Source of the DNA: Geminocystis herdmanii PCC 6308
GTDB lineage: Bacteria > Cyanobacteriota > Cyanobacteriia > Cyanobacteriales > Cyanobacteriaceae
Assembly: GCF_000332235.1 (NCBI RefSeq)
Contig: NZ_CM001775.1
Span: forward strand, 3,768,272 to 3,832,271
Length of the DNA: 64,000 bases
Direction: 5' to 3'
Numbering within the stretch: position 1 is the stretch's first letter; the number at the start of each line of letters is the position of its first letter. Positions 1-64,000 of the stretch are shown one piece after another. The position numbers and the translations under genes were made by a program. The notes below the pieces were generated by a model. That model had not been told where the DNA came from. It ran no database searches and saw nothing but the letters and a program-made list of their open reading frames with translations.

Positions 1-2
1 AA

Positions 3-191
3 GGAGAAAAGGAAGAGGCGATCGCGCTCGTATCTCGTTTAATTAAAAAACGTTTTCCTGAAAGGGCACAAACCATCAGAGAAACCTTGCAAAATTTATC
101 TGTTGAGCAAATGGAGTCATTAGCAGAAAGTTTATTTGATTTTACTTCTTTTGATGATGTAACTAATTGGCTACAAAATCTTAATTCCTAA
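3..191 (+). CDS. C-terminal part of a DUF4351-like protein (cut by window start)
   Basis: An open frame runs in from before the window and stops with TAA at 189-191, giving about 62 residues. It reads as a helical tail with an RFPE motif, a leucine-rich middle and an ESL...FDD ending. This resembles the DUF4351 domain found at the C-terminus of Rpn/PD-(D/E)XK-type nuclease-like proteins in cyanobacteria; the family call is from recall. The end of the next gene, the ammonium transporter, carries a very similar segment. Confidence 0.6.
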   Translation, partial: GEKEEAIALVSRLIKKRFPERAQTIRETLQNLSVEQMESLAESLFDFTSFDDVTNWLQNLNS

Positions 192-299
192 CATCTAATC
201 TTTAACACCTAACAAGTTATAAATAGTGTCTCACTTATCATTTGCTTGATCAAAAAGATGGCATAACTAGAATATTATACTTGTTAAGGTCATAACCTG

Positions 300-2126
300 A
301 TGTTCCCACAAACTGATTACCTATTCCCCATTGCCAACTTTTATCAATATCAAATTATTTCCGTTTTGAGTGTAAATTTGATTGATCAACTTTGGTTATT
401 AATTTGTTCGGGATTAGTATTATTGATGCAAGGCGGTTTTATGTGTCTTGAGTCGGGGTTAACTCGATCGAAAAATAGTATTAATGTAGCGATCAAAAAT
501 ATAGCAGATTTTGCGGTATCAGTCTTATTATTTTGGACATTTGGCTATGGTTTAATGTTCGGAGTGTCGCAAACGGGTTGGTTTGGCACAAGCAATTTTT
601 TCTTTTCCTCCTCTAATCAACCATCCATAGCAGTATTTTTCATTTTTCAAGCTATGTTTTGTGGTACAGCCACCACAATTATTTCTGGGGCGGTAGCGGA
701 AAGATTACAGTTTGGAGCTTATTTAATTATTTCAATACTGGTGTCAGGATTAATTTATCCATTATTTGGTAATTGGGCATGGAATGACAATGGTTGGTTA
801 AAAGAGATGGGGTTTATTGACTTTGCTGGAAGTACAGTTGTTCATTCGATCGGTGCATGGGTTAGTTTAGGGGCATTAATCGTTATTGGTGCTAGAAACG
901 GGCGATTTTCTTCTGGAAAAATCAACAAAATTCAAGGCTCAAATTTACCTTTTGCGGTGTTGGGCGCTCTGCTTTTATGGGTAGGGTGGATTGGTTTTAA
1001 TGGTGGTAGCACTTTCGCTTTTAATGAGCAAGTGCCAGATGTGATTCTCCATACGATTCTTTCGGGAGTTGGGGGAATGATTTGCGGTATGATTCTTAGC
1101 TATTTTCAAAATAAACGCATCGAAGTTGAAGAATTAATCAACGGTAGTCTGGCGGGATTAGTGGGAATTACTGCTAGTTGTCATGTGGTTTCTACTCCTG
1201 TGGCTTTAATGATAGGTGTCACCAGTGCAGGAGTCACTAATTTAGTTTCTTTTTATCTGAAAAAATGGGGCATTGATGATGCGGTGGATGCCATTGCAGT
1301 ACATGGAGGGGCAGGGCTTTGGGGTACAATGTGCGTCGGTTTGTTTGGAGATTTAGAGTTACTTAACCTCGCTCATGAAAAAGTCCAGCTCGATCGAACC
1401 TTACAACTTATGGTACAGTCATTAGGAGTAACGGTAGCTTTATTATGGGCTTTTGGAATAACATTTATCTTGCTAACTCTGGTGAATCGTTACTACAGTT
1501 TACGAGTATCTGCCGAAGATGAAGAAATCGGCTTGAATATTTCTGAACATGGAGCAAGTACTGATACTTATGAACTATTCCATGTTATGGATATACAGGC
1601 GAGAAATCAAGATTTAACGTTGCGTGTACCAGTACAACCTTTTACGGAAGTGGGACATATTGCTCACCGTTATAATCAAGTGATGGATGCTTTAGAAGTC
1701 AATCATCGTCAAAATGTAGAGTCTTTGGAAGAACTTTACGCTATCACCGCTACCGCAGTATCTTCCATTGAAAATAATCAGTTTAATCCTGCTGATTTTG
1801 AGGATTTTTGCCATCGCCCCGATGATTTGGGTATTTTAGCTCAAACTTTACAACAAATGTTAGAAATATTAAACCGTCAACAGGAAGAATTGGAAATTAC
1901 CCAACAAAAATTAACCTTAGCAGAAGATAATAAACAACAACTCCTTAAAAAAATTATTACTACTATTTTAGAAACTCGTTTTCCTGAAAATAATACGGAA
2001 ATTATTAGTCTAATTAATCAGATAGATTCTCCTGATTTAATCAATCTTATTCAAGAAAGTTTAAAGGTAAGTTCGATCGAACAAATATTGACGATACTTA
2101 TCTCTGATAATAATAAAAACTTCTAA
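300..2126 (+). CDS. amt: Ammonium transporter with long cytoplasmic HAMP-like and DUF4351-like tail
   Basis: Residues 1 to about 400 are an Amt/Rh-type ammonium channel of the inner membrane, with many hydrophobic helices and the typical closing motif SAEDEEIGLNISEHG. The usual protein ends soon after this motif, but here about 190 more residues follow. These are a HAMP-like stretch near residues 437-475 (DLTLRVPVQPFTEVGHIAHR), a glutamine-rich coiled coil near 520-545, and a final block near 547-605 that matches the DUF4351-like tail ending at position 191. The ATG at 300 has no clear Shine-Dalgarno. A TATTAT-like -10 box lies about 30 bases upstream; no clear NtcA box was seen. The tail may sense or transmit ammonium flux; that is inference. 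Confidence 0.9.
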   Translation: MFPQTDYLFPIANFYQYQIISVLSVNLIDQLWLLICSGLVLLMQGGFMCLESGLTRSKNSINVAIKNIADFAVSVLLFWTFGYGLMFGVSQTGWFGTSNFFFSSSNQPSIAVFFIFQAMFCGTATTIISGAVAERLQFGAYLIISILVSGLIYPLFGNWAWNDNGWLKEMGFIDFAGSTVVHSIGAWVSLGALIVIGARNGRFSSGKINKIQGSNLPFAVLGALLLWVGWIGFNGGSTFAFNEQVPDVILHTILSGVGGMICGMILSYFQNKRIEVEELINGSLAGLVGITASCHVVSTPVALMIGVTSAGVTNLVSFYLKKWGIDDAVDAIAVHGGAGLWGTMCVGLFGDLELLNLAHEKVQLDRTLQLMVQSLGVTVALLWAFGITFILLTLVNRYYSLRVSAEDEEIGLNISEHGASTDTYELFHVMDIQARNQDLTLRVPVQPFTEVGHIAHRYNQVMDALEVNHRQNVESLEELYAITATAVSSIENNQFNPADFEDFCHRPDDLGILAQTLQQMLEILNRQQEELEITQQKLTLAEDNKQQLLKKIITTILETRFPENNTEIISLINQIDSPDLINLIQESLKVSSIEQILTILISDNNKNF

Positions 2127-2139
2127 ACAAGCAATTATT

Positions 2140-2616
2140 CTAGTGGAGAAGATCAAAAAATTCATCGTCTAAATCATAGCCAAAAATTTGAGTCATTGCC
2201 TTTAATCGAGAATTTCCAGTGAGATTATTTTGCCTTAACCAACTATGAAGAATAAATGTTTTTTGCATCACAAAAATATCTAAAGCCTCTTGATTATATT
2301 GTATTCCTTCACTGCGATTAAACTGGTGAGGTACAAGCATTGCCGTATATCGGGCTAACTCTCCTTCACGCCAATTCAAAGCAAAAGGCAACCAAGGGTA
2401 AAGACTATCTAAGGCAATAAACCAAAGTCTTATTTCTGGAATTTCTGACAGCTCACGAGGATCATTATCTTCTCTAAGATAATCAATTTTAAAGATTAAT
2501 TGTTGTTCTAAAGTCAAAATTTCTTGACATTTTTCCACATCTTCAATAATTGTTTTTACAGGAGATAAATCTAAGTTATTAATGTGATTTTTATTAATAG
2601 AAATGTTAATACTCAT
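2140..2616 (-). CDS. CRR6 family NDH-1 assembly protein (DUF1817)
   Basis: A 158-residue soluble protein with the motifs LYPWLPFALNWREGELARYT and LVPHQFNRSEGIQYN, which I recognise from the CRR6/DUF1817 family. In plants and cyanobacteria CRR6 helps mature NdhI, a subunit of the photosynthetic NDH-1 complex. The length fits the family. It is convergent with the ammonium transporter (14-bp gap) and lies 78 bases downstream of gun4 on the same strand, separated by a heptamer array, so a joint transcript is possible. Confidence 0.8.
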   Translation of the reverse strand: MSINISINKNHINNLDLSPVKTIIEDVEKCQEILTLEQQLIFKIDYLREDNDPRELSEIPEIRLWFIALDSLYPWLPFALNWREGELARYTAMLVPHQFNRSEGIQYNQEALDIFVMQKTFILHSWLRQNNLTGNSRLKAMTQIFGYDLDDEFFDLLH

Positions 2617-2651
2617 AATGGATAATTGAGGATGAAAAATTAATGTATCCC

Positions 2652-2697
2652 TTATTACTTATTACTTATTGCTTATTACTTATTAATTATTAATTAC
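2652..2697. repeat. TTATTAC heptamer array
   Basis: Six 7-bp units (TTATTAC with variants TTATTGC and TTATTAA) followed by TTAC. The seventh partial unit supplies the stop codon of gun4 at 2694-2696 on the minus strand. Confidence 0.85.
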
Positions 2698-3374
2698 TTC
2701 CACACAGGATGAGATAATAAAGCATCCATTACCCTCACTCCTCGTAATTGATTCGATAGAGGTAAATGTCCATTAGGTGCGCTTAAATCCCAAATAAATT
2801 CTTGGGGATATTTTGTCCATTTATTCCCTGATTTCCATTTCAATTGAGTCCATAATTGAGTATAATCTTTTCCTAAAGATAGCCACATTTGACGCTGTAT
2901 TTTATAGCCAAATTTTCCTTCTGAATATACTTGCCAAAGTAGATCGATCGTGCTTAAATCAGTGATAGGAAATTTCTCTACTTCCGTAAAATAAACCCAT
3001 TTTCTTTTAATAGCGGTTTCCCCAGCCAATTCACATAATTTAACCCTTGTTAAAACATCGGCTTCTTGATATTTTTGCTCAATGAGTAATCTTTGGAGTT
3101 CACTATAATCAATGTTTTTATCGGATACTAATTTAACAATTCCTTTAGGAAAATAAAGGTTTAAAAACTTCTTATTTTCTTGACTATTATTGTTTTTTAA
3201 TAATTGATATATTTTCCCCGTAACAGGATTTACTTGCTCTCTATTATTTAGTAAAAAATCTCTTAAAACTTGATAACCGTCTTCTCCTTGGTTAATTAAT
3301 TCGTTAATTAAAGGTATCCTATTTTTATCTGATGTTTGACTAAATTTATCTTTTAAAGTTAATAATTCATTCAT
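2694..3374 (-). CDS. gun4: GUN4-type tetrapyrrole-binding regulator of Mg-chelatase
   Basis: A 226-residue protein. The N-terminal ~85 residues form a helical domain, and the C-terminal ~135 residues are the GUN4 core (YSELQRLLIEQKYQEAD, WVYFTEVEKFPITDLSTIDL, PNGHLPLSNQLRGVRVMDAL). GUN4 binds protoporphyrin IX and Mg-protoporphyrin and stimulates Mg-chelatase in chlorophyll synthesis. The length fits the stand-alone cyanobacterial regulator rather than a kinase fusion. It is followed by CRR6 on the same strand, so both neighbours serve the photosynthetic apparatus. Confidence 0.9.
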   Translation of the reverse strand: MNELLTLKDKFSQTSDKNRIPLINELINQGEDGYQVLRDFLLNNREQVNPVTGKIYQLLKNNNSQENKKFLNLYFPKGIVKLVSDKNIDYSELQRLLIEQKYQEADVLTRVKLCELAGETAIKRKWVYFTEVEKFPITDLSTIDLLWQVYSEGKFGYKIQRQMWLSLGKDYTQLWTQLKWKSGNKWTKYPQEFIWDLSAPNGHLPLSNQLRGVRVMDALLSHPVWK

Positions 3375-3633
3375 TTTATTTCTTAGAAAAAGTTATGATA
3401 GTTTTTTTATATAGTAATAATTTGACAAATAAAATTGGTGAGATTGTGTTCTCTCTTTGATAGACACCCTCTTTATTTATACCATTTTAAAGACACCTTA
3501 AATTGTTAAAAAATAGGCGTTCATTGTATATCAGCAGTAACTACTTATATATTAAGTGGTCGTAAATTTATATTGCCAAAAAAAATACTATGATGAAATT
3601 GGACAAATAACTATATTTTACTAATGGAGATGT

Positions 3634-4209
3634 ATGGTTTATTTATCAACGCCTTTGGAATTGGATTTAAAATTGAGTGATGATGATTTTTTGTCATTGT
3701 GTAGTAAACATCGAGATTTAAAATTTGAACGGAATATCAACGGAGATTTAATGATTATGTCACCAATGGGAGGATTAACCAGCAAACGAAATGCTGATTT
3801 GATTTATCAACTAAACGCATGGAATCGAAAATATAAATTGGGAATAATCTTTGATTCTTCAGGAGGTTTTAAACTTCCTAATGGAAGCGATCGATCTCCT
3901 GATGCTTCTTTTGTTATGATGGATAAATGGGATAATCTGACAAATGAGGAAAAAGAGAGATTTTTGCCGTTATGCCCTGATTTTTTGGTGGAATTGAGAT
4001 CACCTTCCGATAATTTAGCTAAAATTCAGGAAAAAATGCGAGAATATATGGATAATGGTGCTAAATTAGGATGGTTAATTGATCCTAATCGTAAAATAAT
4101 CGAAATTTATCGCCCTTGTCAAGCAGTAGAAATATTAGAATCTCCTCTTAATATTAAAGGAGAAGAAATTTTACCGAATTTTACTTTAGACTTAACAGAA
4201 ATTTGGTAA
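3634..4209 (+). CDS. Uma2 family endonuclease-like protein (DUF820)
   Basis: A 191-residue protein of the Uma2/DUF820 family, a PD-(D/E)XK-fold group greatly expanded in cyanobacteria. Visible signatures are RSPDASFVMMDKWDNL, the core CPDFLVELRSPSDNL with D-x-E-x-R, and KLGWLIDPNRK. The ATG at 3634 is preceded by GGAG (spacing 4). It stands alone between gun4 and a convergent PfpI-type gene. No physiological substrate is known for most members. A decayed relative lies at 62454-62600. Confidence 0.85.
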   Translation: MVYLSTPLELDLKLSDDDFLSLCSKHRDLKFERNINGDLMIMSPMGGLTSKRNADLIYQLNAWNRKYKLGIIFDSSGGFKLPNGSDRSPDASFVMMDKWDNLTNEEKERFLPLCPDFLVELRSPSDNLAKIQEKMREYMDNGAKLGWLIDPNRKIIEIYRPCQAVEILESPLNIKGEEILPNFTLDLTEIW

Positions 4210-4230
4210 TTTTAACTATTCATAAAAAGA

Positions 4231-4914
4231 TTATTTTTTTGTTAATGAAGCAATCAATACATCGGCAACTTTTCTACTAGATGCAGGATTTTGTCCTGTG
4301 ATAATTCTATCATCTTCTAATACAAATACTGCCCAAGGTTCGAGGGCTTTTTCAAAAATTGCTCCCCTAGCAATTAATTCTGTTTCCGTTAAAAATGGTA
4401 CAATATCTTCTAATTCTACCTGTTTTTCTTCCTCATTAGAAAATCCGGTCACTGTTTTGTTTTTAATCAATAAATTACCATCGGATAATTTAATATTGAG
4501 TAACCCTACGACTCCATGACAGACAGAACTCACATAGCCTCCCTTTTCATAAATTTGACGGGTAATTGACTGTAAAGTCTCATTGTCAGGAAAATCCCAC
4601 ATTACTCCATGACCACCTGCATAATAAATGGCAATATAATCATCAGGATTGATTTGTGCAGGGTTTAACGTGTTACCTAAACGATTCATAAATTCTTTCT
4701 TCTGATACCATTCCCAATCCATCGACTCTGCTAAAGCTAAACTATGGGGATCGATCGAAACGTAACCGCCTAAAGGACTAACATAATCTATCTCGTATCC
4801 TGCGGATTCCATTTTTTCGGCAAAATGCACTGCTTCCCCTAACCATAATCCTGTAGCTCGATTTAAGTTAGGATATTTTGCGACACTGGTTAAAACGACT
4901 AATATTTTTTTCAT
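4231..4914 (-). CDS. DJ-1/PfpI superfamily protein, Hsp31/glyoxalase III type
   Basis: A 227-residue class I glutamine amidotransferase-like protein. The nucleophile elbow is SSVCHGVVGLL, with cysteine followed by histidine. The motifs YYAGGHGVMWDFPDN upstream and VTGFSNEEE downstream match the Hsp31-like branch, which includes glutathione-independent methylglyoxal hydratases and stress chaperones. The length (~230) fits. The start ATG lies 15 bases after the end of the VTE6-like gene on the same strand, suggesting a transcript with 4930-5694. Confidence 0.85.
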   Translation of the reverse strand: MKKILVVLTSVAKYPNLNRATGLWLGEAVHFAEKMESAGYEIDYVSPLGGYVSIDPHSLALAESMDWEWYQKKEFMNRLGNTLNPAQINPDDYIAIYYAGGHGVMWDFPDNETLQSITRQIYEKGGYVSSVCHGVVGLLNIKLSDGNLLIKNKTVTGFSNEEEKQVELEDIVPFLTETELIARGAIFEKALEPWAVFVLEDDRIITGQNPASSRKVADVLIASLTKK

Positions 4915-4929
4915 GATTTTTATTAAGAA

Positions 4930-5694
4930 TTAAAAGCTAAAATTATTTAGATAAACATAACTACATAAAATTGCGATCGAAGCCCCGATTAAAGTGTTTA
5001 AAACGTTGACAAATTCATTAGTTAACCAATCAAATTTTGTTTGTAAAGTTGCCCCAATTACACTTTCTAAATTAGTGGCAATAAACGCCGAAATTATACA
5101 GATAATTACCCCGATAAAATCGATCATATTTATTTGCCATGCCACAAGTGCGATCGAAATACTAGCAACGATTCCAGCCAAAGTACCCTCCCAACTAACT
5201 GCCCCTTCTGTACCCCTCGGCACAGGTTGAAAATTAGTAATTAAAAAAGTACTTTTACCATAGGCTTTACCAATTTCACTAGCACAAGTATCCGATAATT
5301 TAGTAGCGAAACTAGCCACATAACCAATTAAAAAAAACGACTGCCAAGAAGGAAGAAACACAAATCCCAAACAACAAATAGTTGCCACTAATGCACTACC
5401 CCAAACATTCGCTGGCGCTCTCATGCCCGATCGTTTTTCTGCAATACCTTCTGCTTCTTTTTGTTTTATACCTACTTTAGTAATAGCAGAGCCTACTAAA
5501 AAATAGAACATTACGACGAGATAACCCTGCCATTGTAAACTACCCCAAACAATCACTCCCAAAACCCAACCATGAAGATAACCCATCACCGTTAAGAGTT
5601 TTTTTGGAGAGATTAGGGCAATAACGATGAGGATAGTATTAATAATAACCGCAGTTATCCAAGAATTAGACCAATCAAAATAGAGATTTTCCAT
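4930..5694 (-). CDS. DUF92/TIGR00297 membrane protein, phytyl-phosphate kinase-like (VTE6 type)
   Basis: A polytopic membrane protein of 254 residues from the preferred start. The frame could begin 12 codons earlier at 5730, but a GAGG at 5703-5706 sits 8 bases before the ATG at 5694, and the upstream part is taken up by a palindromic repeat. Motifs include ANVWGSALVATICCLGF, SFATKLSDTCASEIGKAYGK and PVPRGTEGAVSWEGTLAG, typical of DUF92. Plant VTE6 and cyanobacterial relatives convert phytyl phosphate to phytyl diphosphate, which recycles chlorophyll phytol for tocopherol and phylloquinone. Activity here is inferred from the family. Confidence 0.85.
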   Translation of the reverse strand: MENLYFDWSNSWITAVIINTILIVIALISPKKLLTVMGYLHGWVLGVIVWGSLQWQGYLVVMFYFLVGSAITKVGIKQKEAEGIAEKRSGMRAPANVWGSALVATICCLGFVFLPSWQSFFLIGYVASFATKLSDTCASEIGKAYGKSTFLITNFQPVPRGTEGAVSWEGTLAGIVASISIALVAWQINMIDFIGVIICIISAFIATNLESVIGATLQTKFDWLTNEFVNVLNTLIGASIAILCSYVYLNNFSF

Positions 5695-5711
5695 CAATAT
5701 TTCCTCAGTAG

Positions 5712-5728
5712 GGTGGGCAATGCCCACC
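5712..5728. repeat. Short interspersed palindrome GGTGGGCA-A-TGCCCACC
   Basis: Perfect 8-bp arms around one central base, preceded by GTA(G). It lies in the 63-base gap between cysC and the VTE6-like gene and belongs to the dispersed palindrome family described in the findings. Confidence 0.8.
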
Positions 5729-5757
5729 ATGATTTATCATCTTAATAAAGTTAAGTC

Positions 5758-6306
5758 TTAAACCGTTGCCGTTTGACGCAAATAACCAAGTTTTTCTAAA
5801 CCTTCAAATACCTTATTGACGCTTTCCTCTAACTCTTCTAAATCAGTGCGACATTCAATTTCAGGATTTAAAGGCGCTTCATAGGGATCGCTTACCCCAG
5901 TAAACATTTTTATTTCGCCCGATCGAGCTTTTTTGTATAAACCCTTAACGTCTCTATCCTCACAGACATTTAAAGGTGCGTTGACGAAAACTTCAACAAA
6001 ATTGCCAATTTTGCCTCGCACTTCCTCTCTAATATCACGATAAGGAGAAATCGCCGATACAATAACAATAACGCCATTACGAGTTAATAAATTAGAAACG
6101 AAACCAATACGACGGATATTTTCATCTCTGTCTTCCTTGCTAAAACCTAAACCTTTAGTTAAATTAGTACGAACAATATCCCCGTCTAATACTTCTAATT
6201 TGTAACCTTGTTCTTTTAATTTTATTGCTACCTGCTCACTAATGGTAGTCTTACCCGCACCACTAAGTCCAGTAAACCAGATTGTTACGCCTTTTTGTTC
6301 TATCAT
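5758..6306 (-). CDS. cysC: Adenylylsulfate kinase (APS kinase)
   Basis: A 182-residue cytosolic kinase that phosphorylates APS to PAPS in sulfate assimilation and sulfation. The P-loop GLSGAGKTT is near residue 14. VLDGDIVRTNLTKGLGFSKEDRDENIRR, SAISPYRDIREEVR and FTGVSDPYEAPLNPEIE follow in family order. The length is that of stand-alone CysC. No other sulfate gene is adjacent. The gene is followed on the same strand, after a 63-base gap holding a palindrome, by the VTE6-like kinase. Confidence 0.95.
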   Translation of the reverse strand: MIEQKGVTIWFTGLSGAGKTTISEQVAIKLKEQGYKLEVLDGDIVRTNLTKGLGFSKEDRDENIRRIGFVSNLLTRNGVIVIVSAISPYRDIREEVRGKIGNFVEVFVNAPLNVCEDRDVKGLYKKARSGEIKMFTGVSDPYEAPLNPEIECRTDLEELEESVNKVFEGLEKLGYLRQTATV

Positions 6307-6420
6307 TTTACTATATTAATTATTGATTGATTGATGATCAGAAGATTAATCCTAAAGTATTTTACAACCAACGGTGACTTTCTTTATTTTTTGTGAAACG
6401 CAAAAGTATAAATGATGAGG

Positions 6421-6500
6421 AGACTAGAAGACTAGAAGACTAGAAGACTAGAAGACTAGAAGACTAGAAGACTAGAAGACTAGAAGACTAGAAGACTAGG
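6421..6500. repeat. AGACTAGA 8-bp tandem array, 10 copies
   Basis: Ten near-perfect copies of AGACTAGA occupy exactly 80 bases; the last ends in GG. It belongs to the GA-rich satellite group also seen near 34180, 39201, 45217, 48697 and 51060. A TTAATTC array follows 13 bases later. Confidence 0.95.
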
Positions 6501-6513
6501 GGGAGATACTTTG

Positions 6514-6552
6514 TTAATTCTTAATTCTTAATTCTTAATTCTTAATTCTTAA
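6514..6552. repeat. TTAATTC heptamer array
   Basis: Five perfect TTAATTC units plus TTAA. The next TTA, at 6549-6551, is the stop codon of the response regulator on the minus strand, so the array begins exactly at the gene's end. Confidence 0.95.
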
Positions 6553-7277
6553 GGTTTTAACAAATTAAATTTTTGCAATACTTTAATGTTTTCTGTGGTT
6601 AATATTTTGCATAATTCTTTTGTATCATTTAGTATCTCTATTTCTTTAGCACATTCATCCTGTAAAATTTGAAGATATAATTGCTGTTTTTCTTCGTTAT
6701 CAGATTCTCTTAACATTTTTATAGCAATATTCATATTATTAAGAGGATTGCTCAAATTTATAATCAATTTTTCCAGAATATCATCTTTCAGATTAATTAA
6801 ATTTTCATGAGTTTTTAGTCTTTTATTTTTCTCATTAACATTTTTTTTAATCTTGGTAATAACTTCTTGATTTTTTTCTAATTGGACATCAAATGTTTCC
6901 GTTATATGTTGATGTCTTGCCAATCTTGAGATGACGGAATTTAATAATTCTTCGGGTGTAAATGGTTTAGTTAAATAATCATCAGCACCTAATTCCATTC
7001 CTTGACGAATATCTTTTTTTTCGACTTTTGCAGTAACTAAAATACAGGGAATGATAGAAATTTTTTCTGTTTTTCTCAAGTTTTCTAAAAACTCATAACC
7101 ATCCATATAAGGCATCATTATATCAGAAATAATTAAATCAGGTAAGTATTTGATGGCTAAATCTAAAGCATTTTTACCGTTATCCGCAGAGATGGTTTCA
7201 TAGTCATTTAACTGCAATATTTGGGCTATATTTTCTCTAATTTCTTTTTCATCTTCCACAATTAGAATTTTAGTCAT
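6549..7277 (-). CDS. Response regulator with degenerate HisKA-like helical tail
   Basis: A 242-residue protein. Residues 3-120 are a receiver domain with the acidic pair D9/E10, phosphoacceptor D52 (IISDIMMPYMDG) and conserved K103 (DDYLTKPF). A coiled coil follows, then a segment near 160-190 (KDDILEKLIINLSNPLNN) that aligns with the HisKA H-box pattern KDDFL..SHELRTPL; the phosphorylated histidine is replaced by isoleucine. No ATPase domain follows. It may act as a dimerising phosphorelay partner or pseudo-kinase remnant. A small antitoxin-like pseudogene lies just upstream. The stop codon is supplied by a heptamer array. Confidence 0.85.
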   Translation of the reverse strand: MTKILIVEDEKEIRENIAQILQLNDYETISADNGKNALDLAIKYLPDLIISDIMMPYMDGYEFLENLRKTEKISIIPCILVTAKVEKKDIRQGMELGADDYLTKPFTPEELLNSVISRLARHQHITETFDVQLEKNQEVITKIKKNVNEKNKRLKTHENLINLKDDILEKLIINLSNPLNNMNIAIKMLRESDNEEKQQLYLQILQDECAKEIEILNDTKELCKILTTENIKVLQKFNLLKP

Positions 7278-7339
7278 TAATTTTACTCCACTTAATAAAT
7301 TGTTATGGTTTTATCTCAAAAGTCGAACAATGTTTAGCC

Positions 7340-7577
7340 TCATTTTGTCGTAATTTCTTGCACTAAAATTTTTTCTGATTCAGTGGCTAACTCTGATTTA
7401 CCAGAAAATAATTCTATTAAAGAATCTTTTTTGATTACAGTTTTTTCTCATTTTTTTCTATATAATTTCTAATAGCTTCATCAACAATAGTTTCAATAAA
7501 TTTACCTAAAGTCTCAGCTATTTTAATTATTGTTTCTGCGATTTACTTTTAGGTTGCCAATTAATTACTTTCCTCAT
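7340..7577 (-). pseudogene. Decayed small antitoxin-like gene (two frameshifts)
   Basis: Between the response regulator and tyrS (7278-7770) no intact gene is seen, but a broken frame can be followed on the minus strand. ATG at 7577 gives MRKVINWQPKS. A one-base shift then gives ETIIKIAETLGKFIETIVDE, and a second shift gives KKDSLIELFSGKSELATESE up to a TGA at 7340-7342. The pieces join into a plausible ~80-residue protein resembling small cyanobacterial antitoxin-like proteins with a SLIELF..S.L..E...L tail. The family is inference; decay is visible directly. Confidence 0.55.
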
Positions 7578-7770
7578 ATTTTCTTTTTTTAGTTAAACTT
7601 TATTCAACTAAAACTGTTTATATATGGGTTTAATTATTCAGTCCATACCATCGATGAAACTCTTATTTATTATATATGTTTTATGAGTAACTTTTATCAA
7701 TATTAAATTATTTTCTTACTGAGTATAACATTAATTAAGAAACTAAAAGTAACAAAGATTTAGAGGTTTC

Positions 7771-8982
7771 TTAAATTAGTCTGATAAATTTTTTCTTGCC
7801 TACTTGAATTATTTTATTACTTAATTCTGTGGCATTTTCAATGGTATAATTCGGGTCTGTAATTCGATCGCCATCCAAACGAACACTTCCTCCTTGAATT
7901 TGTCTTCTACCGTCACCGCTACTGTTAACTAAGCCACTGGCATTAAGAATATAAAACAATTTAGCAGGAAATTCTACATTATCAAGGGAAAATTCGGGTA
8001 CAGCTTCAGCATTTGCCAGATTTTGATTGCTGACGATTTCTAAGGCAGTTTTTTGGGCAGTTAATGCGGATTCTTTACCATGATATTGAGATACTACTTC
8101 GACGGCTAATAATTTTTGTGCCTCTCTGGGATTTTCGGGTATAGCACTTAAAGGGAAATCTGTCAATAACTCGAAATAATTTGTTAATAAAGCATCGGGA
8201 GTTTTTTCTAACTTAGAATACATCGACAAGGCATCTTCTTTTAAACCTACATAATTGTTAAGAGATTTTGACATTTTTTGTTCGCCGTCTGTGCCGATGA
8301 GAATAGGTAATAAGACACCAAATTGGGGTTTTTGTCCGAAATATTTTTGTAAATCTCTCCCAACGGCAATGTTGAATTTTTGATCTGTACCCCCTAACTC
8401 TACATCTGCATTGACGGCAACGGAGTCATAACCCTGCATCAGAGGATAGAGAAATTCATGGAGATAAATGGGGGTTTCTTGGGTGTAGCGATTGTTAAAG
8501 CCTTCTTTTGCTAACATTTGTTGTACTGTCATGGTGGCTAACAATTCTTGAATTTTTGCGAGGTTAAGGCTTGATAACCATTCGGAATTATATCTTATTT
8601 CCAGTCGATCGGGCGTATCAAAATCTAAAATTGGGCGTAGTTGATTAAGGTAGGTTTGTGCGTTTTCCTTAACTTCTTCCGATGTAAGCTGTTTTCTTAC
8701 CTTATCTTTTCCGGTCGGATCGCCTATTTGTGCGGTAAAATCTCCTATAATGACAACGGCAGTATGTCCTTGATCTTGAAATGCTCTTAGTTTACGAAAT
8801 GGGATACTATGACCTAAATGTAAGTCTGTACCGGTAGGATCAATTCCTAATTTTACCCTTAAAGGTCGATCGATCCTAGTGCAAAGTTGTTCTAAATTAT
8901 CATTAATATTATCAGATTCGGGTTGATGAGGAAAAATATCACTAATGCCTCGATGTAACCATGAAAAATTATCGCTTACCAT
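7771..8982 (-). CDS. tyrS: Tyrosyl-tRNA synthetase
   Basis: A 403-residue class Ic synthetase that charges tRNA-Tyr. The HIGH-type motif is [15 protein letters not shown] near residue 52, and the KMSKS loop ([16 protein letters not shown]) is near 237. The tyrosine pocket motif [20 protein letters not shown] and a C-terminal S4-like RNA-binding domain ([16 protein letters not shown]) follow. The length and order suit the TyrZ-like bacterial form. Upstream of the start (8983-9159) is AT-rich sequence shared divergently with gtrA. Confidence 0.96.
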
Positions 8983-9159
8983 CTTTTATTTTCGATCGTT
9001 AAAAAGTCCATAATATATATTACCATCAGTTGATGTATTTAGATAATTGAGGTAAGAATTGAGAATTGATTAATAATTTAAGATTATTTGCTAACATTTT
9101 ATTGCTCAGAAATTATTGATGATTGCTATATTAAATAAAAATTAAAACTTATTTTAAAG

Positions 9160-9576
9160 ATGATAGAAAAAATTAAAACTTTTGTAAATTTGCGAATTTT
9201 TAAATTTTTAGGAGTAGGAGGTTTCTGTGCTGGTTTAAGTTTAATTTTAATGTATCTTCTCACTTCTCTACTGCATATCAATTATTTAATTTCTAGTGTT
9301 ATTACGATTATTGTTACTAATTTTATTGGTTTTGCCTTAAATAAATACTATACTTTTCAGACTCAAAAAAAGTTATTTTGGCGTGAACTTTGGAAATATT
9401 ATAGCGTGATGTTATCTAGTTATATTATCAACCTTTGTGCTATGTATATTTTAGTAGATTTTGTTAATATTTGGTACTTATATGCTAATATGATTTTGAT
9501 TGTTATTTTAACTCCTCTTAACTATATTTTTCATAAAAATTGGAGCTTTAATAAAAAGAAATTACCTAGTAAATAA
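9160..9576 (+). CDS. GtrA family membrane protein
   Basis: A 138-residue protein with four hydrophobic segments, matching GtrA-like flippase proteins (FKFLGVGGFCAGLSLILMYL near the start, NFIGFALNKYYTF in the middle, a KNWSF ending). GtrA proteins are thought to move polyprenyl-linked sugars across the membrane or assist glycosyltransferases. The glycosyltransferase that follows begins 11 bases after the stop, so the two form an operon likely working on surface polysaccharide. Confidence 0.88.
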   Translation: MIEKIKTFVNLRIFKFLGVGGFCAGLSLILMYLLTSLLHINYLISSVITIIVTNFIGFALNKYYTFQTQKKLFWRELWKYYSVMLSSYIINLCAMYILVDFVNIWYLYANMILIVILTPLNYIFHKNWSFNKKKLPSK

Positions 9577-9587
9577 TCAATGATGTT

Positions 9588-10745
9588 ATGAAGATTTTAG
9601 TCGTTACTCATTATTTTCCGGCACATCGGGGAGGAGTGGAAATTGTGGCGGGAGAATTGATTTCTCGATGGTGTCATCAAGGATTAGAAGTAACGTGGAT
9701 GGCTAGTAATAATGATTCTTGTCCTAATTTTCATGATAACTTACAATGTATCTCGATCGAGTCTAATAATATCATCGAAAAAAAACTAGGTTTTGCTTAT
9801 CCTATCTGGAATATTGTTAAGGTATATCGACAACTATGGAGACAAATTAAACAAGTTGATATAATCCATATTCACGAATATATTTATCTAGGCAATATTC
9901 TTGCTTTTTATATCGCAAAACAACAAAAAAAACCGATAATTCTTACTCAGCATATTGGCTTTATTCCCTTCAGTAATCCTGTTTTTTGTTTTCTCTTAAA
10001 GTTAGTTAATTATACCCTAGGAAAATTTATCTTAACTAGGGTCGATCGAGTGATTTTTTGTAGTAAAGTAATAGAAGAATATTGGTTAAAATTAAAGCCT
10101 AAATTTAAGCAAAAACAGATATTTATTCCTAATGGGGTGGATACTAATATTTTTTATCCCGTTGACACAGAAGCAAGAATAAAAGTTAGAGAGGAATTAG
10201 CATTACCCCTAGATAAATTAACCATTCTTTTTGTGGGGCGTTTTGTGGAAAAAAAAGGCTTAAATTTACTCGAAAAATTAGCTAAAAATTATCAACAAAT
10301 AACGTGGGTTTTTGTGGGATGGGGTAGTTTAAACCCAAAAAATTGGGGTTTATCCAATGTTTATGGGTGGGAAAATTTAGAAAAAAGTGCCTTAACTCCT
10401 GTTTATCAAATGGCAGATTTACTCATATTACCTAGTAGTGGCGAGGCTTTTCCCCTCGTGATTCAAGAAGCTATGGCTTGTGGTACTCCTGCTTTTGTAA
10501 GTAGAGAAAGTGCTGATCAATATCCTCAATTACAAAACATGATATTTTCAGCAGAGGTGAATAAACCTCATTCAGAAGAAGAATGGCATAACAAAACAGA
10601 GGAAATTATCAAAAATCCGCAATTGTTAATCGATTTAAGAGAAAAAGTTGCTAATTTTGCTCAAGAATACTGGTGTTGGCAAAAAACCGCCGACAATTAT
10701 CTACAAGTTTTTGAAGATTGCTTTGTTACCTCATCAAATAATTAG
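9588..10745 (+). CDS. Family 4 glycosyltransferase
   Basis: A 385-residue GT-B glycosyltransferase. The N-terminal domain starts with THYFPAHRGGVEIVAGELI, a typical GGxE acceptor-side loop. The C-terminal nucleotide-sugar domain has LFVGRFVEKKGLNLL and the E-x7-E motif EAFPLVIQEAMACGTP. It is coupled to gtrA, so it probably adds sugar to a lipid-linked or surface glycan; donor and acceptor cannot be read from sequence. Its stop codon is the TAG of a dispersed TAGGGGTTGC element. Confidence 0.9.
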   Translation: MKILVVTHYFPAHRGGVEIVAGELISRWCHQGLEVTWMASNNDSCPNFHDNLQCISIESNNIIEKKLGFAYPIWNIVKVYRQLWRQIKQVDIIHIHEYIYLGNILAFYIAKQQKKPIILTQHIGFIPFSNPVFCFLLKLVNYTLGKFILTRVDRVIFCSKVIEEYWLKLKPKFKQKQIFIPNGVDTNIFYPVDTEARIKVREELALPLDKLTILFVGRFVEKKGLNLLEKLAKNYQQITWVFVGWGSLNPKNWGLSNVYGWENLEKSALTPVYQMADLLILPSSGEAFPLVIQEAMACGTPAFVSRESADQYPQLQNMIFSAEVNKPHSEEEWHNKTEEIIKNPQLLIDLREKVANFAQEYWCWQKTADNYLQVFEDCFVTSSNN

Positions 10746-10766
10746 GGGTTGCTGAAAAAAGATTTT
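10743..10766. repeat. TAGGGGTTGC-type dispersed element
   Basis: TAGGGGTTGCTGAAAAAAGATTTT begins with the stop codon of the glycosyltransferase. Related copies are at 14407-14430 and 54534-54555 (inverse orientation), and the core alone at 35176-35185. Confidence 0.6.
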
Positions 10767-10780
10767 GGTTGTGTCGTAAC

Positions 10781-11398
10781 TTAATTGCTAATTGTTAATT
10801 GTTGATGAACACAAGCAATATACCACATATAATCATCAATTTTATGGGAAATAGCCTTATTCAAATAAAACCAAGATTTACTTTGCTCTCTTTGTGCTTC
10901 ATAATATAAGCCAATATAAAAATTAAGATAAAACATTTCTCTTATATCTTTGGTATTGGCATTATTAATGATAGTTTGTATGGTTGATTTCCCCGCAAAA
11001 AGTCGATATATTGAAGTCATGAACGATCGAGGATCATACTTAACAGGTAATAGACAATCCCTGGCAGAATCAGCATTTTCCAGTTGCGCAATAGAAAGAT
11101 AATGCCAAAGAGTCTCCTCTATATCCAAAGAATTGACACTTAAATCAACTTCAAACTGTCTCGCCGCCTTGGCGTATTTTTGCAGATAATAATAAGTAAT
11201 GCCTCTTTGCCACAGATAAGGAGTTAGTTGGGGGTTTAATTCCTCTGCTTTATTAAAATCCATTAAAGAATCCTGAAATCGTGTTAATTTAAAATAAATC
11301 ATACCCCGATAAATATACATTCGAGGGGCAAAAGGATTAATTTTTAACCTTTGATTACATTTAATTAAATCTGATTCTAAAACATTTGTATCAATCAT
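10781..11398 (-). CDS. TPR-repeat protein
   Basis: A 205-residue soluble protein without signal peptide, built of tetratricopeptide-like helices. Units such as FAPRMYIYRGMIYFKLTRFQ, YLWQRGITYYYLQKYAKAAR and YLSIAQLENADSARDCLLPV are visible. TPR proteins serve as binding platforms, and the partner is not evident. It is convergent with the glycosyltransferase and divergent from murC, with an AT-rich region of over 300 bases upstream. Confidence 0.75.
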   Translation of the reverse strand: MIDTNVLESDLIKCNQRLKINPFAPRMYIYRGMIYFKLTRFQDSLMDFNKAEELNPQLTPYLWQRGITYYYLQKYAKAARQFEVDLSVNSLDIEETLWHYLSIAQLENADSARDCLLPVKYDPRSFMTSIYRLFAGKSTIQTIINNANTKDIREMFYLNFYIGLYYEAQREQSKSWFYLNKAISHKIDDYMWYIACVHQQLTISN

Positions 11399-11735
11399 GC
11401 CGTTTTTAAGAGGGAAAAAAAGAGGGATTAATTATCTTTGAGACGATAAAATTAAATTAACTATTGCCAGACAAATAGGAAAAATTAAGCTATATTGATT
11501 ATTTATGTTATATTAAGCCTTTGTTTTAATAGGGAGAAAAATATCATTAATAAGTAAATCAGATATAAACAAACAAATTTAATTATGAAAAAATATTGAT
11601 TAGAACTTTAGTAAAAATTGATAATTAATTCGATCGACAATAAAACAACAATGCTGGTATGATTTACAAAAATCAGTATATCATTAAAGCAAAATTATAG
11701 TTACTACTTATTTTGGTGTGCAGGAGAATATAGCT
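11399..11735. other. AT-rich gap between TPR gene and murC
   Basis: No gene, hairpin or tandem repeat stands out. A TATGAT hexamer near 11657 could be a -10 box for murC, but no convincing -35 is paired with it. The gap must hold the divergent promoters of both genes. Confidence 0.4.
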
Positions 11736-13187
11736 ATGAAAGAAATAGATTTGCAGGGAAAGCCGTTTCATTTTATCGGCATCGGCGGTATAGGAATGTC
11801 AGCCTTAGCCTATATTTTAGCAAAAAGAGACTTACCCGTATCAGGTTCAGATATTCGTGCTAGTCACATTACCGAAAGACTTGAAGGAGTGGGCGCCCAA
11901 ATTTTTACCAGCCAAACCTCAGAAAATTTTGAACAATTAAACAAAACTCAGTATTTAAAAGAAAATCTTCCTGATCATCATTTAAGTAGTAACTATGATC
12001 CTCAGATTGTTTGTTCTACCGCCATCAATAATCATAATTGTGAATATAAAAGCGCCATCGAAAAAGGCTATCCTATCTATCATCGCTCAGACTTATTAGC
12101 CGCTTTAATTAAAGATTATCAGAGTATTGCCGTTGCTGGAACTCATGGCAAAACTACTACCAGCAGTTTAATCGCTTATATGTTGTTAGAATGCGGTTTA
12201 GACCCTACCGTTATTATAGGGGGAGAAGTGAGCGCTTGGGAAGGCAATGCTCGTTTAGGCAAAAGTCCTTATTTAGTAGCGGAAGCCGATGAATCAGATG
12301 GTTCTTTAATCAAACATCATCCTCATTTTGGTATCATTACTAATATAGAATTGGATCATCCTGATCATTATCAATCTTTAGATCAGTTAGTCAATATTTT
12401 TCAAGAATTTTCGGCTCAATCCAATATCGTCATTGCTTGTATTGATTGCCCTGTAGTTAAACAAAACATTAAAGCTGATCTTACTTATAGCCTCAATGGT
12501 GATTCTTCAGCTAATTATATCGCTAAAAATATTGTTCATAATCCCTATGGTAGTGAAGCACAAATTTGGGAAAATGGTCGTTTATTAGGTAATATTACCC
12601 TACTTTTGTCAGGAGATCATAATATTAGTAATGCCTTAGCATCCATCGCGCTCGGACGGAAATTAGGGTTACAATTCAATATCATTGCCCAAGCCTTGAG
12701 TAGTTTTGAAGGGGCAAAAAGAAGATTTGAGTATAAAGGTACTTATAACGGTGGCACATTAATTGATGATTATGCTCACCATCCTAGCGAAATTCGTTGC
12801 ACTTTACAAGCCGCTCGATCGAGATTACCCCAATATCAAGCGCAAAGATTAGTCGCTATCTTTCAACCTCACCGCTATAGTCGCACTGCCACCTTTTTAG
12901 AAGAATTTGCTCAATGTTTCACGGAAGCAGACGTGGTAATTATTACGGACATTTACAGCGCAGGGGAAACCAACTCTCAAGGAATTACGGGAGAAACCTT
13001 AGTAGAGAAAATCAAGAAGTATCATCATGGAGTTTACTACCATCCCCAACTATCTACCATGACAGAATTTTTAGCTGACTTTTTACAATCTGACGACTTA
13101 ACCTTATTTTTAGGTGCAGGAAATCTTAATCAAATCATCCCTAAATTAGTTCAACTTGATACATCAAATCTAGCTCAAGTTGCCTAA
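11736..13187 (+). CDS. murC: UDP-N-acetylmuramate--L-alanine ligase
   Basis: Mur ligase that adds L-alanine to UDP-MurNAc, the first peptide step of peptidoglycan synthesis. Motifs in order are FIGIGGIGMSALAYILAKR (NAD-like N-terminal domain), the P-loop AGTHGKTTTSSL, EADESDGSL, IDDYAHHPSEI and FQPHRYSRTATFLEEFA. The frame extends to a GTG at 11718, but AGGAG at 11722-11726 lies 9 bases before the ATG at 11736, so that start (483 residues) is preferred. murB follows after a 150-base gap holding a palindromic repeat. Confidence 0.96.
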   Translation: MKEIDLQGKPFHFIGIGGIGMSALAYILAKRDLPVSGSDIRASHITERLEGVGAQIFTSQTSENFEQLNKTQYLKENLPDHHLSSNYDPQIVCSTAINNHNCEYKSAIEKGYPIYHRSDLLAALIKDYQSIAVAGTHGKTTTSSLIAYMLLECGLDPTVIIGGEVSAWEGNARLGKSPYLVAEADESDGSLIKHHPHFGIITNIELDHPDHYQSLDQLVNIFQEFSAQSNIVIACIDCPVVKQNIKADLTYSLNGDSSANYIAKNIVHNPYGSEAQIWENGRLLGNITLLLSGDHNISNALASIALGRKLGLQFNIIAQALSSFEGAKRRFEYKGTYNGGTLIDDYAHHPSEIRCTLQAARSRLPQYQAQRLVAIFQPHRYSRTATFLEEFAQCFTEADVVIITDIYSAGETNSQGITGETLVEKIKKYHHGVYYHPQLSTMTEFLADFLQSDDLTLFLGAGNLNQIIPKLVQLDTSNLAQVA

Positions 13188-13255
13188 CAAAATTAGCTCT
13201 ATTTTAAAGATTACTATATCTTGCAATGAGTGTTTGACTTCTGATGGGCAAAACG

Positions 13256-13269
13256 AGGGCTGAAGCCCT
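13256..13269. repeat. Palindrome AGGGCT-GA-AGCCCT followed by TACTAC
   Basis: Six-base arms with a two-base centre, then TTACTAC. It sits between murC and murB and belongs to the dispersed family with arms ending in (C)TTACTAC, like 16847 and 42559. Confidence 0.75.
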
Positions 13270-13337
13270 TACTACAAAACAAATTATTGAATTTTTATTT
13301 TCCTTTCTTAACTTTCATCATTAACAAATTATCAACT

Positions 13338-14240
13338 ATGAAAACTATTTCTTTACCCGGCACAGAGTGTTTAATACATCAATCCGTTGCTTTATCCAAC
13401 TATACTTCCTATCGAGTGGGGGGAAATGCTCAATGGTATGTTGAGCCGAAATCATGGGATGATATTCAAGCGGTGTTTGAATGGATACAAAAACAACAAA
13501 TTCCTTTTATTTGTATGGGAGGTGGTTCAAATTTACTGGTTAGCGATCGAGGTGTGGAAGGGTTAGTATTAAATACCCGTCACCTCAAAGAATGTGCCAT
13601 TGACGAAGAAAATAACACCGTGACAGTGGGTGCAGGATACCCCCTGCCGAAATTAGCATGGAAAACGGCGAAACGAGGTTGGCAAGGTTTAGATTGGGCT
13701 GTAGGTATTCCGGGTACAATTGGCGGTGCAGTGGTGATGAATGCTGGAGCTCATGAAGGCTCAATGTCTGATATTTTAATTAATGCGGTGGTAGCTTATG
13801 GAGATGGTTCGATCGAAATTTTGTCCAAAGAAGACTTACAATATAACTATCGATCGTCACGACTACAAAAAGAACAAGCCTTAGTGTTAAAAGCCACCCT
13901 AGCGTTAACATCTGGCATGACAAGAGAGAAAATGTTAGAAGTTACCACCAATAACTTTAGAAAGAGAAAAAGTACTCAACCTTACGACAAACCCAGTTGC
14001 GGTAGTGTCTTTCGCAACCCTCAACCGAAAGCCGCAGGTTGGCTAATTGAAAATATCGGCTTGAAAGGTTATCAAATTGGGGGCGCGCAAGTAGCGCATC
14101 GTCATGCTAACTTCATCATCAACTCAGGAAATGCTACCGCTAGGGACATTTTTACCTTAATTAACCATGTACAAGAACAAGTACAAGAAAAATGGTCAAT
14201 TTTGTTACATCCTGAAGTTAAACTACTTGGACAATTCTAG
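13338..14240 (+). CDS. murB: UDP-N-acetylmuramate dehydrogenase
   Basis: FAD enzyme that reduces enolpyruvyl-UDP-GlcNAc to UDP-MurNAc. Motifs are YTSYRVGGNAQWYVEP, GGGSNLLVSDRGVEGLVL, GIPGTIGGAVVMNAGAHEG, YRSSRL, PSCGSVFRNP (catalytic serine region) and LHPEVKLLG at the end, fitting the short type I enzyme. The frame could begin at a TTG at 13287, but ATG at 13338 gives the expected N-terminus and 300 residues; no strong ribosome-binding site is seen. The order murC-murB is common in cyanobacteria. Confidence 0.95.
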   Translation: MKTISLPGTECLIHQSVALSNYTSYRVGGNAQWYVEPKSWDDIQAVFEWIQKQQIPFICMGGGSNLLVSDRGVEGLVLNTRHLKECAIDEENNTVTVGAGYPLPKLAWKTAKRGWQGLDWAVGIPGTIGGAVVMNAGAHEGSMSDILINAVVAYGDGSIEILSKEDLQYNYRSSRLQKEQALVLKATLALTSGMTREKMLEVTTNNFRKRKSTQPYDKPSCGSVFRNPQPKAAGWLIENIGLKGYQIGGAQVAHRHANFIINSGNATARDIFTLINHVQEQVQEKWSILLHPEVKLLGQF

Positions 14241-14337
14241 GTAGGGGCGTAAAATTCGAGAATCAATGACAAAAAAAATCAAATATCTTCCTTACAACTA
14301 CCTACTGATAATTATAGAAGTCACGAAATAAAGAAGA

Positions 14338-14354
14338 GTTGAACAGTGTTCAAC
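14338..14354. repeat. Palindrome GTTGAACA-G-TGTTCAAC
   Basis: Perfect 8-bp arms with one central base, downstream of murB; a member of the GGTTGAACATTGTTCAACC class. Confidence 0.8.
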
Positions 14355-14376
14355 CTTTACAATATATAAAGCGTAG

Positions 14377-14397
14377 GGGCTGAATATCATTCAGCCC
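14377..14397. repeat. Palindrome GGGCTGAAT-ATC-ATTCAGCCC
   Basis: Perfect 9-bp arms and a 3-base loop, preceded by GTAGG. It has the same design as the GGTTGAACA class but different arm bases, and the opposite arm compensates. Confidence 0.85.
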
Positions 14398-14406
14398 ACC
14401 CTCATC

Positions 14407-14430
14407 AAAAAACTTTTTAAGCAACCCCTA
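14407..14430. repeat. TAGGGGTTGC-type element (inverse)
   Basis: AAAAAACTTTTTAAGCAACCCCTA, read on the minus strand as TAGGGGTTGC..., lies directly after the stop of the KGK gene. Confidence 0.6.
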
Positions 14431-14431
14431 A

Positions 14432-14734
14432 TTAAGATTCATCAGGAGAAAATTCAACGGTAACTTTTAGTTTTAACTTGCCTTTTTGCCAACCTAAAGC
14501 CCCTACTTTTAAAACTTCCACTTCAACCCCATCATTAATCCATTTTTTACGACTCAAATTCATATTTTCTTTAGATAAATCACTCCGAGAAGTATCAATT
14601 AATTTGCATTTTATCCCCTCGATTAAATGCCCTAATTTAAACATAGATTGTTCAACATAAAATCTATGAACATCACTATCAATAATATTAATAGCGTGGG
14701 CTTCATTTTCTAATGGTTGATAATTTTCATTCAT
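14432..14734 (-). CDS. KGK domain protein
   Basis: A 100-residue protein whose C-terminus (ALGWQKGKLKLKVTVEFSPD) matches the KGK domain, a small module almost confined to cyanobacteria and named after its lysine-glycine-lysine signature. Function is unknown. It has no signal peptide or membrane segment. The gene stands between murB (convergent) and purQ on the same strand, with two palindromes and a TAGGGGTTGC element downstream. Confidence 0.8.
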   Translation of the reverse strand: MNENYQPLENEAHAINIIDSDVHRFYVEQSMFKLGHLIEGIKCKLIDTSRSDLSKENMNLSRKKWINDGVEVEVLKVGALGWQKGKLKLKVTVEFSPDES

Positions 14735-14843
14735 TATTTATTTTGTATAACTATACTCAAAAAAAATGTCTTTAATATGATAAATCGATCGAACTAGGGA
14801 AAATTGAGAGTATAATTTCCCCTATTAAAATACCCTATTTTTA

Positions 14844-15521
14844 TTAAACTAAATTAGCAAATAAGGCTTTTCCGTCCGTAAATCCTAAAGCATTATCACT
14901 CGCTCTTTCTGGATGGGGCATCATCCCTAAAACATTACCTTGTTTGTTGGTAATTCCAGCGATATTTTGACACGAACCATTAGGATTATATTCTGAATTT
15001 ATGTGTCCTTCGGGGCTAGAATAACGAAATAAGATTTGTTCATTATCTTCTAATTCCTTGAGGGTATCTTCATCAGCATAATAATTGCCTTCCCCGTGCG
15101 CAATGGGAAAACAAACTACTTCTTTTGATTCATAGCCTTTTGTCCAAAGGGAGTTATTATGTTCTACTCTCACGGGAATTTGATCACAGATAAAGTGTAA
15201 ATCTCGATTACGAGTTAATGCACCGGGTAACAAGCCAACTTCCGTCAAAACCTGAAAACCGTTACAAATTCCTAGGACTAATTTCCCTTTCTGGGCGTGT
15301 TCGACTATACTTTTCATTACTGGCGAAAACCTTGCGATCGCACCGCAACGAAGATAATCACCATAACTGAAGCCACCGGGTATAACAACGGTATCAATAT
15401 CATCAATATCTGTTTCTTGATGCCATATCATACGGGTTGGTTGATTTAAGATTCCTTGCGTTACCATTGCTATATCTCGATCGCAATTTGAACCGGGAAA
15501 CACTACGACACCAAATTTCAT
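14844..15521 (-). CDS. purQ: Phosphoribosylformylglycinamidine synthase, glutaminase subunit
   Basis: A 225-residue class I glutaminase that supplies ammonia to PurL in purine synthesis. The catalytic cysteine is C86 in [10 protein letters not shown]; the histidine is in [10 protein letters not shown] and GEGNYYAD follows the family. The N-terminus [14 protein letters not shown] is characteristic. purS lies 39 bases upstream on the same strand, so the purS-purQ pair of the multi-subunit PurLQS complex is complete here; purL is elsewhere. Confidence 0.96.
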
Positions 15522-15560
15522 TCTAAACCTCTATATAATTAATTAAATAATGATCACAAT

Positions 15561-15827
15561 TTAGTCTTGGGGAAAAGGTACTAAATCAAAAGTATAATTT
15601 TCAATAACAGGATTCGCTAAAAGTTGATCACACATTGCATGGATTTGTTTATCGGCGGATTCTTCGCTGTCAGCAGAGATAGTCAATTCAATATATTTGC
15701 CAATTCTGATGTTTTCTACTCCTTCATAGCCTAATTGATGTAATCCTGATTCTACCGCTGTACCTGCTGGGTCTAAAACTGAAGGTCTCAAAGTTACATA
15801 TACTTTCGAGTTAAATTTCTTAGTCAT
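15561..15827 (-). CDS. purS: Phosphoribosylformylglycinamidine synthase, PurS subunit
   Basis: A small subunit of 88 residues that bridges PurL and PurQ. Sequence features are KVYVTLRPSVLDPAGTAV and GYEGVENIRIGKYIEL. The frame opens at 15878, but GGAAG at 15833-15837 lies 5 bases before the ATG at 15827 and the resulting length is normal, so this start is chosen. The divergent ArgRS-like gene starts about 115 bases away. Confidence 0.93.
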   Translation of the reverse strand: MTKKFNSKVYVTLRPSVLDPAGTAVESGLHQLGYEGVENIRIGKYIELTISADSEESADKQIHAMCDQLLANPVIENYTFDLVPFPQD

Positions 15828-15942
15828 AAATACTTCCGATAAAAGTTCAATATAGTTCGATCGAGTTCGATCTAACATCTAACATTTTATCTATAAATGA
15901 GAATAAATCTTTACAATACCATCTGTGAACTATAAAATTTCC

Positions 15943-16761
15943 ATGAATGATCTTTTAAAATTTCCTCTAAATCCTGCAATATCTCATTTTATTAAACAAG
16001 AAATATCTAGTATTTATGATTTATTAGGGCTTAATTTTTCTGTAGAATTAAGTAAAAATAAAGAGCAATTTATTTATAAAAGTTCGATCGCTTTACAGTT
16101 AGCTAAAATTCAACAAAAATCTCCCTTATTAATAGCTGAAAATCTTGTTAATAATTTAGATCGATCACGAAGTCGCTCTGCTCGATCGAACTTAAAAGAA
16201 TATTTTTTGATCAGAATATCTGACAACGGTTGGCTAGAATTTGTCATACTCGATCTCTTCCTAAACCACTGGTTAAATCAATTTTATCCTTTAAAACTTA
16301 GTCTAAATACTAACATAAAAATAGACAAAACACAAGTAACTTTTACAAATATTTATATCCATACTAGATGTTGTTCTCTCTTAAAATCAGCCCAGAGAGA
16401 TAATATCATAACCCTTGATAAATTAGATCTAAAAATTAATCAATGGAAAATAAAAATACCAAACATAATTAATTATAAACCTTTATTAAAATCAGGCAAT
16501 AATGAACAAAAATTAATCAGAGAATTAATAATTATTAGCGAAAAAATAAATAATCAAAAACTCAACTATAACAATGCTTTAAATAATCTCAGTCAAAAAA
16601 TATTAGAATTTGAATCATCTAGTCGTATTTGGGGGGAAACTCTACAACAAAATATTAGTTTATCTCAAGCCAGATTAGGATTAATCGCCCTAAGTTTGCA
16701 CTACTATCAAAATATTTTTCAAGCAGAATTTAATCAAGAATTACCCCAAGAAATACTTTAA
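15943..16761 (+). CDS. ArgRS-like N-terminal plus DALR-type protein without catalytic core
   Basis: About 272 residues from ATG 15943; a GTG at 15925 would add six. The first ~100 residues resemble the N-terminal tRNA-recognition domain of arginyl-tRNA synthetase (SSIALQLAKIQQKSPLLIAE). The C-terminal ~75 residues (SRIWGETLQQNISLSQARLG, LIALSLHYYQNIF) resemble the DALR anticodon-binding helices. No HIGH or KMSKS motif lies between, so it cannot be a synthetase. Stand-alone DALR proteins are known in cyanobacteria, and the role is unknown. Divergent from purS. Confidence 0.65.
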   Translation: MNDLLKFPLNPAISHFIKQEISSIYDLLGLNFSVELSKNKEQFIYKSSIALQLAKIQQKSPLLIAENLVNNLDRSRSRSARSNLKEYFLIRISDNGWLEFVILDLFLNHWLNQFYPLKLSLNTNIKIDKTQVTFTNIYIHTRCCSLLKSAQRDNIITLDKLDLKINQWKIKIPNIINYKPLLKSGNNEQKLIRELIIISEKINNQKLNYNNALNNLSQKILEFESSSRIWGETLQQNISLSQARLGLIALSLHYYQNIFQAEFNQELPQEIL

Positions 16762-16846
16762 ATATTATTCTTATTAGGACTTATATTAAGTTTAGATAAT
16801 CATTTATTAAAGAATTTTATAGTGATGATTTTAGCCATTTATTAAT

Positions 16847-16862
16847 AAGCCTTAAAAGGCTT
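16847..16862. repeat. Palindrome AAGCCTT-AA-AAGGCTT followed by ACTACG
   Basis: Perfect 7-bp arms, then ACTACGAAC. It lies in the convergent gap between the ArgRS-like gene and the DUF7219 gene and might act as a bidirectional terminator. Confidence 0.75.
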
Positions 16863-16928
16863 ACTACGAACTTATATAACAGAAATATATAGGTTGAGAA
16901 AATCTCATTATGAGTCCGTAATTTCTAA

Positions 16929-17177
16929 TTATTTTTCATTAAGCCCCAAATTTTTAATACTTTGTTTTATATCTTGCCATAACTCTTTAATTTGTTTATA
17001 AGCTACTTGAGGCGGAATTTTTCCATTAGTTTCTAAATTACAAATATAACTTACTTTTTGAGCAAATTCCTGTAAATTAGCATTAAACATCAAATTTTCT
17101 GGGGTAAACTCTCCTCGATAAGAAGTATGAGGAAACATAAAATTTTCTTTATCCCGTTTATCTTTATCATCGATCAT
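16929..17177 (-). CDS. Conserved cyanobacterial small protein (DUF7219-like)
   Basis: An 82-residue soluble protein with a strongly conserved-looking core FPHTSYRGEFTPENLMFNAN and FAQKVSYICNLETNGKI, which I recall as a cyanobacterial family now called DUF7219. No domain of known function is visible. It stands alone; upstream is a 429-base gene-free stretch shared with the divergent arsA-like gene. Confidence 0.65.
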   Translation of the reverse strand: MIDDKDKRDKENFMFPHTSYRGEFTPENLMFNANLQEFAQKVSYICNLETNGKIPPQVAYKQIKELWQDIKQSIKNLGLNEK

Positions 17178-17606
17178 AATAACTATTTAACACTCTTTAA
17201 AAAAATCACGATACCCTACTATAACAAATAGTTTGAAGAATCAACAATTTACTTATTTAAAAATTAGAGTCATAAAAAATACAAAAGTAAAAAATAATTA
17301 TAATTGATACTTTTTTTGGTTTAACTTATTAATATGGATTTTATTATAAATTTAATGACAACTTAATAAATAGATATTATTAAAAAAGTTTTTTGATGAA
17401 AGTAACAAGTAATGGATAATCAAGAGTGCATCATTTTAATCATTGAATTCTCTTTGCGTCTTTGCGTCTTTGCGTGAAAAAAAGTCAAATTTTTGAATAA
17501 GAACGATCGAAATGATTGGACAATGTTATCGATCGAGCTTCCCCAAATATTGTAACAAAACGTTATATTCTAAGAAGAAAGAGCAATTATCATCATAACT
17601 AAAGCA
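17178..17606. other. Gene-free stretch upstream of the ArsA-type ATPase
   Basis: AT-rich. It holds one 8-bp tandem repeat (17451-17474) and two CGATCG palindromes near 17505 and 17532. No reading frame of note and no clear hairpin. Confidence 0.5.
17451..17474. repeat. TCTTTGCG 8-bp tandem repeat, 3 copies
   Basis: Three perfect units, then TGAAAAAAAG. This TTTGCGTCTTTGCGTGAAA string is a widespread intergenic repeat in cyanobacteria (recall). Confidence 0.8.
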
Positions 17607-18791
17607 ATGCGTGTAATTTTAATGACAGGAAAAGGAGGCGTAGGAAAAACATCCGTTGCCGCCGCTACAGGACTTAAATGTGCTGAATTAGGCTACAGAA
17701 CTCTTGTACTAAGTACAGACCCAGCCCATTCTCTAGCCGACAGTTTCGATATGGAATTAGGACATGAACCTCAACCTGTCGTTAATAACCTTTGGGGTGC
17801 AGAATTAGACGCACTTATGGAGTTAGAAGGTAACTGGGGAGCAGTCAAGCGTTATATAACAGAAGTCTTACAAGCTAGAGGACTAGACGGAGTACAGGCG
17901 GAAGAATTAGCTATTTTGCCGGGTATGGATGAAATTTTTGGTTTAGTCCGCATGAAAAGACATTATGACGAGGGAGATTTTGATGTCTTAATTATCGACT
18001 CTGCACCAACGGGAACAGCATTAAGGTTATTAAGCCTCCCTGAAGTCAGTGGATGGTATATGAGAAGATTTTATAAACCTTTTCAAACCATGTCCGCCGC
18101 TTTACGTCCTTTATTTGAACCTATTTTCAAACCGATCGCTGGATTTTCTCTCCCTACCAATGAAGTCATGGACGCACCCTATGAGTTTTATCAACAGATA
18201 GAAGCCTTAGAGAAAGTATTAACTGATAATGTGCAAACTTCTGTAAGATTGGTAACAAATCCTGAAAAAATGGTAATCAAGGAGTCCTTACGCGCCCATG
18301 CTTATCTAAGTTTATATAATGTTTCAACGGACTTAATCATCGCTAACCGTATCATTCCTGAAGAAGTGGAAGACCCTTTTTTCAAAAAATGGAAAGAAAA
18401 TCAAGCAGTTTATAAACAAGAAATCTATGATAATTTTCACCCTTTACCAGTGAAAGAAGTGCCTTTATTTTCTGAGGAAATGTGTGGATTAAAAGCCTTA
18501 GAAAGATTAAAAGATACTCTATATCAAGGTGATGAAGATCCCAGTAAAGTTTATTATGCAGAAAATACTATTAGAGTTGTTCAAGAACAGAATAATTATA
18601 GTCTCGAACTCTATTTACCCGGTATTCCCAAAGAACAAATTAAACTGAATAAAACAGGGGATGAATTAAACGTAAGAATTGGCAATCATCGCCGAAATTT
18701 AGTACTTCCTCAAGCCTTAGCGGCGTTAAGTCCTTCTGGTGCAAAAATGGAGGACGATTATCTTAAAATTAAGTTTGCTAATGTACGTTAA
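17607..18791 (+). CDS. ArsA/GET3-type ATPase with C-terminal HSP20-like domain
   Basis: A 394-residue protein. Residues 1 to ~300 are an anion-transporting ATPase of the ArsA/GET3 family with the deviant P-loop [11 protein letters not shown], the [10 protein letters not shown] motif and [17 protein letters not shown]. From ~315 a beta-rich HSP20-like ArsA domain follows ([19 protein letters not shown] to [11 protein letters not shown]). No arsenite efflux genes are near, and the cysteines of arsenite ArsA are not evident, so a chaperone or membrane-protein targeting role is more likely than arsenic resistance. Confidence 0.88.
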
Positions 18792-18792
18792 A

Positions 18793-18820
18793 AATTAGGA
18801 ATTAAGAATTAGGAATTAAT
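18793..18820. repeat. AATTAGG/AATTAAG heptamer array
   Basis: Four 7-bp units just after the stop of the ArsA-type gene. Confidence 0.8.
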
Positions 18821-18862
18821 AAAATTTAGGTGTTAATATAATTTTTATGGCAGAAAATAATT

Positions 18863-19435
18863 ATGGCAACTACAGCAGATGATGTTTGGCGTTTACTAGC
18901 AGAATTGATTGAATCACAAAAAGAAACCGATCGACGCTTACAAGAAACAGAGCGGTTACTAAAAGAACAAAGTAAAAAAACTGATCGACAAATTCAACAA
19001 GTTAACGAACAAATAGGGAAATTAGGGAATCGTTTAGGGGAGTTTGTCGAGTGGCAAATACGCCCCGCCTGTGTAAGATTATTTAAAGAAAGAGGTATTG
19101 CTGTTAGAGAATTTCATGCTGAAATGTCATCCCAAAGAGGAGAAGAAGGTATCGAAATTGATCTATTAGTAGTAGATACCACAGAAGCCATCGCCATTGA
19201 AGTTAAAAGTAAACTGACTCAACCCGATGTGGATGAACATTTAGAAAGATTAGCAAAATTTAAACACTTTTTTCCCCGTTATCAAGATGTAAACTTATTA
19301 GGTGCAGTAGCCGGGATGGTTGTGCCTTCGGATTCCGCTCGTTATGCTTATCGTAAAGGGTTATTTGTTATAGCACCATCAGGAGATGATGTAGTTATTC
19401 TTAATGATAGTAAGTTTAAACCAAAAGTTTGGTAG
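18863..19435 (+). CDS. DUF3782-like protein: coiled coil plus PD-(D/E)XK nuclease-like domain
   Basis: A 190-residue protein. The first ~60 residues are a charged coiled coil (ETDRRLQETERLLKEQSKKT). The C-terminal domain shows the nuclease-like core EEGIEIDLLVVDT...AIAIEVKSKL, an E/D...D...ExK pattern. A longer relative lies at 45268-45963 with the same order of coiled coil and ExK core. These are common in cyanobacteria and of unknown function. It starts the first accessory patch of the window. Confidence 0.75.
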   Translation: MATTADDVWRLLAELIESQKETDRRLQETERLLKEQSKKTDRQIQQVNEQIGKLGNRLGEFVEWQIRPACVRLFKERGIAVREFHAEMSSQRGEEGIEIDLLVVDTTEAIAIEVKSKLTQPDVDEHLERLAKFKHFFPRYQDVNLLGAVAGMVVPSDSARYAYRKGLFVIAPSGDDVVILNDSKFKPKVW

Positions 19436-19454
19436 GTTAGGTTATGAATAAACG

Positions 19455-19508
19455 ATTATTGAGGGTGAAACTTTTGTTAATAATATGATCGATCGTTTTG
19501 TAAATTGA
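19455..19508 (+). pseudogene. Remnant of a 46-residue antitoxin-like gene
   Basis: The reading IIEGETFVNNMIDRFVN and stop TGA matches the end of the intact small gene at 21381-21521 (IDGETFVNNIIDRFVKSR). An ATGAATA at 19444 matches the intact start, so the middle seems deleted. Confidence 0.65.
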
Positions 19509-19573
19509 TTCACTTATGTACATTCAAAGTATAATCTTTAGTACATCGTAATTTGTGGAAATAAATTGAAATA

Positions 19574-20734
19574 ATGCAACGGAAATTTTTTAAGATCATA
19601 CTTTCTTGTGCTATTCTTCTGAGTCTTATATTTAATCTGTTTCCTGCCAAAGTGTATGCACATAGTATAAATAATGAACAAGCAATTACAGACTTTTTAA
19701 CAGCAATTGAAATTAATGATAACTATTATGACCTAGACTATTCTCATATTTATGCTGAAAAAGGATATAAAAAAGGTATTCAACAAGATTATAAAGGTGC
19801 AATAATATATTCAACTAAGGCAATAGAAATTAATCCACAAGAATATTTTGCCTATAATAATAGAGGTTTATCACATTTCTATCTTCAAGAATATAAAGAT
19901 GCCCTAAATGACTTCAATAAATGTATTGAAATTCAACCAAGTTTTAGTCAATGTTACTATAATAGAGCATTGTTGTATAGTAAAACTGGAAAGTACCAAC
20001 AAGCTGTTGAAGATAGTAAAACTGTTTTAAAATATAACCCTAATGATTATGTTTCATGGGAAAATTTAGGAACTGATTTATCTTATATCAATAAACTAGA
20101 TGAGGCTATTTATGCCTATGAAAAAGCCATTCAAATTAACCCTGATTATTTTGTTGTTTACCGTAATCTGGGTGTTACTTATGACCAATTAAATCAGTAT
20201 GAAAAAGCAATTGAGAACTATAATAAATTCTTAACCTATGAACCTAATCATCCCGAAATATGGGAAAAGACAGGTAATGCTTTTATGGAATTAAATGAAT
20301 ACAAAAAAGCGATCGAATCTTATAAAAAAGTGTTATCTTATGAGCCTAATAATTCTATTGCATGGTTAAACAAAGGTGTCGCGCTATACTTCCTAAAAAA
20401 ATATAATCAAGCTATAACTTCTTTCAAAAATGCTTTTTACAATGATCCTACTAATTATAAGGCTTTAATTTTTCAGGGTAATATTTACTATGATACGAAA
20501 AAATATTATAAAGCGATCGAACTTTATAACCAAGCTCTTGTGTATCAAAAAGACAATTCAGATATTATTTATACTATAGCTAGTTGTTATGCACTATTGG
20601 GTAATTCTAGTGATGCGTTGGGAAGTTTAAAACAAGCGATTAAATTGGACAAAAAATATAGAGAAAAGATTAAAACTGATTCAGATTTTGATTTAGTAAG
20701 AAATGAACCTGAATTTCAAAGTTTAATTAATTAA
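19574..20734 (+). CDS. Secreted or periplasmic TPR protein
   Basis: A 386-residue protein with an N-terminal signal peptide (basic MQRKFFK, hydrophobic IILSCAILLSLIFNLF, then PAKVYAHS). At least nine TPR units follow, for example QEYFAYNNRGLSHFYLQEYK, DYFVVYRNLGVTYDQLNQYE and NSIAWLNKGVALYFLKKYN. It lacks the peptidase or kinase domains often fused to such arrays. The role is likely protein binding in the periplasm; the partner is unknown. It lies among small antitoxin-like genes. Confidence 0.85.
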   Translation: MQRKFFKIILSCAILLSLIFNLFPAKVYAHSINNEQAITDFLTAIEINDNYYDLDYSHIYAEKGYKKGIQQDYKGAIIYSTKAIEINPQEYFAYNNRGLSHFYLQEYKDALNDFNKCIEIQPSFSQCYYNRALLYSKTGKYQQAVEDSKTVLKYNPNDYVSWENLGTDLSYINKLDEAIYAYEKAIQINPDYFVVYRNLGVTYDQLNQYEKAIENYNKFLTYEPNHPEIWEKTGNAFMELNEYKKAIESYKKVLSYEPNNSIAWLNKGVALYFLKKYNQAITSFKNAFYNDPTNYKALIFQGNIYYDTKKYYKAIELYNQALVYQKDNSDIIYTIASCYALLGNSSDALGSLKQAIKLDKKYREKIKTDSDFDLVRNEPEFQSLIN

Positions 20735-20762
20735 TCACCTCCAAAGATTAAATATTTAGGAA

Positions 20763-21041
20763 GTGAAACTAAATGAGATTAATGACATAAACAAAAATTT
20801 TTTTTGGACATTGCACACATTGGAAAATCTACAGAAAAGGATAGAAATTAAACCGTTGTGGATTTTCCTAACTCTTAATTATCCTGACGATAGTGAAGTG
20901 ATTGAAGACAAAGTTTACTACTATAAAAGGATAGAAGATTTTGATAATAGGGTATTAAAGGTTGTGGTGTCTGATTCTACCCCACCTAGAATTATTACAG
21001 TTCACTTTCACAGAGGTTTAAAAAGAAAATATGAAAGTTAG
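20763..21041 (+). CDS. DUF4258-like small protein (putative toxin partner)
   Basis: A 92-residue frame starting with GTG at 20763; AGGAA lies immediately upstream, so the start is uncertain. The pattern HTLENLQKRIEIKPLWIFLT then VYYYKRIEDFD then VLKVVVSDSTPPRIITVHFH fits DUF4258, a RelE/BrnT-like fold. Its end overlaps the DUF2283 gene by 11 bases, and DUF4258-DUF2283 pairs are often described as toxin-antitoxin-like. Toxicity is not shown by sequence. Confidence 0.7.
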   Translation: MKLNEINDINKNFFWTLHTLENLQKRIEIKPLWIFLTLNYPDDSEVIEDKVYYYKRIEDFDNRVLKVVVSDSTPPRIITVHFHRGLKRKYES

Positions 21042-21279
21042 ATATGACGATGATATAGACGCTATTTATTTTGATTTAGTGGATATTCCTTCTTATGACT
21101 CCGATGAAATAAAAGACGGTATTATCATTGATTATGATAAAGAAGATAATATCGTAGGGATTGAAATTTTAGATTTTCAGTCGAAGTTAAAACAAGGATT
21201 AACAATTACTGATTTACCTTTTCCTGATTCTGACAAAGCAACAGCTTCTCAATATTTCAATATTCCTATTGCTGTTTAA
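21031..21279 (+). CDS. DUF2283 protein (putative antitoxin partner)
   Basis: An 82-residue protein with the DUF2283 signature VRYDDDIDAIYFDLVD, then GIIIDYDKEDNIVGIEILD. It overlaps the DUF4258 gene by 11 bases, so translation is probably coupled. In such pairs the DUF2283 protein is taken as the antitoxin or regulator; that is inferred from genome context in general. Confidence 0.85.
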   Translation: MKVRYDDDIDAIYFDLVDIPSYDSDEIKDGIIIDYDKEDNIVGIEILDFQSKLKQGLTITDLPFPDSDKATASQYFNIPIAV

Positions 21280-21283
21280 CTTC

Positions 21284-21327
21284 GATTAATTCCCCGTGTT
21301 TGAGGACAAGAATTCGATCGACATTAC
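21284..21327 (-). pseudogene. Fragment of an ABC transporter 3' region
   Basis: Read on the minus strand this gives NVDRILVLKHGELIE, the end-of-domain motif of an ABC exporter. About 39 of 44 bases match the intact gene around 22737-22780. It is a leftover of a second copy. Confidence 0.65.
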
Positions 21328-21380
21328 TCTAAAAACCATGAGCTATAATATTTAGGGAGTATGAAAATTAGGATTATTTT

Positions 21381-21521
21381 ATGAATATTCGTTTAACAGA
21401 ATGGAATCAAGAGGCAAAAGCCAAAATCGAAGAAGCGATCGCCATTTCTGAACAGACTCCTCCCATTGATGGTGAAACTTTTGTGAATAACATTATCGAT
21501 CGTTTTGTTAAATCACGTTAA
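21381..21521 (+). CDS. 46-residue antitoxin-like protein
   Basis: Small frame ATG 21381 to TAA 21521 reading MNIRLTEWNQEAKAKIEEAI then AISEQTPPIDGETFVNNIID and RFVKSR. A damaged copy at 19455-19508 and the sensible codon use support it as a real gene. It resembles short type II antitoxins by size and composition, but no toxin frame follows. The family is not recognised with certainty. Confidence 0.55.
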   Translation: MNIRLTEWNQEAKAKIEEAIAISEQTPPIDGETFVNNIIDRFVKSR

Positions 21522-21626
21522 AAATTATCTAATCAATACTCTTGCGAGTAAAGATATAAATAAGATTATCGCTATGTTAGAATTGACGGCAATACTTTAA
21601 ATTTTTACTATTAATTATTTATCTCA

Positions 21627-21884
21627 ATGAGTACGATCGATTTAGTTACGGAAAAAATGCAATATTTACCCCCAGAAAAACAAGCAGAAATTTTAGATTT
21701 TGTTGAATTTTTAACGGTTAAATATCAAGGAAAAAATAAGAAAAAATCAGCCGAAGAAAGAGCAATAGAGCGTTTAGCTGATGTCGATGATCAAGATAAT
21801 CCTGAAAAATGGCACACAGTGGTGGAAATTGATCAAGAAATTGATGTAGAATCTAGTTTGGAGAACTTAAGAAAAAGTGGCTAA
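21627..21884 (+). CDS. DUF2281-like protein (putative antitoxin)
   Basis: An 85-residue protein. Residues 1-32 carry the DUF2281 pattern EKMQYLPPEKQAEILDFVEF, followed by an acidic, variable tail. DUF2281 proteins usually precede PIN-type toxins, but none is seen after this one before the minus-strand genes begin; 21885-21943 holds no frame. It may be an orphan antitoxin. Confidence 0.75.
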   Translation: MSTIDLVTEKMQYLPPEKQAEILDFVEFLTVKYQGKNKKKSAEERAIERLADVDDQDNPEKWHTVVEIDQEIDVESSLENLRKSG

Positions 21885-21943
21885 AAAATCCAAATACCAA
21901 GTAAAAATTAATCAATTTGTTCACGAAAAGATTTACCAGATGT

Positions 21944-22366
21944 CTATTCAGATTTTAAAGCAATATCAAAAGCTAATTTTGAGCCATAAAAACACACATC
22001 AAATTCCCTAAAAAAATTCATTTGCCCTAAAAGTAGAGGTATATCATTAGATTTAGCCCAAGCAAATACTAAGCGCCGAGGAGGAAAATTAGCAATAATT
22101 CCTGATATAACTAAGCCTTTAGCTTCCACTGAGTTTAAATTACCCCCCAGAGAAATAGATAAATTTTGTTCTTCCCAAATAACACCTAATTCTAAACCTA
22201 TTTGATAAGGTAAAACATTTACACTTGCTCCTGTGTCTAACAATCCTAATACCTCAATATTTTCCTTGCTTTGATATTGTAATTGCAATGGTAACATGGG
22301 AACATAATCGGCAACTCCAAAGCGATCGATTTTTTCCTGATAAGAAAATCTTTGATAATTAGGCAT
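21944..22366 (-). CDS. Retropepsin-like clan AA aspartic protease
   Basis: A 140-residue protein with one catalytic triad motif GLLDTGASVNVLPYQIGLEL and the hydrophobic ILLGQMNFFREFDV flap-side motif. Such short proteins would act as dimers, as retropepsins do. Its start overlaps the end of the 74-residue gene by 8 bases, so the two are translated together. Substrate unknown. Confidence 0.78.
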   Translation of the reverse strand: MPNYQRFSYQEKIDRFGVADYVPMLPLQLQYQSKENIEVLGLLDTGASVNVLPYQIGLELGVIWEEQNLSISLGGNLNSVEAKGLVISGIIANFPPRRLVFAWAKSNDIPLLLGQMNFFREFDVCFYGSKLAFDIALKSE

Positions 22367-22583
22367 TTTCTGAACTTTGTTCCTCTTGTAATAAACTAGC
22401 TAACTGATGAGAAGCACTATGAGAATCAAAAGGCGACCAAATTGGATAAGTAGTGTTAGGTTTTAATTCGCTTATTTGTTCATCTTCAGCCAAAGAGGAT
22501 GCTAAAAATTCGATAATTTTCAGCTTTTCCATCCGAGATAATCTATTTAATTGAGGTAAAAATTCACTGACTTTCATATACAT
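22359..22583 (-). CDS. Small antitoxin-like partner of the aspartic protease
   Basis: A 74-residue protein (72 if started at the second methionine). The N-terminal helix KVSEFLPQLNRLSRMEKLKI resembles the start of small antitoxin-like proteins, and the middle has YPIWSPFDSHSAS, a W-S-P-(F/Y) motif I recall beside aspartic protease genes in cyanobacteria. It overlaps the protease gene, and lies 71 bases after the ABC exporter on the same strand. Confidence 0.7.
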   Translation of the reverse strand: MYMKVSEFLPQLNRLSRMEKLKIIEFLASSLAEDEQISELKPNTTYPIWSPFDSHSASHQLASLLQEEQSSENA

Positions 22584-22654
22584 TTAGTTTTTCAAAATAG
22601 TATATATTTTATCATTATTCCTAACTCCTTATTCCCAATCCTCTAATCTCGTGA

Positions 22655-24448
22655 TCATACAGTAGCTAACATTTGCAGTTTATAAAGACTGGCATAAAGT
22701 CCATTTTCTGTTAATAATTGATCATGATTACCAGACTCAATTAACTCCCCGTGTTTTAAGACAAAAATTCGATCGACATTACGAATAGTCGAGAGACGAT
22801 GGGCAATAATAATCGCAGTTTTGTTGACTAATAATTTATCTAAGGCTTGTTGAGTATCCGCTTCTGTCGCCACATCTAAACTGGAGGTTGCCTCGTCTAA
22901 AACCAAGATGTTTGGGTTACGAATGGCAACTCTGGCAAAGGCTAATAGTTGTTTTTGCCCCCCCGAAAGATTCGCTCCTCTCTCCCTTAATTGGGTGTCA
23001 TATCCTTCGGGAAGCCCTTGAATAAATTTGTCTATATTGGTGATTTCGGCGGCTTTTTTGATTTCCTCAAAAGGATATTCTTCCCCTAAAGTGATATTGC
23101 GTTTGACATCCCCGACAAAGATAAAACTTTCTTGTAAAATTACCCCGATATGGCTTCTTAATTCGGCTTGAGTGATGTCTCTAATGTCGATACCGTCCAC
23201 TAAAATCCGTCCGTGGGTGGGTTCGTATAAACGGCATAATAACCTAATTATAGAGCTTTTTCCAGCCCCTGTGGGTCCGACTAGGGCGATTTTTTCTCCA
23301 GATTTAATAGTGAAATTGAGGTTTTTTAAGACATATTCATCGGGTTTATAGCCAAAAGAAACGTTTTCAAATCTGATTTCTCCTATTTTCTCGTCTTCTT
23401 TGTTACTATCGAAGCTAATGTTATCAACTCTGTCTTTTATCTCTAAGGGAATACTCATTAATTCGGTGATACGCTCGATCGCAGTAAAACCCGATTGAAA
23501 CATAGTGAATTTATCAGCAAATTGACGTAAAGGATCAAATAATCGTTGAGAATATAAGATAAAAGCGGATAATATACCAAAACTGATGTTATTTCCTAAA
23601 ACTAATAACCCTCCTAACCATAACACCCCGGCAATGGCAACCAAGGAAATCCATTCGAGGGTAGCGGATACCGCCGAATCATGGAAAATGGTTTTATCAA
23701 TGGCTACTCGGTATCGATCGTTCGTAACCCTAAAAATTTCACTGTTGTATTTTTCTCTACCAAATAATTGCACAACATTGATACCTACCACATTTTCCTG
23801 TAGCATGGAGTTGAGAACTGATAATTCTTCCCTAGCCACATAATTAGCTTTACGGTATTGTTTTTGAAAATAAATAATTAAGGCAGTGACAGGAATCAGC
23901 ATCAACACCAACATTAAAGCCAACTGCCACTGTAAAGAAAACATCGTCAAAATAATGACTAAAATTGCCACTAAATCACTCAAAATTCCGATCGCACCTG
24001 TAGCAAACACATCTCCCAAGGCTTCCACATCATTAGTAATGCGAGTAACTAATTTACCTACAGGAGTTTTATGGAAAAAACTAGAAGATAAAGAAGTCAC
24101 ATGATTAAATAAATCTTCTCGAATAAAAGCCGTAATTTCCTGCCCAACTTTTTGCACTAAAAAACCTTGTACCGCTTGAAAAGCAGTTCTAATAATAATA
24201 GAAATTAAGAGAATAAAACTAAGTAATTTTAAAGCATTAGATACAGAATAAGAGCTTAAAAATGACCATGTAGGCTCATTTCTTAGTAAAGAAATAGCTT
24301 GACCTACAAGCAGAGGTTGCACAGCACCTGCTAAAGATAAAGGAATTAAAAGAACTAAAGATATTAATAAAATAGATGAATTTCGTTTAGCATAAGGGGC
24401 AATTTTTAAGAGTAGTCCCCAATCATTTTCTTTTTTGTTAATCTGCAT
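22655..24448 (-). CDS. ABC exporter half-transporter (MsbA/MDR type)
   Basis: A 597-residue fusion of six transmembrane helices (residues ~25-310) and one ATPase domain (~360-590). The Walker A is GPTGAGKSS, the signature LSGGQKQLLAF, the Walker B ILVLDEATSSLD and the H-loop IIIAHRLST. It should act as a homodimer exporting a lipid or hydrophobic compound. A 44-base relic of a similar gene lies at 21284-21327. It is followed on the same strand by the small gene and the protease. Confidence 0.93.
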   Translation of the reverse strand: MQINKKENDWGLLLKIAPYAKRNSSILLISLVLLIPLSLAGAVQPLLVGQAISLLRNEPTWSFLSSYSVSNALKLLSFILLISIIIRTAFQAVQGFLVQKVGQEITAFIREDLFNHVTSLSSSFFHKTPVGKLVTRITNDVEALGDVFATGAIGILSDLVAILVIILTMFSLQWQLALMLVLMLIPVTALIIYFQKQYRKANYVAREELSVLNSMLQENVVGINVVQLFGREKYNSEIFRVTNDRYRVAIDKTIFHDSAVSATLEWISLVAIAGVLWLGGLLVLGNNISFGILSAFILYSQRLFDPLRQFADKFTMFQSGFTAIERITELMSIPLEIKDRVDNISFDSNKEDEKIGEIRFENVSFGYKPDEYVLKNLNFTIKSGEKIALVGPTGAGKSSIIRLLCRLYEPTHGRILVDGIDIRDITQAELRSHIGVILQESFIFVGDVKRNITLGEEYPFEEIKKAAEITNIDKFIQGLPEGYDTQLRERGANLSGGQKQLLAFARVAIRNPNILVLDEATSSLDVATEADTQQALDKLLVNKTAIIIAHRLSTIRNVDRIFVLKHGELIESGNHDQLLTENGLYASLYKLQMLATV

Positions 24449-24562
24449 TTAATGATATTAATTATAATAATACAATAAGTACTAAATAAAAAATTAAGCC
24501 TTATTTTTTGGAATAATAATTAATTATAAGCTAGTTTGCATTTAAGTAGAATGATGATGTCA

Positions 24563-24583
24563 GGGTTGAACATTGTTCAACCC
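24563..24583. repeat. Palindrome GGGTTGAACA-T-TGTTCAACCC followed by CTACG
   Basis: Perfect 10-bp arms; identical to the copy at 42504-42524. Confidence 0.9.
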
Positions 24584-24674
24584 CTACGAAAAAAGAGAAA
24601 AGCAGATTTGGCAACAGATAAAAAACAGAAGCAAATTTTTTACATCGGATATGATATTAATGATGTTTCCTTGC

Positions 24675-24857
24675 TTAAAACTTAGTTGAGGAAGTTAATT
24701 TGATTAGGGGTTTAGTAATAATTTTTCTATTTTTAGCTACTTGTTTTTTTCTTAAATCTTTACAAATTTCATGTAAATCATAATTAAAAGATTTAGCGTG
24801 TTCTTCTCGAATTTTATGGATTTCTTCTAATACTGGTATCAATATATAAAGTTTCAA
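24675..24857 (-). CDS. Small conserved cyanobacterial protein
   Basis: A 60-residue protein beginning MKLYILIPVLEEIHKIREEH then AKSFNYDLHEICKDLRKKQ. I recall a family of short cyanobacterial proteins with the same start. Function unknown; a helical, basic protein. It lies alone upstream of the ABC exporter and divergent from ilvB. Confidence 0.6.
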   Translation of the reverse strand: MKLYILIPVLEEIHKIREEHAKSFNYDLHEICKDLRKKQVAKNRKIITKPLIKLTSSTKF

Positions 24858-24930
24858 GTATTATTAAATAACTCTAAAATAATTTATTTTTATAATATAT
24901 CGTACTCAGGAATAAGCGATAGCGAAACTA

Positions 24931-24957
24931 AATTCTCAATTCTCAATTCTCAATTCT
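24931..24957. repeat. AATTCTC heptamer array, nearly 4 copies
   Basis: Three full AATTCTC units plus AATTCT, the same unit as the long arrays at 48772 and 51125. Confidence 0.9.
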
Positions 24958-24959
24958 GA

Positions 24960-24988
24960 TTGTTAATTCTTCGTGGTTAAATTAAAAT
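24960..24988 (+). promoter_or_regulatory. Possible sigma-70 type promoter of ilvB
   Basis: TTGTTA at 24960-24965 and TAAAAT at 24983-24988 are separated by 17 bases. This fits a group 1 sigma promoter about 100 bases before the start codon, but in AT-rich DNA such matches arise by chance. Confidence 0.25.
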
Positions 24989-25091
24989 TAAGAAAGATAT
25001 GTAACAAATAAACAAAAATTCATTCCACAATCTGTGACGGAATCTACAATGAAGATATAGGAATCGTTACGGAGTAATAAAATTAAAATAT

Positions 25092-26954
25092 ATGGTAGCT
25101 TCTAATATCCCCTCTTTCAAACTAACCACTGATGTCATTCCCATGCAGTGTTCTGGTGCTTATGCCTTGATTGATAGCCTTTGTCGTCACGGAGTTAAGC
25201 ATATTTTTGGTTATCCCGGCGGTGCTATTTTACCCATCTATGATGAGGTTTATCGAGCTGAAGCTAGAGGAGACATTCAACATATTCTCGTCAGACATGA
25301 ACAAGGTGCAGCCCATGCGGCCGATGGTTATGCTCGTGCTACTGGAAAAGTGGGTGTATGTTTCGGTACTTCGGGACCGGGTGCGACTAACTTGGTAACA
25401 GGTATTGCTACAGCCCACATGGATTCCATCCCTATGGTAATTATTACAGGGCAAGTGCCACGAAATGCGATCGGTTCTGATGCTTTTCAGGAAACAGACA
25501 TTTTCGGCATCACTTTACCTATTGTTAAGCATTCCTATGTGGCTCGTACCGCCCAAGATATTCCTCGTATTATCGCTGAGGCTTTCCATTTGGCTAGTAC
25601 AGGAAGACCAGGTCCTGTTTTGGTGGATATTCCCAAGGATGTGGGCTTAGAAGAATGTGAGTATGTGCCTGTATATCCGGGAGAAGTCAAGTTATCGGGT
25701 TATCGCCCTACGGTGAAAGGTAATCCCCGTCAAATCAATGCGGCGGTAGAATTGATTGCGGAAGCTAGACAACCTTTACTATATGTTGGCGGTGGTGCAA
25801 TTTTATCGAAAGCTCATGCTCAAATTCAAGAGTTAGCAGAGCGTTTTCAGTTACCTGTTACCACTACTTTAATGGGTTTAGGGGCTTTTGACGAACATCA
25901 TCCCCTTTCTGTGAGTATGTTGGGAATGCACGGCACTGCTTATGCGAATTTTGCTGTCAGTGAGTGTGATTTATTGATTGCGGTGGGAGCAAGATTTGAC
26001 GATCGAGTTACAGGAAAATTAGATGAATTTGCTTCCCGTGCAAAAGTAATTCATATTGATATTGATCCTGCGGAAGTAGGTAAAAATCGCCGTCCTGAAG
26101 TGCCAATTGTTGGAGATGTACGTCAAGTATTAGAACAAATTTTACAACGTGCCAGAGAGTTAGATTTACCTGTCCATGATACTTTAACAAAAGATTGGTT
26201 AGCAAGGATCGATCGATGGAAACAAGACTATCCTTTAATTGTACCCCATCCCGAAGATGCTCTTTCTCCTCAAGAAGTGATTGTGGAAGTAGGGCGACAA
26301 GCTCCCAATGCTTATTACACTACTGACGTAGGGCAACATCAAATGTGGGCGGCACAATTCCTCAAAACAGGTCCTAATCGTTGGATTTCTAGCGCAGGAC
26401 TTGGTACTATGGGCTTTGGTTTACCTGCGGCTATGGGAGCAAAAGTTGCGGTAGGAGATGAAGAAGTTATCTGTATTAGTGGTGATGCTAGTTTTCAGAT
26501 GAACTTACAGGAATTAGCGACTTTGGCACAATACAACATTAAAGCTAAAACCGTGATCATTAACAACCGTTGGCAGGGCATGGTGCGTCAATGGCAGGAA
26601 ACCTTCTATGGTGAGCGTTATTCCGCCTCTAATATGGAAGCGGGAATGCCTAACTTTGAGATGTTGGCTGAGGCTTTCGGTGTTAAAGGTATGACGGTTA
26701 GCAGTCGTGATGAATTATCAGATTCGATCGCTGAAATGTTAGCTCATGATGGTCCTGTGCTATTAAATGTTTACGTTACACGAGACGAAAATTGTTATCC
26801 TATGATTGCACCGGGTAAAAATAACGCTCAAATGTTAGGTTTGCCCAAAAAAGCCGAAGACGGCTTAACTAAAGAAATGGTTATTTGTACTAATTGCGGT
26901 ACAAGAAACCACGCTGATAATAGTTTCTGTCCTGAATGCGGTACAAAACTGTAG
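25092..26954 (+). CDS. ilvB: Acetolactate synthase large subunit with C-terminal zinc ribbon
   Basis: ThDP- and FAD-dependent first enzyme of branched-chain amino acid synthesis, 620 residues. It has the ThDP glutamate motif [15 protein letters not shown] with [17 protein letters not shown], the FAD domain in the middle and the ThDP motif [14 protein letters not shown]...[12 protein letters not shown]. After the normal end near residue 580 comes a tail with four cysteines, C599, C602, C613 and C616 (CTNCG...CPECG), a zinc-ribbon signature. The regulatory small subunit is not nearby. Starts at ATG 25092; a GGAG lies about 15 bases upstream, farther than usual. Confidence 0.95.
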
Positions 26955-26989
26955 ATAGTGAATAGTTGATAGTGAATAATGAATAGTAA
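26955..26989. repeat. ATAGTGA-type heptamer array
   Basis: Five 7-bp units (ATAGTGA, ATAGTTG, ATAGTGA, ATAATGA, ATAGTAA) begin on the base after the ilvB stop codon. Confidence 0.8.
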
Positions 26990-27079
26990 TAAATACAAAA
27001 ATCATCAAAATAGCTCCTATTTTTCTCTCTATAGATAGAGTTTAAATACTATTTCTTGATGAGACAGGGAAAAATGTAG

Positions 27080-27100
27080 GGGCAGAAAATTTTTCTGCCC
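27080..27100. repeat. Palindrome GGGCAGAAAA-T-TTTTCTGCCC
   Basis: Perfect 10-bp arms, preceded by TGTAG and followed by ACCCCCACCAAAAAA. Near-copies are at 28115 and 32639. Confidence 0.9.
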
Positions 27101-27133
27101 ACCCCCACCAAAAAATGATGAAAAATTTGAGGA

Positions 27134-27164
27134 AAATCGATCGAGTTTAATTAGGTTCGATCGA
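27134..27164. repeat. 31-bp direct repeat, left copy
   Basis: The 31 bases starting AAATCGATCGAGTTTAATTA are identical to 29013-29043. The pair encloses the higBA and vapBC region. Confidence 0.85.
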
Positions 27165-27217
27165 GCTATGCTACTTTGTGATGGAATTTACAAAAAATTA
27201 TATATTTTCTTAAAAAA

Positions 27218-27625
27218 TTATAAAAAAACTGTGGGAGAAACATTGAATCTTTTTGCTAACAATTTTACTTGTTCAATACTTAAAGATTGATAATTATTTA
27301 AAATTGCTTCTATCATTTCTGGCGTTCCAATTTCAGGCAAATCTGAATAATTTAAAGCGTTTTCTTCCATAAAATAAGCTAAAATTTCACTACTATCACA
27401 ATTAGGAATTGGATAATTTTCTTGCTCATAAACTTCAATTAATATACCTAAAGTATCAAGTAGATTATAAAGAGGATGATTTTCATTTGTGCCTATCTCG
27501 TCAATTAAAATATTCATTTGTTCGATCGCTCGATCGTAGTCTTGTTCATTACGAATTGTCAAGATGGGGGAGATAATCTTCCAAGAAGTCTTGATATTGG
27601 GGGATAGTGTTGCTAATTTTTCCAT
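27218..27625 (-). CDS. HigA-type antitoxin
   Basis: A 135-residue protein of the HigA-like (COG5499) group: an N-terminal helical region with EQDYDRAIEQMNILIDEIG and a C-terminal helix-turn-helix (LSIEQVKLLAKRFNVSPTVF). It would bind its own promoter and neutralise a HigB mRNA interferase. The upstream higB frame, whose end overlaps its start, has lost its middle, so the antitoxin is probably without an active partner here. Confidence 0.82.
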   Translation of the reverse strand: MEKLATLSPNIKTSWKIISPILTIRNEQDYDRAIEQMNILIDEIGTNENHPLYNLLDTLGILIEVYEQENYPIPNCDSSEILAYFMEENALNYSDLPEIGTPEMIEAILNNYQSLSIEQVKLLAKRFNVSPTVFL

Positions 27626-27762
27626 GTTTGTTTATTGTAACCCAAATGTTTTAAAATGTATTGAGATTTTTCTACTATTTTAAACCAACGAGTTAATGAC
27701 TTTTCACTATCGGGATATTTGTGGGCAAATTGACGTAATATTTTACGGGAAATAACGTGCAT
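27613..27762 (-). pseudogene. higB with internal deletion
   Basis: A 49-residue frame starts MHVISRKILRQFAHKYPDSE then KSLTRWFKIVEKSQ, the typical start of HigB toxins. It jumps directly to ILKHLGYNKQTWKN, which resembles the normal end of the family. About half of a ~100-residue toxin, including the catalytic core, is missing, but the frame stays open and overlaps higA by 13 bases. Translational coupling to higA may explain why the frame survives. Confidence 0.65.
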
Positions 27763-27793
27763 TATATATCAATAATCTGAGGATATAGTAATA

Positions 27794-27925
27794 TTATATC
27801 TGTATAATATCAACTTGATTAATAACTTGTGTGCTAATAAATTTATAAGCGAGTTTTACATTAGCTTTCGATAGTTTATTTAAGGATTGATGAACGAATG
27901 ATTTTAAATTTTGCAGTTTTGACAT
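27794..27925 (-). CDS. Possible 43-residue protein or relic
   Basis: A frame reading MSKLQNLKSFVHQSLNKLSK then ANVKLAYKFISTQVINQVDI. It vaguely resembles the first helix pair of DUF2281-type antitoxins. It lies upstream of the higB relic in the 27763-28192 stretch, which otherwise holds only repeats. Could be chance. Confidence 0.25.
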   Translation of the reverse strand: MSKLQNLKSFVHQSLNKLSKANVKLAYKFISTQVINQVDIIQI

Positions 27926-27991
27926 AGAACAAAAAATCCTAAATTTACCGATATATTTTAGTCTAATTATTCGTAATGATACTATATTTTA

Positions 27992-28108
27992 AGCTCGATC
28001 GAGCTGCGCCACTTCGTGATCGAATTTCTAACTATTGCTCAATTCTTCATGTTTAAACAAGATTTTTTGATGAGCTTGGATTGAACATTGTTCAACCCCT
28101 ACGGGAAA
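27992..28108. repeat. 117-bp direct repeat, left copy
   Basis: Aligns without gaps to 28853-28969 at roughly 86 percent identity by eye. It includes CGATCGAGCT, TGATCGAATTTCTAA and the palindrome TTGAACA-T-TGTTCAA at 28081-28095. The two copies enclose vapBC. Confidence 0.8.
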
Positions 28109-28114
28109 AATGTA

Positions 28115-28136
28115 GGGACAGAAAAATTTTCTGCCC
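28115..28136. repeat. Imperfect palindrome with CAGAAAA/TTTTCTG arms
   Basis: GGGACAGAAAAATTTTCTGCCC; seven perfect inner pairs (28119-28133) and outer GGG/CCC. A member of the same class as 27080 and 32639. Confidence 0.75.
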
Positions 28137-28192
28137 ATCTCCACCAAAAATATTGATGATATAATATTATTTATTGACTATAAATTAAATTT

Positions 28193-28408
28193 ATGTTGAA
28201 TATAAATACTATTGAATTTACCACAAAAATTAATCAAGGAATGATTTTAATTCCTCAAGAGTATAATGGAAAATTGACAGAAGAATTAGAAGTTGAAGTT
28301 ATTATTAAGCCGATAAAAAAAAGACGATTAATGGATGAATTAGCTGAAAATCCTGTGATAGTTGATAATTGGAAAGACTTAACAAGAGAGGATATTAATG
28401 ACAGATAA
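28193..28408 (+). CDS. VapB-type antitoxin
   Basis: A 71-residue protein with a beta-rich AbrB/DUF104-like start (FTTKINQGMILIPQEYNG, VEVIIKPIKK) and a flexible acidic tail (MDELAENPVIVDNWKDLTRE) suited to wrap a toxin. It overlaps the PIN toxin gene by 11 bases, the classic coupled arrangement in which the antitoxin comes first. Confidence 0.75.
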   Translation: MLNINTIEFTTKINQGMILIPQEYNGKLTEELEVEVIIKPIKKRRLMDELAENPVIVDNWKDLTREDINDR

Positions 28409-28829
28409 TAAAATTTTTATAGATTCCAATATTTGGCTTTATCGGCTTCTTTATGATACAAAATCAGATCCTTTTTTATATAAAAGAAAAAGAGAAATAG
28501 CTATTAATTTAACTAATTCTCCTAATATTATTATTAGTACTCAAGTGATCACAGAAACTTGCTCTGTACTGAAAAGAAAAGCTAATTTTTCTGATACTCA
28601 AATATTTCAGATTATCGAGGAATTTGAAGAACAATGTTACATTATTTGTCTAACATCAAGGGAAATGAAAAATGCTTGTGAACTTAGAAAAAAATATAAT
28701 TTTTCATATTGGGATAGTTTAATTATTTCTTGTGCATTAGTTTCTTCTGTGGATGTGATTTATTCAGAAGATATGCAACATGGTTTAGTCATCGAAGAAA
28801 AACTGACAATCATTAATCCTTTTTTTTGA
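28398..28829 (+). CDS. PIN domain ribonuclease toxin (VapC type)
   Basis: A 143-residue PIN domain protein. The acidic active-site residues can be placed: D in KIFIDSNIWLYRLL near residue 9, E in VITETCSVLKRK near 52, D in YNFSYWDSLIISCAL near 111, and D in IYSEDMQHG near 133. VapC toxins cleave tRNA or rRNA. Together with the overlapping antitoxin gene it forms an apparently intact module, flanked on both sides by ~117-bp direct repeats. Confidence 0.88.
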   Translation: MTDNKIFIDSNIWLYRLLYDTKSDPFLYKRKREIAINLTNSPNIIISTQVITETCSVLKRKANFSDTQIFQIIEEFEEQCYIICLTSREMKNACELRKKYNFSYWDSLIISCALVSSVDVIYSEDMQHGLVIEEKLTIINPFF

Positions 28830-28852
28830 ATAAATCTGGAATTATTATTAGA

Positions 28853-28969
28853 AGTTCGATCGAGCTATACCACTTCCTGATCGAATTTCTAATTATCGCT
28901 CAATTCTTTATGGTTAAATAAGATTTCTTGATGAGGTTGGGTTGAATATTATTCAACCCCTACAGGAAA
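28853..28969. repeat. 117-bp direct repeat, right copy
   Basis: Partner of 27992-28108. It contains the palindrome GGGTTGAAT-ATT-ATTCAACCC at 28939-28959; several arm changes relative to the left copy are paired changes. Confidence 0.8.
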
Positions 28970-29012
28970 TTTCACTGCTTACCTTTACCCAAAAGTTATG
29001 GATGATTTTAAT

Positions 29013-29043
29013 AAATCGATCGAGTTTAATTAGGTTCGATCGA
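29013..29043. repeat. 31-bp direct repeat, right copy
   Basis: Identical to 27134-27164. It lies 8 bases after the end of the helicase gene on its minus strand. Confidence 0.85.
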
Positions 29044-29051
29044 ACTGAAAT

Positions 29052-32000
29052 CTAATAAGAATTATAATCTTGATTATGATTAATATTTTGTTCAGGTAAA
29101 TCATTGATGATTTTGATTAGAGCGACTGGAATAGGTACAAAATAATTAGTATTTTCGGCAAATAAATCATCTCCTAAATTAAAGGAATTTTTTACCCAAT
29201 TAGTAATTTTTTCTCCCATTTTTTTAGCTTCTTCGATAAGATTAAATTCAGTAAAATTAATTTCTTTCATAATTTCTTCCTCTAAAAACATAATCATTTG
29301 ATTAGTTTCGATCGCACTTGCACCATTAATATTAATAGGTTGTTCAAATTGTTCTGAAAAACCATAATAAGTTAAATATTTAGCACGTTCTAATTTATTA
29401 TTATGTTCTAATTCACTCAAAGGATGAGCAATAAAAACTATATATTGATAATCTTTCAAATCTGGAAATTTTTGAGCAAAATTAGTCTGAGAAATTACCA
29501 TAAAATCCGCTTGTTTTTGCCGTGCCAAAGACTCCGTTAAAGTTCCAATAGGATCAACTCCGATAAGAGGTTTAAATTGTTTTGTATCTCCTCTCTGAGC
29601 ATTATTGTCAATATACCAAGGCAATAAACCAGCTAAAGGATTAATATTTTTTTCTTGACTAAAAAGTCCAAACTCTGGATCAAAATTATAACGAGTTTTT
29701 TGATTCCGAAAATGTTGAATAACTAAAACATCAGAAATAGCTGATTCCATTTCCGTTTTTTCTTCTCCAAATATAGGACGTTCCCACTCTTTTTGTTCAA
29801 AAGTCAACTTATGTTTATAAAAGTCGTATTGAGTAGTGTCTATTTTTTCCCAAACTTTAAGGCGTTTTAATAGTTTATCTCGATCTAAAACTTCCATCGG
29901 TTTTAATTTTTCATTTAGTCTTTTTAATTCCATTTCCATTACTTCACTATGTTGTCGAGCAGAGATTAAAACTTTATCTACAGTATTAGTATCTACTTTT
30001 CCATTTTGAATTGCCTCAGTGATTTTTTCCTGTTGTTTATTGTCTAATTGTCCTAAAATTTTTAATTGCATACGAGGATCATTAACTCCTGCATCGGCTA
30101 AACGTTCCCATAACGCACTATCTCGTTTTTCGGCTAAAGTGCCTTCTAAAATGAGATAATAAGCGGTAACATCCGAAATTTGCCCCAATCGAGCTACTCT
30201 ACCATTTCTTTGCATTAAAATGGCTGGATCAGGGCTAATATCCCAATGTACTACTTTATTCGCTATCTGAAAATCTAAGCCTTCATCGGCGGCAGAAGTA
30301 GCCACTAAAATACGATAATTTCTGTTTCGATCGTAAAATTTCTTCACAATTTCTGCTCTTTCATCAGTATTTAAACTGCCTGTTAAGGCAAGACTCTCTT
30401 TCATAAAAGTAGCTTTAATAATTGCCGTAGTTTGCAATACTTCTGTGAATACTAAAAAACGGGAGTCAGGATGAGCTTTTAACATTTCTCCTAACCAGTT
30501 TAATTTAGCATTTTCTACACTTCGGCCTGATTTAAGTAAGTCTAAACCTAACTCTGTCAAAATTAAAATTTCTTCTGCCGATGCTTGTAAATCACTATCT
30601 ATTTCAATATCATCATCATTTTTATCAGCTTTTTCTCTTGGGTTGACATTTTCTAAAAGACGTTTTTGAAATTCATAAATAGCTGGAATACTACCATCTT
30701 TCAAGTTACTGGCTTTAAAAGAAAAGTTACCATCAGAAGGAAAACTAACTTCTTTGGCATAATCACTTTCTCTATCTTCATCAAATTGAGATAAATTTTT
30801 GGAAATTTGGCGAATTAACTCTCTTAAATTTTCGGTATCAGGAGAATTATCGCTTTTATAGGCTTTCTCACTTTGCCATTTACTATGATGTCGAACGCAC
30901 CAGCGAAATAACCAACAAGCACCTGCTAAAGAGCTACTGGTTAAGCGAGTTTCAAGATGTGCAGTGGCAAAACCGCCAAAACTATCACCATGATTACGAT
31001 AAATTTTTTGGACAGTCTTTTTAATTGTTTCTAAAGTAGATAAATATTCCTCATCGGTTTTTTCTAACCTTGTTTCTCCTTCTCGATGAGGACGAATAAT
31101 GGTTAATTGGGGAAATAGCCTTTTATCTTGCCAATTACGAATCTCATCTTGTTGTCGCCATACTATTGCGACTTGAGAATTTTCTTGAGAGATAGCTTCT
31201 AATAACTGTTTTTGCTCAATATCTTTATCAAAGGCATTTTTGAGAACTGTTTGATGTGCTAATAATCGTAATAAATTCGTAAACTGATTAGCAGAACGAA
31301 ATGGAGTGGCACTCATTAAAATTACTAAATCAGGGGCTTCTGAGTCAAGCCAGTATTTACCTGTAATAATTTGATGGGCGGCAATATAAGCCTGAGTAGT
31401 GTCATTAAAATCCTTTAAAGATTTACCGTTAAGATTACCATTACTAGCACAATGATGACATTCATCGATAATTACAATATTTGGTTTAACTCCTTTTGCT
31501 AAATCTTTTTTGTCTTTTGGACTCAGATAACGTCTAGCGGCGTGCATACTGGCAATACGAATACCTTTTTGGCTAATGGGATCACCGTAATCTCGAAAAG
31601 AGTTTACTACAGTGATTAAGCTATCATCTTGATCTTTAATGACGCTACGGAGTTTTATTTTGACATCCTCTGTCAATCCTCCAGAGGTTAAATAAAGACA
31701 GCTAAAATTTTCTAATCCTTGAGTAATTAGTTTATCTCTCAAGATTAAGCCTATTTCGATCGTTTTTCCCAACCCTACTTCATCGGCAATTAAAACTCTT
31801 TTAATTCCTGATTCATGATTTTTCAAGTATTGTTGTAATGCTAGTTGATGAGGAAAAGGATCTTTATCACTAGCTGTAATTCTTCCTGAATAGAGATTTG
31901 CTAATAATTCTAATGCACCTAATTTTAAAACAGTTTTAACTTGAGAATGATGATCAATAAAGTTTTGGGATAAAACACTTTCACCGACATAATATCCCTG

Positions 32001-32234
32001 ATTTTTTTTAAGCTGAGTTAAAATGTCAGGATTTCTTTGTTTGATTAATTGCCAATTACGAAAGTTACGAAAACGAATACCTCTTTTTTCTAATACTTCG
32101 CTTTCTCTGTCTGTGGTTTCGATCGTATAACTATAATGATTATAAGCGTTTCGATCAGAATTTTCGGGATCAGCCCAAACTATATCTACATGATGATTAC
32201 TTTCTGACGGAATCTCGAATAAATTGTAAGACAT
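29052..32234 (-). CDS. Orphan SNF2-type helicase-like ATPase
   Basis: A 1060-residue superfamily 2 protein. Motif I is IADEVGLGKTIEIGLIL near 149, motif II VIIDECHHC, motif III LMSATPFRS, then VATSAADEGLDFQIAN (V) and QRNGRVARLGQ (VI). The core is closest to SNF2/RapA-like translocases; the N-terminal 100 residues and C-terminal ~350 residues are not recognised. SNF2-type proteins act in chromatin, RNA polymerase recycling, restriction and phage defence. No methylase or nuclease is adjacent. Its place beside a toxin-antitoxin patch suggests an accessory or defence role; this is inference. Confidence 0.8.
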   Translation of the reverse strand: MSYNLFEIPSESNHHVDIVWADPENSDRNAYNHYSYTIETTDRESEVLEKRGIRFRNFRNWQLIKQRNPDILTQLKKNQGYYVGESVLSQNFIDHHSQVKTVLKLGALELLANLYSGRITASDKDPFPHQLALQQYLKNHESGIKRVLIADEVGLGKTIEIGLILRDKLITQGLENFSCLYLTSGGLTEDVKIKLRSVIKDQDDSLITVVNSFRDYGDPISQKGIRIASMHAARRYLSPKDKKDLAKGVKPNIVIIDECHHCASNGNLNGKSLKDFNDTTQAYIAAHQIITGKYWLDSEAPDLVILMSATPFRSANQFTNLLRLLAHQTVLKNAFDKDIEQKQLLEAISQENSQVAIVWRQQDEIRNWQDKRLFPQLTIIRPHREGETRLEKTDEEYLSTLETIKKTVQKIYRNHGDSFGGFATAHLETRLTSSSLAGACWLFRWCVRHHSKWQSEKAYKSDNSPDTENLRELIRQISKNLSQFDEDRESDYAKEVSFPSDGNFSFKASNLKDGSIPAIYEFQKRLLENVNPREKADKNDDDIEIDSDLQASAEEILILTELGLDLLKSGRSVENAKLNWLGEMLKAHPDSRFLVFTEVLQTTAIIKATFMKESLALTGSLNTDERAEIVKKFYDRNRNYRILVATSAADEGLDFQIANKVVHWDISPDPAILMQRNGRVARLGQISDVTAYYLILEGTLAEKRDSALWERLADAGVNDPRMQLKILGQLDNKQQEKITEAIQNGKVDTNTVDKVLISARQHSEVMEMELKRLNEKLKPMEVLDRDKLLKRLKVWEKIDTTQYDFYKHKLTFEQKEWERPIFGEEKTEMESAISDVLVIQHFRNQKTRYNFDPEFGLFSQEKNINPLAGLLPWYIDNNAQRGDTKQFKPLIGVDPIGTLTESLARQKQADFMVISQTNFAQKFPDLKDYQYIVFIAHPLSELEHNNKLERAKYLTYYGFSEQFEQPININGASAIETNQMIMFLEEEIMKEINFTEFNLIEEAKKMGEKITNWVKNSFNLGDDLFAENTNYFVPIPVALIKIINDLPEQNINHNQDYNSY

Positions 32235-32388
32235 TATATTTACCCCAAAATAACAATATGTTGATTAGTATTTGTTTCTCTACTTATTTATCAGGTGAAC
32301 TTTGTTGATTTATGCAAGATTCACGAATAAAATTTTTCGATCACTGAAAGTGGCGCTGCGCGATCGTTAACCGTGAGACACTGAATGA

Positions 32389-32556
32389 AAAAATACTCGT
32401 GAAAAACCTAAAAAATTCCAGATATTCGGTTTTGGACCAGGAAAATTAGCTAAATTGCAACAGCAATTAAGGGAAAATAAACAAGAAGAAGCCCTAAAAT
32501 ATTGGCAAAATTGTATTGATTTAACTAGAAAAAATATATTTCGTAAAAAAGTTTGA
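32389..32556 (+). pseudogene. Unrecognised gene fragment
   Basis: A 55-codon open frame without a start reads PKKFQIFGFGPGKLAKLQQQ then LRENKQEEALKYWQNCIDLT and RKNIFRKKV, ending in TGA. It looks protein-like but I do not recognise the family. The rest of 32235-32698 holds CGATCG palindromes and a hairpin repeat only. Confidence 0.35.
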
Positions 32557-32638
32557 CCTGCTCCCGCAGCCTTTGGCGATCGAAAAGTGGGGAGGTTCGA
32601 TCGAATTTCTAATTTTAAAAAATATAAAAATTGTAGGA

Positions 32639-32655
32639 GCAGAAAATTTTTCTGC
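32639..32655. repeat. Palindrome GCAGAAAA-T-TTTTCTGC
   Basis: Perfect 8-bp arms, preceded by TGTAGGA and followed by CCCCCCC and ACCAAAAAATATTGAT. It follows the stop of fetB on the complementary strand and could act as its terminator. Confidence 0.85.
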
Positions 32656-32698
32656 CCCCCCCACCAAAAAATATTGATCAAATAAAATCGAACTATTA

Positions 32699-33505
32699 TT
32701 AAACCTTCTTGGTATTATTGAGAATGGCGATTTTTAATTGATGGTTAGGAGTCGTCAGGGCAATCCAAGCTAATAATACTACCATCAATGTACCCAATGC
32801 ACTGCCAGAGGCGATCGCAAAGGTGATAACAACTTGATAACGAACAGCATTTAAAGGGGAAGCACCTGCTAAAATTTGCCCTGTCATCATACCGGGTAAA
32901 CTAACTAAACCCATTACCATCATGGAGTTAATCATCGGAATCATGCCCGTAGCAATGGCGGAAGTAATTTCTTGATGAGTTGCTTCCCAACGAGTAGCAC
33001 CCAAGGATAAAAGGGTTTCTACTTGGTGACGATTTTTCACGAGGTTATCCATGAATTTGTCTAAGCCGAGGGATATTCCAGTGAGGGTATTTCCTAAAAT
33101 CATACCTAATAAGGGAATAAGATATTGAGGATTATACCAAGGCTCGACTCTGATAATTCCTGCTACGGATAAATTAGTAATCACAAATGAGGATATTAAG
33201 ACGGAAATTAAACTACGCCAATATATACTTGGAAATCTTCGGGAGGTACGGTTTACGGCGGATATTCCTGCGATACTAGCCATTATAAGGGCGATCGAGA
33301 TAACTAACCAAGGATTAGAAAGGTTAAATAACCATTCCAACACATAGCCAATTAAAAGTAATTGTATCACCATTCTTAGGGAGGCGATAAAGAGCGATTT
33401 TTCTAACCCTAGTCGTAACCACACAGAAAGAATTATGTTGATGAGGATTAGTGCTACTGCTCCCCCTAATTGGAAATAATCAAGAGATATATAGTTATCA
33501 GACAT
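32699..33505 (-). CDS. fetB: FetB/UPF0014 family ABC permease
   Basis: A 268-residue integral membrane protein with about six to seven helices. LRMVIQLLLIGYVLEWLF, LIPLLGMILGNTLTGISLGL, SLGATRWEA and SLPGMMTGQILAGASPL are typical of FetB. In enterobacteria FetAB exports iron and eases oxidative stress. It overlaps the ATPase gene fetA by 8 bases, so the pair is translated together. Confidence 0.9.
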   Translation of the reverse strand: MSDNYISLDYFQLGGAVALILINIILSVWLRLGLEKSLFIASLRMVIQLLLIGYVLEWLFNLSNPWLVISIALIMASIAGISAVNRTSRRFPSIYWRSLISVLISSFVITNLSVAGIIRVEPWYNPQYLIPLLGMILGNTLTGISLGLDKFMDNLVKNRHQVETLLSLGATRWEATHQEITSAIATGMIPMINSMMVMGLVSLPGMMTGQILAGASPLNAVRYQVVITFAIASGSALGTLMVVLLAWIALTTPNHQLKIAILNNTKKV

Positions 33506-34142
33506 TTTTAAGAATCAATTGTTTATCGGTAACACGATCGATTTGATTACTGTCATGGCTTGTCCAAATACAAGCCCTCTGCGGATTTTCCTTGAGCCAC
33601 AGAGCGATGGCACTTTCTACCTGTGCCGTAGTTTTTGCATCTAAAGAAGCGGTACATTCATCTAATAATAGTATCATGGGGTCAAGTTGTAAGGCACGAA
33701 TTAAAGCCACTATCTGACTTTCTCCCCCCGATAAGTTACTGGCAGATTGTGCTAAAAAAGATACAGATCGATCGAACAAATCTAACCATTGAGTTATTTT
33801 AGAGGTGTCATATTCACGCTGTTTGTGAATGTCTAAACGATAAATATATTTTAAATTATCTTCCACCGTACCTTCAAACATTACTGATCGTTGATGTAAG
33901 TATATCACCTGAGAACGATAGTTTGGTATATCCCAAGAGACAATATTTTTATCTTGATAGATAATTTCTCCTTCTAAGGGTGTATCTAAATGTGCGATCG
34001 CCCTTAATAGTACACTTTTACCAGTACCCGTTGCCCCCACCAATCCTAAACTTTCCCCCGATGGCAACGTAAAGGAAAGATTACGCCATAGCCAACGGGA
34101 ATTGATTTGTTGCCCTAGATTGACAATTTTTAAAATACTCAT
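33498..34142 (-). CDS. fetA: FetA-like ABC ATPase
   Basis: A 214-residue ATPase with the Walker A GATGTGKSVLLRAIA, signature LSGGESQIVALIRALQ, Walker B ILLLDECTASLD and switch histidine WTSHDSNQ. Short FetA/YbbL-type length. It precedes and overlaps fetB. Substrate inferred from the family, possibly iron or another metal. Confidence 0.88.
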   Translation of the reverse strand: MSILKIVNLGQQINSRWLWRNLSFTLPSGESLGLVGATGTGKSVLLRAIAHLDTPLEGEIIYQDKNIVSWDIPNYRSQVIYLHQRSVMFEGTVEDNLKYIYRLDIHKQREYDTSKITQWLDLFDRSVSFLAQSASNLSGGESQIVALIRALQLDPMILLLDECTASLDAKTTAQVESAIALWLKENPQRACIWTSHDSNQIDRVTDKQLILKNV

Positions 34143-34179
34143 AGGGGTTTACCTCAGTTCGACAGAAGAAAAATGGTGA

Positions 34180-34210
34180 AGACGAGACAGGTGGACAAGT
34201 GGACAGGAAG
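34180..34210. repeat. GA-rich degenerate satellite
   Basis: GAAGACGAGACAGGTGGACA and onward, variants of a GACAGGxxGA unit. The 30 bases before it (GTTCGACAGAAGAAAAATGG...) recur before the array at 39201. Confidence 0.55.
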
Positions 34211-34238
34211 AAAAATTGTCAAGATTATAACATTTTGA

Positions 34239-35171
34239 TTATAGGGGAATAATTCCACTGGGATTAAGAGGGAATAAATTACCGAAATAATCTTTTTGAA
34301 TAACTTTTAAATCGTAAGTCTCTTTTACTCCCGATAAATTATCAATGTCTTTAACATATCGGCTTAAATTAGGGTAACTCTCGATCGATCTTAAACTACA
34401 CTTAAATAAACTGTAATAAACAGCATCAAAACGAATTAGAGTAGTAAATAAGCGAATATCTGCTAAAGTTAATCGATCGAAACATAAATAACGATTATTG
34501 CCTAAATTTGCCTCAATATCATCTAAAACAGCGAATAAACCTCTACAAGCCTCCTCGTAAGCCTCTTGGGTTTGAGCAAAACCGCAACGATACACCCCAT
34601 TATTAACATGATGGTAAATTTTCTCATTCCATGAGTCTATCTCCGATTTAAGCTCATCAGGATAAAGGTTTAAATCACCATTAGTGGCATATTCATTAAA
34701 CTGGTTATTCAGGATAACAATAATTTCCGCACTCTCATTATTAACAATGGTTTTCGTCTTTTTATCCCATAACACTGGCACGGTGCAACGTCCTTTATAA
34801 TTAGGTTGCGATAACTGATAAAGTTGCCTGAGACTCTCACAATTTTCTGACACTTCCTCCATTATCCACCCCCCTTGATTCACTGAGGGAATAACAATAT
34901 TAATATCAATCACATTTTCTAATCCTTTCAACTTCCTTACGATCGAAGTACGATGTGCCCAAGGGCAACCAATGCCTACATATAAACAATATCGATCGAC
35001 TTCTGGGGTATAAATATTATTATCCCCATTCATTTGATGGCGAAATTGACTCAACGGGCGATTATAACTCCCCTTTTCACTAGGTGCTAATTGAGACATC
35101 ATCGCTAACCATAAACTTTTCCAAACAAATTTAGCGAAGATAATGAGAAACGAAGTTGGTAAAGATTTCAT
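34239..35171 (-). CDS. Glutathione S-transferase, glutathionyl-hydroquinone reductase type
   Basis: A 310-residue omega/xi-class protein. The thioredoxin-like N-terminal domain carries the catalytic cysteine in GIGCPWAHRTSIVRKL, and the substrate-proximal NNESAEIIVILN motif follows. The C-terminal helical domain ends with YPNLSRYVKDI. Members reduce glutathionyl-hydroquinones in the cytosol. The first ~35 residues are hydrophobic and unlike the family, so the true start may be at an internal methionine. Confidence 0.87.
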   Translation of the reverse strand: MKSLPTSFLIIFAKFVWKSLWLAMMSQLAPSEKGSYNRPLSQFRHQMNGDNNIYTPEVDRYCLYVGIGCPWAHRTSIVRKLKGLENVIDINIVIPSVNQGGWIMEEVSENCESLRQLYQLSQPNYKGRCTVPVLWDKKTKTIVNNESAEIIVILNNQFNEYATNGDLNLYPDELKSEIDSWNEKIYHHVNNGVYRCGFAQTQEAYEEACRGLFAVLDDIEANLGNNRYLCFDRLTLADIRLFTTLIRFDAVYYSLFKCSLRSIESYPNLSRYVKDIDNLSGVKETYDLKVIQKDYFGNLFPLNPSGIIPL

Positions 35172-35180
35172 AATTAGGGG

Positions 35181-35208
35181 TTGCCTCTTGCCTCTTGCCT
35201 TTTGCCTT
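35181..35208. repeat. TTGCCTC/TTGCCTT heptamer array, 4 copies
   Basis: Two TTGCCTC and two TTGCCTT units, overlapping a TAGGGGTTGC core at 35176-35185 just upstream of the GST gene. Confidence 0.85.
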
Positions 35209-35303
35209 TTTTAATTGTTTTTTCGTAGTCTTTGATGGATAAAAAAAAGGAAAATATTACTTGATTAAAAGTTCAGATTTTCCCCTTTCTAACCCATCCT
35301 AAA

Positions 35304-36782
35304 TTATTTATTTAGTTTTTCATTGAGGATTTTATTCGCTAATTTAGGATCAGCTTTTCCACCTGTTTCCTTCATAATTTGTCCCACAAAAAACCCTTGT
35401 AATTTAGTCTTTCCAGCTTTAAATTGTGCTAATTTATCGGGATTATCAGCGATAATTTTATCAATAATTTCTGCTAATTCATCAGGATTAGATATGGCGA
35501 TTAAGCCTTTACTTTCCACAATTTCTTTAGGAGAACCGCCTTTAACTAACAATTCTGGTAGTAAATCTTTGGCAATTTTACCGCTAATTGTGCCGTTTTC
35601 AATTAAAGTAATTAATTCCCCTAACATCTCAGGTTTTAAAGCAATATCATTGATGGTTAACTCCACATTACTATTCAAATATGCCGCTATATCCTGTGTT
35701 ACCCAGTTAGCTGAACCTTTGACACTTGCACCACTTGCTACTACTGCTTCAAAATAAAGTGCTACATCTCGATCGTCCGTCAAAACCCTAGCATCATAGG
35801 CAGATAAGCCAAATTCGGCTTCGTAACGAGTACGTTTTTGGGCTGGTAATTCAGGTAATAATTTTTGTAATGCTTCTAATTGTGCCTTACTGACTTCTAA
35901 AGGAGGTAAATCAGGTTCGGGAAAATAACGATAATCGCTTGAGCCTTCTTTGATTCTCATACTAAAGGTACATTGTTTTCCTTCGTCCCACAAACGAGTT
36001 TCTTGTACGATCGAACCGCCATTTTCGATGGTGTCAATTTGTCTTTCAATCTCGTACTCAATGGCTTTTTGAATGGCGCTAAAGGAGTTCATATTTTTGA
36101 TTTCCACTTTGACACCGAACTCTTTTTGTCCTACAGGACGAACAGAAATATTTACATCACAACGGAGTGAGCCTTCTTGCATATTACCGTTACCAATACC
36201 CAAATAACGCACCACTCGGCGCAATTCTTGGGCATATTCTGAGGCTTCTTGTCCACTACGCAAATCTGGCTCGGAAACAATTTCTAATAAAGGGATACCA
36301 GTGCGATTAAAGTCCACTAAAGAATGAGTTGATCCTGCTAATCGATCGCTCCCACCATGAACTAATTTTCCCGCATCTTCTTCCATATGTAAACGGGTAA
36401 TACCGATGGTTTTTTTTCTGACTTCTTTGGTTTTAGGATCAACTAATTCAATTTCTAATTTACCATGTTCAACGATAGGTAAATCAAATTGAGATATTTG
36501 ATAATTCTTTGGTAAATCAGGATAAAAATATTGTTTTCGATCGAATTTACTATAACTAGCAATTTGTCCGTCAATGGCTAAACCCATTTTAATCGCAGAG
36601 TTTAACACTTCTTCATTTAAGACAGGTAAAACCCCCGGATGTCCCAAACAAATAGGACAAACATTCGTATTAGGAGGACTATCAAAATTTGTCGAACAAT
36701 TACAGAAAATTTTTGTATTTGTATTAAGTTGACAATGGGTTTCTAAACCAATAATTGCTTCGTACTTAGTTGTTGTGGTCAT
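35304..36782 (-). CDS. gatB: Asp/Glu-tRNA amidotransferase subunit B
   Basis: A 492-residue GatB. It begins with YEAIIGLETHCQLNTNTKIFC and has two zinc-binding CxxC-like pairs (CNCS and CPIC). The kinase-like cradle motifs DYRYFPEPDLPPL and RCDVNISV follow, and a C-terminal YqeY-like tail ends the protein (FFVGQIMKETGGKADPKLAN). It phosphorylates and amidates misacylated Glu-tRNA-Gln with GatA and GatC, which are not adjacent. Confidence 0.96.
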   Translation of the reverse strand: MTTTTKYEAIIGLETHCQLNTNTKIFCNCSTNFDSPPNTNVCPICLGHPGVLPVLNEEVLNSAIKMGLAIDGQIASYSKFDRKQYFYPDLPKNYQISQFDLPIVEHGKLEIELVDPKTKEVRKKTIGITRLHMEEDAGKLVHGGSDRLAGSTHSLVDFNRTGIPLLEIVSEPDLRSGQEASEYAQELRRVVRYLGIGNGNMQEGSLRCDVNISVRPVGQKEFGVKVEIKNMNSFSAIQKAIEYEIERQIDTIENGGSIVQETRLWDEGKQCTFSMRIKEGSSDYRYFPEPDLPPLEVSKAQLEALQKLLPELPAQKRTRYEAEFGLSAYDARVLTDDRDVALYFEAVVASGASVKGSANWVTQDIAAYLNSNVELTINDIALKPEMLGELITLIENGTISGKIAKDLLPELLVKGGSPKEIVESKGLIAISNPDELAEIIDKIIADNPDKLAQFKAGKTKLQGFFVGQIMKETGGKADPKLANKILNEKLNK

Positions 36783-36840
36783 ATTTTTTTATAAACTATT
36801 AATAATAAGTTAAATTTGGAACAATTCCCTCTTTAATTCC

Positions 36841-36856
36841 CCCCCAAATGTGGGGG
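36841..36856. repeat. Hairpin CCCCCA-AATG-TGGGGG
   Basis: It sits in CTTTAATTCCCCCCC..., the same context as 46322. The gap 36783-37081 holds this hairpin, a stretch with CTACGAC/CTACGCTCG repeats and no gene. Confidence 0.7.
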
Positions 36857-37081
36857 CTGTTTCATTTTCAAATTTTTGATTAAGAGGGAGTAATGAATAA
36901 CGCATACTTTGACTACGACACTTCGACTCTAGTTATCTGGACTACGCTCGATAACCGTAATAAGTAATCAGTTTTGATAATTTACTATCATAAATTGATT
37001 ATTTCAAGATTTATTATTACTTAAAATTTGTAAGCAATAAATCCCCCTAATCCCCTAATACCCTAACACCCCAAGATTTTT

Positions 37082-37351
37082 TTAAAAGGCTTGAATCCAC
37101 TCTTTAATTTCATAATCTGTCCAAATATTGTTTTGCCAATAAGGATCAGATTCTACTAAATTTTTGACTATGGCTTCATTTTCTGCCTCATAAATACCAA
37201 AGACTTTACTATTATCTTTTGTAGGTCCTAAAGTAACTAAAATACCTTGTTCTTTTTGTTTGCCTAATCCTTCTAAATGCGCTTGACGATAGGGCGTTCT
37301 TTTTTCTAAAGCGTTATCGCAATAACTTCCGAATAAAATGTATTTTGCCAT
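37082..37351 (-). CDS. YciI family protein
   Basis: An 89-residue ferredoxin-like fold protein with YILFGSYCDNALEKRTPYRQAHL, a GPTKDN loop and ESDPYWQNNIWTDYEI, matching the YciI/YCII-related domain. The conserved histidine (RQAHLEGL) and aspartate suggest an enzymatic role that is still undefined. It follows the DUF3086 gene on the same strand with a 38-base gap. Confidence 0.85.
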   Translation of the reverse strand: MAKYILFGSYCDNALEKRTPYRQAHLEGLGKQKEQGILVTLGPTKDNSKVFGIYEAENEAIVKNLVESDPYWQNNIWTDYEIKEWIQAF

Positions 37352-37389
37352 AAGTAATAGTTAGTAATTAATAAAATTATTTCGTTTTT

Positions 37390-38646
37390 TTAGTAATAAT
37401 AATTAGAGGATTGAGTTGTGGTTTCTGGGGCAAATGCTAACCATAGGGGAAATTTTAACAGTGATAGGCTTACTTTGTCATCGGTTTGATCCATGATAAC
37501 TAAGGGTAAATCTTTTTCTTCGATAATGCGATCGCCCTTTTGAATTAGGGATTCTGGTGTTTCAAACAATACTACTCCTCGATTCGGTCCAAAATCACTA
37601 CGGGAAATTCCTAAACAGTCTTGTAAACCTCGTCTCCATTCTCCTAGTCTTTCGGGGGTATCTGATAAAATGAGAGTTCGGGTTCGATCGCCGTATAACT
37701 GATAAAGTATAGACATAATGGCAGAAGCGATCAAAATATTTTGTAGTCTTGAACTCATACTGCGTAAGCTACCCCGTCCTCCTTGAGTAAAAAACCATTC
37801 TCCAACCCTTTCAGCGTGGATAGGTTCAAAGGTACGCCGTAATTGCCAAGGTGCACCATAGTAATCAGGGCGAGTACGATATTGATCTAGTAAACCACGA
37901 ATTTGACGGATTTCTTCCTTAAAGTTTTTCTCCACAAAGCTCGGATTGGGGTTTTTATTTTGATTTATAGGAGTAGGAGTTGGCGTTTCTTCCCATGATG
38001 GAGAGTTGTTATTAGTTAATTCTAACTGTTCGACGGCGGATGTTAAGTCTTGTAAACTACCAACTAAATAATCTTTAAAACCTTGTACTCGAATGGCTAA
38101 ATCTTGAGAAACTCCAGAAAAAGTGGTTTTCATTTCTCGATCGATTTTCTCTTTTCGCCGTTCTAATTTTTGAATTTCTAACTCTAAATTTTGTTTTTTT
38201 TGTTCTAATTCTTTTAAGCCTTCTTGGACTAATAAACTAATATTTTTTCTAATATTTTCTTGTTCTTTTAATAACTCTTGAGTTTGATTTTCTAAGGTAT
38301 TAATTTCTGTTTTTACCTCATTATTTTCTACTTCAATATTTGTGTTTATTTCTTGTTTAATTTCCTCTGGTTTAAACTCTATTTCTTGCTTCTCAATTTT
38401 ACTTTCTTCTACAAAAGATTTTGATTCTTCCTCTTGAGGATAATCTATATCATCTAAAGATAAAATATTTAATTCTTCTGTTAAAGATTCATTATTTTCC
38501 TCTGCTTCTAATTCTTCAGATTCTATAGATTCCAAAGTTTTATTAGTCTTCTGGGGCTTTTCTGATTGCATTTCCCATAAATCATCATCATCAAAATAAT
38601 CTAATTCGGTATTGTTTTCTAAAGATTCTTTTTTAGTCTCGGACAT
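37390..38646 (-). CDS. DUF3086 protein with acidic coiled-coil N-terminus
   Basis: A 418-residue cyanobacterial protein. Residues 1-115 are very acidic and low complexity, 115-190 form a coiled coil (QKNLELEIQKLERRKEKIDR), and the C-terminal ~190 residues are the conserved DUF3086 domain (YYGAPWQLRRTFEPIHAERV, FFTQGGRGSLRSM). Function unknown. It follows the DUF3119 gene, an association common in cyanobacteria as I recall. Confidence 0.85.
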   Translation of the reverse strand: MSETKKESLENNTELDYFDDDDLWEMQSEKPQKTNKTLESIESEELEAEENNESLTEELNILSLDDIDYPQEEESKSFVEESKIEKQEIEFKPEEIKQEINTNIEVENNEVKTEINTLENQTQELLKEQENIRKNISLLVQEGLKELEQKKQNLELEIQKLERRKEKIDREMKTTFSGVSQDLAIRVQGFKDYLVGSLQDLTSAVEQLELTNNNSPSWEETPTPTPINQNKNPNPSFVEKNFKEEIRQIRGLLDQYRTRPDYYGAPWQLRRTFEPIHAERVGEWFFTQGGRGSLRSMSSRLQNILIASAIMSILYQLYGDRTRTLILSDTPERLGEWRRGLQDCLGISRSDFGPNRGVVLFETPESLIQKGDRIIEEKDLPLVIMDQTDDKVSLSLLKFPLWLAFAPETTTQSSNYYY

Positions 38647-38720
38647 AGTAATTTTTAATAATTTAGTTAATCAATAAAATAGTAATTTTTATTATGTTTT
38701 AGTCATTAAACCAAGAGAAT

Positions 38721-39101
38721 TTATGCTTTTTTACAATATTTTTCTAAACATTCTCTCAAGGTTATGGCATCAAATATAATAGGAATAAAATGAATACTAT
38801 TAACTTCTTTAAAGTATAGCAAAATCGGTACAGGTTGCCAAAAAATTTCCCAATTTTCCCATTCTATATAAGGAAAGGTTCTAATATTTTTTTCTCCTCG
38901 ATAAACTTCTAGTGCGATCGAGGTAAATTTTAACTTAATTATGTTAGCTTGAATAAGTAAAAATATGCCAAATAAGATCACTACAGCACCGAGAATAATT
39001 TGTAATAAACTTAAGGCAATACCACCAATAATTATCACAAAAGGGATACGATAATTAGGGTCTAATGTTATGGTTTCTGAAGATAAAACAGTACTTTTCA
39101 T
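38721..39101 (-). CDS. DUF3119 family membrane protein
   Basis: A 126-residue protein with two adjacent hydrophobic helices (PFVIIIGGIALSLLQIIL, AVVILFGIFLLIQANII) and a soluble PH-like C-terminus (YIEWENWEIFWQPVPILLYF). DUF3119 is confined to cyanobacteria and plastids. Same strand as DUF3086 with a 74-base gap. Confidence 0.8.
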   Translation of the reverse strand: MKSTVLSSETITLDPNYRIPFVIIIGGIALSLLQIILGAVVILFGIFLLIQANIIKLKFTSIALEVYRGEKNIRTFPYIEWENWEIFWQPVPILLYFKEVNSIHFIPIIFDAITLRECLEKYCKKA

Positions 39102-39200
39102 TCGTTTTTTTACTAAAATTTTCGTTTAATATCCTTTATATTTTAATTCGATCGGGCTAAGAATAACTGAGTTCGACAAAAGAAAATTGATGAAGGTGAG

Positions 39201-39245
39201 AGGGGGAAGAGGGGGAAGAGGGGGAAGAGGGGGAAGAGGGGGAAG
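39201..39245. repeat. AGGGGGAAG 9-bp tandem array, 5 copies
   Basis: Five perfect units. The preceding GAGTTCGACAAAAGAAAATTGATGAA block recurs before 34180. Confidence 0.95.
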
Positions 39246-39279
39246 AAAATGACTCAAAATCTTGATTTTTCATTATTTA

Positions 39280-39307
39280 ACCTAAAACCTAACACCTAAA
39301 ACCTAAC
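39280..39307. repeat. ACCTAAA/ACCTAAC heptamer array, 4 copies
   Basis: Alternating ACCTAAA and ACCTAAC units, followed by ACCTGAT just before the aspC stop at 39314. Confidence 0.85.
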
Positions 39308-39313
39308 ACCTGA

Positions 39314-40480
39314 TTACAGTGACTCGATAAAGTGACTTAATCTAGTCATACCTTTTTCGATCGAATCCATATCAGTAGCATAAGATAAACGAATACAGTT
39401 ATCATTACCAAAAGCAACCCCCGGAATAGTAGCTACCTTTTCTTGAGTGAGTAACTTATCGCAAAATTCAAGGGATTTTAAACCAGTGTTGCTAATATCA
39501 ATAAACAAATAAAAAGCCCCTGCTGGTAAAGGAGTACTAACATTAGCAATAGATTTAACAGCAGAATACATAACTTTTCTTCTTTGCGCGAAAGAAAGTA
39601 ACATTTCTGCTACACAGTCTTGAGAAGATTCTAAAGCTGCGATCGCACCATATTGAGCAAAAGTACAGACATTAGAAGTACTATGACCTTGCACAGTAGT
39701 CATCGCTTTGATAATATTAACATCCCCAGCGATATAACCTACACGCCATCCCGTCATGGAATAAGCCTTAGCAAAACCATTACTAATCAGAGTGCGTTTA
39801 AAAATCTCCTCATTAACCGCACCAATACTTAAATGGGTTGCACCATCATAAAGAATTTTCTCGTAAATTTCATCAGATACCACTAAAATATCATGTTTAA
39901 CAATAACTTCCGCTAATGCCTTAATCTCATCAGGAGTATATACTGAACCAGTAGGATTAGAAGGGGAATTTAAAACAAATAACTTAGTTTTCGGAGTAAT
40001 CGCCTCCTCTAACTGCTTAGGAGTAATTTTATACTCATTTTCGGCAGTCGTAGTAACAATCACAGATTTTCCTCCAGCCAATGTCACCATTTCAGGATAA
40101 CTTAACCAATAAGGTGCAGGAATAATTACCTCGTCATCCTGTTCGATAAGTGCCATCATTAAATTATATAAAGAGTGTTTACCGCCATTGGTAACGATGA
40201 CATTTTCCGCTTTATAGTCTAAATTGTTATCTTTTTTGAGCTTATTGGCAATGGCTTGACGCAAAGGCATTTCTCCTGCTGCCGCACCATATTTAGTTTT
40301 ACCTTCATCTAAGGCTTTTTTTGCCGCTAACTTGATATGATCAGGAGTATCAAAATCTGGCTCACCGGCACTAAAACTACAAACGTCTAGTCCTTCAGCT
40401 TTCATAGCTTTACCTTTAGCGGTGATAGTAAGGGTAATGGAAGGATTAACTTGAGATATTCTACTGGCTAATTTAATCAT
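39314..40480 (-). CDS. aspC: Class I aspartate aminotransferase
   Basis: A 388-residue PLP enzyme of fold type I, subgroup I-gamma. The PLP lysine lies in [18 protein letters not shown], and [24 protein letters not shown] and [11 protein letters not shown] are diagnostic. It interconverts aspartate and oxaloacetate and may also act as prephenate aminotransferase. Stands alone; a 736-base region of relics lies upstream. Confidence 0.94.
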
Positions 40481-40607
40481 TGTTGCTTCAATTTTGAGGA
40501 ATGAGTCCTTTTATTTATAATAATAATTGAACAACGAACAGTAAAATATAAAACTCTTTCTGTAAAAAGTTTTGATAAAAACGATTATAAGTTATCTAGC
40601 AAACCTG

Positions 40608-40858
40608 TTAATTAAATCTATTATCAACCCTAGACTCCTCCAACCCTACCTCCCGTAACCTTTGTGCCAAAGCATAATATTCCCCCCGTGAAAAAACCTC
40701 TACCACACAATCGACATCCAAAGTCGGGCGAAGTTCATCCCGTAATATTTCATCCACATATAAAACAATAGTCGCCCTCCAGTAAAAACAAACCTTGTGG
40801 GAATATTTGCCAAAAGTGTCGCTACCCTTTCCAAATTGTCAATCTGGGGATTAGTCAT
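40608..40858 (-). pseudogene. AbiEii-like nucleotidyltransferase relic
   Basis: From ATG 40858 the frame reads MTNPQIDNLERVATLLANIP then TRFVFTGG. After a frameshift it continues TIVLYVDEILRDELRPTLDV then DCVVEVFSRGEYYALAQRLR and stops early at 40608. The pieces resemble nucleotidyltransferases of the AbiEii/MNT type (GG..., RPT.DVD). It is frameshifted and truncated at the C-terminus. Confidence 0.65.
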
Positions 40859-40907
40859 ATAACCTCTTACTTAACTCAATGATTGCAGTCTCCACCTCTG
40901 TGACACT

Positions 40908-40936
40908 CCCACGCTGACCTACGGTACAGACGTGGG
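40908..40936. other. Hairpin at the right end of an IS200/IS605-type remnant
   Basis: CCCACG and CGTGGG frame CTGACCTACGGTACAGA. On the minus strand the phrase GAAGCCCACG...TACCGTA..GTCAGCGTGGG is the usual tail after tnpB in cyanobacterial IS605-group elements (recall). Confidence 0.55.
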
Positions 40937-40949
40937 CTTCCAAATATCG

Positions 40950-41122
40950 CTACTTGGATTTTCTGCTTCTTCGGGTGGTTCTAGCTGTCGATTTCTCCAC
41001 AGCCCCGATACCACGATCCTCCACAGACTGCAACACCGTCTGCCCAACGGCTGTTAACCCACGTTGTTCTATTACCATAGCGGCGGCTACGTCACGATCA
41101 ATCCTAAAAAACGCAAATCACC
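40950..41122 (-). pseudogene. C-terminal remnant of a TnpB nuclease gene
   Basis: A frame reads RIDRDVAAAMVIEQRGLTAV then GQTVLQSVEDRGIGAVEKST and ends in TAG at 40950. The DRDVAAAMVIEQRG string is the last conserved part of TnpB after its zinc finger. The RuvC and zinc-finger parts are gone. TnpB is the RNA-guided nuclease of IS200/IS605 elements, and the guide RNA normally overlaps this 3' end. Confidence 0.72.
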
Positions 41123-41216
41123 ATAACTAAGCCAAGACGCATTTAACTTGCCTTTTTAGGAATATTTCTTATCCCCGTAAAACAGGCATCTTGCCTGTTA
41201 TTCGATCGAACAAAGT

Positions 41217-41921
41217 TTATTTTTGTCCGTTGGAAGTCCATGCTTCGATCGAACAGGGTACTATAGGTTTAATCAATTCGACAATAGCTTGAGCATAAGC
41301 CCCTATTTCACCTTGAGCGCCCTTTCCCAATCGTAAATCGATGAAATTTAAGAGAGCTTGTAATGATACAGTCCACACCCAACTGGTATAAACCGAAGGA
41401 ATTAAAACCCCTCTAGCTTGTTCTCTACCCACTCCCAATGATAATAATTTAGAATAAGCCTCATAACTAGCCTCACATTGTTGTTTATAAATTTCAATGG
41501 CGATGTCATTCGTTTCCGTGTCTAAACTGCCTATGGTAGCTTGTTTATTGTTTTTTGATTGTTTTCTGAATACAGGCGGAATATAAAACTCATTACTGTC
41601 GTCGATCGAAACATACCGAAAACTTTTTTCATTCCATCCTAGCTGTTCGTCATTATGATTACTTGCGATAACGTGTTTCCACCACTGTCGGCATACATAC
41701 AAAGGAGCTTTCACTTTAAACTTAAATACTACACCACGAAAAGGGCTAGTATGTTTATGGGTAATCAGATATTTAATTAACTTAATATCTTGCTCATTTA
41801 ATTCTGAAGAAGTTTTTTCAAAAGACGCTCTAGCATCATTAACAATACTGAGATCATTTCCCATAGAATCAATAAGTTCTATTCTACTTTTCCCATCCTT
41901 TAAAGGGTCTTGATAATTCAT
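41217..41921 (-). CDS. thyX: FAD-dependent thymidylate synthase
   Basis: A 234-residue ThyX converting dUMP to dTMP with methylene-folate and NADPH. THKHTSPFRGVVFKFKVKAP, CRQWWKHVIASNHND, WNEKSFRYV and REQARGVLIPSVYTSWVW follow the family order. The canonical RHRx7S motif is changed: the first arginine position is K (WWKH) and extra residues precede the serine. mazG lies 218 bases upstream on the same strand, a nucleotide-metabolism neighbour. Confidence 0.9.
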   Translation of the reverse strand: MNYQDPLKDGKSRIELIDSMGNDLSIVNDARASFEKTSSELNEQDIKLIKYLITHKHTSPFRGVVFKFKVKAPLYVCRQWWKHVIASNHNDEQLGWNEKSFRYVSIDDSNEFYIPPVFRKQSKNNKQATIGSLDTETNDIAIEIYKQQCEASYEAYSKLLSLGVGREQARGVLIPSVYTSWVWTVSLQALLNFIDLRLGKGAQGEIGAYAQAIVELIKPIVPCSIEAWTSNGQK

Positions 41922-41956
41922 AAATTGTTTATTTTCAGTTTATTATTTTAGATACC

Positions 41957-41972
41957 GTTCAATAAATTGAAC
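41957..41972. repeat. Palindrome GTTCAAT-AA-ATTGAAC
   Basis: Perfect 7-bp arms followed by TCC; the same string occurs at 54406-54421. Confidence 0.75.
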
Positions 41973-42139
41973 TCCATTTCCACAAAAAATATCATGATTT
42001 TTAATAATAATTGATTTGCTAATCATAAAAAATGCTTAGATTTCTTCTTAATTATACTTTTGAGTTAAATTAAATTTAGAGAATGAAAAAACCTGTTTCA
42101 GTAGAGACGTAAAATTTTACGTCTTTACTCCTTACTTTT

Positions 42140-42460
42140 TTATCGATCGTCCCCGTCACCTTGTAAAGTGTTATTGGCTTTTCTATTAAGGAGTTTATTA
42201 ATATTTTTTTCCATGACTTCTTCAGGGTTTAAACCCAATTCATCACAAAGTCTAGCCCAATACCACATTACATCCCCTAATTCTTTAATTAACTTCTCTT
42301 TTGCTGTGTCTAAATCATTATCTTTTCTGATATATTTTTTGACAACACCGCTAACCTCTCCAGCTTCAGAAGCTAAACCTAAAGTCAGGTATTCTAAGAA
42401 AGTTTCTTGAGGATAAATAGCCGTTTTTCTGGTTAATAATTGATACTCTTTTACGTCCAT
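42140..42460 (-). CDS. MazG-like nucleotide pyrophosphohydrolase
   Basis: A protein of 106 residues from the preferred ATG at 42460; the frame extends 18 codons upstream without typical sequence. Single MazG domain with LASEAGEVSGVVKKYIRK and KELGDVMWYWARLCDELGLN, which hold the ExxE and ExxD magnesium ligands. Such enzymes hydrolyse non-canonical or excess NTPs. It precedes thyX. Confidence 0.85.
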   Translation of the reverse strand: MDVKEYQLLTRKTAIYPQETFLEYLTLGLASEAGEVSGVVKKYIRKDNDLDTAKEKLIKELGDVMWYWARLCDELGLNPEEVMEKNINKLLNRKANNTLQGDGDDR

Positions 42461-42503
42461 AAAATAATTTAAAATCAGTGTACAAAATTCGATCGATGAA
42501 AAT

Positions 42504-42524
42504 GGGTTGAACATTGTTCAACCC
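42504..42524. repeat. Palindrome GGGTTGAACA-T-TGTTCAACCC followed by CTAC
   Basis: Perfect 10-bp arms, identical to 24563-24583. Confidence 0.9.
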
Positions 42525-42558
42525 CTACAAAAAAATGCGTTATAGATTGGTTTGTAGT

Positions 42559-42574
42559 AAGGGTTTTAACCCTT
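42559..42574 (-). terminator. Palindrome AAGGGTT-TT-AACCCTT directly after ftsZ
   Basis: Perfect 7-bp arms lie immediately after the ftsZ stop codon on the minus strand and are followed there by ACTACAAACC. It belongs to the repeat family but by position could end ftsZ transcription; no T run follows. Confidence 0.45.
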
Positions 42575-42575
42575 T

Positions 42576-43853
42576 TTAACGGCGTGGAAAACGACGACGT
42601 TGTAAAAACTCAGGAATATCTAAGCCTTGTGCCACATTATTGGGATCATTATTGGGAGTGTTGTTGACAGGATTAGTCGGATTCGGATTTGTCAAAGTAT
42701 CCTGTTTTGGTGCTGTAACTGTTTTAGTAACAGGAGCTATTCTCGGTTCGCCAGAAAAACCCGTAGCGATTACAGTAATGCGAATTTCTCCCTGCATTTT
42801 TTCATCAATTACCGCCCCAAAAATGATATTAGCATTGGGATCAACTATCTCATAAATGGTTTCGGCGGCGGTGTTTACTTCGTGCAAGGTTAAATCACTA
42901 CCACCAGTAATATTGATGACAACTCCTGTCGCTCCTTGAATGGAAGATTCTAGTAAAGGAGAAGAAATTGCCGCTACAGCGCCTTCTTTTGCCCTCGATT
43001 TTCCTGAACCGATACCAATACCCATTAAAGCCGAACCAGCGTCCGCCATAACAGCTCTAACGTCAGCAAAATCAACGTTGACTAATCCCGGAATAGTAAT
43101 TATATCGGAGATACCTTGAACTCCTTGTCTTAAAGTATCATCAGCCATACGGAAGGATTCTTGTAAGGGAGTTTCGGGAGGAATCACAGATAATAATTTA
43201 TTGTTGGGAATGACAATTAAAGTGTCAACTTTGCTTTCTAAGGCTTGGATACCATCTTCGGCTTGGTTTGTACGACGACGACCTTCAAAGGTAAAAGGAC
43301 GAGTGACAACTCCCACGGTTAAACATCCCATTTCTTTGGCTATTTCGGCGACAATGGGAGCAGCACCTGTGCCTGTACCGCCTCCCATTCCTGCTGTAAT
43401 AAAGACTAAATCTGTATTTTCGAGGGTTTTGGCGATCTCCTCTCTGGATTCTTCGGCGGCTTTTTGTCCGATTGCCGGATTACCCCCAGCACCTAAGCCT
43501 CGGGTGAGTTTTTGACCTATTTGTAAGCAATTTGTTACCATAGATTGGGCTAAGGCTTGGGCATCGGTATTGATTTGCCAAAATTCAACTCCTACCACAT
43601 TACCTTGAATCATGCGATTAACTGCATTACAACCTCCACCGCCCACTCCAATAACTTTTATTTTAGCGACGTTGCTAGGGATAATTTGATTAAAGTTCAT
43701 ATTTGTTTCTAATGACTCATTTCCTTGTTTCACTCGTTTCCCCGATCGAACTGGTGGATTACTACGATTAACAGGTTTTTTCGCCGATGGTTCTAAATAT
43801 TCCTCAAGGTTTAAATCGGATTCATTCATTTCTGCTACATAATCATTTGTCAT
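42576..43853 (-). CDS. ftsZ: Cell division GTPase FtsZ
   Basis: A 425-residue tubulin-like GTPase that forms the division ring. Residues 1-55 are a cyanobacterial N-terminal extension. [20 protein letters not shown] begins the core, the tubulin signature is [14 protein letters not shown], and the T7 loop is [12 protein letters not shown] variable linker rich in N and P follows, and the C-terminal peptide [11 protein letters not shown] binds partners. Monocistronic, with a palindrome at its 3' end. Confidence 0.97.
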
Positions 43854-44046
43854 GGGTAGGTTATAGGATTCGGGGATGAAATTTTATGTTTGAGTTTTTT
43901 AAAATTTCGATAACTATAAAAGTTTATTAAAAATAATAATAATATTCAATATCTAATACTCAGGAAAATTATAACTTAACTCGTTGATATTTTCAGCTAA
44001 AGAATGAAAACTCTCTTGGTAATAATGATGATATGAGGTTGCTTCA

Positions 44047-44100
44047 GATTGCTTCGTACCTCGCAATGACAACAGAGATTGCTTCATAGCTCGATCGAGC
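44047..44100. repeat. AGATTGCTTC...CTCGCAATGAC dispersed repeat, two partial copies
   Basis: AGATTGCTTCGTACCTCGCAATGAC is followed by GAGATTGCTTCATAGCTCG, which runs into a CGATCGAGC palindrome. A similar string is widespread in bacterial intergenic regions (recall). Confidence 0.5.
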
Positions 44101-44104
44101 TATT

Positions 44105-45136
44105 TTAGTTAAAAAAGTTAGCTAATTGAGTTAGTTTATCCCAAGGTGTGCCACTAGCAAGGATTTGACGACAAAGTTCGATCGAACTGTGATGATCTCC
44201 CATAGGTACTACTTCTCCCACTTGTAAAGCTAAAGAAGCGTTAAGAATAACCACATCATTTTGTGCTTGTGTGCCTTTGCCTTGTAATACTTTGGTGAGA
44301 ATTTCCGCATTTTCTTGAACATCTCCCCCTTTAAGGGCGCTTAGGGGTGCAGGAGTGAGGTTTAATGCTTCGGGGTGAAGGGTGGTAATGGTAATTTCTC
44401 CCTTGTGGAAAAAAGCTAAATCGGTAATGTCTCCTAATCCTGCCTCGTCTAGTTTTTCTCTCCCATGGAGTACGATCGCCTTATCTAAAGATAAAGATTT
44501 TAAGGCACTTACTACTGGATTAATAAATTTAGTATCATATACTCCAATAACTTGACCAGTGGGGCGTAAAGGATTGACTAAAGGACCTAATAAATTAAAA
44601 ATGGTTCTAATTTTCAATTCTTGTCGTAAAGGTACAACAGCTTTCATGGCAGGATGCCATCCGGGGGCGAATAAAAAAGTGATCCCCACTTGTTCTAAGG
44701 CTTGTTTATATTGAGTTTCTTCACCGTTTAACTTGATCCCTAAATATTCTAATACATCCGCCGAACCAACTTTACTAGAAGCCGATCGATTTCCGTGTTT
44801 TGCTACTTTAACTCCTGCCGCCGAAGCCACAAAAGCCACCGCCGTAGAAATATTAAAGGTGGAAGCTCCGTCTCCCCCTGTCCCACAAGTGTCGATCACG
44901 GGATAAGCATGGGTGATATTTTCTGAGTTACGGCACTGAGCTTGTAATACTTGAGCCATTCCTGCCAACTCTGTACCGCTCACACCTTTAGCTTGAATAG
45001 ATGCTAAAATTGCCCCAGACAAAACGGGAGGAATTTCATTGTTTAACCACCCTTCCATTAAGTGGGAGGCTTGGGTTTCGGTTAAAGATTGTCGATCGAG
45101 TAATTGAGTGAGTAAATTTGACCAATCTTGAGTCAT
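44105..45136 (-). CDS. trpD: Anthranilate phosphoribosyltransferase
   Basis: A 343-residue enzyme of tryptophan synthesis that joins anthranilate and PRPP. The PRPP loop is [16 protein letters not shown], then [20 protein letters not shown] and [14 protein letters not shown], then a [15 protein letters not shown] motif. Length normal. It is not in a trp operon, as is usual for cyanobacteria. Between it and ftsZ lie dispersed repeats. Confidence 0.96.
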
Positions 45137-45216
45137 AAATCTAAGTTTGATAAGATTATGTGGTTATCCTATCATTGACTTTGGCTTATATCAAGGGAAA
45201 AGATATTGAATTTAGA

Positions 45217-45262
45217 GGAGATAAGAAGACAGGAAGACTGGAAGACAGGGAGACAGAAAAAA
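45217..45262. repeat. GA-rich degenerate satellite (GAAGACAGG units)
   Basis: AAGAAGACAGGAAGACTGGA and onward: several variants of GGAAGACAGG, related to the arrays at 48697 and 51060. Confidence 0.65.
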
Positions 45263-45267
45263 GGTGA

Positions 45268-45963
45268 TTAATTTAATTCTACGGTGTCGGCGTAACTATA
45301 CATTTCGATGCCTAAGTTTTTAGCAACAGGTTTCGCACGATCATCCACCATAGGACAAATTACTAATTTTCGATCGGCTTTACGTTGATGACGTTTTTCA
45401 TAAAAAGCCACTTTTCGATCGAAGCTATACATTCCAGCTTTATCGATGGAAGATTTGATCTCACAAAGAATCAATAAACCATTTTTTACAATAACATCAA
45501 TTTCCACTTGATCGGGTCTGCCAAAAACTTCTCCTTCATCGTCAAATTCATTGACATTCAAAACTTGTACCCCAAAAGAATCTTCGAGAATACCTTTGAG
45601 GGCATTACGAAAACTAGCTTCAGAATATAAACCCCATCTTGAACCCAAAGCACCGATGGTACTTTCATATTTTTTAGAGAGTTTTTTGATTTCTTCCAAA
45701 CTGTCATCAATCTGGTTTTGCATTTTTTTGATTTCTCGATTGTTTTCCTCCCATTTACGATTTTGTTCATCCCATTTACGGGCTTGTTCTTCTCGATCGC
45801 GCTGTAATTCTGCTAAAATTCTGTCAAATTTACTTTCGGTTTCTTGTTTCGGTGCATAATATTCTGATACAGTACGAAGAATAAAATCCCGAATTAGTGG
45901 GTCTTTACTGATTAATTCTGGTAATTGTTGTTGAATGATATTCTTAATTTCTGTTTCTGTCAT
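45268..45963 (-). CDS. DUF3782-like protein: coiled coil plus PD-(D/E)XK-type domain
   Basis: A 231-residue protein. The middle (residues ~45-105) is a coiled coil with RKWDEQN and RKWEENN repeats. The C-terminal domain shows QVEIDVIVKNGLLILCEIKS, a D...E-x-K nuclease-like core, and RKVAFYEKRHQRKADRKLVI. It is a relative of 18863-19435. Role unknown; nuclease activity inferred from fold signature only. Confidence 0.78.
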   Translation of the reverse strand: MTETEIKNIIQQQLPELISKDPLIRDFILRTVSEYYAPKQETESKFDRILAELQRDREEQARKWDEQNRKWEENNREIKKMQNQIDDSLEEIKKLSKKYESTIGALGSRWGLYSEASFRNALKGILEDSFGVQVLNVNEFDDEGEVFGRPDQVEIDVIVKNGLLILCEIKSSIDKAGMYSFDRKVAFYEKRHQRKADRKLVICPMVDDRAKPVAKNLGIEMYSYADTVELN

Positions 45964-46036
45964 TAGCTTTTACTCTATATCATCACTATAGTATTTATTA
46001 TATATCTTCTCTATTTAAAATTATCTTATTTTGCTT

Positions 46037-46282
46037 ATGAAAGAAAAGTTATTAATGTGGCTCGATCGATTTTTAATTGCTGATGTATTTTTAGTTATTA
46101 TTGCCTTTTTTTGGTTTGCGATCGCCATTGTAGGTCGATCGATGGGATTCCCTTTGGTATGGGATATATGGTATCAACTATGGATACCTGTATTTAACCC
46201 AGCCATTGGCATTTTATTTTTGGGTGCATTATTGAGTTGGATTATCAAAAAAATAGGAGAAATGAGAAATAAAAATGTCTAA
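46037..46282 (+). CDS. Small two-helix membrane protein
   Basis: An 81-residue protein from ATG 46037; the frame also opens two codons earlier at a TTG. Two hydrophobic helices (FLIADVFLVIIAFFWFAIAI, IPVFNPAIGILFLGALLSWI) flank a WDIWYQLW aromatic stretch. It looks conserved among cyanobacteria but I cannot name it. Divergent from the DUF3782 gene. Confidence 0.6.
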   Translation: MKEKLLMWLDRFLIADVFLVIIAFFWFAIAIVGRSMGFPLVWDIWYQLWIPVFNPAIGILFLGALLSWIIKKIGEMRNKNV

Positions 46283-46321
46283 TTTTCTCCTTAAAAACTC
46301 TTTGAAAATTTCCCTTTAATT

Positions 46322-46337
46322 CCCCCAAGTTTGGGGG
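46322..46337. repeat. Hairpin CCCCCAA-GT-TTGGGGG
   Basis: Perfect 7-bp arms within CCCTTTAATTCCCCCAAG, a context shared with 36841; it lies after the small membrane-protein gene and could end its transcript. Confidence 0.75.
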
Positions 46338-46457
46338 TTAGGGGGCGAAAATTTTACAACTAATTTATAGGTTATAGGTAAAAATCATTACCCTACAAAG
46401 AAATAAATTTCATTGCTAACAGCTAAACTCTACTAAAGTGAGTTAATTTTGTAAAAG

Positions 46458-46907
46458 TTAATCTTCTTCGGAAAAACCATAATCATCTTTTTTATTTACG
46501 CGCCAATCTTCATTTTCTCCCCCAATAATAAACTGATTAATTCCTACATATTCTTTAGCTAATTCTCGTAACGCATTGATTAAAATATCGATGCCGATTA
46601 AATCGCTAGTACCTAAATCAAACCAACATCTTCCCCAATTACTTAAAAACTCAAACTCTCCCATATTGTGCATAGGAGACATCAGAGAATTTTCGGCTAA
46701 ATCGTGATCATAATCCATGTAACTAATATCAATACCTAAGTCTTGAATTTGTAAATTTTCGGCATTAAATGCTCCTAATTTTCCTAGATAAAACCATGAG
46801 TTAAATAATTCTTCTATATATTGCTTTTCCATGTCCGATGGTACATGATCAAATTCGATCCAAAACCATATATCAAAAGGGTTAAATTCTCTAAACTTTA
46901 TTTCCAT
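46458..46907 (-). CDS. DUF3531 family protein
   Basis: A 149-residue acidic soluble protein with FREFNPFDIWFWIEFDHVPS, LFNSWFYLGKLGAFNAENLQ and FLSNWGRCWFDLGTSDL, which I recognise as DUF3531, a family of cyanobacteria and plastids. Function unknown. Divergent from comF by 45 bases, so both promoters share a very short region. Confidence 0.8.
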   Translation of the reverse strand: MEIKFREFNPFDIWFWIEFDHVPSDMEKQYIEELFNSWFYLGKLGAFNAENLQIQDLGIDISYMDYDHDLAENSLMSPMHNMGEFEFLSNWGRCWFDLGTSDLIGIDILINALRELAKEYVGINQFIIGGENEDWRVNKKDDYGFSEED

Positions 46908-46952
46908 TTTTTAAGTTGCTTAAACAGTAAAATTATTGACTAAATTAAAGAA

Positions 46953-47612
46953 ATGTTGAACAATTTTTTATCTTTATTTCTTAAATCAAATTGTCCTCTT
47001 TGTCAACGATCGAGCGATAAGATTATTTGTCGATATTGTGAGCAAAAATTACGCCATTGTCAACTTACCAAGTATAAACAATTTAGTCTTCAAAATTATC
47101 TGTTATTTTCGTGGGGTAAATATGATGATTATTTAAGAAGATCGATCGCCTCCCTCAAATATGATAAAAATAAAGAAATAGGGGAATTATTCGGAAATTG
47201 GCTAGGAAAAGCATGGTTAGAATCAGGATATAAAAAAACCTATGCTCAATTAACGGTTATACCCATCCCCTTACATCCCGAAAAATTGAAAACGAGGGGA
47301 TTCAATCAAGCCGAATTAATTGCAAGGGGTTTTTGTGATGTCACGGGTTATCCCCTCAAAACACAATTACTAATCAGAGTGAAAAACACAGAAGCCATGT
47401 TTAGCCTCACTCCTCAACAAAGAAAAGCGAACATGGAGAAAGCCTTTAGTATTGGCAAAGACTATGAAAAAATCAACAAAATGCAACAAATTCTCATTAT
47501 CGATGATATTTATACCACGGGTACAACCGTCAATGAAGGGATAAAAGTGTTAAGCAACGCCAAATTGAAAACCCTTGGAGTCGCCACCATTTCCCTCACA
47601 GGGGGAAAATAA
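46953..47612 (+). CDS. comF: ComF family phosphoribosyltransferase-like protein
   Basis: A 219-residue protein. An N-terminal zinc-binding part has CPLCQRSS and CRYCEQKLRHC, and the PRT domain has IPIPLHPEKLKTRGFNQAEL and the PRPP-binding loop LIIDDIYTTGTTVNEG. ComF is needed for DNA uptake in naturally competent bacteria. No other competence gene is nearby. Confidence 0.9.
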   Translation: MLNNFLSLFLKSNCPLCQRSSDKIICRYCEQKLRHCQLTKYKQFSLQNYLLFSWGKYDDYLRRSIASLKYDKNKEIGELFGNWLGKAWLESGYKKTYAQLTVIPIPLHPEKLKTRGFNQAELIARGFCDVTGYPLKTQLLIRVKNTEAMFSLTPQQRKANMEKAFSIGKDYEKINKMQQILIIDDIYTTGTTVNEGIKVLSNAKLKTLGVATISLTGGK

Positions 47613-47667
47613 CCCATGAGGAATAATAAAATTTTTTGTTTGTAAAGGGTGAATACCATTTTGTAGA

Positions 47668-47686
47668 GGGTGAATACCATTCACCC
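47668..47686. repeat. Palindrome GGGTGAAT-ACC-ATTCACCC followed by CTACG
   Basis: Perfect 8-bp arms; a half copy (AAGGGTGAATACCATTTTGTAG) lies just before it. It sits between convergent comF and argF. Confidence 0.85.
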
Positions 47687-47701
47687 CTACGAACTTTTTT
47701 A

Positions 47702-48625
47702 TTATTCATTTAAGCCTAAGAGACAAGCCATTAAGGCTTTTTGGGCGTGCATTCTATTTTCTGCTTCATCCCAAATGCGAGATTGTCGCCCTTCCATTAC
47801 CTCCGTTGTAATCTCTTTTTCACGATAGGCAGGAAGGCAATGTAAAATAATGGCACTATCATCAGCTAGGTTAACTAATTCTTGGTTGATTTGATAGGGT
47901 TGAAAAATGGGGACTCTTTGAGCGGTTTCTTCTTCCTGTCCCATACTTGCCCATACATCTGTATATAAAACATGGGCATTTTCTACGGCTTCTTTGGGGG
48001 ATTGGGTGACAACTACTTGTTCGGGTTTTGTGGCTAAGGCTTGAGCTTGTTTTACTACATTTTCATCGGGTAAATAGCCTTCGGGCGCAGCTATTCGCAC
48101 ATTCATCCCCATTAAAACCCCCCCTAATAATAAGGAATGCGCCACGTTATTCCCGTCTCCTAAGTAGGTGAGAGTTAAACCTTCTAGGCATCCAAAAGAT
48201 TCTTCGATCGTCTGTAAATCTGCTAAAATCTGACAGGGATGTTCTAAATCTGTTAGGGCGTTGATAATGGGAATTTTACTATAGTTAGCAAAGGTTTGTA
48301 TATCCTCTTGAGCAAAGGTACGAATTGCTAAAATATCTAAATATCGATCGAGTACTCTTGCGGTATCTTCCAGAGGTTCACCCCTACCAACTTGAGTACG
48401 ACTAGGATTTAAGTCGATAACATTACCCCCTAATTGATACATAGCAACGCTAAAAGAAACCCTTGTGCGAGTAGAGGCTTTATAAAATAAAAGTCCTAAA
48501 GTTTTGTTACTGTTAAATTGTATTTCACCCTTTTTTAAATCTGAAGCTAAATCAAGGATAGTTCTAATTTCTTCGGGGGTTAAGTCAGCAATACTTAATA
48601 AATCTCTACCTTTTAAACTACTCAT
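47702..48625 (-). CDS. argF: Ornithine carbamoyltransferase
   Basis: A 307-residue enzyme of arginine synthesis. The carbamoyl phosphate loop is STRTRVSFSVAMYQLGG, followed by FANYSKIPIINALTDLEHPC, LTYLGDGNNVAHSLLLGGV, VLYTDVWASMGQEEE and the ornithine motif HCLPAYREKEITTEVMEG. Length normal. The 351 bases upstream hold satellite repeats before the antiporter start. Confidence 0.96.
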   Translation of the reverse strand: MSSLKGRDLLSIADLTPEEIRTILDLASDLKKGEIQFNSNKTLGLLFYKASTRTRVSFSVAMYQLGGNVIDLNPSRTQVGRGEPLEDTARVLDRYLDILAIRTFAQEDIQTFANYSKIPIINALTDLEHPCQILADLQTIEESFGCLEGLTLTYLGDGNNVAHSLLLGGVLMGMNVRIAAPEGYLPDENVVKQAQALATKPEQVVVTQSPKEAVENAHVLYTDVWASMGQEEETAQRVPIFQPYQINQELVNLADDSAIILHCLPAYREKEITTEVMEGRQSRIWDEAENRMHAQKALMACLLGLNE

Positions 48626-48696
48626 AGGTTAAATTTGACTTCTAAAATAATTTTCTAATTTTAACGTGAACTGAGAAAAATGTATTCACTAATTAG

Positions 48697-48743
48697 GGAG
48701 AGAATAGGAGACAGGAAGACTAGGAGACAGGAAGACAAGCAGA
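48697..48743. repeat. GA-rich degenerate satellite (GGAGACAGGAAGACTA units)
   Basis: GGGAGAGAATAGGAGACAGG and onward, two near-copies of AGGAGACAGGAAGAC. It is followed by a 29-base string (48741-48769) repeated at 51087-51115. Confidence 0.7.
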
Positions 48744-48771
48744 GGTTAAAATTTGTTAGTTTGAAGTTTTT

Positions 48772-48963
48772 AATTCTCAATTCTCAATTCTCAATTCTCA
48801 ATTCTCAATTCTCAATTCTCAATTCTCAATTCTCAATTCTCAATTCTCAATTCTCAATTCTCAATTCTCAATTCTCAATTCTCAATTCTCAATTCTCAAT
48901 TCTCAATTCTCAATTCTCAATTCTCAATTCTCAATTCTCAATTCTCAATTCTCAATTCTCAAT
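48772..48963. repeat. AATTCTC heptamer array, 27 perfect copies
   Basis: 27 full units occupy 48772-48960 without a mismatch. On the plus strand the array has no stop codon in any frame and would read as ILNSQFS repeats; on the minus strand TGA recurs in every frame. The array ends 13 bases before the antiporter start. Confidence 0.97.
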
Positions 48964-48976
48964 TATAAAAATATTC

Positions 48977-51052
48977 ATGGAACAATTTTTAAAGACAATT
49001 CCCGATAGTCCTTTAATAACCTTTACCATTCTGTTATTGGTAATTGTCACTATTCCTCCCATTTTTGAAAAAATTAAATTACCGGGGTTAGTTGGTTTAT
49101 TAGTCGCTGGAGTTATTTTTGGCGGTGAAGGTTTAGGATTACTTGATGAAAAAAGCGAATCGGTGAAACTCTTAGCAGACATCGGCAAAATTTATTTAAT
49201 GTTTGTGGCAGGGTTAGAAATTGATTTGGAAGACTTCCGTAAGAGTAAAAATCGTTCTCTGACTTTCGGGTTTTGTACTTTTATTTTTCCTCTGACAATT
49301 GGTACTTTAATCGGTTTAACCTTTAACATGGGGCTAAATTCTTCTATTTTACTCGGTTCGTTGTTAGCTTCCCATACTCTTTTAGGTTATCCCATTGTTA
49401 ACCGTTTAGGTGTGGTGGGTAACGAATCAGTAGTTATCACCATTGGAGCAACTATTTTTACGGATATTGGCGCTTTGTTGGTGTTGGCTATCTGTGTTTC
49501 TATTCATGGTGGAGAATTTACCCTTGGTACTTTGATTATACAGTTAGGTAGTTTAGCTTTATATTGCGCTGGGGTTTTATGGGGCATTGATCGAGTAGGG
49601 AAAGAGTATTTTAGACGCACAGGAGATGAAGAAAGCAATCAATTTTTATTCGTTTTATTAGCGGTGTTTTTGGCTTCCGTCGGCGCTCAATTAATCAATG
49701 TGGATAAGATTGTAGGTGCATTTTTAGCAGGTTTAGCCATTAATGATGTGGTAGGAAAAGGACCTGTTAAAGAAAAAATCGAGTTTGTGGGGAGTACTCT
49801 ATTTATACCATGTTTTTTCGTTTCGATCGGACTTATCCTCAAAATATCTGGTTTTATTTCCACCTTAACGGAAGAATTTTTCTTAACCCTTGCCATCGTG
49901 GGAGGATTATTTTTAGGAAAATTTTTAGCGGCTTTAATTCCCAAATTACTATATAAGTATAGTTGGGATCAATGTTTAACTATGTGGTCATTATCCTTAC
50001 CTCAAGTGGCGGCTACTCTGGCGGCTACTTTAGTGGGAGTAGAAGCAGGTTTATTATCCGATGCGGTATTTAATGCGGTAATTGTAATGATGTTAATAAC
50101 CTCCGTAGTTGGTCCTATTTTAACAGGAAAATATGCTCGTAAGTTATTTCAACCTGATGTGGATGTTTCTCTGATTAACTCTGTTAATATACCTGATGAT
50201 GACGAAGTTATTACTCAAGAACAATCTCGTGCTCTTTTTTCTGTGGTTGTACCTATCTCCAACCCTCAAACCGAGAAAATGTTGATCGAAATTGCTTCGA
50301 TTTTAGCTCGATCGGAAGGAGGTTTAGTGATACCTTTATCTATTGTAAAAGCTCATGTTCACATGGACGAACCTGAATTAAATATAGCCTTACGCAATAG
50401 TAATAAGTTATTGACAAGGGCGAAACAATATAGTGAACAATTTGCAGTATCTTTAAAACCCCTTATTCGTATTGATGACGACTTAGCCGAAGGTATTAGT
50501 CGTACCGCTAGGGAAAATCAAGCTAATCTTATTGTTATGGGTTGGAGTCCTAATAGTACCATTCAAGCCCGTTTATTTGGTAACTTGATTGACAATGTTT
50601 TTTGGTGTTCTCATTGTCCTGTTGCTGTGGTGCAATTATTAGATGATCCCATCAATATCCATCAAATTCTTGTACCTGTCAAAAATATAGATCAAAAAAC
50701 CCTTAATACTATTCGTTTTGCTTCGATTTTTGCTAATAATAATCAAGCTAGTTTAACTTTGCTTCATGTGCACGATCGAAAAGTGACAAAGCATCAAATT
50801 GAAACCTTCAAATCTGCTTTAAATACTGCGATGGAAAAGATAGCTTCTCAAATACCTGTTACGATTAAAACATTACGCTATCCCAATCCAGCCCAAGCTA
50901 TTCTACACACGGTAGAAAAATATGACTATGATCTTGTTATCTTACGCTCTGTCCGCCGTCGCACTGCTGGTGGTTTAGCGGTTAGTGATGTTACCACTGA
51001 AGTAATGCAGAAAATTACTCGATCGGTCATCATTTTCGGCGAACCTACATAG
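48977..51052 (+). CDS. Kef-type cation/proton antiporter with C-terminal USP domains
   Basis: A 691-residue CPA2-family protein. Residues ~10-410 carry about 12 hydrophobic helices (KLPGLVGLLVAGVIFGGEGL, LGSLLASHTLLGYPIVNRLG, DKIVGAFLAGLAINDVVGKG). The C-terminal ~270 residues are two universal-stress-protein-like domains (SQANLIVMGWSPNS-like motif and ILVPVKNIDQKTLNTIRFAS). The frame is open back to 48680, but that part is a translated heptamer satellite. ATG 48977 starting MEQFLKTIPDSPLITF is the credible start. Confidence 0.9.
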   Translation: MEQFLKTIPDSPLITFTILLLVIVTIPPIFEKIKLPGLVGLLVAGVIFGGEGLGLLDEKSESVKLLADIGKIYLMFVAGLEIDLEDFRKSKNRSLTFGFCTFIFPLTIGTLIGLTFNMGLNSSILLGSLLASHTLLGYPIVNRLGVVGNESVVITIGATIFTDIGALLVLAICVSIHGGEFTLGTLIIQLGSLALYCAGVLWGIDRVGKEYFRRTGDEESNQFLFVLLAVFLASVGAQLINVDKIVGAFLAGLAINDVVGKGPVKEKIEFVGSTLFIPCFFVSIGLILKISGFISTLTEEFFLTLAIVGGLFLGKFLAALIPKLLYKYSWDQCLTMWSLSLPQVAATLAATLVGVEAGLLSDAVFNAVIVMMLITSVVGPILTGKYARKLFQPDVDVSLINSVNIPDDDEVITQEQSRALFSVVVPISNPQTEKMLIEIASILARSEGGLVIPLSIVKAHVHMDEPELNIALRNSNKLLTRAKQYSEQFAVSLKPLIRIDDDLAEGISRTARENQANLIVMGWSPNSTIQARLFGNLIDNVFWCSHCPVAVVQLLDDPINIHQILVPVKNIDQKTLNTIRFASIFANNNQASLTLLHVHDRKVTKHQIETFKSALNTAMEKIASQIPVTIKTLRYPNPAQAILHTVEKYDYDLVILRSVRRRTAGGLAVSDVTTEVMQKITRSVIIFGEPT

Positions 51053-51059
51053 GGAAATA

Positions 51060-51090
51060 GGGAGACAGGTGGACAGGGAGACAGAGAGAG
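51060..51090. repeat. GA-rich degenerate satellite
   Basis: GGGAGACAGGTGGACAGGGA and onward, immediately after the antiporter. The repeated 29-base string begins at 51087 and the AATTCTC array at 51125. Confidence 0.7.
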
Positions 51091-51124
51091 GTTAAAATTT
51101 GTTAGTTTGAAGTTTGAAGTTTTA

Positions 51125-51194
51125 AATTCTCAATTCTCAATTCTCAATTCTCAATTCTCAATTCTCAATTCTCAATTCTCAATTCTCAATTCTC
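51125..51194. repeat. AATTCTC heptamer array, 10 perfect copies
   Basis: Ten full units. The stop codon and last few residues of the RibD-like gene on the minus strand lie inside it (stop at 51172-51174). Confidence 0.97.
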
Positions 51195-51885
51195 CATTAA
51201 CAAGATAGTGTAAAAAAATTTCTTGATCTATTTGTTTTACTTCGATTAATTTAAGTTCGATCGAGCTATTAAATAACCTATTATCTAGTAAATTAGTAGC
51301 GGTTTTTGTGCCGATAATTAAAGGGCAAATAGTTAACCATAAATCATTAATTAAGTTTTCTTTTAGTAAAGAGGATATTAATTGACTTCCTCCTAAAATA
51401 CCAATTTTTTTATAGTTTAAATTATATAATTGCTCAAAAATATCTGTCCAATTAAAAGGAGTATTAAAAGTAAAGATTTTATCAAAAAAACTATCATTAT
51501 TGATGGTATTAAAACTATTAATATTTTTTTGCCAATTGATTAAACCTTCTGGGGTTGTTAACAATCCACGAGGTAAAAATTGAGAGAAAAAAGGTAATAT
51601 GGGTTGAATATTCCCTGATGGTGAACAAACTATATTTAATGGTTGTAATGATTGATTATTTTCTTGTCTTTGTTTTAATAATTGAGGATTTTTGATTACT
51701 AAACTTGTACCATAGGCTCGTAAAGTATTTCCTCCAAATACGATCGCATCATAGCCAGATATTTGAGTTTCTAAATGTTCTAAATCAGCTTTACTACTAA
51801 ATCTTGCAGGTTTATCCGATGCGATACTAATTTTACCATCAACACTCATGGCTACGATCGCACTTACATAACTTGATTCAATCAT
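51172..51885 (-). CDS. RibD C-terminal-like reductase
   Basis: A 237-residue dihydrofolate-reductase-fold protein of the RibD reductase family, with IVAMSVDGKISIASDKPARF, YDAIVFGGNTLRAYGTSLVI and KIGILGGSQLISSLL. It lacks the N-terminal deaminase domain. Such proteins reduce the ribosylamino-uracil intermediate in riboflavin synthesis or a related substrate. Its last codons (ELRIEN) and stop derive from the AATTCTC array, so its C-terminus may have been remodelled by the repeat. Confidence 0.85.
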   Translation of the reverse strand: MIESSYVSAIVAMSVDGKISIASDKPARFSSKADLEHLETQISGYDAIVFGGNTLRAYGTSLVIKNPQLLKQRQENNQSLQPLNIVCSPSGNIQPILPFFSQFLPRGLLTTPEGLINWQKNINSFNTINNDSFFDKIFTFNTPFNWTDIFEQLYNLNYKKIGILGGSQLISSLLKENLINDLWLTICPLIIGTKTATNLLDNRLFNSSIELKLIEVKQIDQEIFLHYLVNGELRIEN

Positions 51886-51939
51886 AAATGAGGGTAGGGG
51901 GTTAGGGTGTTGGGCTGAGGGGTGTTAGGGAATTGGATA

Positions 51940-51967
51940 TTAATTCTTAATTCTTAATTCTTAATTA
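51940..51967. repeat. TTAATTC heptamer array, 4 copies
   Basis: Three TTAATTC units and TTAATTA. The stop codon of the MlaD-like gene (51965-51967) is the end of the last unit. Confidence 0.9.
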
Positions 51968-53239
51968 TTTTTGAATTTTGACGATTAATTCACCTTTTTC
52001 TACTTTCGATTCATAATCATTAATTTCCTCTAATACAGTGGCTAATTCTACCTGTTTTTCTAAAAATTCTGTATAGGAAACCAGATTACTTAATCCGTTG
52101 ACTAAATTTTTTAAGTTTCTCCTAAATTCGGGATCACCTGTAAACTCCTCTATTTCAGATGTGATTTTAGCGGTGTTTGCAAAAGTAACTCTAGCGGAGT
52201 CGAGGGTTTGTTGTAGGGTGACTAAATTGGTGGGATTGTTTAATTCTTTAGAGAGGGTGAGGAGGTTATTACTTATTTCTGTGAGGTTGGCGCTACTGGT
52301 TTCGAGATTTTTAGCAATTTTTTCCACATCAGCACTATTATTAACTCTGGTGACTAATTGATCGGTATTTTGTGCTAGTTGACTCACATTTTTTGTGGTT
52401 TCACTCAAACTAGCGATGGCACTACTGAGGCTCGATCGATTATCATTAATAACTTGATTAAGATTCGTGGTAAGAGTGGTAATTTCGGCGGGGATAGTAC
52501 GATAATCTTCACTTAAAAGTTTAATTTGTTCTCCTGTAATATCGGCAGTACGAGCAAAAGAGTCGGCAGTGCGAGAAAAATCTTGTGCTGTGTTACCTAC
52601 TTTATTGGCGGCTTGAGAAATGGAGGCTAAATCTTTTTGAGCTGTGTTTGTAAAAGAAGACATCTCATCGGTTAATTTAGCAACTTTTTCTCCTGCTTTA
52701 TTAATGTTTAACACTGCATCATTGATATTTTTAAATAAGCTATCATCGTCAAATCGATTGGCTAAACGGCTTAAACTTTCCACTAAATCGGGACTTGCTT
52801 GACCATTGATTGTTTCTTGATTACAAAGAATTAATTGTTGATTGGTACATTCTTCACTTAATGGACTAATTTGTTTTGCATCTTCTGTTAATTCTGTTTG
52901 GGGGATTAAATTAACACTAACATCTCCCAATAAACCCGATCGAGTGGTGGAAACTTTAATGTCTGTGGGAATCTGTAAACCATTGGCAATTTCTGTGACA
53001 ACTTCCACTCCATTACTACTAGGATTAATACCCACAATCCTACCAACTCCCACTCCTCGAAAAAAAACTCTCCCCCCTTCTCTCAATCCCCCTGCGTTTT
53101 CAAATAGTAGTTTTAATTGATAGGTATCGTTTTGAAATTTATAACCTTTCAAGAAAAAGATGATACCCCCAAAAACAGCTAATCCTAGTAATAAGAATAA
53201 ACCCACTGAACCTTCTCTAAATAATCTCGATCGCATCAC
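51965..53239 (-). CDS. MlaD-family MCE protein (lipid transport)
   Basis: A 424-residue protein with one N-terminal membrane helix (VGLFLLLGLAVFGGIIFFL) and an MCE domain near residues 35-120 (LLFENAGGLREGGRVFFRGV). A long helical, T/N/S-rich C-terminus with coiled-coil character fills the rest (ITTLTTNLNQVINDNRSSL). MCE proteins form hexameric rings that shuttle lipids between membranes; cyanobacterial forms resemble plastid TGD2. The MlaF-like ATPase gene lies upstream on the same strand. Confidence 0.87.
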   Translation of the reverse strand: MMRSRLFREGSVGLFLLLGLAVFGGIIFFLKGYKFQNDTYQLKLLFENAGGLREGGRVFFRGVGVGRIVGINPSSNGVEVVTEIANGLQIPTDIKVSTTRSGLLGDVSVNLIPQTELTEDAKQISPLSEECTNQQLILCNQETINGQASPDLVESLSRLANRFDDDSLFKNINDAVLNINKAGEKVAKLTDEMSSFTNTAQKDLASISQAANKVGNTAQDFSRTADSFARTADITGEQIKLLSEDYRTIPAEITTLTTNLNQVINDNRSSLSSAIASLSETTKNVSQLAQNTDQLVTRVNNSADVEKIAKNLETSSANLTEISNNLLTLSKELNNPTNLVTLQQTLDSARVTFANTAKITSEIEEFTGDPEFRRNLKNLVNGLSNLVSYTEFLEKQVELATVLEEINDYESKVEKGELIVKIQK

Positions 53240-53551
53240 ATTTCATCCCGTAAAGTTTACACAGAATCTCAAACTATTATTATAAATTATACTCAGCAAG
53301 GAAATAATTTGATATTACCTCAGTTAGAACCTGAGTGAACCATAAAATTTTTGGTGCTGTAAAGGTGTCAGGTGTCAGGTATTAGGTATTAAGTTAAATA
53401 ATTGACAAAAAATATATCCTAATTGATTTTTTTATCTTCAATTCTTTGATCGAATTATATAATCTATCGATAAAATAATATTAAGATTTGACTCAAAATT
53501 ATCAGATATTGATTTTTTAGATTTATTTACTAAATTTAGATGTGTTTCAGC
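53240..53551. other. Gap between mlaD- and mlaF-like genes
   Basis: 312 bases of AT-rich sequence with one heptamer array (53364-53391) and no gene. The permease gene expected for such a transporter is not here. Confidence 0.5.
53364..53391. repeat. GGTGTCA/GGTATTA heptamer array, 4 copies
   Basis: Two GGTGTCA units followed by two GGTATTA units. Confidence 0.85.
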
Positions 53552-54328
53552 TTATTTTATAGGTCCTTCGGTACTCGCACTAAAAAATTGTCTAACTAAA
53601 GCATTATCAGTATTATCAATCTCATTGACATGACCTTCCCACTGAAATTTCCCGTCATACAAAAAAACTAATCTTTTTCCTGTACGGCGAATGGTGCTAT
53701 TTTGATGACTTACCATCACATAGGCATTAGAGCCAGAAAAAGCCCTTTGTAAATGACCAACTAAATTTTCTACTACAGTGGAAGCAATGGGGTCTAGTCC
53801 TGCGGTTGGCTCATCATATAATATAACTTCGGGTCTTTCTTCTTCTTTTTCTGGGTTAAAAATAATTGCCCTCGCAAAACTGACTCTTTTTCGCATTCCT
53901 CCTGATAATTCCGCAGGATAAAGAGTTGCGGTTTCTGGAGATAACCCTACCATTTCTAAGGTTCGATCGACTATTTCTTCGATTTTGTGATGGGAAAGTT
54001 TGGAATGTTGATATAAAGAAAAACCGATGTTTTCTCTCACTGTCAAAGAATCAAATAGCGCCGCTTGTTGAAATACCATACTAATCGCCATGAGTTCTTG
54101 ATGATCATCAATCATGCCGATTCTTTTCTTTCCTTTCACATAAATTTCCCCCTCATCAGGTTCGGTTAAACCAGCAATTAGTCTTAAAATGGTAGATTTT
54201 CCCGTTCCACTAGGTCCTATAATCACTAAAGCGTCATTGGGATAGATTTTGAGATCGGCATGATCCAAAATAACTCTATCTCCAAAGGCTTTACAAACGC
54301 CTTTTAATTCGATAATCGGTTCAGTCAT
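53552..54328 (-). CDS. MlaF-like ABC ATPase (lipid transport)
   Basis: A 258-residue ATPase of the MlaF/TGD3 type. The Walker A is GPSGTGKSTILRLIAG, the signature ELSGGMRKRVSFARAI and the Walker B VILYDEPTAGLDPIA. The GMRKR signature is typical of the Mla branch. With the downstream MCE gene it should energise lipid transfer at the inner membrane. Confidence 0.9.
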   Translation of the reverse strand: MTEPIIELKGVCKAFGDRVILDHADLKIYPNDALVIIGPSGTGKSTILRLIAGLTEPDEGEIYVKGKKRIGMIDDHQELMAISMVFQQAALFDSLTVRENIGFSLYQHSKLSHHKIEEIVDRTLEMVGLSPETATLYPAELSGGMRKRVSFARAIIFNPEKEEERPEVILYDEPTAGLDPIASTVVENLVGHLQRAFSGSNAYVMVSHQNSTIRRTGKRLVFLYDGKFQWEGHVNEIDNTDNALVRQFFSASTEGPIK

Positions 54329-54333
54329 AATGG

Positions 54334-54354
54334 GGAATGAGGAATGAGGAATTA
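54334..54354. repeat. GGAATGA heptamer repeat, 3 copies
   Basis: GGAATGA twice and GGAATTA, just upstream of the mlaF-like start. Confidence 0.75.
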
Positions 54355-54373
54355 GTTGTTAATTATTCACTCA

Positions 54374-54393
54374 CCGTGTAATGAATTACACGG
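54374..54393. repeat. Palindrome CCGTGTAAT-GA-ATTACACGG
   Basis: Perfect 9-bp arms, followed by CTAACAGCTTAC and a second palindrome. Confidence 0.85.
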
Positions 54394-54405
54394 CTAACAG
54401 CTTAC

Positions 54406-54421
54406 GTTCAATAAATTGAAC
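54406..54421. repeat. Palindrome GTTCAAT-AA-ATTGAAC
   Basis: Perfect 7-bp arms; identical to 41957-41972 with shared flanks (C before, TC after). Confidence 0.75.
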
Positions 54422-54533
54422 TCAAAATTTTGGCTTTTCTACAATAGTTTTGATAATTTTAAAAATGCAATTATTATAAATTATAAATTGACAGTTTGCA
54501 TTTCACCTGATACCTAACACCTATCATCATCAG

Positions 54534-54555
54534 AAAACTTTTTCAACAACCCCTA
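54534..54555. repeat. TAGGGGTTGT-type element (inverse)
   Basis: AAAACTTTTTCAACAACCCCTA; on the minus strand its first TAG is the stop codon of the lipoprotein gene. Compare 14407-14430. Confidence 0.6.
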
Positions 54556-55044
54556 TTTATTACATTCTTGCTCTACTTGACTATAGATTTTTTTCCATGC
54601 TTTTACTTGTTTTTCGTTTTTGGAATCGATCGACTTCACATTAGAGTTATCGGCGTAAAAAATTTCGTTAGTTTTAGCAGTAATTCCCGCTTTTGAACAT
54701 TGAGCAATTTCCTTAAACGGCATCGGTTCATCGGCATCATTCTTGACATTATTCTCCGATACTGGTTTATTTTCCGCAACTTTTTCTGTGGATTGAGTTT
54801 CTTTTTTTGTCTCAATAGTTTTTTGTACCGCTTTAGTCAGACTTTCCGCCATTTCCGAGGGAGTTTTATCAGTCATTTCGATGGAAGTCTCAGAAGATTG
54901 ATCTTTATTTGCTTCCTCTGACTCTTTGTCATAACCAGATTTTATATCAGCATTTACTTTTAAGTTTAATCCATCTAAGGTAGCGCGATCGCACCCTACC
55001 AACAAAGTACTTAAACCAAACACCATCAAAAAAAATATTTTCAT
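54553..55044 (-). CDS. Putative lipoprotein
   Basis: A 163-residue protein with a lipoprotein signal peptide (MKIFFLMVFGLSTLLVGC, lipobox LVGC with cysteine 18). A low-complexity stretch rich in E, K, S and T follows (residues 35-105), then a short conserved-looking end with two cysteines (IAQCSKAGITAKTNEIFYAD, VEQECNK). Not recognised. It is followed upstream on the same strand by a 52-residue membrane peptide gene. Confidence 0.65.
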   Translation of the reverse strand: MKIFFLMVFGLSTLLVGCDRATLDGLNLKVNADIKSGYDKESEEANKDQSSETSIEMTDKTPSEMAESLTKAVQKTIETKKETQSTEKVAENKPVSENNVKNDADEPMPFKEIAQCSKAGITAKTNEIFYADNSNVKSIDSKNEKQVKAWKKIYSQVEQECNK

Positions 55045-55069
55045 AGATTTTAATGTAACGAATTATTAA

Positions 55070-55228
55070 TTAAGGATTACTTAAAGATGAATTAGTAGTT
55101 AATTGTTCTAAGGGTGCTGGTTGTGCCAAATCAGCATCAATAAAACTACGAGCAGACACGGTGACTAAAGCGAATAAGGCGATCAAAATTGTCACGAAGG
55201 GAACGATTTGTTGGCGAATAAATTGCAT
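55070..55228 (-). CDS. 52-residue single-helix membrane peptide
   Basis: Frame from ATG 55228 to TAA 55070 reading MQFIRQQIVPFVTILIALFA then LVTVSARSFIDADLAQPAPL. It has one N-terminal hydrophobic helix and a short polar tail with AQPAP. The composition and sensible frame suggest a real small protein; the family is not known to me. It lies 25 bases before the lipoprotein gene. Confidence 0.55.
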   Translation of the reverse strand: MQFIRQQIVPFVTILIALFALVTVSARSFIDADLAQPAPLEQLTTNSSLSNP

Positions 55229-55327
55229 AATTTTCCAAAATTGCTCAATTTAAAGTATAATATTAATTGGAGAAAGGGAACAACAGGAGACGGGAGTAGC
55301 AAGGGGGTTTATCCCCCTTGTTCATTT

Positions 55328-56311
55328 TCACGGGTTTTCAGAAATAAAAAGCCCTTTGGATTCTAACCATTCACGGTTATAAAGACGAGATTGATAACGT
55401 CCTCCACCATCACATAATACTGTTACGATCGTATGACCCGGTCCTAATTGTTTAGCTAAAGCAACTGCCGCTCCCACATTAATACCAACCGAACCTCCCA
55501 TAAATAAGCCTTCTTTGCGTAATAACTGATAAATTACCCTGACGGCTTCCTGATCTGTAACTTGAATAGCATCGTCGATGGTTACGCCCTCCATATTTGC
55601 GGTAATTCTACTATTACCAATGCCCTCAGTGATGGAATTGCCTTCTATTTTGATTTCCCCTGTTTTAACATAGCTATATAAGCCACTACCAAGAGGATCA
55701 GCTAAAACACATTTAACGTCAGGATTTTTATCCTTCAAAAATAGAGAAACCCCTGCAAAAGTTCCTCCCGTACCCGTAGAGGCTACCCAAGCGGAGACTT
55801 TACCGTCAGTTTGTTCCCATATTTCCTTCCCCGTTGTTTCATAATGCGCTTGACGATTTGCCAAATTATCAAACTGATTTGCCCAAATGGCGTTATCCAT
55901 TTCCTGTGCAATCCTCCCCGATAATTTAACGTAATTATTCGGATTCTTATAGGGTACAGCAGGAACAGCCCGAACTTCAGCGCCTAAAGTTCTTAAAGCG
56001 TCCATTTTTTCCTGAGATTGAGTTTCAGGAATGACGATGACGCACTTATAACCCTTAGCATTACAGATATGAGCTAAACCGATCCCCGTATTTCCAGCAG
56101 TGCCTTCTACCACTGTACCTCCCGGTTTTAATAGCCCTTGCTTTTCAGCTTCTTGAATTATATATAATGCGGCTCTGTCTTTCACAGAACCTCCCGGATT
56201 TAAAAACTCCGCTTTTCCCAAGATTTCGCATCCTGTTTCTTCACTAAAACTGTTTAAGCGAATTAAAGGAGTATTGCCAATAGTTCCTACAAAGCCGTCT
56301 TTAATATCCAT
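55328..56311 (-). CDS. cysK: Cysteine synthase
   Basis: A 327-residue fold-type II PLP enzyme making cysteine from O-acetylserine and sulfide. The PLP lysine is in LNPGGSVKDRAALYII near residue 42, the substrate loop is EGTAGNTGIGLAHICNAKG and the phosphate-binding loop STGTGGTFAG. The GGSVKDRA form differs from the FSVKCR motif of enteric CysK and matches a cyanobacterial paralogue group. A cystathionine beta-synthase-like activity is possible but no CBS domains are present. Confidence 0.9.
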   Translation of the reverse strand: MDIKDGFVGTIGNTPLIRLNSFSEETGCEILGKAEFLNPGGSVKDRAALYIIQEAEKQGLLKPGGTVVEGTAGNTGIGLAHICNAKGYKCVIVIPETQSQEKMDALRTLGAEVRAVPAVPYKNPNNYVKLSGRIAQEMDNAIWANQFDNLANRQAHYETTGKEIWEQTDGKVSAWVASTGTGGTFAGVSLFLKDKNPDVKCVLADPLGSGLYSYVKTGEIKIEGNSITEGIGNSRITANMEGVTIDDAIQVTDQEAVRVIYQLLRKEGLFMGGSVGINVGAAVALAKQLGPGHTIVTVLCDGGGRYQSRLYNREWLESKGLFISENP

Positions 56312-56501
56312 TACTCAGTACTTGTGTTAAACTTTCTCAAATTTATATTGTACAATTCCTTGACGCTTAATTAGTTATTAGATTATTTCATCGAAAGGAT
56401 TAAGGATTCGATAGTGGACTTCGTAATATAACCATAAAGCTAATTGAATGGATATTTGTCTATAAAATTAGTATGATTGATTAAAAGTGAATTGATGAGT
56501 A

Positions 56502-56515
56502 AGGGTTAAAACCCT
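56502..56515. repeat. Palindrome AGGGTT-AA-AACCCT followed by CACTAC
   Basis: Perfect 6-bp arms in AGTAAGGGTTAAAACCCTCACTACAAAC; same design as 42559. Confidence 0.75.
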
Positions 56516-56548
56516 CACTACAAACGGATAACAAATATTTTATATAGA

Positions 56549-57052
56549 TTAAGAAGATAACTTGATCAATTGTGTGATCACTTCCCTAGCAGAATCTAAA
56601 TTGAGGGGTTTACTATTGGTGGTTAAAATTTGTCTTCCTACTACGTTCATTCCTATATAGGCTAACTGATTTCTCATGGCTGACAAAACGTATTGCCCAC
56701 CGCCTCCGCTATGGGTGGCAATTACGGCAGGTTTACCGTTAAAGCATCCTCGCCAATCGTCACCGCTTACGCTTAACCATGCGATCGCATTCGTTAAAGT
56801 GGGAGGGATGCCTCCGTTATATTCGGGGGCAACAAAAATCATGGCATCGGTATTCATCAAGGTTTGAGCTAATTCTTTGACTTTATCAGGAATACCTTGT
56901 TGAGTTTGAACTTTAGTTGTGTATAAAGGTAAAATTTCTTCGACTAAGTTAATGATTTGGGTTGTTTGCCCCATTTCTAAAGCGATGGTGTTAAGTTGTT
57001 GCGCAAGGGCTAAATTTGTATTTGTACTTGCAACAATAATAGAGATTTTCAT
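56549..57052 (-). CDS. NADPH-dependent FMN reductase-like protein
   Basis: A 167-residue flavodoxin-fold protein from the internal ATG 57052; the frame opens 18 codons earlier but KISIIVASTNTNLALAQQLN is the natural N-terminus. FVAPEYNGGIPPTLTNAIAW binds flavin and THSGGGGQYVLSAMRN follows. Likely an FMN/quinone or azo reductase in the cytosol. Confidence 0.85.
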   Translation of the reverse strand: MKISIIVASTNTNLALAQQLNTIALEMGQTTQIINLVEEILPLYTTKVQTQQGIPDKVKELAQTLMNTDAMIFVAPEYNGGIPPTLTNAIAWLSVSGDDWRGCFNGKPAVIATHSGGGGQYVLSAMRNQLAYIGMNVVGRQILTTNSKPLNLDSAREVITQLIKLSS

Positions 57053-57137
57053 AATTAGGGTTTTCTCAATAAAGAGGTAATCTTGATAACTCAACAATTT
57101 TAGCAACTAATAGAGAATTGAGAATTAGTAGCGCAAA

Positions 57138-58373
57138 TTATTTCATAAACAATATGACGCTTTGCATAACACCGATGATAAAGCCTAAAATTCCCCCTAA
57201 ATTGACGATCGCCTGTAATTCACTTTTAACTATACTTTGGGTAGCTTCCTCTAAATTTTCGGGAGTTGTTGCTTTAATACGATCGATAATAACTTGATCG
57301 ATCGATAAAATGGGGATGGCTTCTGCGACAATTTTTTCTAAATCTTCTTCTAAATAACGCTCTAAAATTAGGGCTAATTCTTCACTAATTAAACCTAAAG
57401 AATTGCTAACGACACTGGAAGCCTGTAAACGATTAATAATTAAGATTGAGACTTTCTGCCACTCGATCGAACTACTAAATTCATGGATAAAATTTGCTCC
57501 TTTTTCTTGAATATAATCCCGTACTGCTTTATTAGTCGTTTGACGTAATTGATTAACCGTAGCAACGGGTAAATTTTGTAAAGAAAAAGTTAGAAAAAAC
57601 TCTTTTAATCTGTTTCTAATTTCCAAAGATAGTAATAACTCTTTGATTCTTGTATTAGCTATTTCTTTTTCATCTAAACAAAAAGTTCGCAGACGACTTA
57701 AAGCATTTTTTACACCGAATAAATTAGCCACTACCCAATAAGTACCGCTTGTTTTTTCTTTGAAACCATCATCAATAACACTAATATTTCGATCGCTCAA
57801 AAAGTTAATCAAAGCTAAACGTAATAAATCCGGGGCAAAAATTACTTCCAATAACCAGTCAGATAGTTGTCTAGCTTGAATTTCCGTTAATTTAAACTCT
57901 AGTAAGATTCGATCGAAAATTTGATCTATTTGCTTTTGTAAAAACTCATCTTTTCTAGCAATAACTTTTAATAACTTAGGTAAAGAATCCCCAAACAAAT
58001 CTCTTAAAATATCTGCTAAAATTTTAGCAGTTTTTTGTTCTTTATCTTCTTTAATTTGTTTTAAAGCTAACTGTAATAACCATAAAATAGCACCTTTCAC
58101 TCTTTCTGTTTGCAATAATCTTTTTGCCAATTTTTGCAACTCATCAGGAGTTAATAACGAACTCATAATCGTATCAGAAACTCTTTTCGCTAATCTCTCT
58201 TGATTACGAGGAATTAAACCCGGAGTAAAGGGTAATTGTTTCTTAAAAAAATATAGCGGTTTATAAGGACGAAATAGCATTTTTATAGCTAAATCGTTGG
58301 TAAAATATCCAATAATTGAACCTGCGACAGGGGGAATAATTATTTGCCACCAATTACTAAATTCTATGGGCAT
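57138..58373 (-). CDS. DUF445 family membrane-anchored protein
   Basis: About 411 residues from ATG 58373 (a TTG lies two codons earlier). N-terminal helix with [20 protein letters not shown], then [20 protein letters not shown], a long helical middle and a C-terminal helix [17 protein letters not shown]. This is the YheB/DUF445 layout. Function unknown; related proteins sit in the cell envelope. Confidence 0.85.
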
Positions 58374-58445
58374 TCTCAATAATTAACAATAAACAATATC
58401 ACTATCAGCTATAAGCAGTTTCTTGATTTTTCCACTTGTAAACTG

Positions 58446-59147
58446 CTATTTAGTTAATACTAGAACTCCCATTATACCACCTAATAGGGGGTAATGTATC
58501 CCATTGTTGAATCCTGCATTCAAAGCTAAATTAATTTGCTCTTTCCCGTCAGGAAAACGCTCTAAACTAGGGTAAATATACTCATATTCGGCTTTGATAT
58601 TCAAAAAATCCGCCATTCTCACTACTACGTTATCTAAATACCATTTTTGACTGTTTGCTATCCAATCCGCTTCGGGTTTATGAAAATCGAGAATTGCCAC
58701 TTTAGCACAAGGCTTTAAAACCCGTTTAATTTCGAGCAAACAAGTGGGTATGTCTATCACATTTCTTAAACCATAACCCATAGTGGCACTATCAAAATAG
58801 TTATCCTCAAAAGGCAAATCTAACACATCCGCTTCTAACCATTCCACATCACTAACTAAAAATTTTCCCGCTTGTTTTCTTTTTGCCTCAGTTAATAATT
58901 CACAAGAAAAGTCCACCCCGATAACCTTCCCGTTTCTCATCTGTTTTGCTGTTAAAAACGTAATATCCCCACTGCCACAACATAAATCTAAGGCTAATCC
59001 GCCATTAGAAGGCTGACTCCATTTCACTGTCATGGCTTTCCAAATGCGATGGATACCCAGACTTAAACCATCATTCATTTGATCATAAACGGGTGCAATT
59101 TGATTAAATAAAGTTTTAACGTCTTGGGCGTGGGGAGGTAAATTCAT
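58446..59147 (-). CDS. menG: Demethylphylloquinone methyltransferase (UbiE/MenG)
   Basis: A 233-residue SAM-dependent methyltransferase. LDLCCGSGDITFLTAKQM is motif I, and GYGLRNVIDIPTCLLEIKRV and KVAILDFHKP are typical of UbiE/MenG. In cyanobacteria it performs the last methylation of phylloquinone, the electron carrier of photosystem I. DUF445 follows on the same strand. Confidence 0.94.
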   Translation of the reverse strand: MNLPPHAQDVKTLFNQIAPVYDQMNDGLSLGIHRIWKAMTVKWSQPSNGGLALDLCCGSGDITFLTAKQMRNGKVIGVDFSCELLTEAKRKQAGKFLVSDVEWLEADVLDLPFEDNYFDSATMGYGLRNVIDIPTCLLEIKRVLKPCAKVAILDFHKPEADWIANSQKWYLDNVVVRMADFLNIKAEYEYIYPSLERFPDGKEQINLALNAGFNNGIHYPLLGGIMGVLVLTK

Positions 59148-59399
59148 TGTTTAACAAGAAAAATAAAATAATTTGCTCTTAGTTCGATCGAATGGAAAAA
59201 AAATATGTTATGATAATTAGTGTTAGCATATGGCAACAATTTTCTATTCACCGTTGCTCATAACTACAGTAGCAAAAAATTCCCTCCTAAACGAGATTTT
59301 TCCAGAATCAATAAATAGTTTTATACTTTCTCGTATTTAGGTAGAGAATGAATATGTTACCTGTTCATTTATTATCGTTTTATTAAAAGTATCAACTTT

Positions 59400-59618
59400 A
59401 TGCCTACAAAGCAAGTTATTCACCCTATGGTGAAGTTGCAACAAAAAGTATCTTCTCTTGTCAATTCACAAATTATTCAACCTCATGATAGTATCGGTAA
59501 AGTAGCTCTCTTATTCGGTAATGAGTGGTCTTTTTTGAAGTCTGAGTTATTAGCTTTCGGTTTCTCTATGCAAGATCCTGTTAGTGATTTGCTCGTAGTT
59601 GAAAAGTGGGATGAATAA
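59400..59618 (+). CDS. DUF4327 family protein
   Basis: A 72-residue protein with MVKLQQKVSSLVNSQIIQPH and the core FGNEWSFLKSELLAFGFSMQ, which I recognise as DUF4327, found in cyanobacteria only. Function unknown. Upstream 59148-59399 is AT-rich and shared divergently with menG. Confidence 0.82.
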   Translation: MPTKQVIHPMVKLQQKVSSLVNSQIIQPHDSIGKVALLFGNEWSFLKSELLAFGFSMQDPVSDLLVVEKWDE

Positions 59619-59651
59619 AAAAAGTTCAGGATAAAATTGTTCTGAAGTTTA

Positions 59652-59679
59652 GTAATAAGTAATAAGTAATAAGTAATAG
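59652..59679. repeat. GTAATAA heptamer array, 4 copies
   Basis: Three GTAATAA units and GTAATAG, downstream of the DUF4327 gene. Confidence 0.9.
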
Positions 59680-59792
59680 CTATAACCCACAAATTTCCGC
59701 TAATTGCTTTTAAATCCCCATTATTCCAAGATTTTTACAGCTTATTTAGGTGTATTTACAAAAAAATCTCATCAGTTTTGACAAAAACTGTA

Positions 59793-59798
59793 TATAAT
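59793..59798 (+). promoter_or_regulatory. -10 box TATAAT before the structured RNA
   Basis: A perfect TATAAT in ACTGTATATAATAAAAGTAAGC. Transcription would start about seven bases on, near 59804-59806, just where the outer stem of the RNA begins. A TTGACA at 59778-59783 is only 9 bases upstream, too close to be its -35. Confidence 0.5.
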
Positions 59799-59801
59799 AA
59801 A

Positions 59802-59877
59802 AGTAAGCTCGCTAGTAGGTGAAAGTCGGCTTCATGCCGGGTGTTCGAGAGGCAAGTCCCCTTGAACCTAGCTTATT
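59802..59877 (+). ncRNA. Compact three-stem structured RNA beside DUF3800
   Basis: The plus strand folds into an outer stem (59802-59809 with 59870-59877, AGTAAGCT/AGCTTATT with one G-U) and a hairpin CGGC-TTCAT-GCCG (59827-59839). A ten-position hairpin closes it (59843-59852 with 59858-59867, GTTCGAGAGG/CCCCTTGAAC, one A-C mismatch and one G-U, loop CAAGT). The single strand before the first hairpin reads GGTGAAAGT. It is GC-richer than its surroundings and ends inside the stop region of the convergent DUF3800 gene. I recall Rfam holding several candidate RNAs named after DUF3800 neighbours; identity is untested. Group II intron debris is an alternative. Confidence 0.6.
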
Positions 59878-60686
59878 AAGGGCTTTATCTTTTCTAAGGT
59901 TAAAGGATTTTTTTTAGAATACCACTCTCCAGACCATCTTTTTCGTTTATCATCTACATCTACAATTAAGGAATAATTGAGGGCTAAAGGTAAGAAAAAG
60001 CTATCATCGTTTCGCTCATATAATCTTTGTAACGCCCATAGATAATAATCAATAACTTGTAATCCTACTTCTTCTGAAGATTTTTTTACATCAATTATTG
60101 TTGGTGAATCATAATTTTTACCCCATTTTTGGTTAAAATTATTTTTAGCATTTCTAATAGCATTAGCTAAGGATTCTCGTCTTTCAGATGTACCTAATCT
60201 AGCAAAAATAATTCTATTTTCATCGGCTTGATGCAACATATTTTTAAATAACAAAGTCACTAAACTATCGTAAATTTTCTCCTCTGATAATTTCTCTTGT
60301 TTATCTTCTTGAAGATGTTTAGCATAATTAATTAATTCACTTTTTCTCCTAATAGCAATTTGTACTTTTGCTTCAAATTGACCTAAAATGTTAAAAACCT
60401 CTTGACGTATTTGAGGATGGTCATTTTTTGCGTGAAAAAGTAAAGCCGTTTTCTTTGCTGATGGTTGCATTGAAGATATATTTTTAAATATGGGATCAAG
60501 TAATAAATTATCTCTTAATTTGTCTAATGTTTCTTTGACTAAAATAGGATTTGATAGTCTAACAACTCCTATCATAAAAGTATTAGAAACTCCATTTTTG
60601 CCTAACATTACCTTTCCTCTTTTATCAAATAATGTTAAATCCCCTGCTTCATCTACATAGTAGTTACGAATTTTCGTTTCTGTCAT
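59868..60686 (-). CDS. DUF3800 domain protein
   Basis: A 272-residue protein starting with the signature NYYVDEAGDLTLFD, then ALLFHAKNDHPQIRQEVFNI and later VIDYYLWALQRLYERNDDSF. DUF3800 is predicted to have an RNase H-like fold; the N-terminal D-E-x-G-D acidic cluster would be part of the metal site. Its genes are scattered and often near mobile or RNA elements. Here its last codons overlap the 3' part of a structured RNA encoded on the other strand. Confidence 0.85.
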   Translation of the reverse strand: MTETKIRNYYVDEAGDLTLFDKRGKVMLGKNGVSNTFMIGVVRLSNPILVKETLDKLRDNLLLDPIFKNISSMQPSAKKTALLFHAKNDHPQIRQEVFNILGQFEAKVQIAIRRKSELINYAKHLQEDKQEKLSEEKIYDSLVTLLFKNMLHQADENRIIFARLGTSERRESLANAIRNAKNNFNQKWGKNYDSPTIIDVKKSSEEVGLQVIDYYLWALQRLYERNDDSFFLPLALNYSLIVDVDDKRKRWSGEWYSKKNPLTLEKIKPLIS

Positions 60687-60768
60687 CTATTTTCACATCA
60701 ACTATTATTCAATAAAATATACATTTAATTTTACAACATTTAGTAATACTGTGAAATAGAAGAAAAAA

Positions 60769-62229
60769 CTATTGCCTGACAGCACAGACGATCGAATCGT
60801 TGGGGTCAAATTTTACTACAATAAGAGTCATATCATCAGTGTTTTTATGCCCAAAACCAATAAATTCTTCAATTTTGCGGAAAATATAATGAAGAATCTC
60901 CTCCGCCGAGTCATAATTTTGACAGGCATAATCAAAACAAAGATGTAAATTATCTTCGTCAAATCTCTGATTATTTTGGTTTACGGCATCGGTTAAACCA
61001 TCGGTATAGTAAAGAATAATATCATTTAATTCTAAGTTAATACGATCGTCCTCATATTTGGAATCAGATTGTAACCCAATTAACATTCCATCTGTATCTA
61101 AACGAATAATTTTTTGTGTTTGTTTACGCCATAACAAAGGTGGATTATGGGCGGCGTTAGCATATCTTAAAGTATGACTTTGAGGATCATATTCGGAGTA
61201 AAATAAGGTGACGAAACGATGGGAATTATCTAAATCTGCGTACATTACTCTGTTTAAATGCTCTAATACCCGTGCTGGAGAATGACGGTTTAAGACTTCG
61301 GCTCGTAACATTCCCCTTGTCATTGTCATAATTAACCCTGCGGGTACACCTTTACCCATCACATCGCCGATGACAATACTCCAAGGTTCACAAGGAGCAT
61401 TATTGATGTCAGATGTATTTTCTGTCCATTGATCATAATTGACGGGGATAAAATCATAGTAGTCTCCCCCAACTCGATTAGCTGTCTGGCATTTGGCGGC
61501 TATCTGTAAACCTTTGATAATAGGACATTTTCTTGGTAATAATCGGGATTGAATTTCTGAGGCAATCTCTAATTCTCGATCTTGACGCTCTTTCGATCGT
61601 AATTCAACTGTTAACTCATGGTTTGCGATCGCCACCGCAGTTTGATCAGCGACTAATTGAGCTAGTTTTTTACGGGTTTGAGTCCATAAATAATCAGCAT
61701 CTTGACTAAAAATATATAGCCTTCCCCTTTCAATATTTTTAATTAAAATAGGGGTACTAAAAATTTTTAAAATAGGGGACAATTTTTCTTGAAATTTATC
61801 TTGAATAAAAGATGATAAAGAATCTATTTCAGGTAAATCATTAACATTTTTTTCTCTTTTTTTTAAGTATATATTAATATCTTTGACGACAGTTTCAAAT
61901 GAATTAATTATTTCATCACGATACTGATTATTTTGACAGTAAATTTGTTCTAATTTGACTTGATTATTTTTCCCATAAAGGATTAAAGCCCCTCCTTCAC
62001 CATCCGTTACCCTTGCTACCATTAAAGGGGTTAATTCTAAAAATTGATTCAAATTATTAAAACTACGGAGGGCAAAACTTAAAGAACTAAGTAAATTTTG
62101 GATTTTATTTTGTTCTTTTTGTAAACTCGCTACTAATTCTTTCAATACTAAAATAGGGGTATAATCTTCCCCGGCTAAATCATCATTAATGTTTTCTGAA
62201 TTGACGGAATTATAGTTAAAAATAGACAC
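60769..62229 (-). CDS. PP2C-type serine phosphatase (SpoIIE/RsbU) with GAF-like sensor
   Basis: A 486-residue protein. Residues ~35-215 are a GAF-like region, then a short linker helix (ELEIASEIQSRLLPRKCPII). The SpoIIE phosphatase follows with NRVGGDYYDFIPV, IVIGDVMGKGVPAGLIMTMT, YYTDGLTDAVN and TDDMTLIVV, which carry the metal-binding aspartates. Such enzymes dephosphorylate anti-sigma antagonists in partner-switching. No partner genes are adjacent. Confidence 0.9.
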   Translation of the reverse strand: MSIFNYNSVNSENINDDLAGEDYTPILVLKELVASLQKEQNKIQNLLSSLSFALRSFNNLNQFLELTPLMVARVTDGEGGALILYGKNNQVKLEQIYCQNNQYRDEIINSFETVVKDINIYLKKREKNVNDLPEIDSLSSFIQDKFQEKLSPILKIFSTPILIKNIERGRLYIFSQDADYLWTQTRKKLAQLVADQTAVAIANHELTVELRSKERQDRELEIASEIQSRLLPRKCPIIKGLQIAAKCQTANRVGGDYYDFIPVNYDQWTENTSDINNAPCEPWSIVIGDVMGKGVPAGLIMTMTRGMLRAEVLNRHSPARVLEHLNRVMYADLDNSHRFVTLFYSEYDPQSHTLRYANAAHNPPLLWRKQTQKIIRLDTDGMLIGLQSDSKYEDDRINLELNDIILYYTDGLTDAVNQNNQRFDEDNLHLCFDYACQNYDSAEEILHYIFRKIEEFIGFGHKNTDDMTLIVVKFDPNDSIVCAVRQ

Positions 62230-62420
62230 AGAAATATTTAAACAACTCCCAAAAATTTAGTAACTAATTATCAAATACACACTTTAAAATATATAATCAA
62301 AAATTCTTAATTTTAAGTACTTTACTCTGATCGATCGAATCAATGTCATGGTTAATTCGATCGACGATTAAGAAAGTATATCAACTATTTTTCAAATGTC
62401 AAGCACAAATTAGCAATTTC

Positions 62421-62448
62421 TTACTCCTTACTTCTTACTCCTTACTTC
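62421..62448. repeat. TTACTCC/TTACTTC heptamer array, 4 copies
   Basis: Alternating TTACTCC and TTACTTC units, five bases before the stop of the Uma2 relic. The region 62230-62620 otherwise holds only that relic and CGATCG sites. Confidence 0.85.
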
Positions 62449-62453
62449 GTTAA

Positions 62454-62600
62454 TTATTGCCCGACTTGAAAAACTTGCTCGGCGGTTAAACTTAACTCAG
62501 GAAATAAGCAAGATTTGATGACATCTTGAGCTTGACATAAATTTAAAGTATATTCCCTATCTTCCCAATTTTTTAATGTAAAGGAATTAATCTTCCCCTC
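62454..62600 (-). pseudogene. C-terminal relic of a Uma2-type gene
   Basis: An open frame of 48 codons without start reads TLKNWEDREYTLNLCQAQDV then IKSCLFPELSLTAEQVFQVG. It resembles the closing beta strand and FPEL.LT..QVF tail of Uma2/DUF820 proteins. The upstream part is missing. Confidence 0.5.
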
Positions 62601-62620
62601 TTAGTGTCTTCAAAGTTTTC

Positions 62621-64000
62621 CTATTTTTTTTCAACTCCTAACTCTTTAATGTTACTTAAAACAACTTCTGGCATTATATCTTGACCTAACATCCCTCCGG
62701 GGGTATGATGTTCATAAATTTCCGATACAGGTAAATTTTTCAAAGAATTGTGCATTTGAGGGTCTTCATTAGGTAATAATTTTAGCAGTGGTAAGGGTAG
62801 TAAACTCGATAAATTGGTGATAAGTAGCAATAACCAAAGATGCTCAAAATTAGTCTCAGTTACTCCTAACCAATGAGTTAGTAAAGCGCCCAATTCATGA
62901 GACAATAACCCTGCTAAATTCCAGATGGACATTAAAAGGGCGAAAAAACTCGCTTCGATACCTTCAGGACAAAGACGAGCAGACAAAACCAATACAGGCA
63001 TAAAGGCAATTTGTCCCATTACCGTTAACACAAGGCTATCTCCTAAGCTAAACCAGTGATCATCAATGCCTAAAGTACGATTAAAATGAGTAACTAAGAT
63101 TAAACTTGTCATGCCCAATAGGGAAGATAACACCACACTCCACCCTAACATGACACGGAAGGAAATTTGTTTGAGCCAATTTTGATAACATAATATCCCA
63201 ATAAGAGAGGCTAAACTGGTAATCAGTCTAACTCTGCCTAAAAATTCGGGGGTGAATCCTAATTCATTGGTAGAGAAGAAGAAAAAGGCAGAATCGGCAC
63301 TAGGTGTACCTTGCCAAAGAGCGATAAAGATAACTGGTGCTAAAATGGATTTTTGGGTAATGGTTTGCCATAATTGCTTAATTTGTCCTTGAAAAGGGTT
63401 AGATATGGTTTCTTTTTCTACAGGTTTTTCGATAATTAATCCTGCGATACCTACGACTAATAAGGGGAAACAAGCGGTAATTAGAAAGACGATATTGTTA
63501 CTAAATTGCTGTAATAATGCACCACTGAAATAGGCTGTAATTAAGCCACCTAAAGCGGAACTTCCCCATGTAAGAGATTGTAGAGAGCCAGATTTAACTA
63601 AGGATTCATTTTTTGCCCTTTCTACTACCACAGAATCCACAATTACGTCACTCATGGCAACGGAGAGGGAGGTAAATAAGATGGCAATAGTTGCACCCCA
63701 AGCATTATGTACGATCGTACCTAAACTTAACCATGCCATCGAACCTAAAATACCAGAAAGAATTAAATAACTGCGACGGCGATAACCAAAAAGGGGTTTT
63801 CCATCACTTAAAAAACCGATAATGGGCTTCGTCACCCAAGGAATAGCGGCTACTCCCATTAAAGCGGAAACTTGAGCGGGGGATAACATTAAGTCATCTT
63901 TAAGGAAAAAACTGACGGCAAGTCTAGCTAATCCTAAAATACCCTGTACAAAATATACCGTTAGGATGGCAAATAATTCGGGGGTGAGTTTATTCCCGAA
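62621..64000 (-). CDS. BT1-type folate/biopterin transporter (5' end beyond window)
   Basis: A multi-helix major-facilitator protein of the FBT family. The frame continues without stop to the window edge, so the start is outside; at least 460 residues are visible. LTPELFAILTVYFVQGIL, DDLMLSPAQVSALMGVAAIP, KPIIGFLSDGKPLFGYRRRS and SDVIVDSVVVERA match the cyanobacterial and plastid folate transporters. Treating the ATG at 63889 as the start would remove the first helix. Confidence 0.9.
   Translation of the reverse strand, partial: FGNKLTPELFAILTVYFVQGILGLARLAVSFFLKDDLMLSPAQVSALMGVAAIPWVTKPIIGFLSDGKPLFGYRRRSYLILSGILGSMAWLSLGTIVHNAWGATIAILFTSLSVAMSDVIVDSVVVERAKNESLVKSGSLQSLTWGSSALGGLITAYFSGALLQQFSNNIVFLITACFPLLVVGIAGLIIEKPVEKETISNPFQGQIKQLWQTITQKSILAPVIFIALWQGTPSADSAFFFFSTNELGFTPEFLGRVRLITSLASLIGILCYQNWLKQISFRVMLGWSVVLSSLLGMTSLILVTHFNRTLGIDDHWFSLGDSLVLTVMGQIAFMPVLVLSARLCPEGIEASFFALLMSIWNLAGLLSHELGALLTHWLGVTETNFEHLWLLLLITNLSSLLPLPLLKLLPNEDPQMHNSLKNLPVSEIYEHHTPGGMLGQDIMPEVVLSNIKELGVEKK

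Follow-up and report, generated by a model that had tools for sequence, protein, structure and literature searches.

The 64,000-nucleotide stretch of Geminocystis herdmanii PCC 6308 DNA analysed here (the window) carries a member of a structured RNA family that is absent from Rfam 15. Members of the family share a fold and a defined strand, occupy a fixed convergent place at the gene ends of a single DUF3800 clade, as well as at that of one member of a second DUF3800 lineage, and are found as solo copies in viruses. Relatives occupy the equivalent position in distant bacteria and stand alone in viruses, which suggests that the RNA restrains a nuclease and that viruses copy it. Our leading reading, offered tentatively and a little short of probable, is that the RNA is an antitoxin or inhibitor of the predicted DUF3800 nuclease and that the solo viral copies are decoys.

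Results

A structured RNA overlapping the end of a DUF3800 gene

The element is about 75-90 nt long and matches the covariance model R2 over its full length (Table 1), with a score that is to be read with the window sequence itself among the ten sequences of the model. It coincides with a GC-richer island, as a first-pass annotation of the window had noted: the GC content is 0.48 at positions 59804-59893, compared with 0.23-0.34 in nine neighbouring 90-base blocks. The same annotation had placed the RNA in convergent orientation inside the end of the DUF3800 gene, and this also holds, with an overlap of 23 nt at the 3' end of a gene whose product matches PF12686 (E 1.2e-8, 36.2 bits, curated cut-off 21). 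The element reaches about 59890, however, beyond the limit of 59880 proposed there. The perfect TATAAT is likewise borne out; five bases separate its end at 59798 from the element. A consensus scan of the window gave no -35 partner for this box and no terminator. Of 26 copies among the relatives, 12 have a best -10 match of 6/6 within 38 nt, compared with 1.8% of random windows of the same length, and 23 have one of at least 5/6, compared with 31%; these counts include several closely related copies, and the spacing between the box and hairpin P2 ranges from 23 to 47 nt.

Table 1 Positions of the features discussed (window coordinates unless a viral locus is named)
Feature	Position	Strand	Basis or remark
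TATAAT, likely -10 box of the RNA promoter	59793..59798	+	sequence; most relatives have a similar box upstream
Structured RNA, full model match	59804..59890	+	covariance model R2, 99.6 bits; covariation over 24 sequences
Outer helix P1a, 5' side	59805..59810	+	pairs with 59880-59885; present in some members of the family
Closing helix P1, 5' side UAGUAGG	59813..59819	+	pairs with 59872-59878
Hairpin P2, CGGC-UUCAU-GCCG, most conserved part	59827..59839	+	
Hairpin P3, tip GG CAAGUC CC	59843..59867	+	
Junction CUAG	59868..59871	+	contains CTA, complementary to the DUF3800 stop codon
3' sides of P1 and P1a	59872..59885	+	within the last codons of the DUF3800 gene
DUF3800 gene, 272 aa, predicted RNase H-like fold	59868..60686	-	
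UCCGAA...AGGA elements	L174 ~3990-4070, 4303-4368; L171 ~9765-9835; L175 ~3200-3300	-	Rfam: L174 4303-4368 alone

Relatives in genomes

A BLAST search of plasmids returned four records, two of them convincing (Annamia dubia, 90%; Geminocystis NIES-3709, 83%), and genome G003 carries the element at the same place as the Geminocystis sp. NIES-3709 plasmid pGM3709_02. Model R1 was built from four sequences, the fourth being a second, divergent Annamia copy spotted by eye. Among 195 genomes of the order, 10 gave a match at E <= 0.05; the two weakest were judged chance, and G019 and G179 were set aside on this ground. With R2, built from ten sequences, 20 of the 386 phylum genomes gave a match at E <= 0.01, including two genomes of other classes (G382 and G461, E ~1.6e-11), and at E < 1e-6 there were 20 copies in 18 of the 386 genomes. 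Left out of the R2 counts were G438 and G265 (likely chance), the second L038 match, and G003:C7 (L044, E 1.1e-4), the last as a possibly decayed copy.

The second Annamia copy (L021:13752-13842) lies on a plasmid, has the P2 loop AGAAAU, and is located ~30 nt upstream of a Peptidase_M78 gene on the same strand. A copy of the same AGAAAU-type subtype in G036 (L038:5579-5669) has a similar downstream stretch, and no Peptidase_M78 gene was seen there.

Covariation supports a three-way junction

The single-sequence fold has a z-score of -1.95 on both strands; among the 200 shuffles made per strand, 7 (+) and 6 (-) fold as well as the window element. The lone sequence thus folds barely better than chance, and the case for structure rests on comparison. 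The comparative structure is a three-way junction. The outer stem and two hairpins described in the first-pass annotation are seen on the + strand by folding, but the conserved closing stem (59813-59819/59872-59878) differs from the pairings picked by single-sequence folding. Compensatory versions of P1 in relatives include UCUCAAA/UUUGGGA, UCGCAGA/UUUGCGA and UGUGGG/CCCACA, and the tip of P3 is variable.

In an alignment of 24 sequences, which leans towards the model structure because it was fitted to that structure, 89.2% of 592 cells are paired, compared with 68.8% in shuffles, and both sides changed in 21 of 26 pairs (128 such cells vs 38.4 shuffled). The covariation score of this alignment is 0.569, vs 0.208 shuffled (sd 0.015), and falls to 0.144 or less when the partners are slid by one to three columns; further pair types number 63 vs 47.9 shuffled. 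In an unfitted MAFFT alignment of ten sequences, 11 of the 26 pairs changed on both sides, the score was 0.432 vs 0.251, and further pair types showed no excess (27 vs 26.4 shuffled). RNAalifold predicts much the same structure from this alignment. The covariation among homologous RNAs upholds the structured RNA of the first-pass annotation, and the wobble pairs uphold its orientation: the excess of G-U over A-C cells in the 24 relatives (59 vs 18) fixes the RNA strand as +.

This strand bias also bears on whether the element acts as DNA, either by folding into a site for recombination or replication or by terminating transcription in both directions at the gene end. The location at gene ends and the long palindromic closing stems of some copies would suit such a site. 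The wobble bias, the conserved loop and junction bases, the promoter-like box of most copies and the copy number, never above two per genome among the 386 at E < 1e-6, nevertheless argue against it, and we consider a DNA-level element very improbable.

Comparison with Rfam and the literature

Rfam 15 gave no match above the gathering threshold for the element over the window, none of its DUF3800 RNA models matched the window element at E <= 10, and no Rfam model matched this RNA in the relatives scanned. Group II introns and HEARO/omega RNAs, which the first-pass annotation had named for comparison, gave no match at the same E-value. The best match, TD-1, lies on the opposite strand (E 0.045, 24.3 bits vs a gathering score of 64.5), and no tRNA was found in the window. 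Known families are detectable in such loci, as DUF3800-VI was picked up in genome G071 (locus L099). Neither the window RNA nor three viral copies matched any named phage. A link of DUF3800 genes to candidate RNAs is made in the accessible part of PMC10910872. This RNA family was not found in the portions of the DUF3800 literature available to us, although it may have been described earlier.

The RNA accompanies one DUF3800 clade

The window DUF3800 protein matched 6 of the 195 genomes of the order, and the RNA is present in all six, including G003 and G131, in which the DUF3800 gene is a fragment or in two pieces. A scan of genome contigs with the same protein found two loci, neither of which R1 had seen, and R1 detected the RNA in both (L035, 86.1 bits; L036, 80.7 bits, the same contig as that of G131). 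Across the 386 genomes, the Pfam DUF3800 model gave 90 matches in 70 genomes. Ten of these are clade members (G000, which is the window's genome, G070, G071, G149, G222, G225, G259, G321, G373 and G382), and the RNA is convergent at the gene end in every one; among the ten, the protein end of G071 is altered, and G149 and G373 are near copies. Outside the clade, the RNA was found with R2 (E <= 5) at 0 of 70 loci, which cover 73 of 80 matches and contain a recognisable DUF3800 ORF in 68 cases. The other 7 matches are in G445, G328 (twice), G423, G430, G051 and G107, which have no R2 match in the 386-genome scan. In a tree, 11 RNA-bearing proteins form one clade (support 100/94); the nearest RNA-less rows, L137 and L144, fall outside it on long branches, and the protein of the viral locus L171 lies elsewhere.

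A viral scan with the clade protein profile found two loci. In L250, the RNA is convergent (43.4 bits, E 4.7e-13) and overlaps the gene end by 19 nt, and its P2 is altered to CUGC/GCAG with the pairing kept. L251 is not judgeable for the RNA because its sequence ends within the gene. The tie between RNA and DUF3800 protein proposed in the first-pass annotation is strongly supported by the clade genes and by the loci chosen by protein alone. For DUF3800 genes in general, a fold-energy test for a convergent RNA did not separate 68 flanks from 52 controls (p 0.18). By eye, some other DUF3800 gene ends look RNA-like (L092, L144, L116 and L175).

The convergent overlap of RNA and gene measures 18-34 nt in 11 of 13 loci, as would suit a cis-acting regulatory RNA, whether it works by collision of transcription, by overlapping the end of the mRNA in antisense or as a 3' processing signal. 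Against this, two of the 13 (G071 and L171) have no overlap, solo copies retain the fold and the junction bases with no such gene to regulate, and antisense control alone requires no such fold. Cis regulation therefore seems improbable to us.

The DUF3800 protein and its neighbourhood

The AlphaFold model of the protein, made with ten sequences, is fairly confident, with a pLDDT of 84 and a pTM of 0.85. All six Foldseek matches at E <= 0.001 are archaeal RNase H2/HII proteins (E 8.7e-5 to 6.9e-4), with modest TM-scores by query of 0.32-0.42; by sequence, no relative was found in the PDB. The invariant acidic residues, which include D12, E13, D16, D89, D140 and D213, are compatible with a predicted nuclease. 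The window protein matches PADLOC DUF3800_VII (E 2e-16), all eight clade proteins scanned score against this model, and L086 also scores weakly against RT-DUF3800_VII-A1. We take these models to represent retron type VII effectors. A Pfam scan of 29 neighbour proteins, a part of the neighbours, found no reverse transcriptase. Among the neighbours found in relatives are restriction-modification genes and the genes of a Peptidase_M78 and a Cas_APE2256 protein, and the setting is defence-like in several, not all, loci. The Cas_APE2256 protein is found near the RNA and the DUF3800 gene in two near-identical genomes (L043:2776-3891 and L088:5460-6575).

RNA copies without an intact partner

Ten of the 20 genomic copies at E < 1e-6 lie beside a near-full-length clade gene. 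Two lie beside a broken one (G003, a 41-residue 3' fragment; G285, two frames), three beside a remnant of 13-16 residues (G136, G303 and G385; E 0.001-0.007), and five have no clade gene within 1.5 kb or the available sequence (G070b, G259b, G371, G461 and G462), where G461 offers just 461 bases on the gene side and the RNA of G371 itself looks decayed. Outside these 20, the same trend is seen in Annamia, with two copies and one disrupted gene, in a Limnothrix contig whose gene is split into two pieces, and in G036, where there is no gene. In these searches, the clade protein was not seen without the RNA, and the RNA was often seen without the protein. Two lone copies (L042:5050-5139 and L079:400-489) are, by eye, convergent with a VapBC-like gene pair instead of DUF3800.

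A required cofactor would account equally well for the absence of clade proteins without the RNA in these searches. In such a working ribonucleoprotein, the RNA would be a cofactor or scaffold needed for DUF3800 activity, and the viral copies would either be rivals for the protein or form part of viral systems. The strict co-occurrence, the fixed placement and the conserved unpaired junction bases are consistent with this, as are the other DUF3800 proteins reported beside Cas12a2-type CRISPR systems in the part of PMC10910872 available. However, the alignment has no apparent variable guide-like segment, the RNA persists beside broken or absent DUF3800 genes, and most motif-found viral copies have no DUF3800 gene in the available DNA. 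A working ribonucleoprotein is, in our judgement, fairly unlikely.

Patchy presence, partly on plasmids, lends a little weight to the small mobile unit suggested in the first-pass annotation, but no element ends were found. In four same-genus genomes compared as possible empty sites, neither a DUF3800 gene nor the RNA stands beside the PP2C gene, and the left flank differs too, so these genomes give no clean junction at this site.

Solo copies in viruses

In IMG/VR, a pattern of the P2 core found 8 stretches and a looser pattern found 66, of which 16 passed R2 at E < 1e-3. With L183, L185 and L186 added, the viral set comprises 19 motif-found loci in ~13 lineages, grouped by eye on near-identical flanks or a shared neighbour gene; L187 was left out (E 3.4e-4 by motif, but in a GC-rich reading frame and with no CCUAG motif). 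The model scores of this set are inflated because the loci were chosen by the core motif. The closing stem lies outside the search pattern, and a stem of 7 or more pairs is present in 12 of 65 matched flanks, compared with 2.3% of swapped ones; the model rejects five of these 12 loci, and the remaining seven include a pair of twins.

A DUF3800 gene was found in the available DNA of one of 18 viral loci scanned (L171), and the result was the same for a first, weak profile that recovers 46 of 70 known loci as for an improved profile that recovers 68 of the 70. The scan covers L183 in place of its near twin L186, and the L228 sequence runs 238 bases past the RNA. The L171 gene is convergent with the RNA at a distance of 72 nt and belongs to the other DUF3800 lineage (PADLOC PDC-M04A, E 3.8e-45). 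Phage P1 RlfA (L178:1477-2181), annotated as possibly lytic-replication-associated, is similar to the L171 DUF3800 protein, and the 3.6 kb around it contain no copy of this RNA.

A tRNA gene is located within 200 nt of the RNA in 4 of the ~13 viral lineages: it abuts the RNA in L184 and L230, lies within 100 nt in L185 and the L173 group, and lies within 200 nt in L174, kin of L230. L174 also contains Rfam DUF3800-VIII (44.7 bits, cut-off 40.2). By eye, a second RNA-like element, UCCGAA...AGGA, is found near this RNA in L171 and L174 and is reminiscent of DUF3800-VIII; in Moorella phage MCACPph1, a similar element converges on a DUF3800 gene. Another viral contig (L237:8942-9008) contains an Rfam type II hammerhead ribozyme (38 vs a gathering score of 37).

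The single DUF3800 gene among the scanned loci and the two copies abutting tRNA genes would also suit a viral small RNA of another role that was captured by DUF3800 loci, where the DUF3800 protein may sense it as a sign of infection. Capture predicts clade genes without an RNA of their own, but none of the ten in the 386 genomes is of this kind, which makes the explanation quite improbable.

Discussion

In the antitoxin reading that we favour, the RNA would be made from its own promoter, bind its partner, the RNase H-like DUF3800 nuclease, directly, and hold it inactive. The RNA-nuclease unit may act as an anti-phage or addiction module, in which infection or loss of the locus would remove the RNA and free the nuclease. 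The viral solo RNAs, some beside tRNA genes, would be decoys that silence host DUF3800 nucleases. Transcription, binding, toxicity, release and the decoy role are what we infer here from the loci compared.

The first-pass annotation had suggested a ribonucleoprotein, which the two may form, but a restraining RNA fits the pattern somewhat better than a guiding one, since the protein was not seen without the RNA, the RNA is often alone, and solo copies occur in viruses, some of them near tRNA genes. The lone genomic copies may be mere relics, and the solo viral copies may have another function. In a wider version, which we find conceivable though doubtful, DUF3800 nucleases would pair with several unrelated small RNAs as toxin-antitoxin systems, and viruses would bank these RNAs as antidotes, partly in tRNA clusters. 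We know of no settled answer on the role of DUF3800-associated RNAs. The present family is a simple, testable system in which a single small RNA accompanies a single nuclease-like gene, the dependence runs one way and viruses provide natural copies. Were the RNA to prove an antitoxin, RNA-controlled defence would gain a protein fold, and some of the RNA that viral tRNA clusters contain without explanation would be accounted for.

With its conserved fold next to DUF3800 genes, the RNA belongs to a loose kind of DUF3800-linked structured RNAs, together with those of Rfam (DUF3800-VI RF02915, DUF3800-VIII RF03075 and others). DUF3800-VIII shares the L174 viral RNA cluster with it. DUF3800-VI in G071 lies upstream of another DUF3800 gene on the same strand, whereas this RNA is convergent at the gene end. 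A type VII retron has a reverse transcriptase and an msr-msd RNA beside DUF3800; the clade proteins resemble its effector in their PADLOC scores and differ in that the neighbours scanned include no reverse transcriptase. In type III toxin-antitoxin systems, a repeat RNA lies upstream of the toxin gene and is co-transcribed with it. The RNA here does not have this layout, being a single, convergent unit.

Two systems may serve as functional precedents and are not relatives. ToxIN, an RNA antitoxin with phage mimics (pseudo-ToxI), would follow the logic proposed here, as far as the available part of PMC3475682 goes; ToxI is a repeat RNA, whereas our RNA is a single unit with an RNase H-like partner. 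In Clostridioides difficile, the RCd22 RNA neutralises AbiF, with both toxicity and binding demonstrated in the accessible part of PMC12373285. AbiF/RCd22 belongs to another protein family and has another RNA, and neutralisation is a proposal in our case, but its pairing of a phage-linked protein with a neutralising structured RNA would be the same logic that we suggest for the DUF3800 clade.
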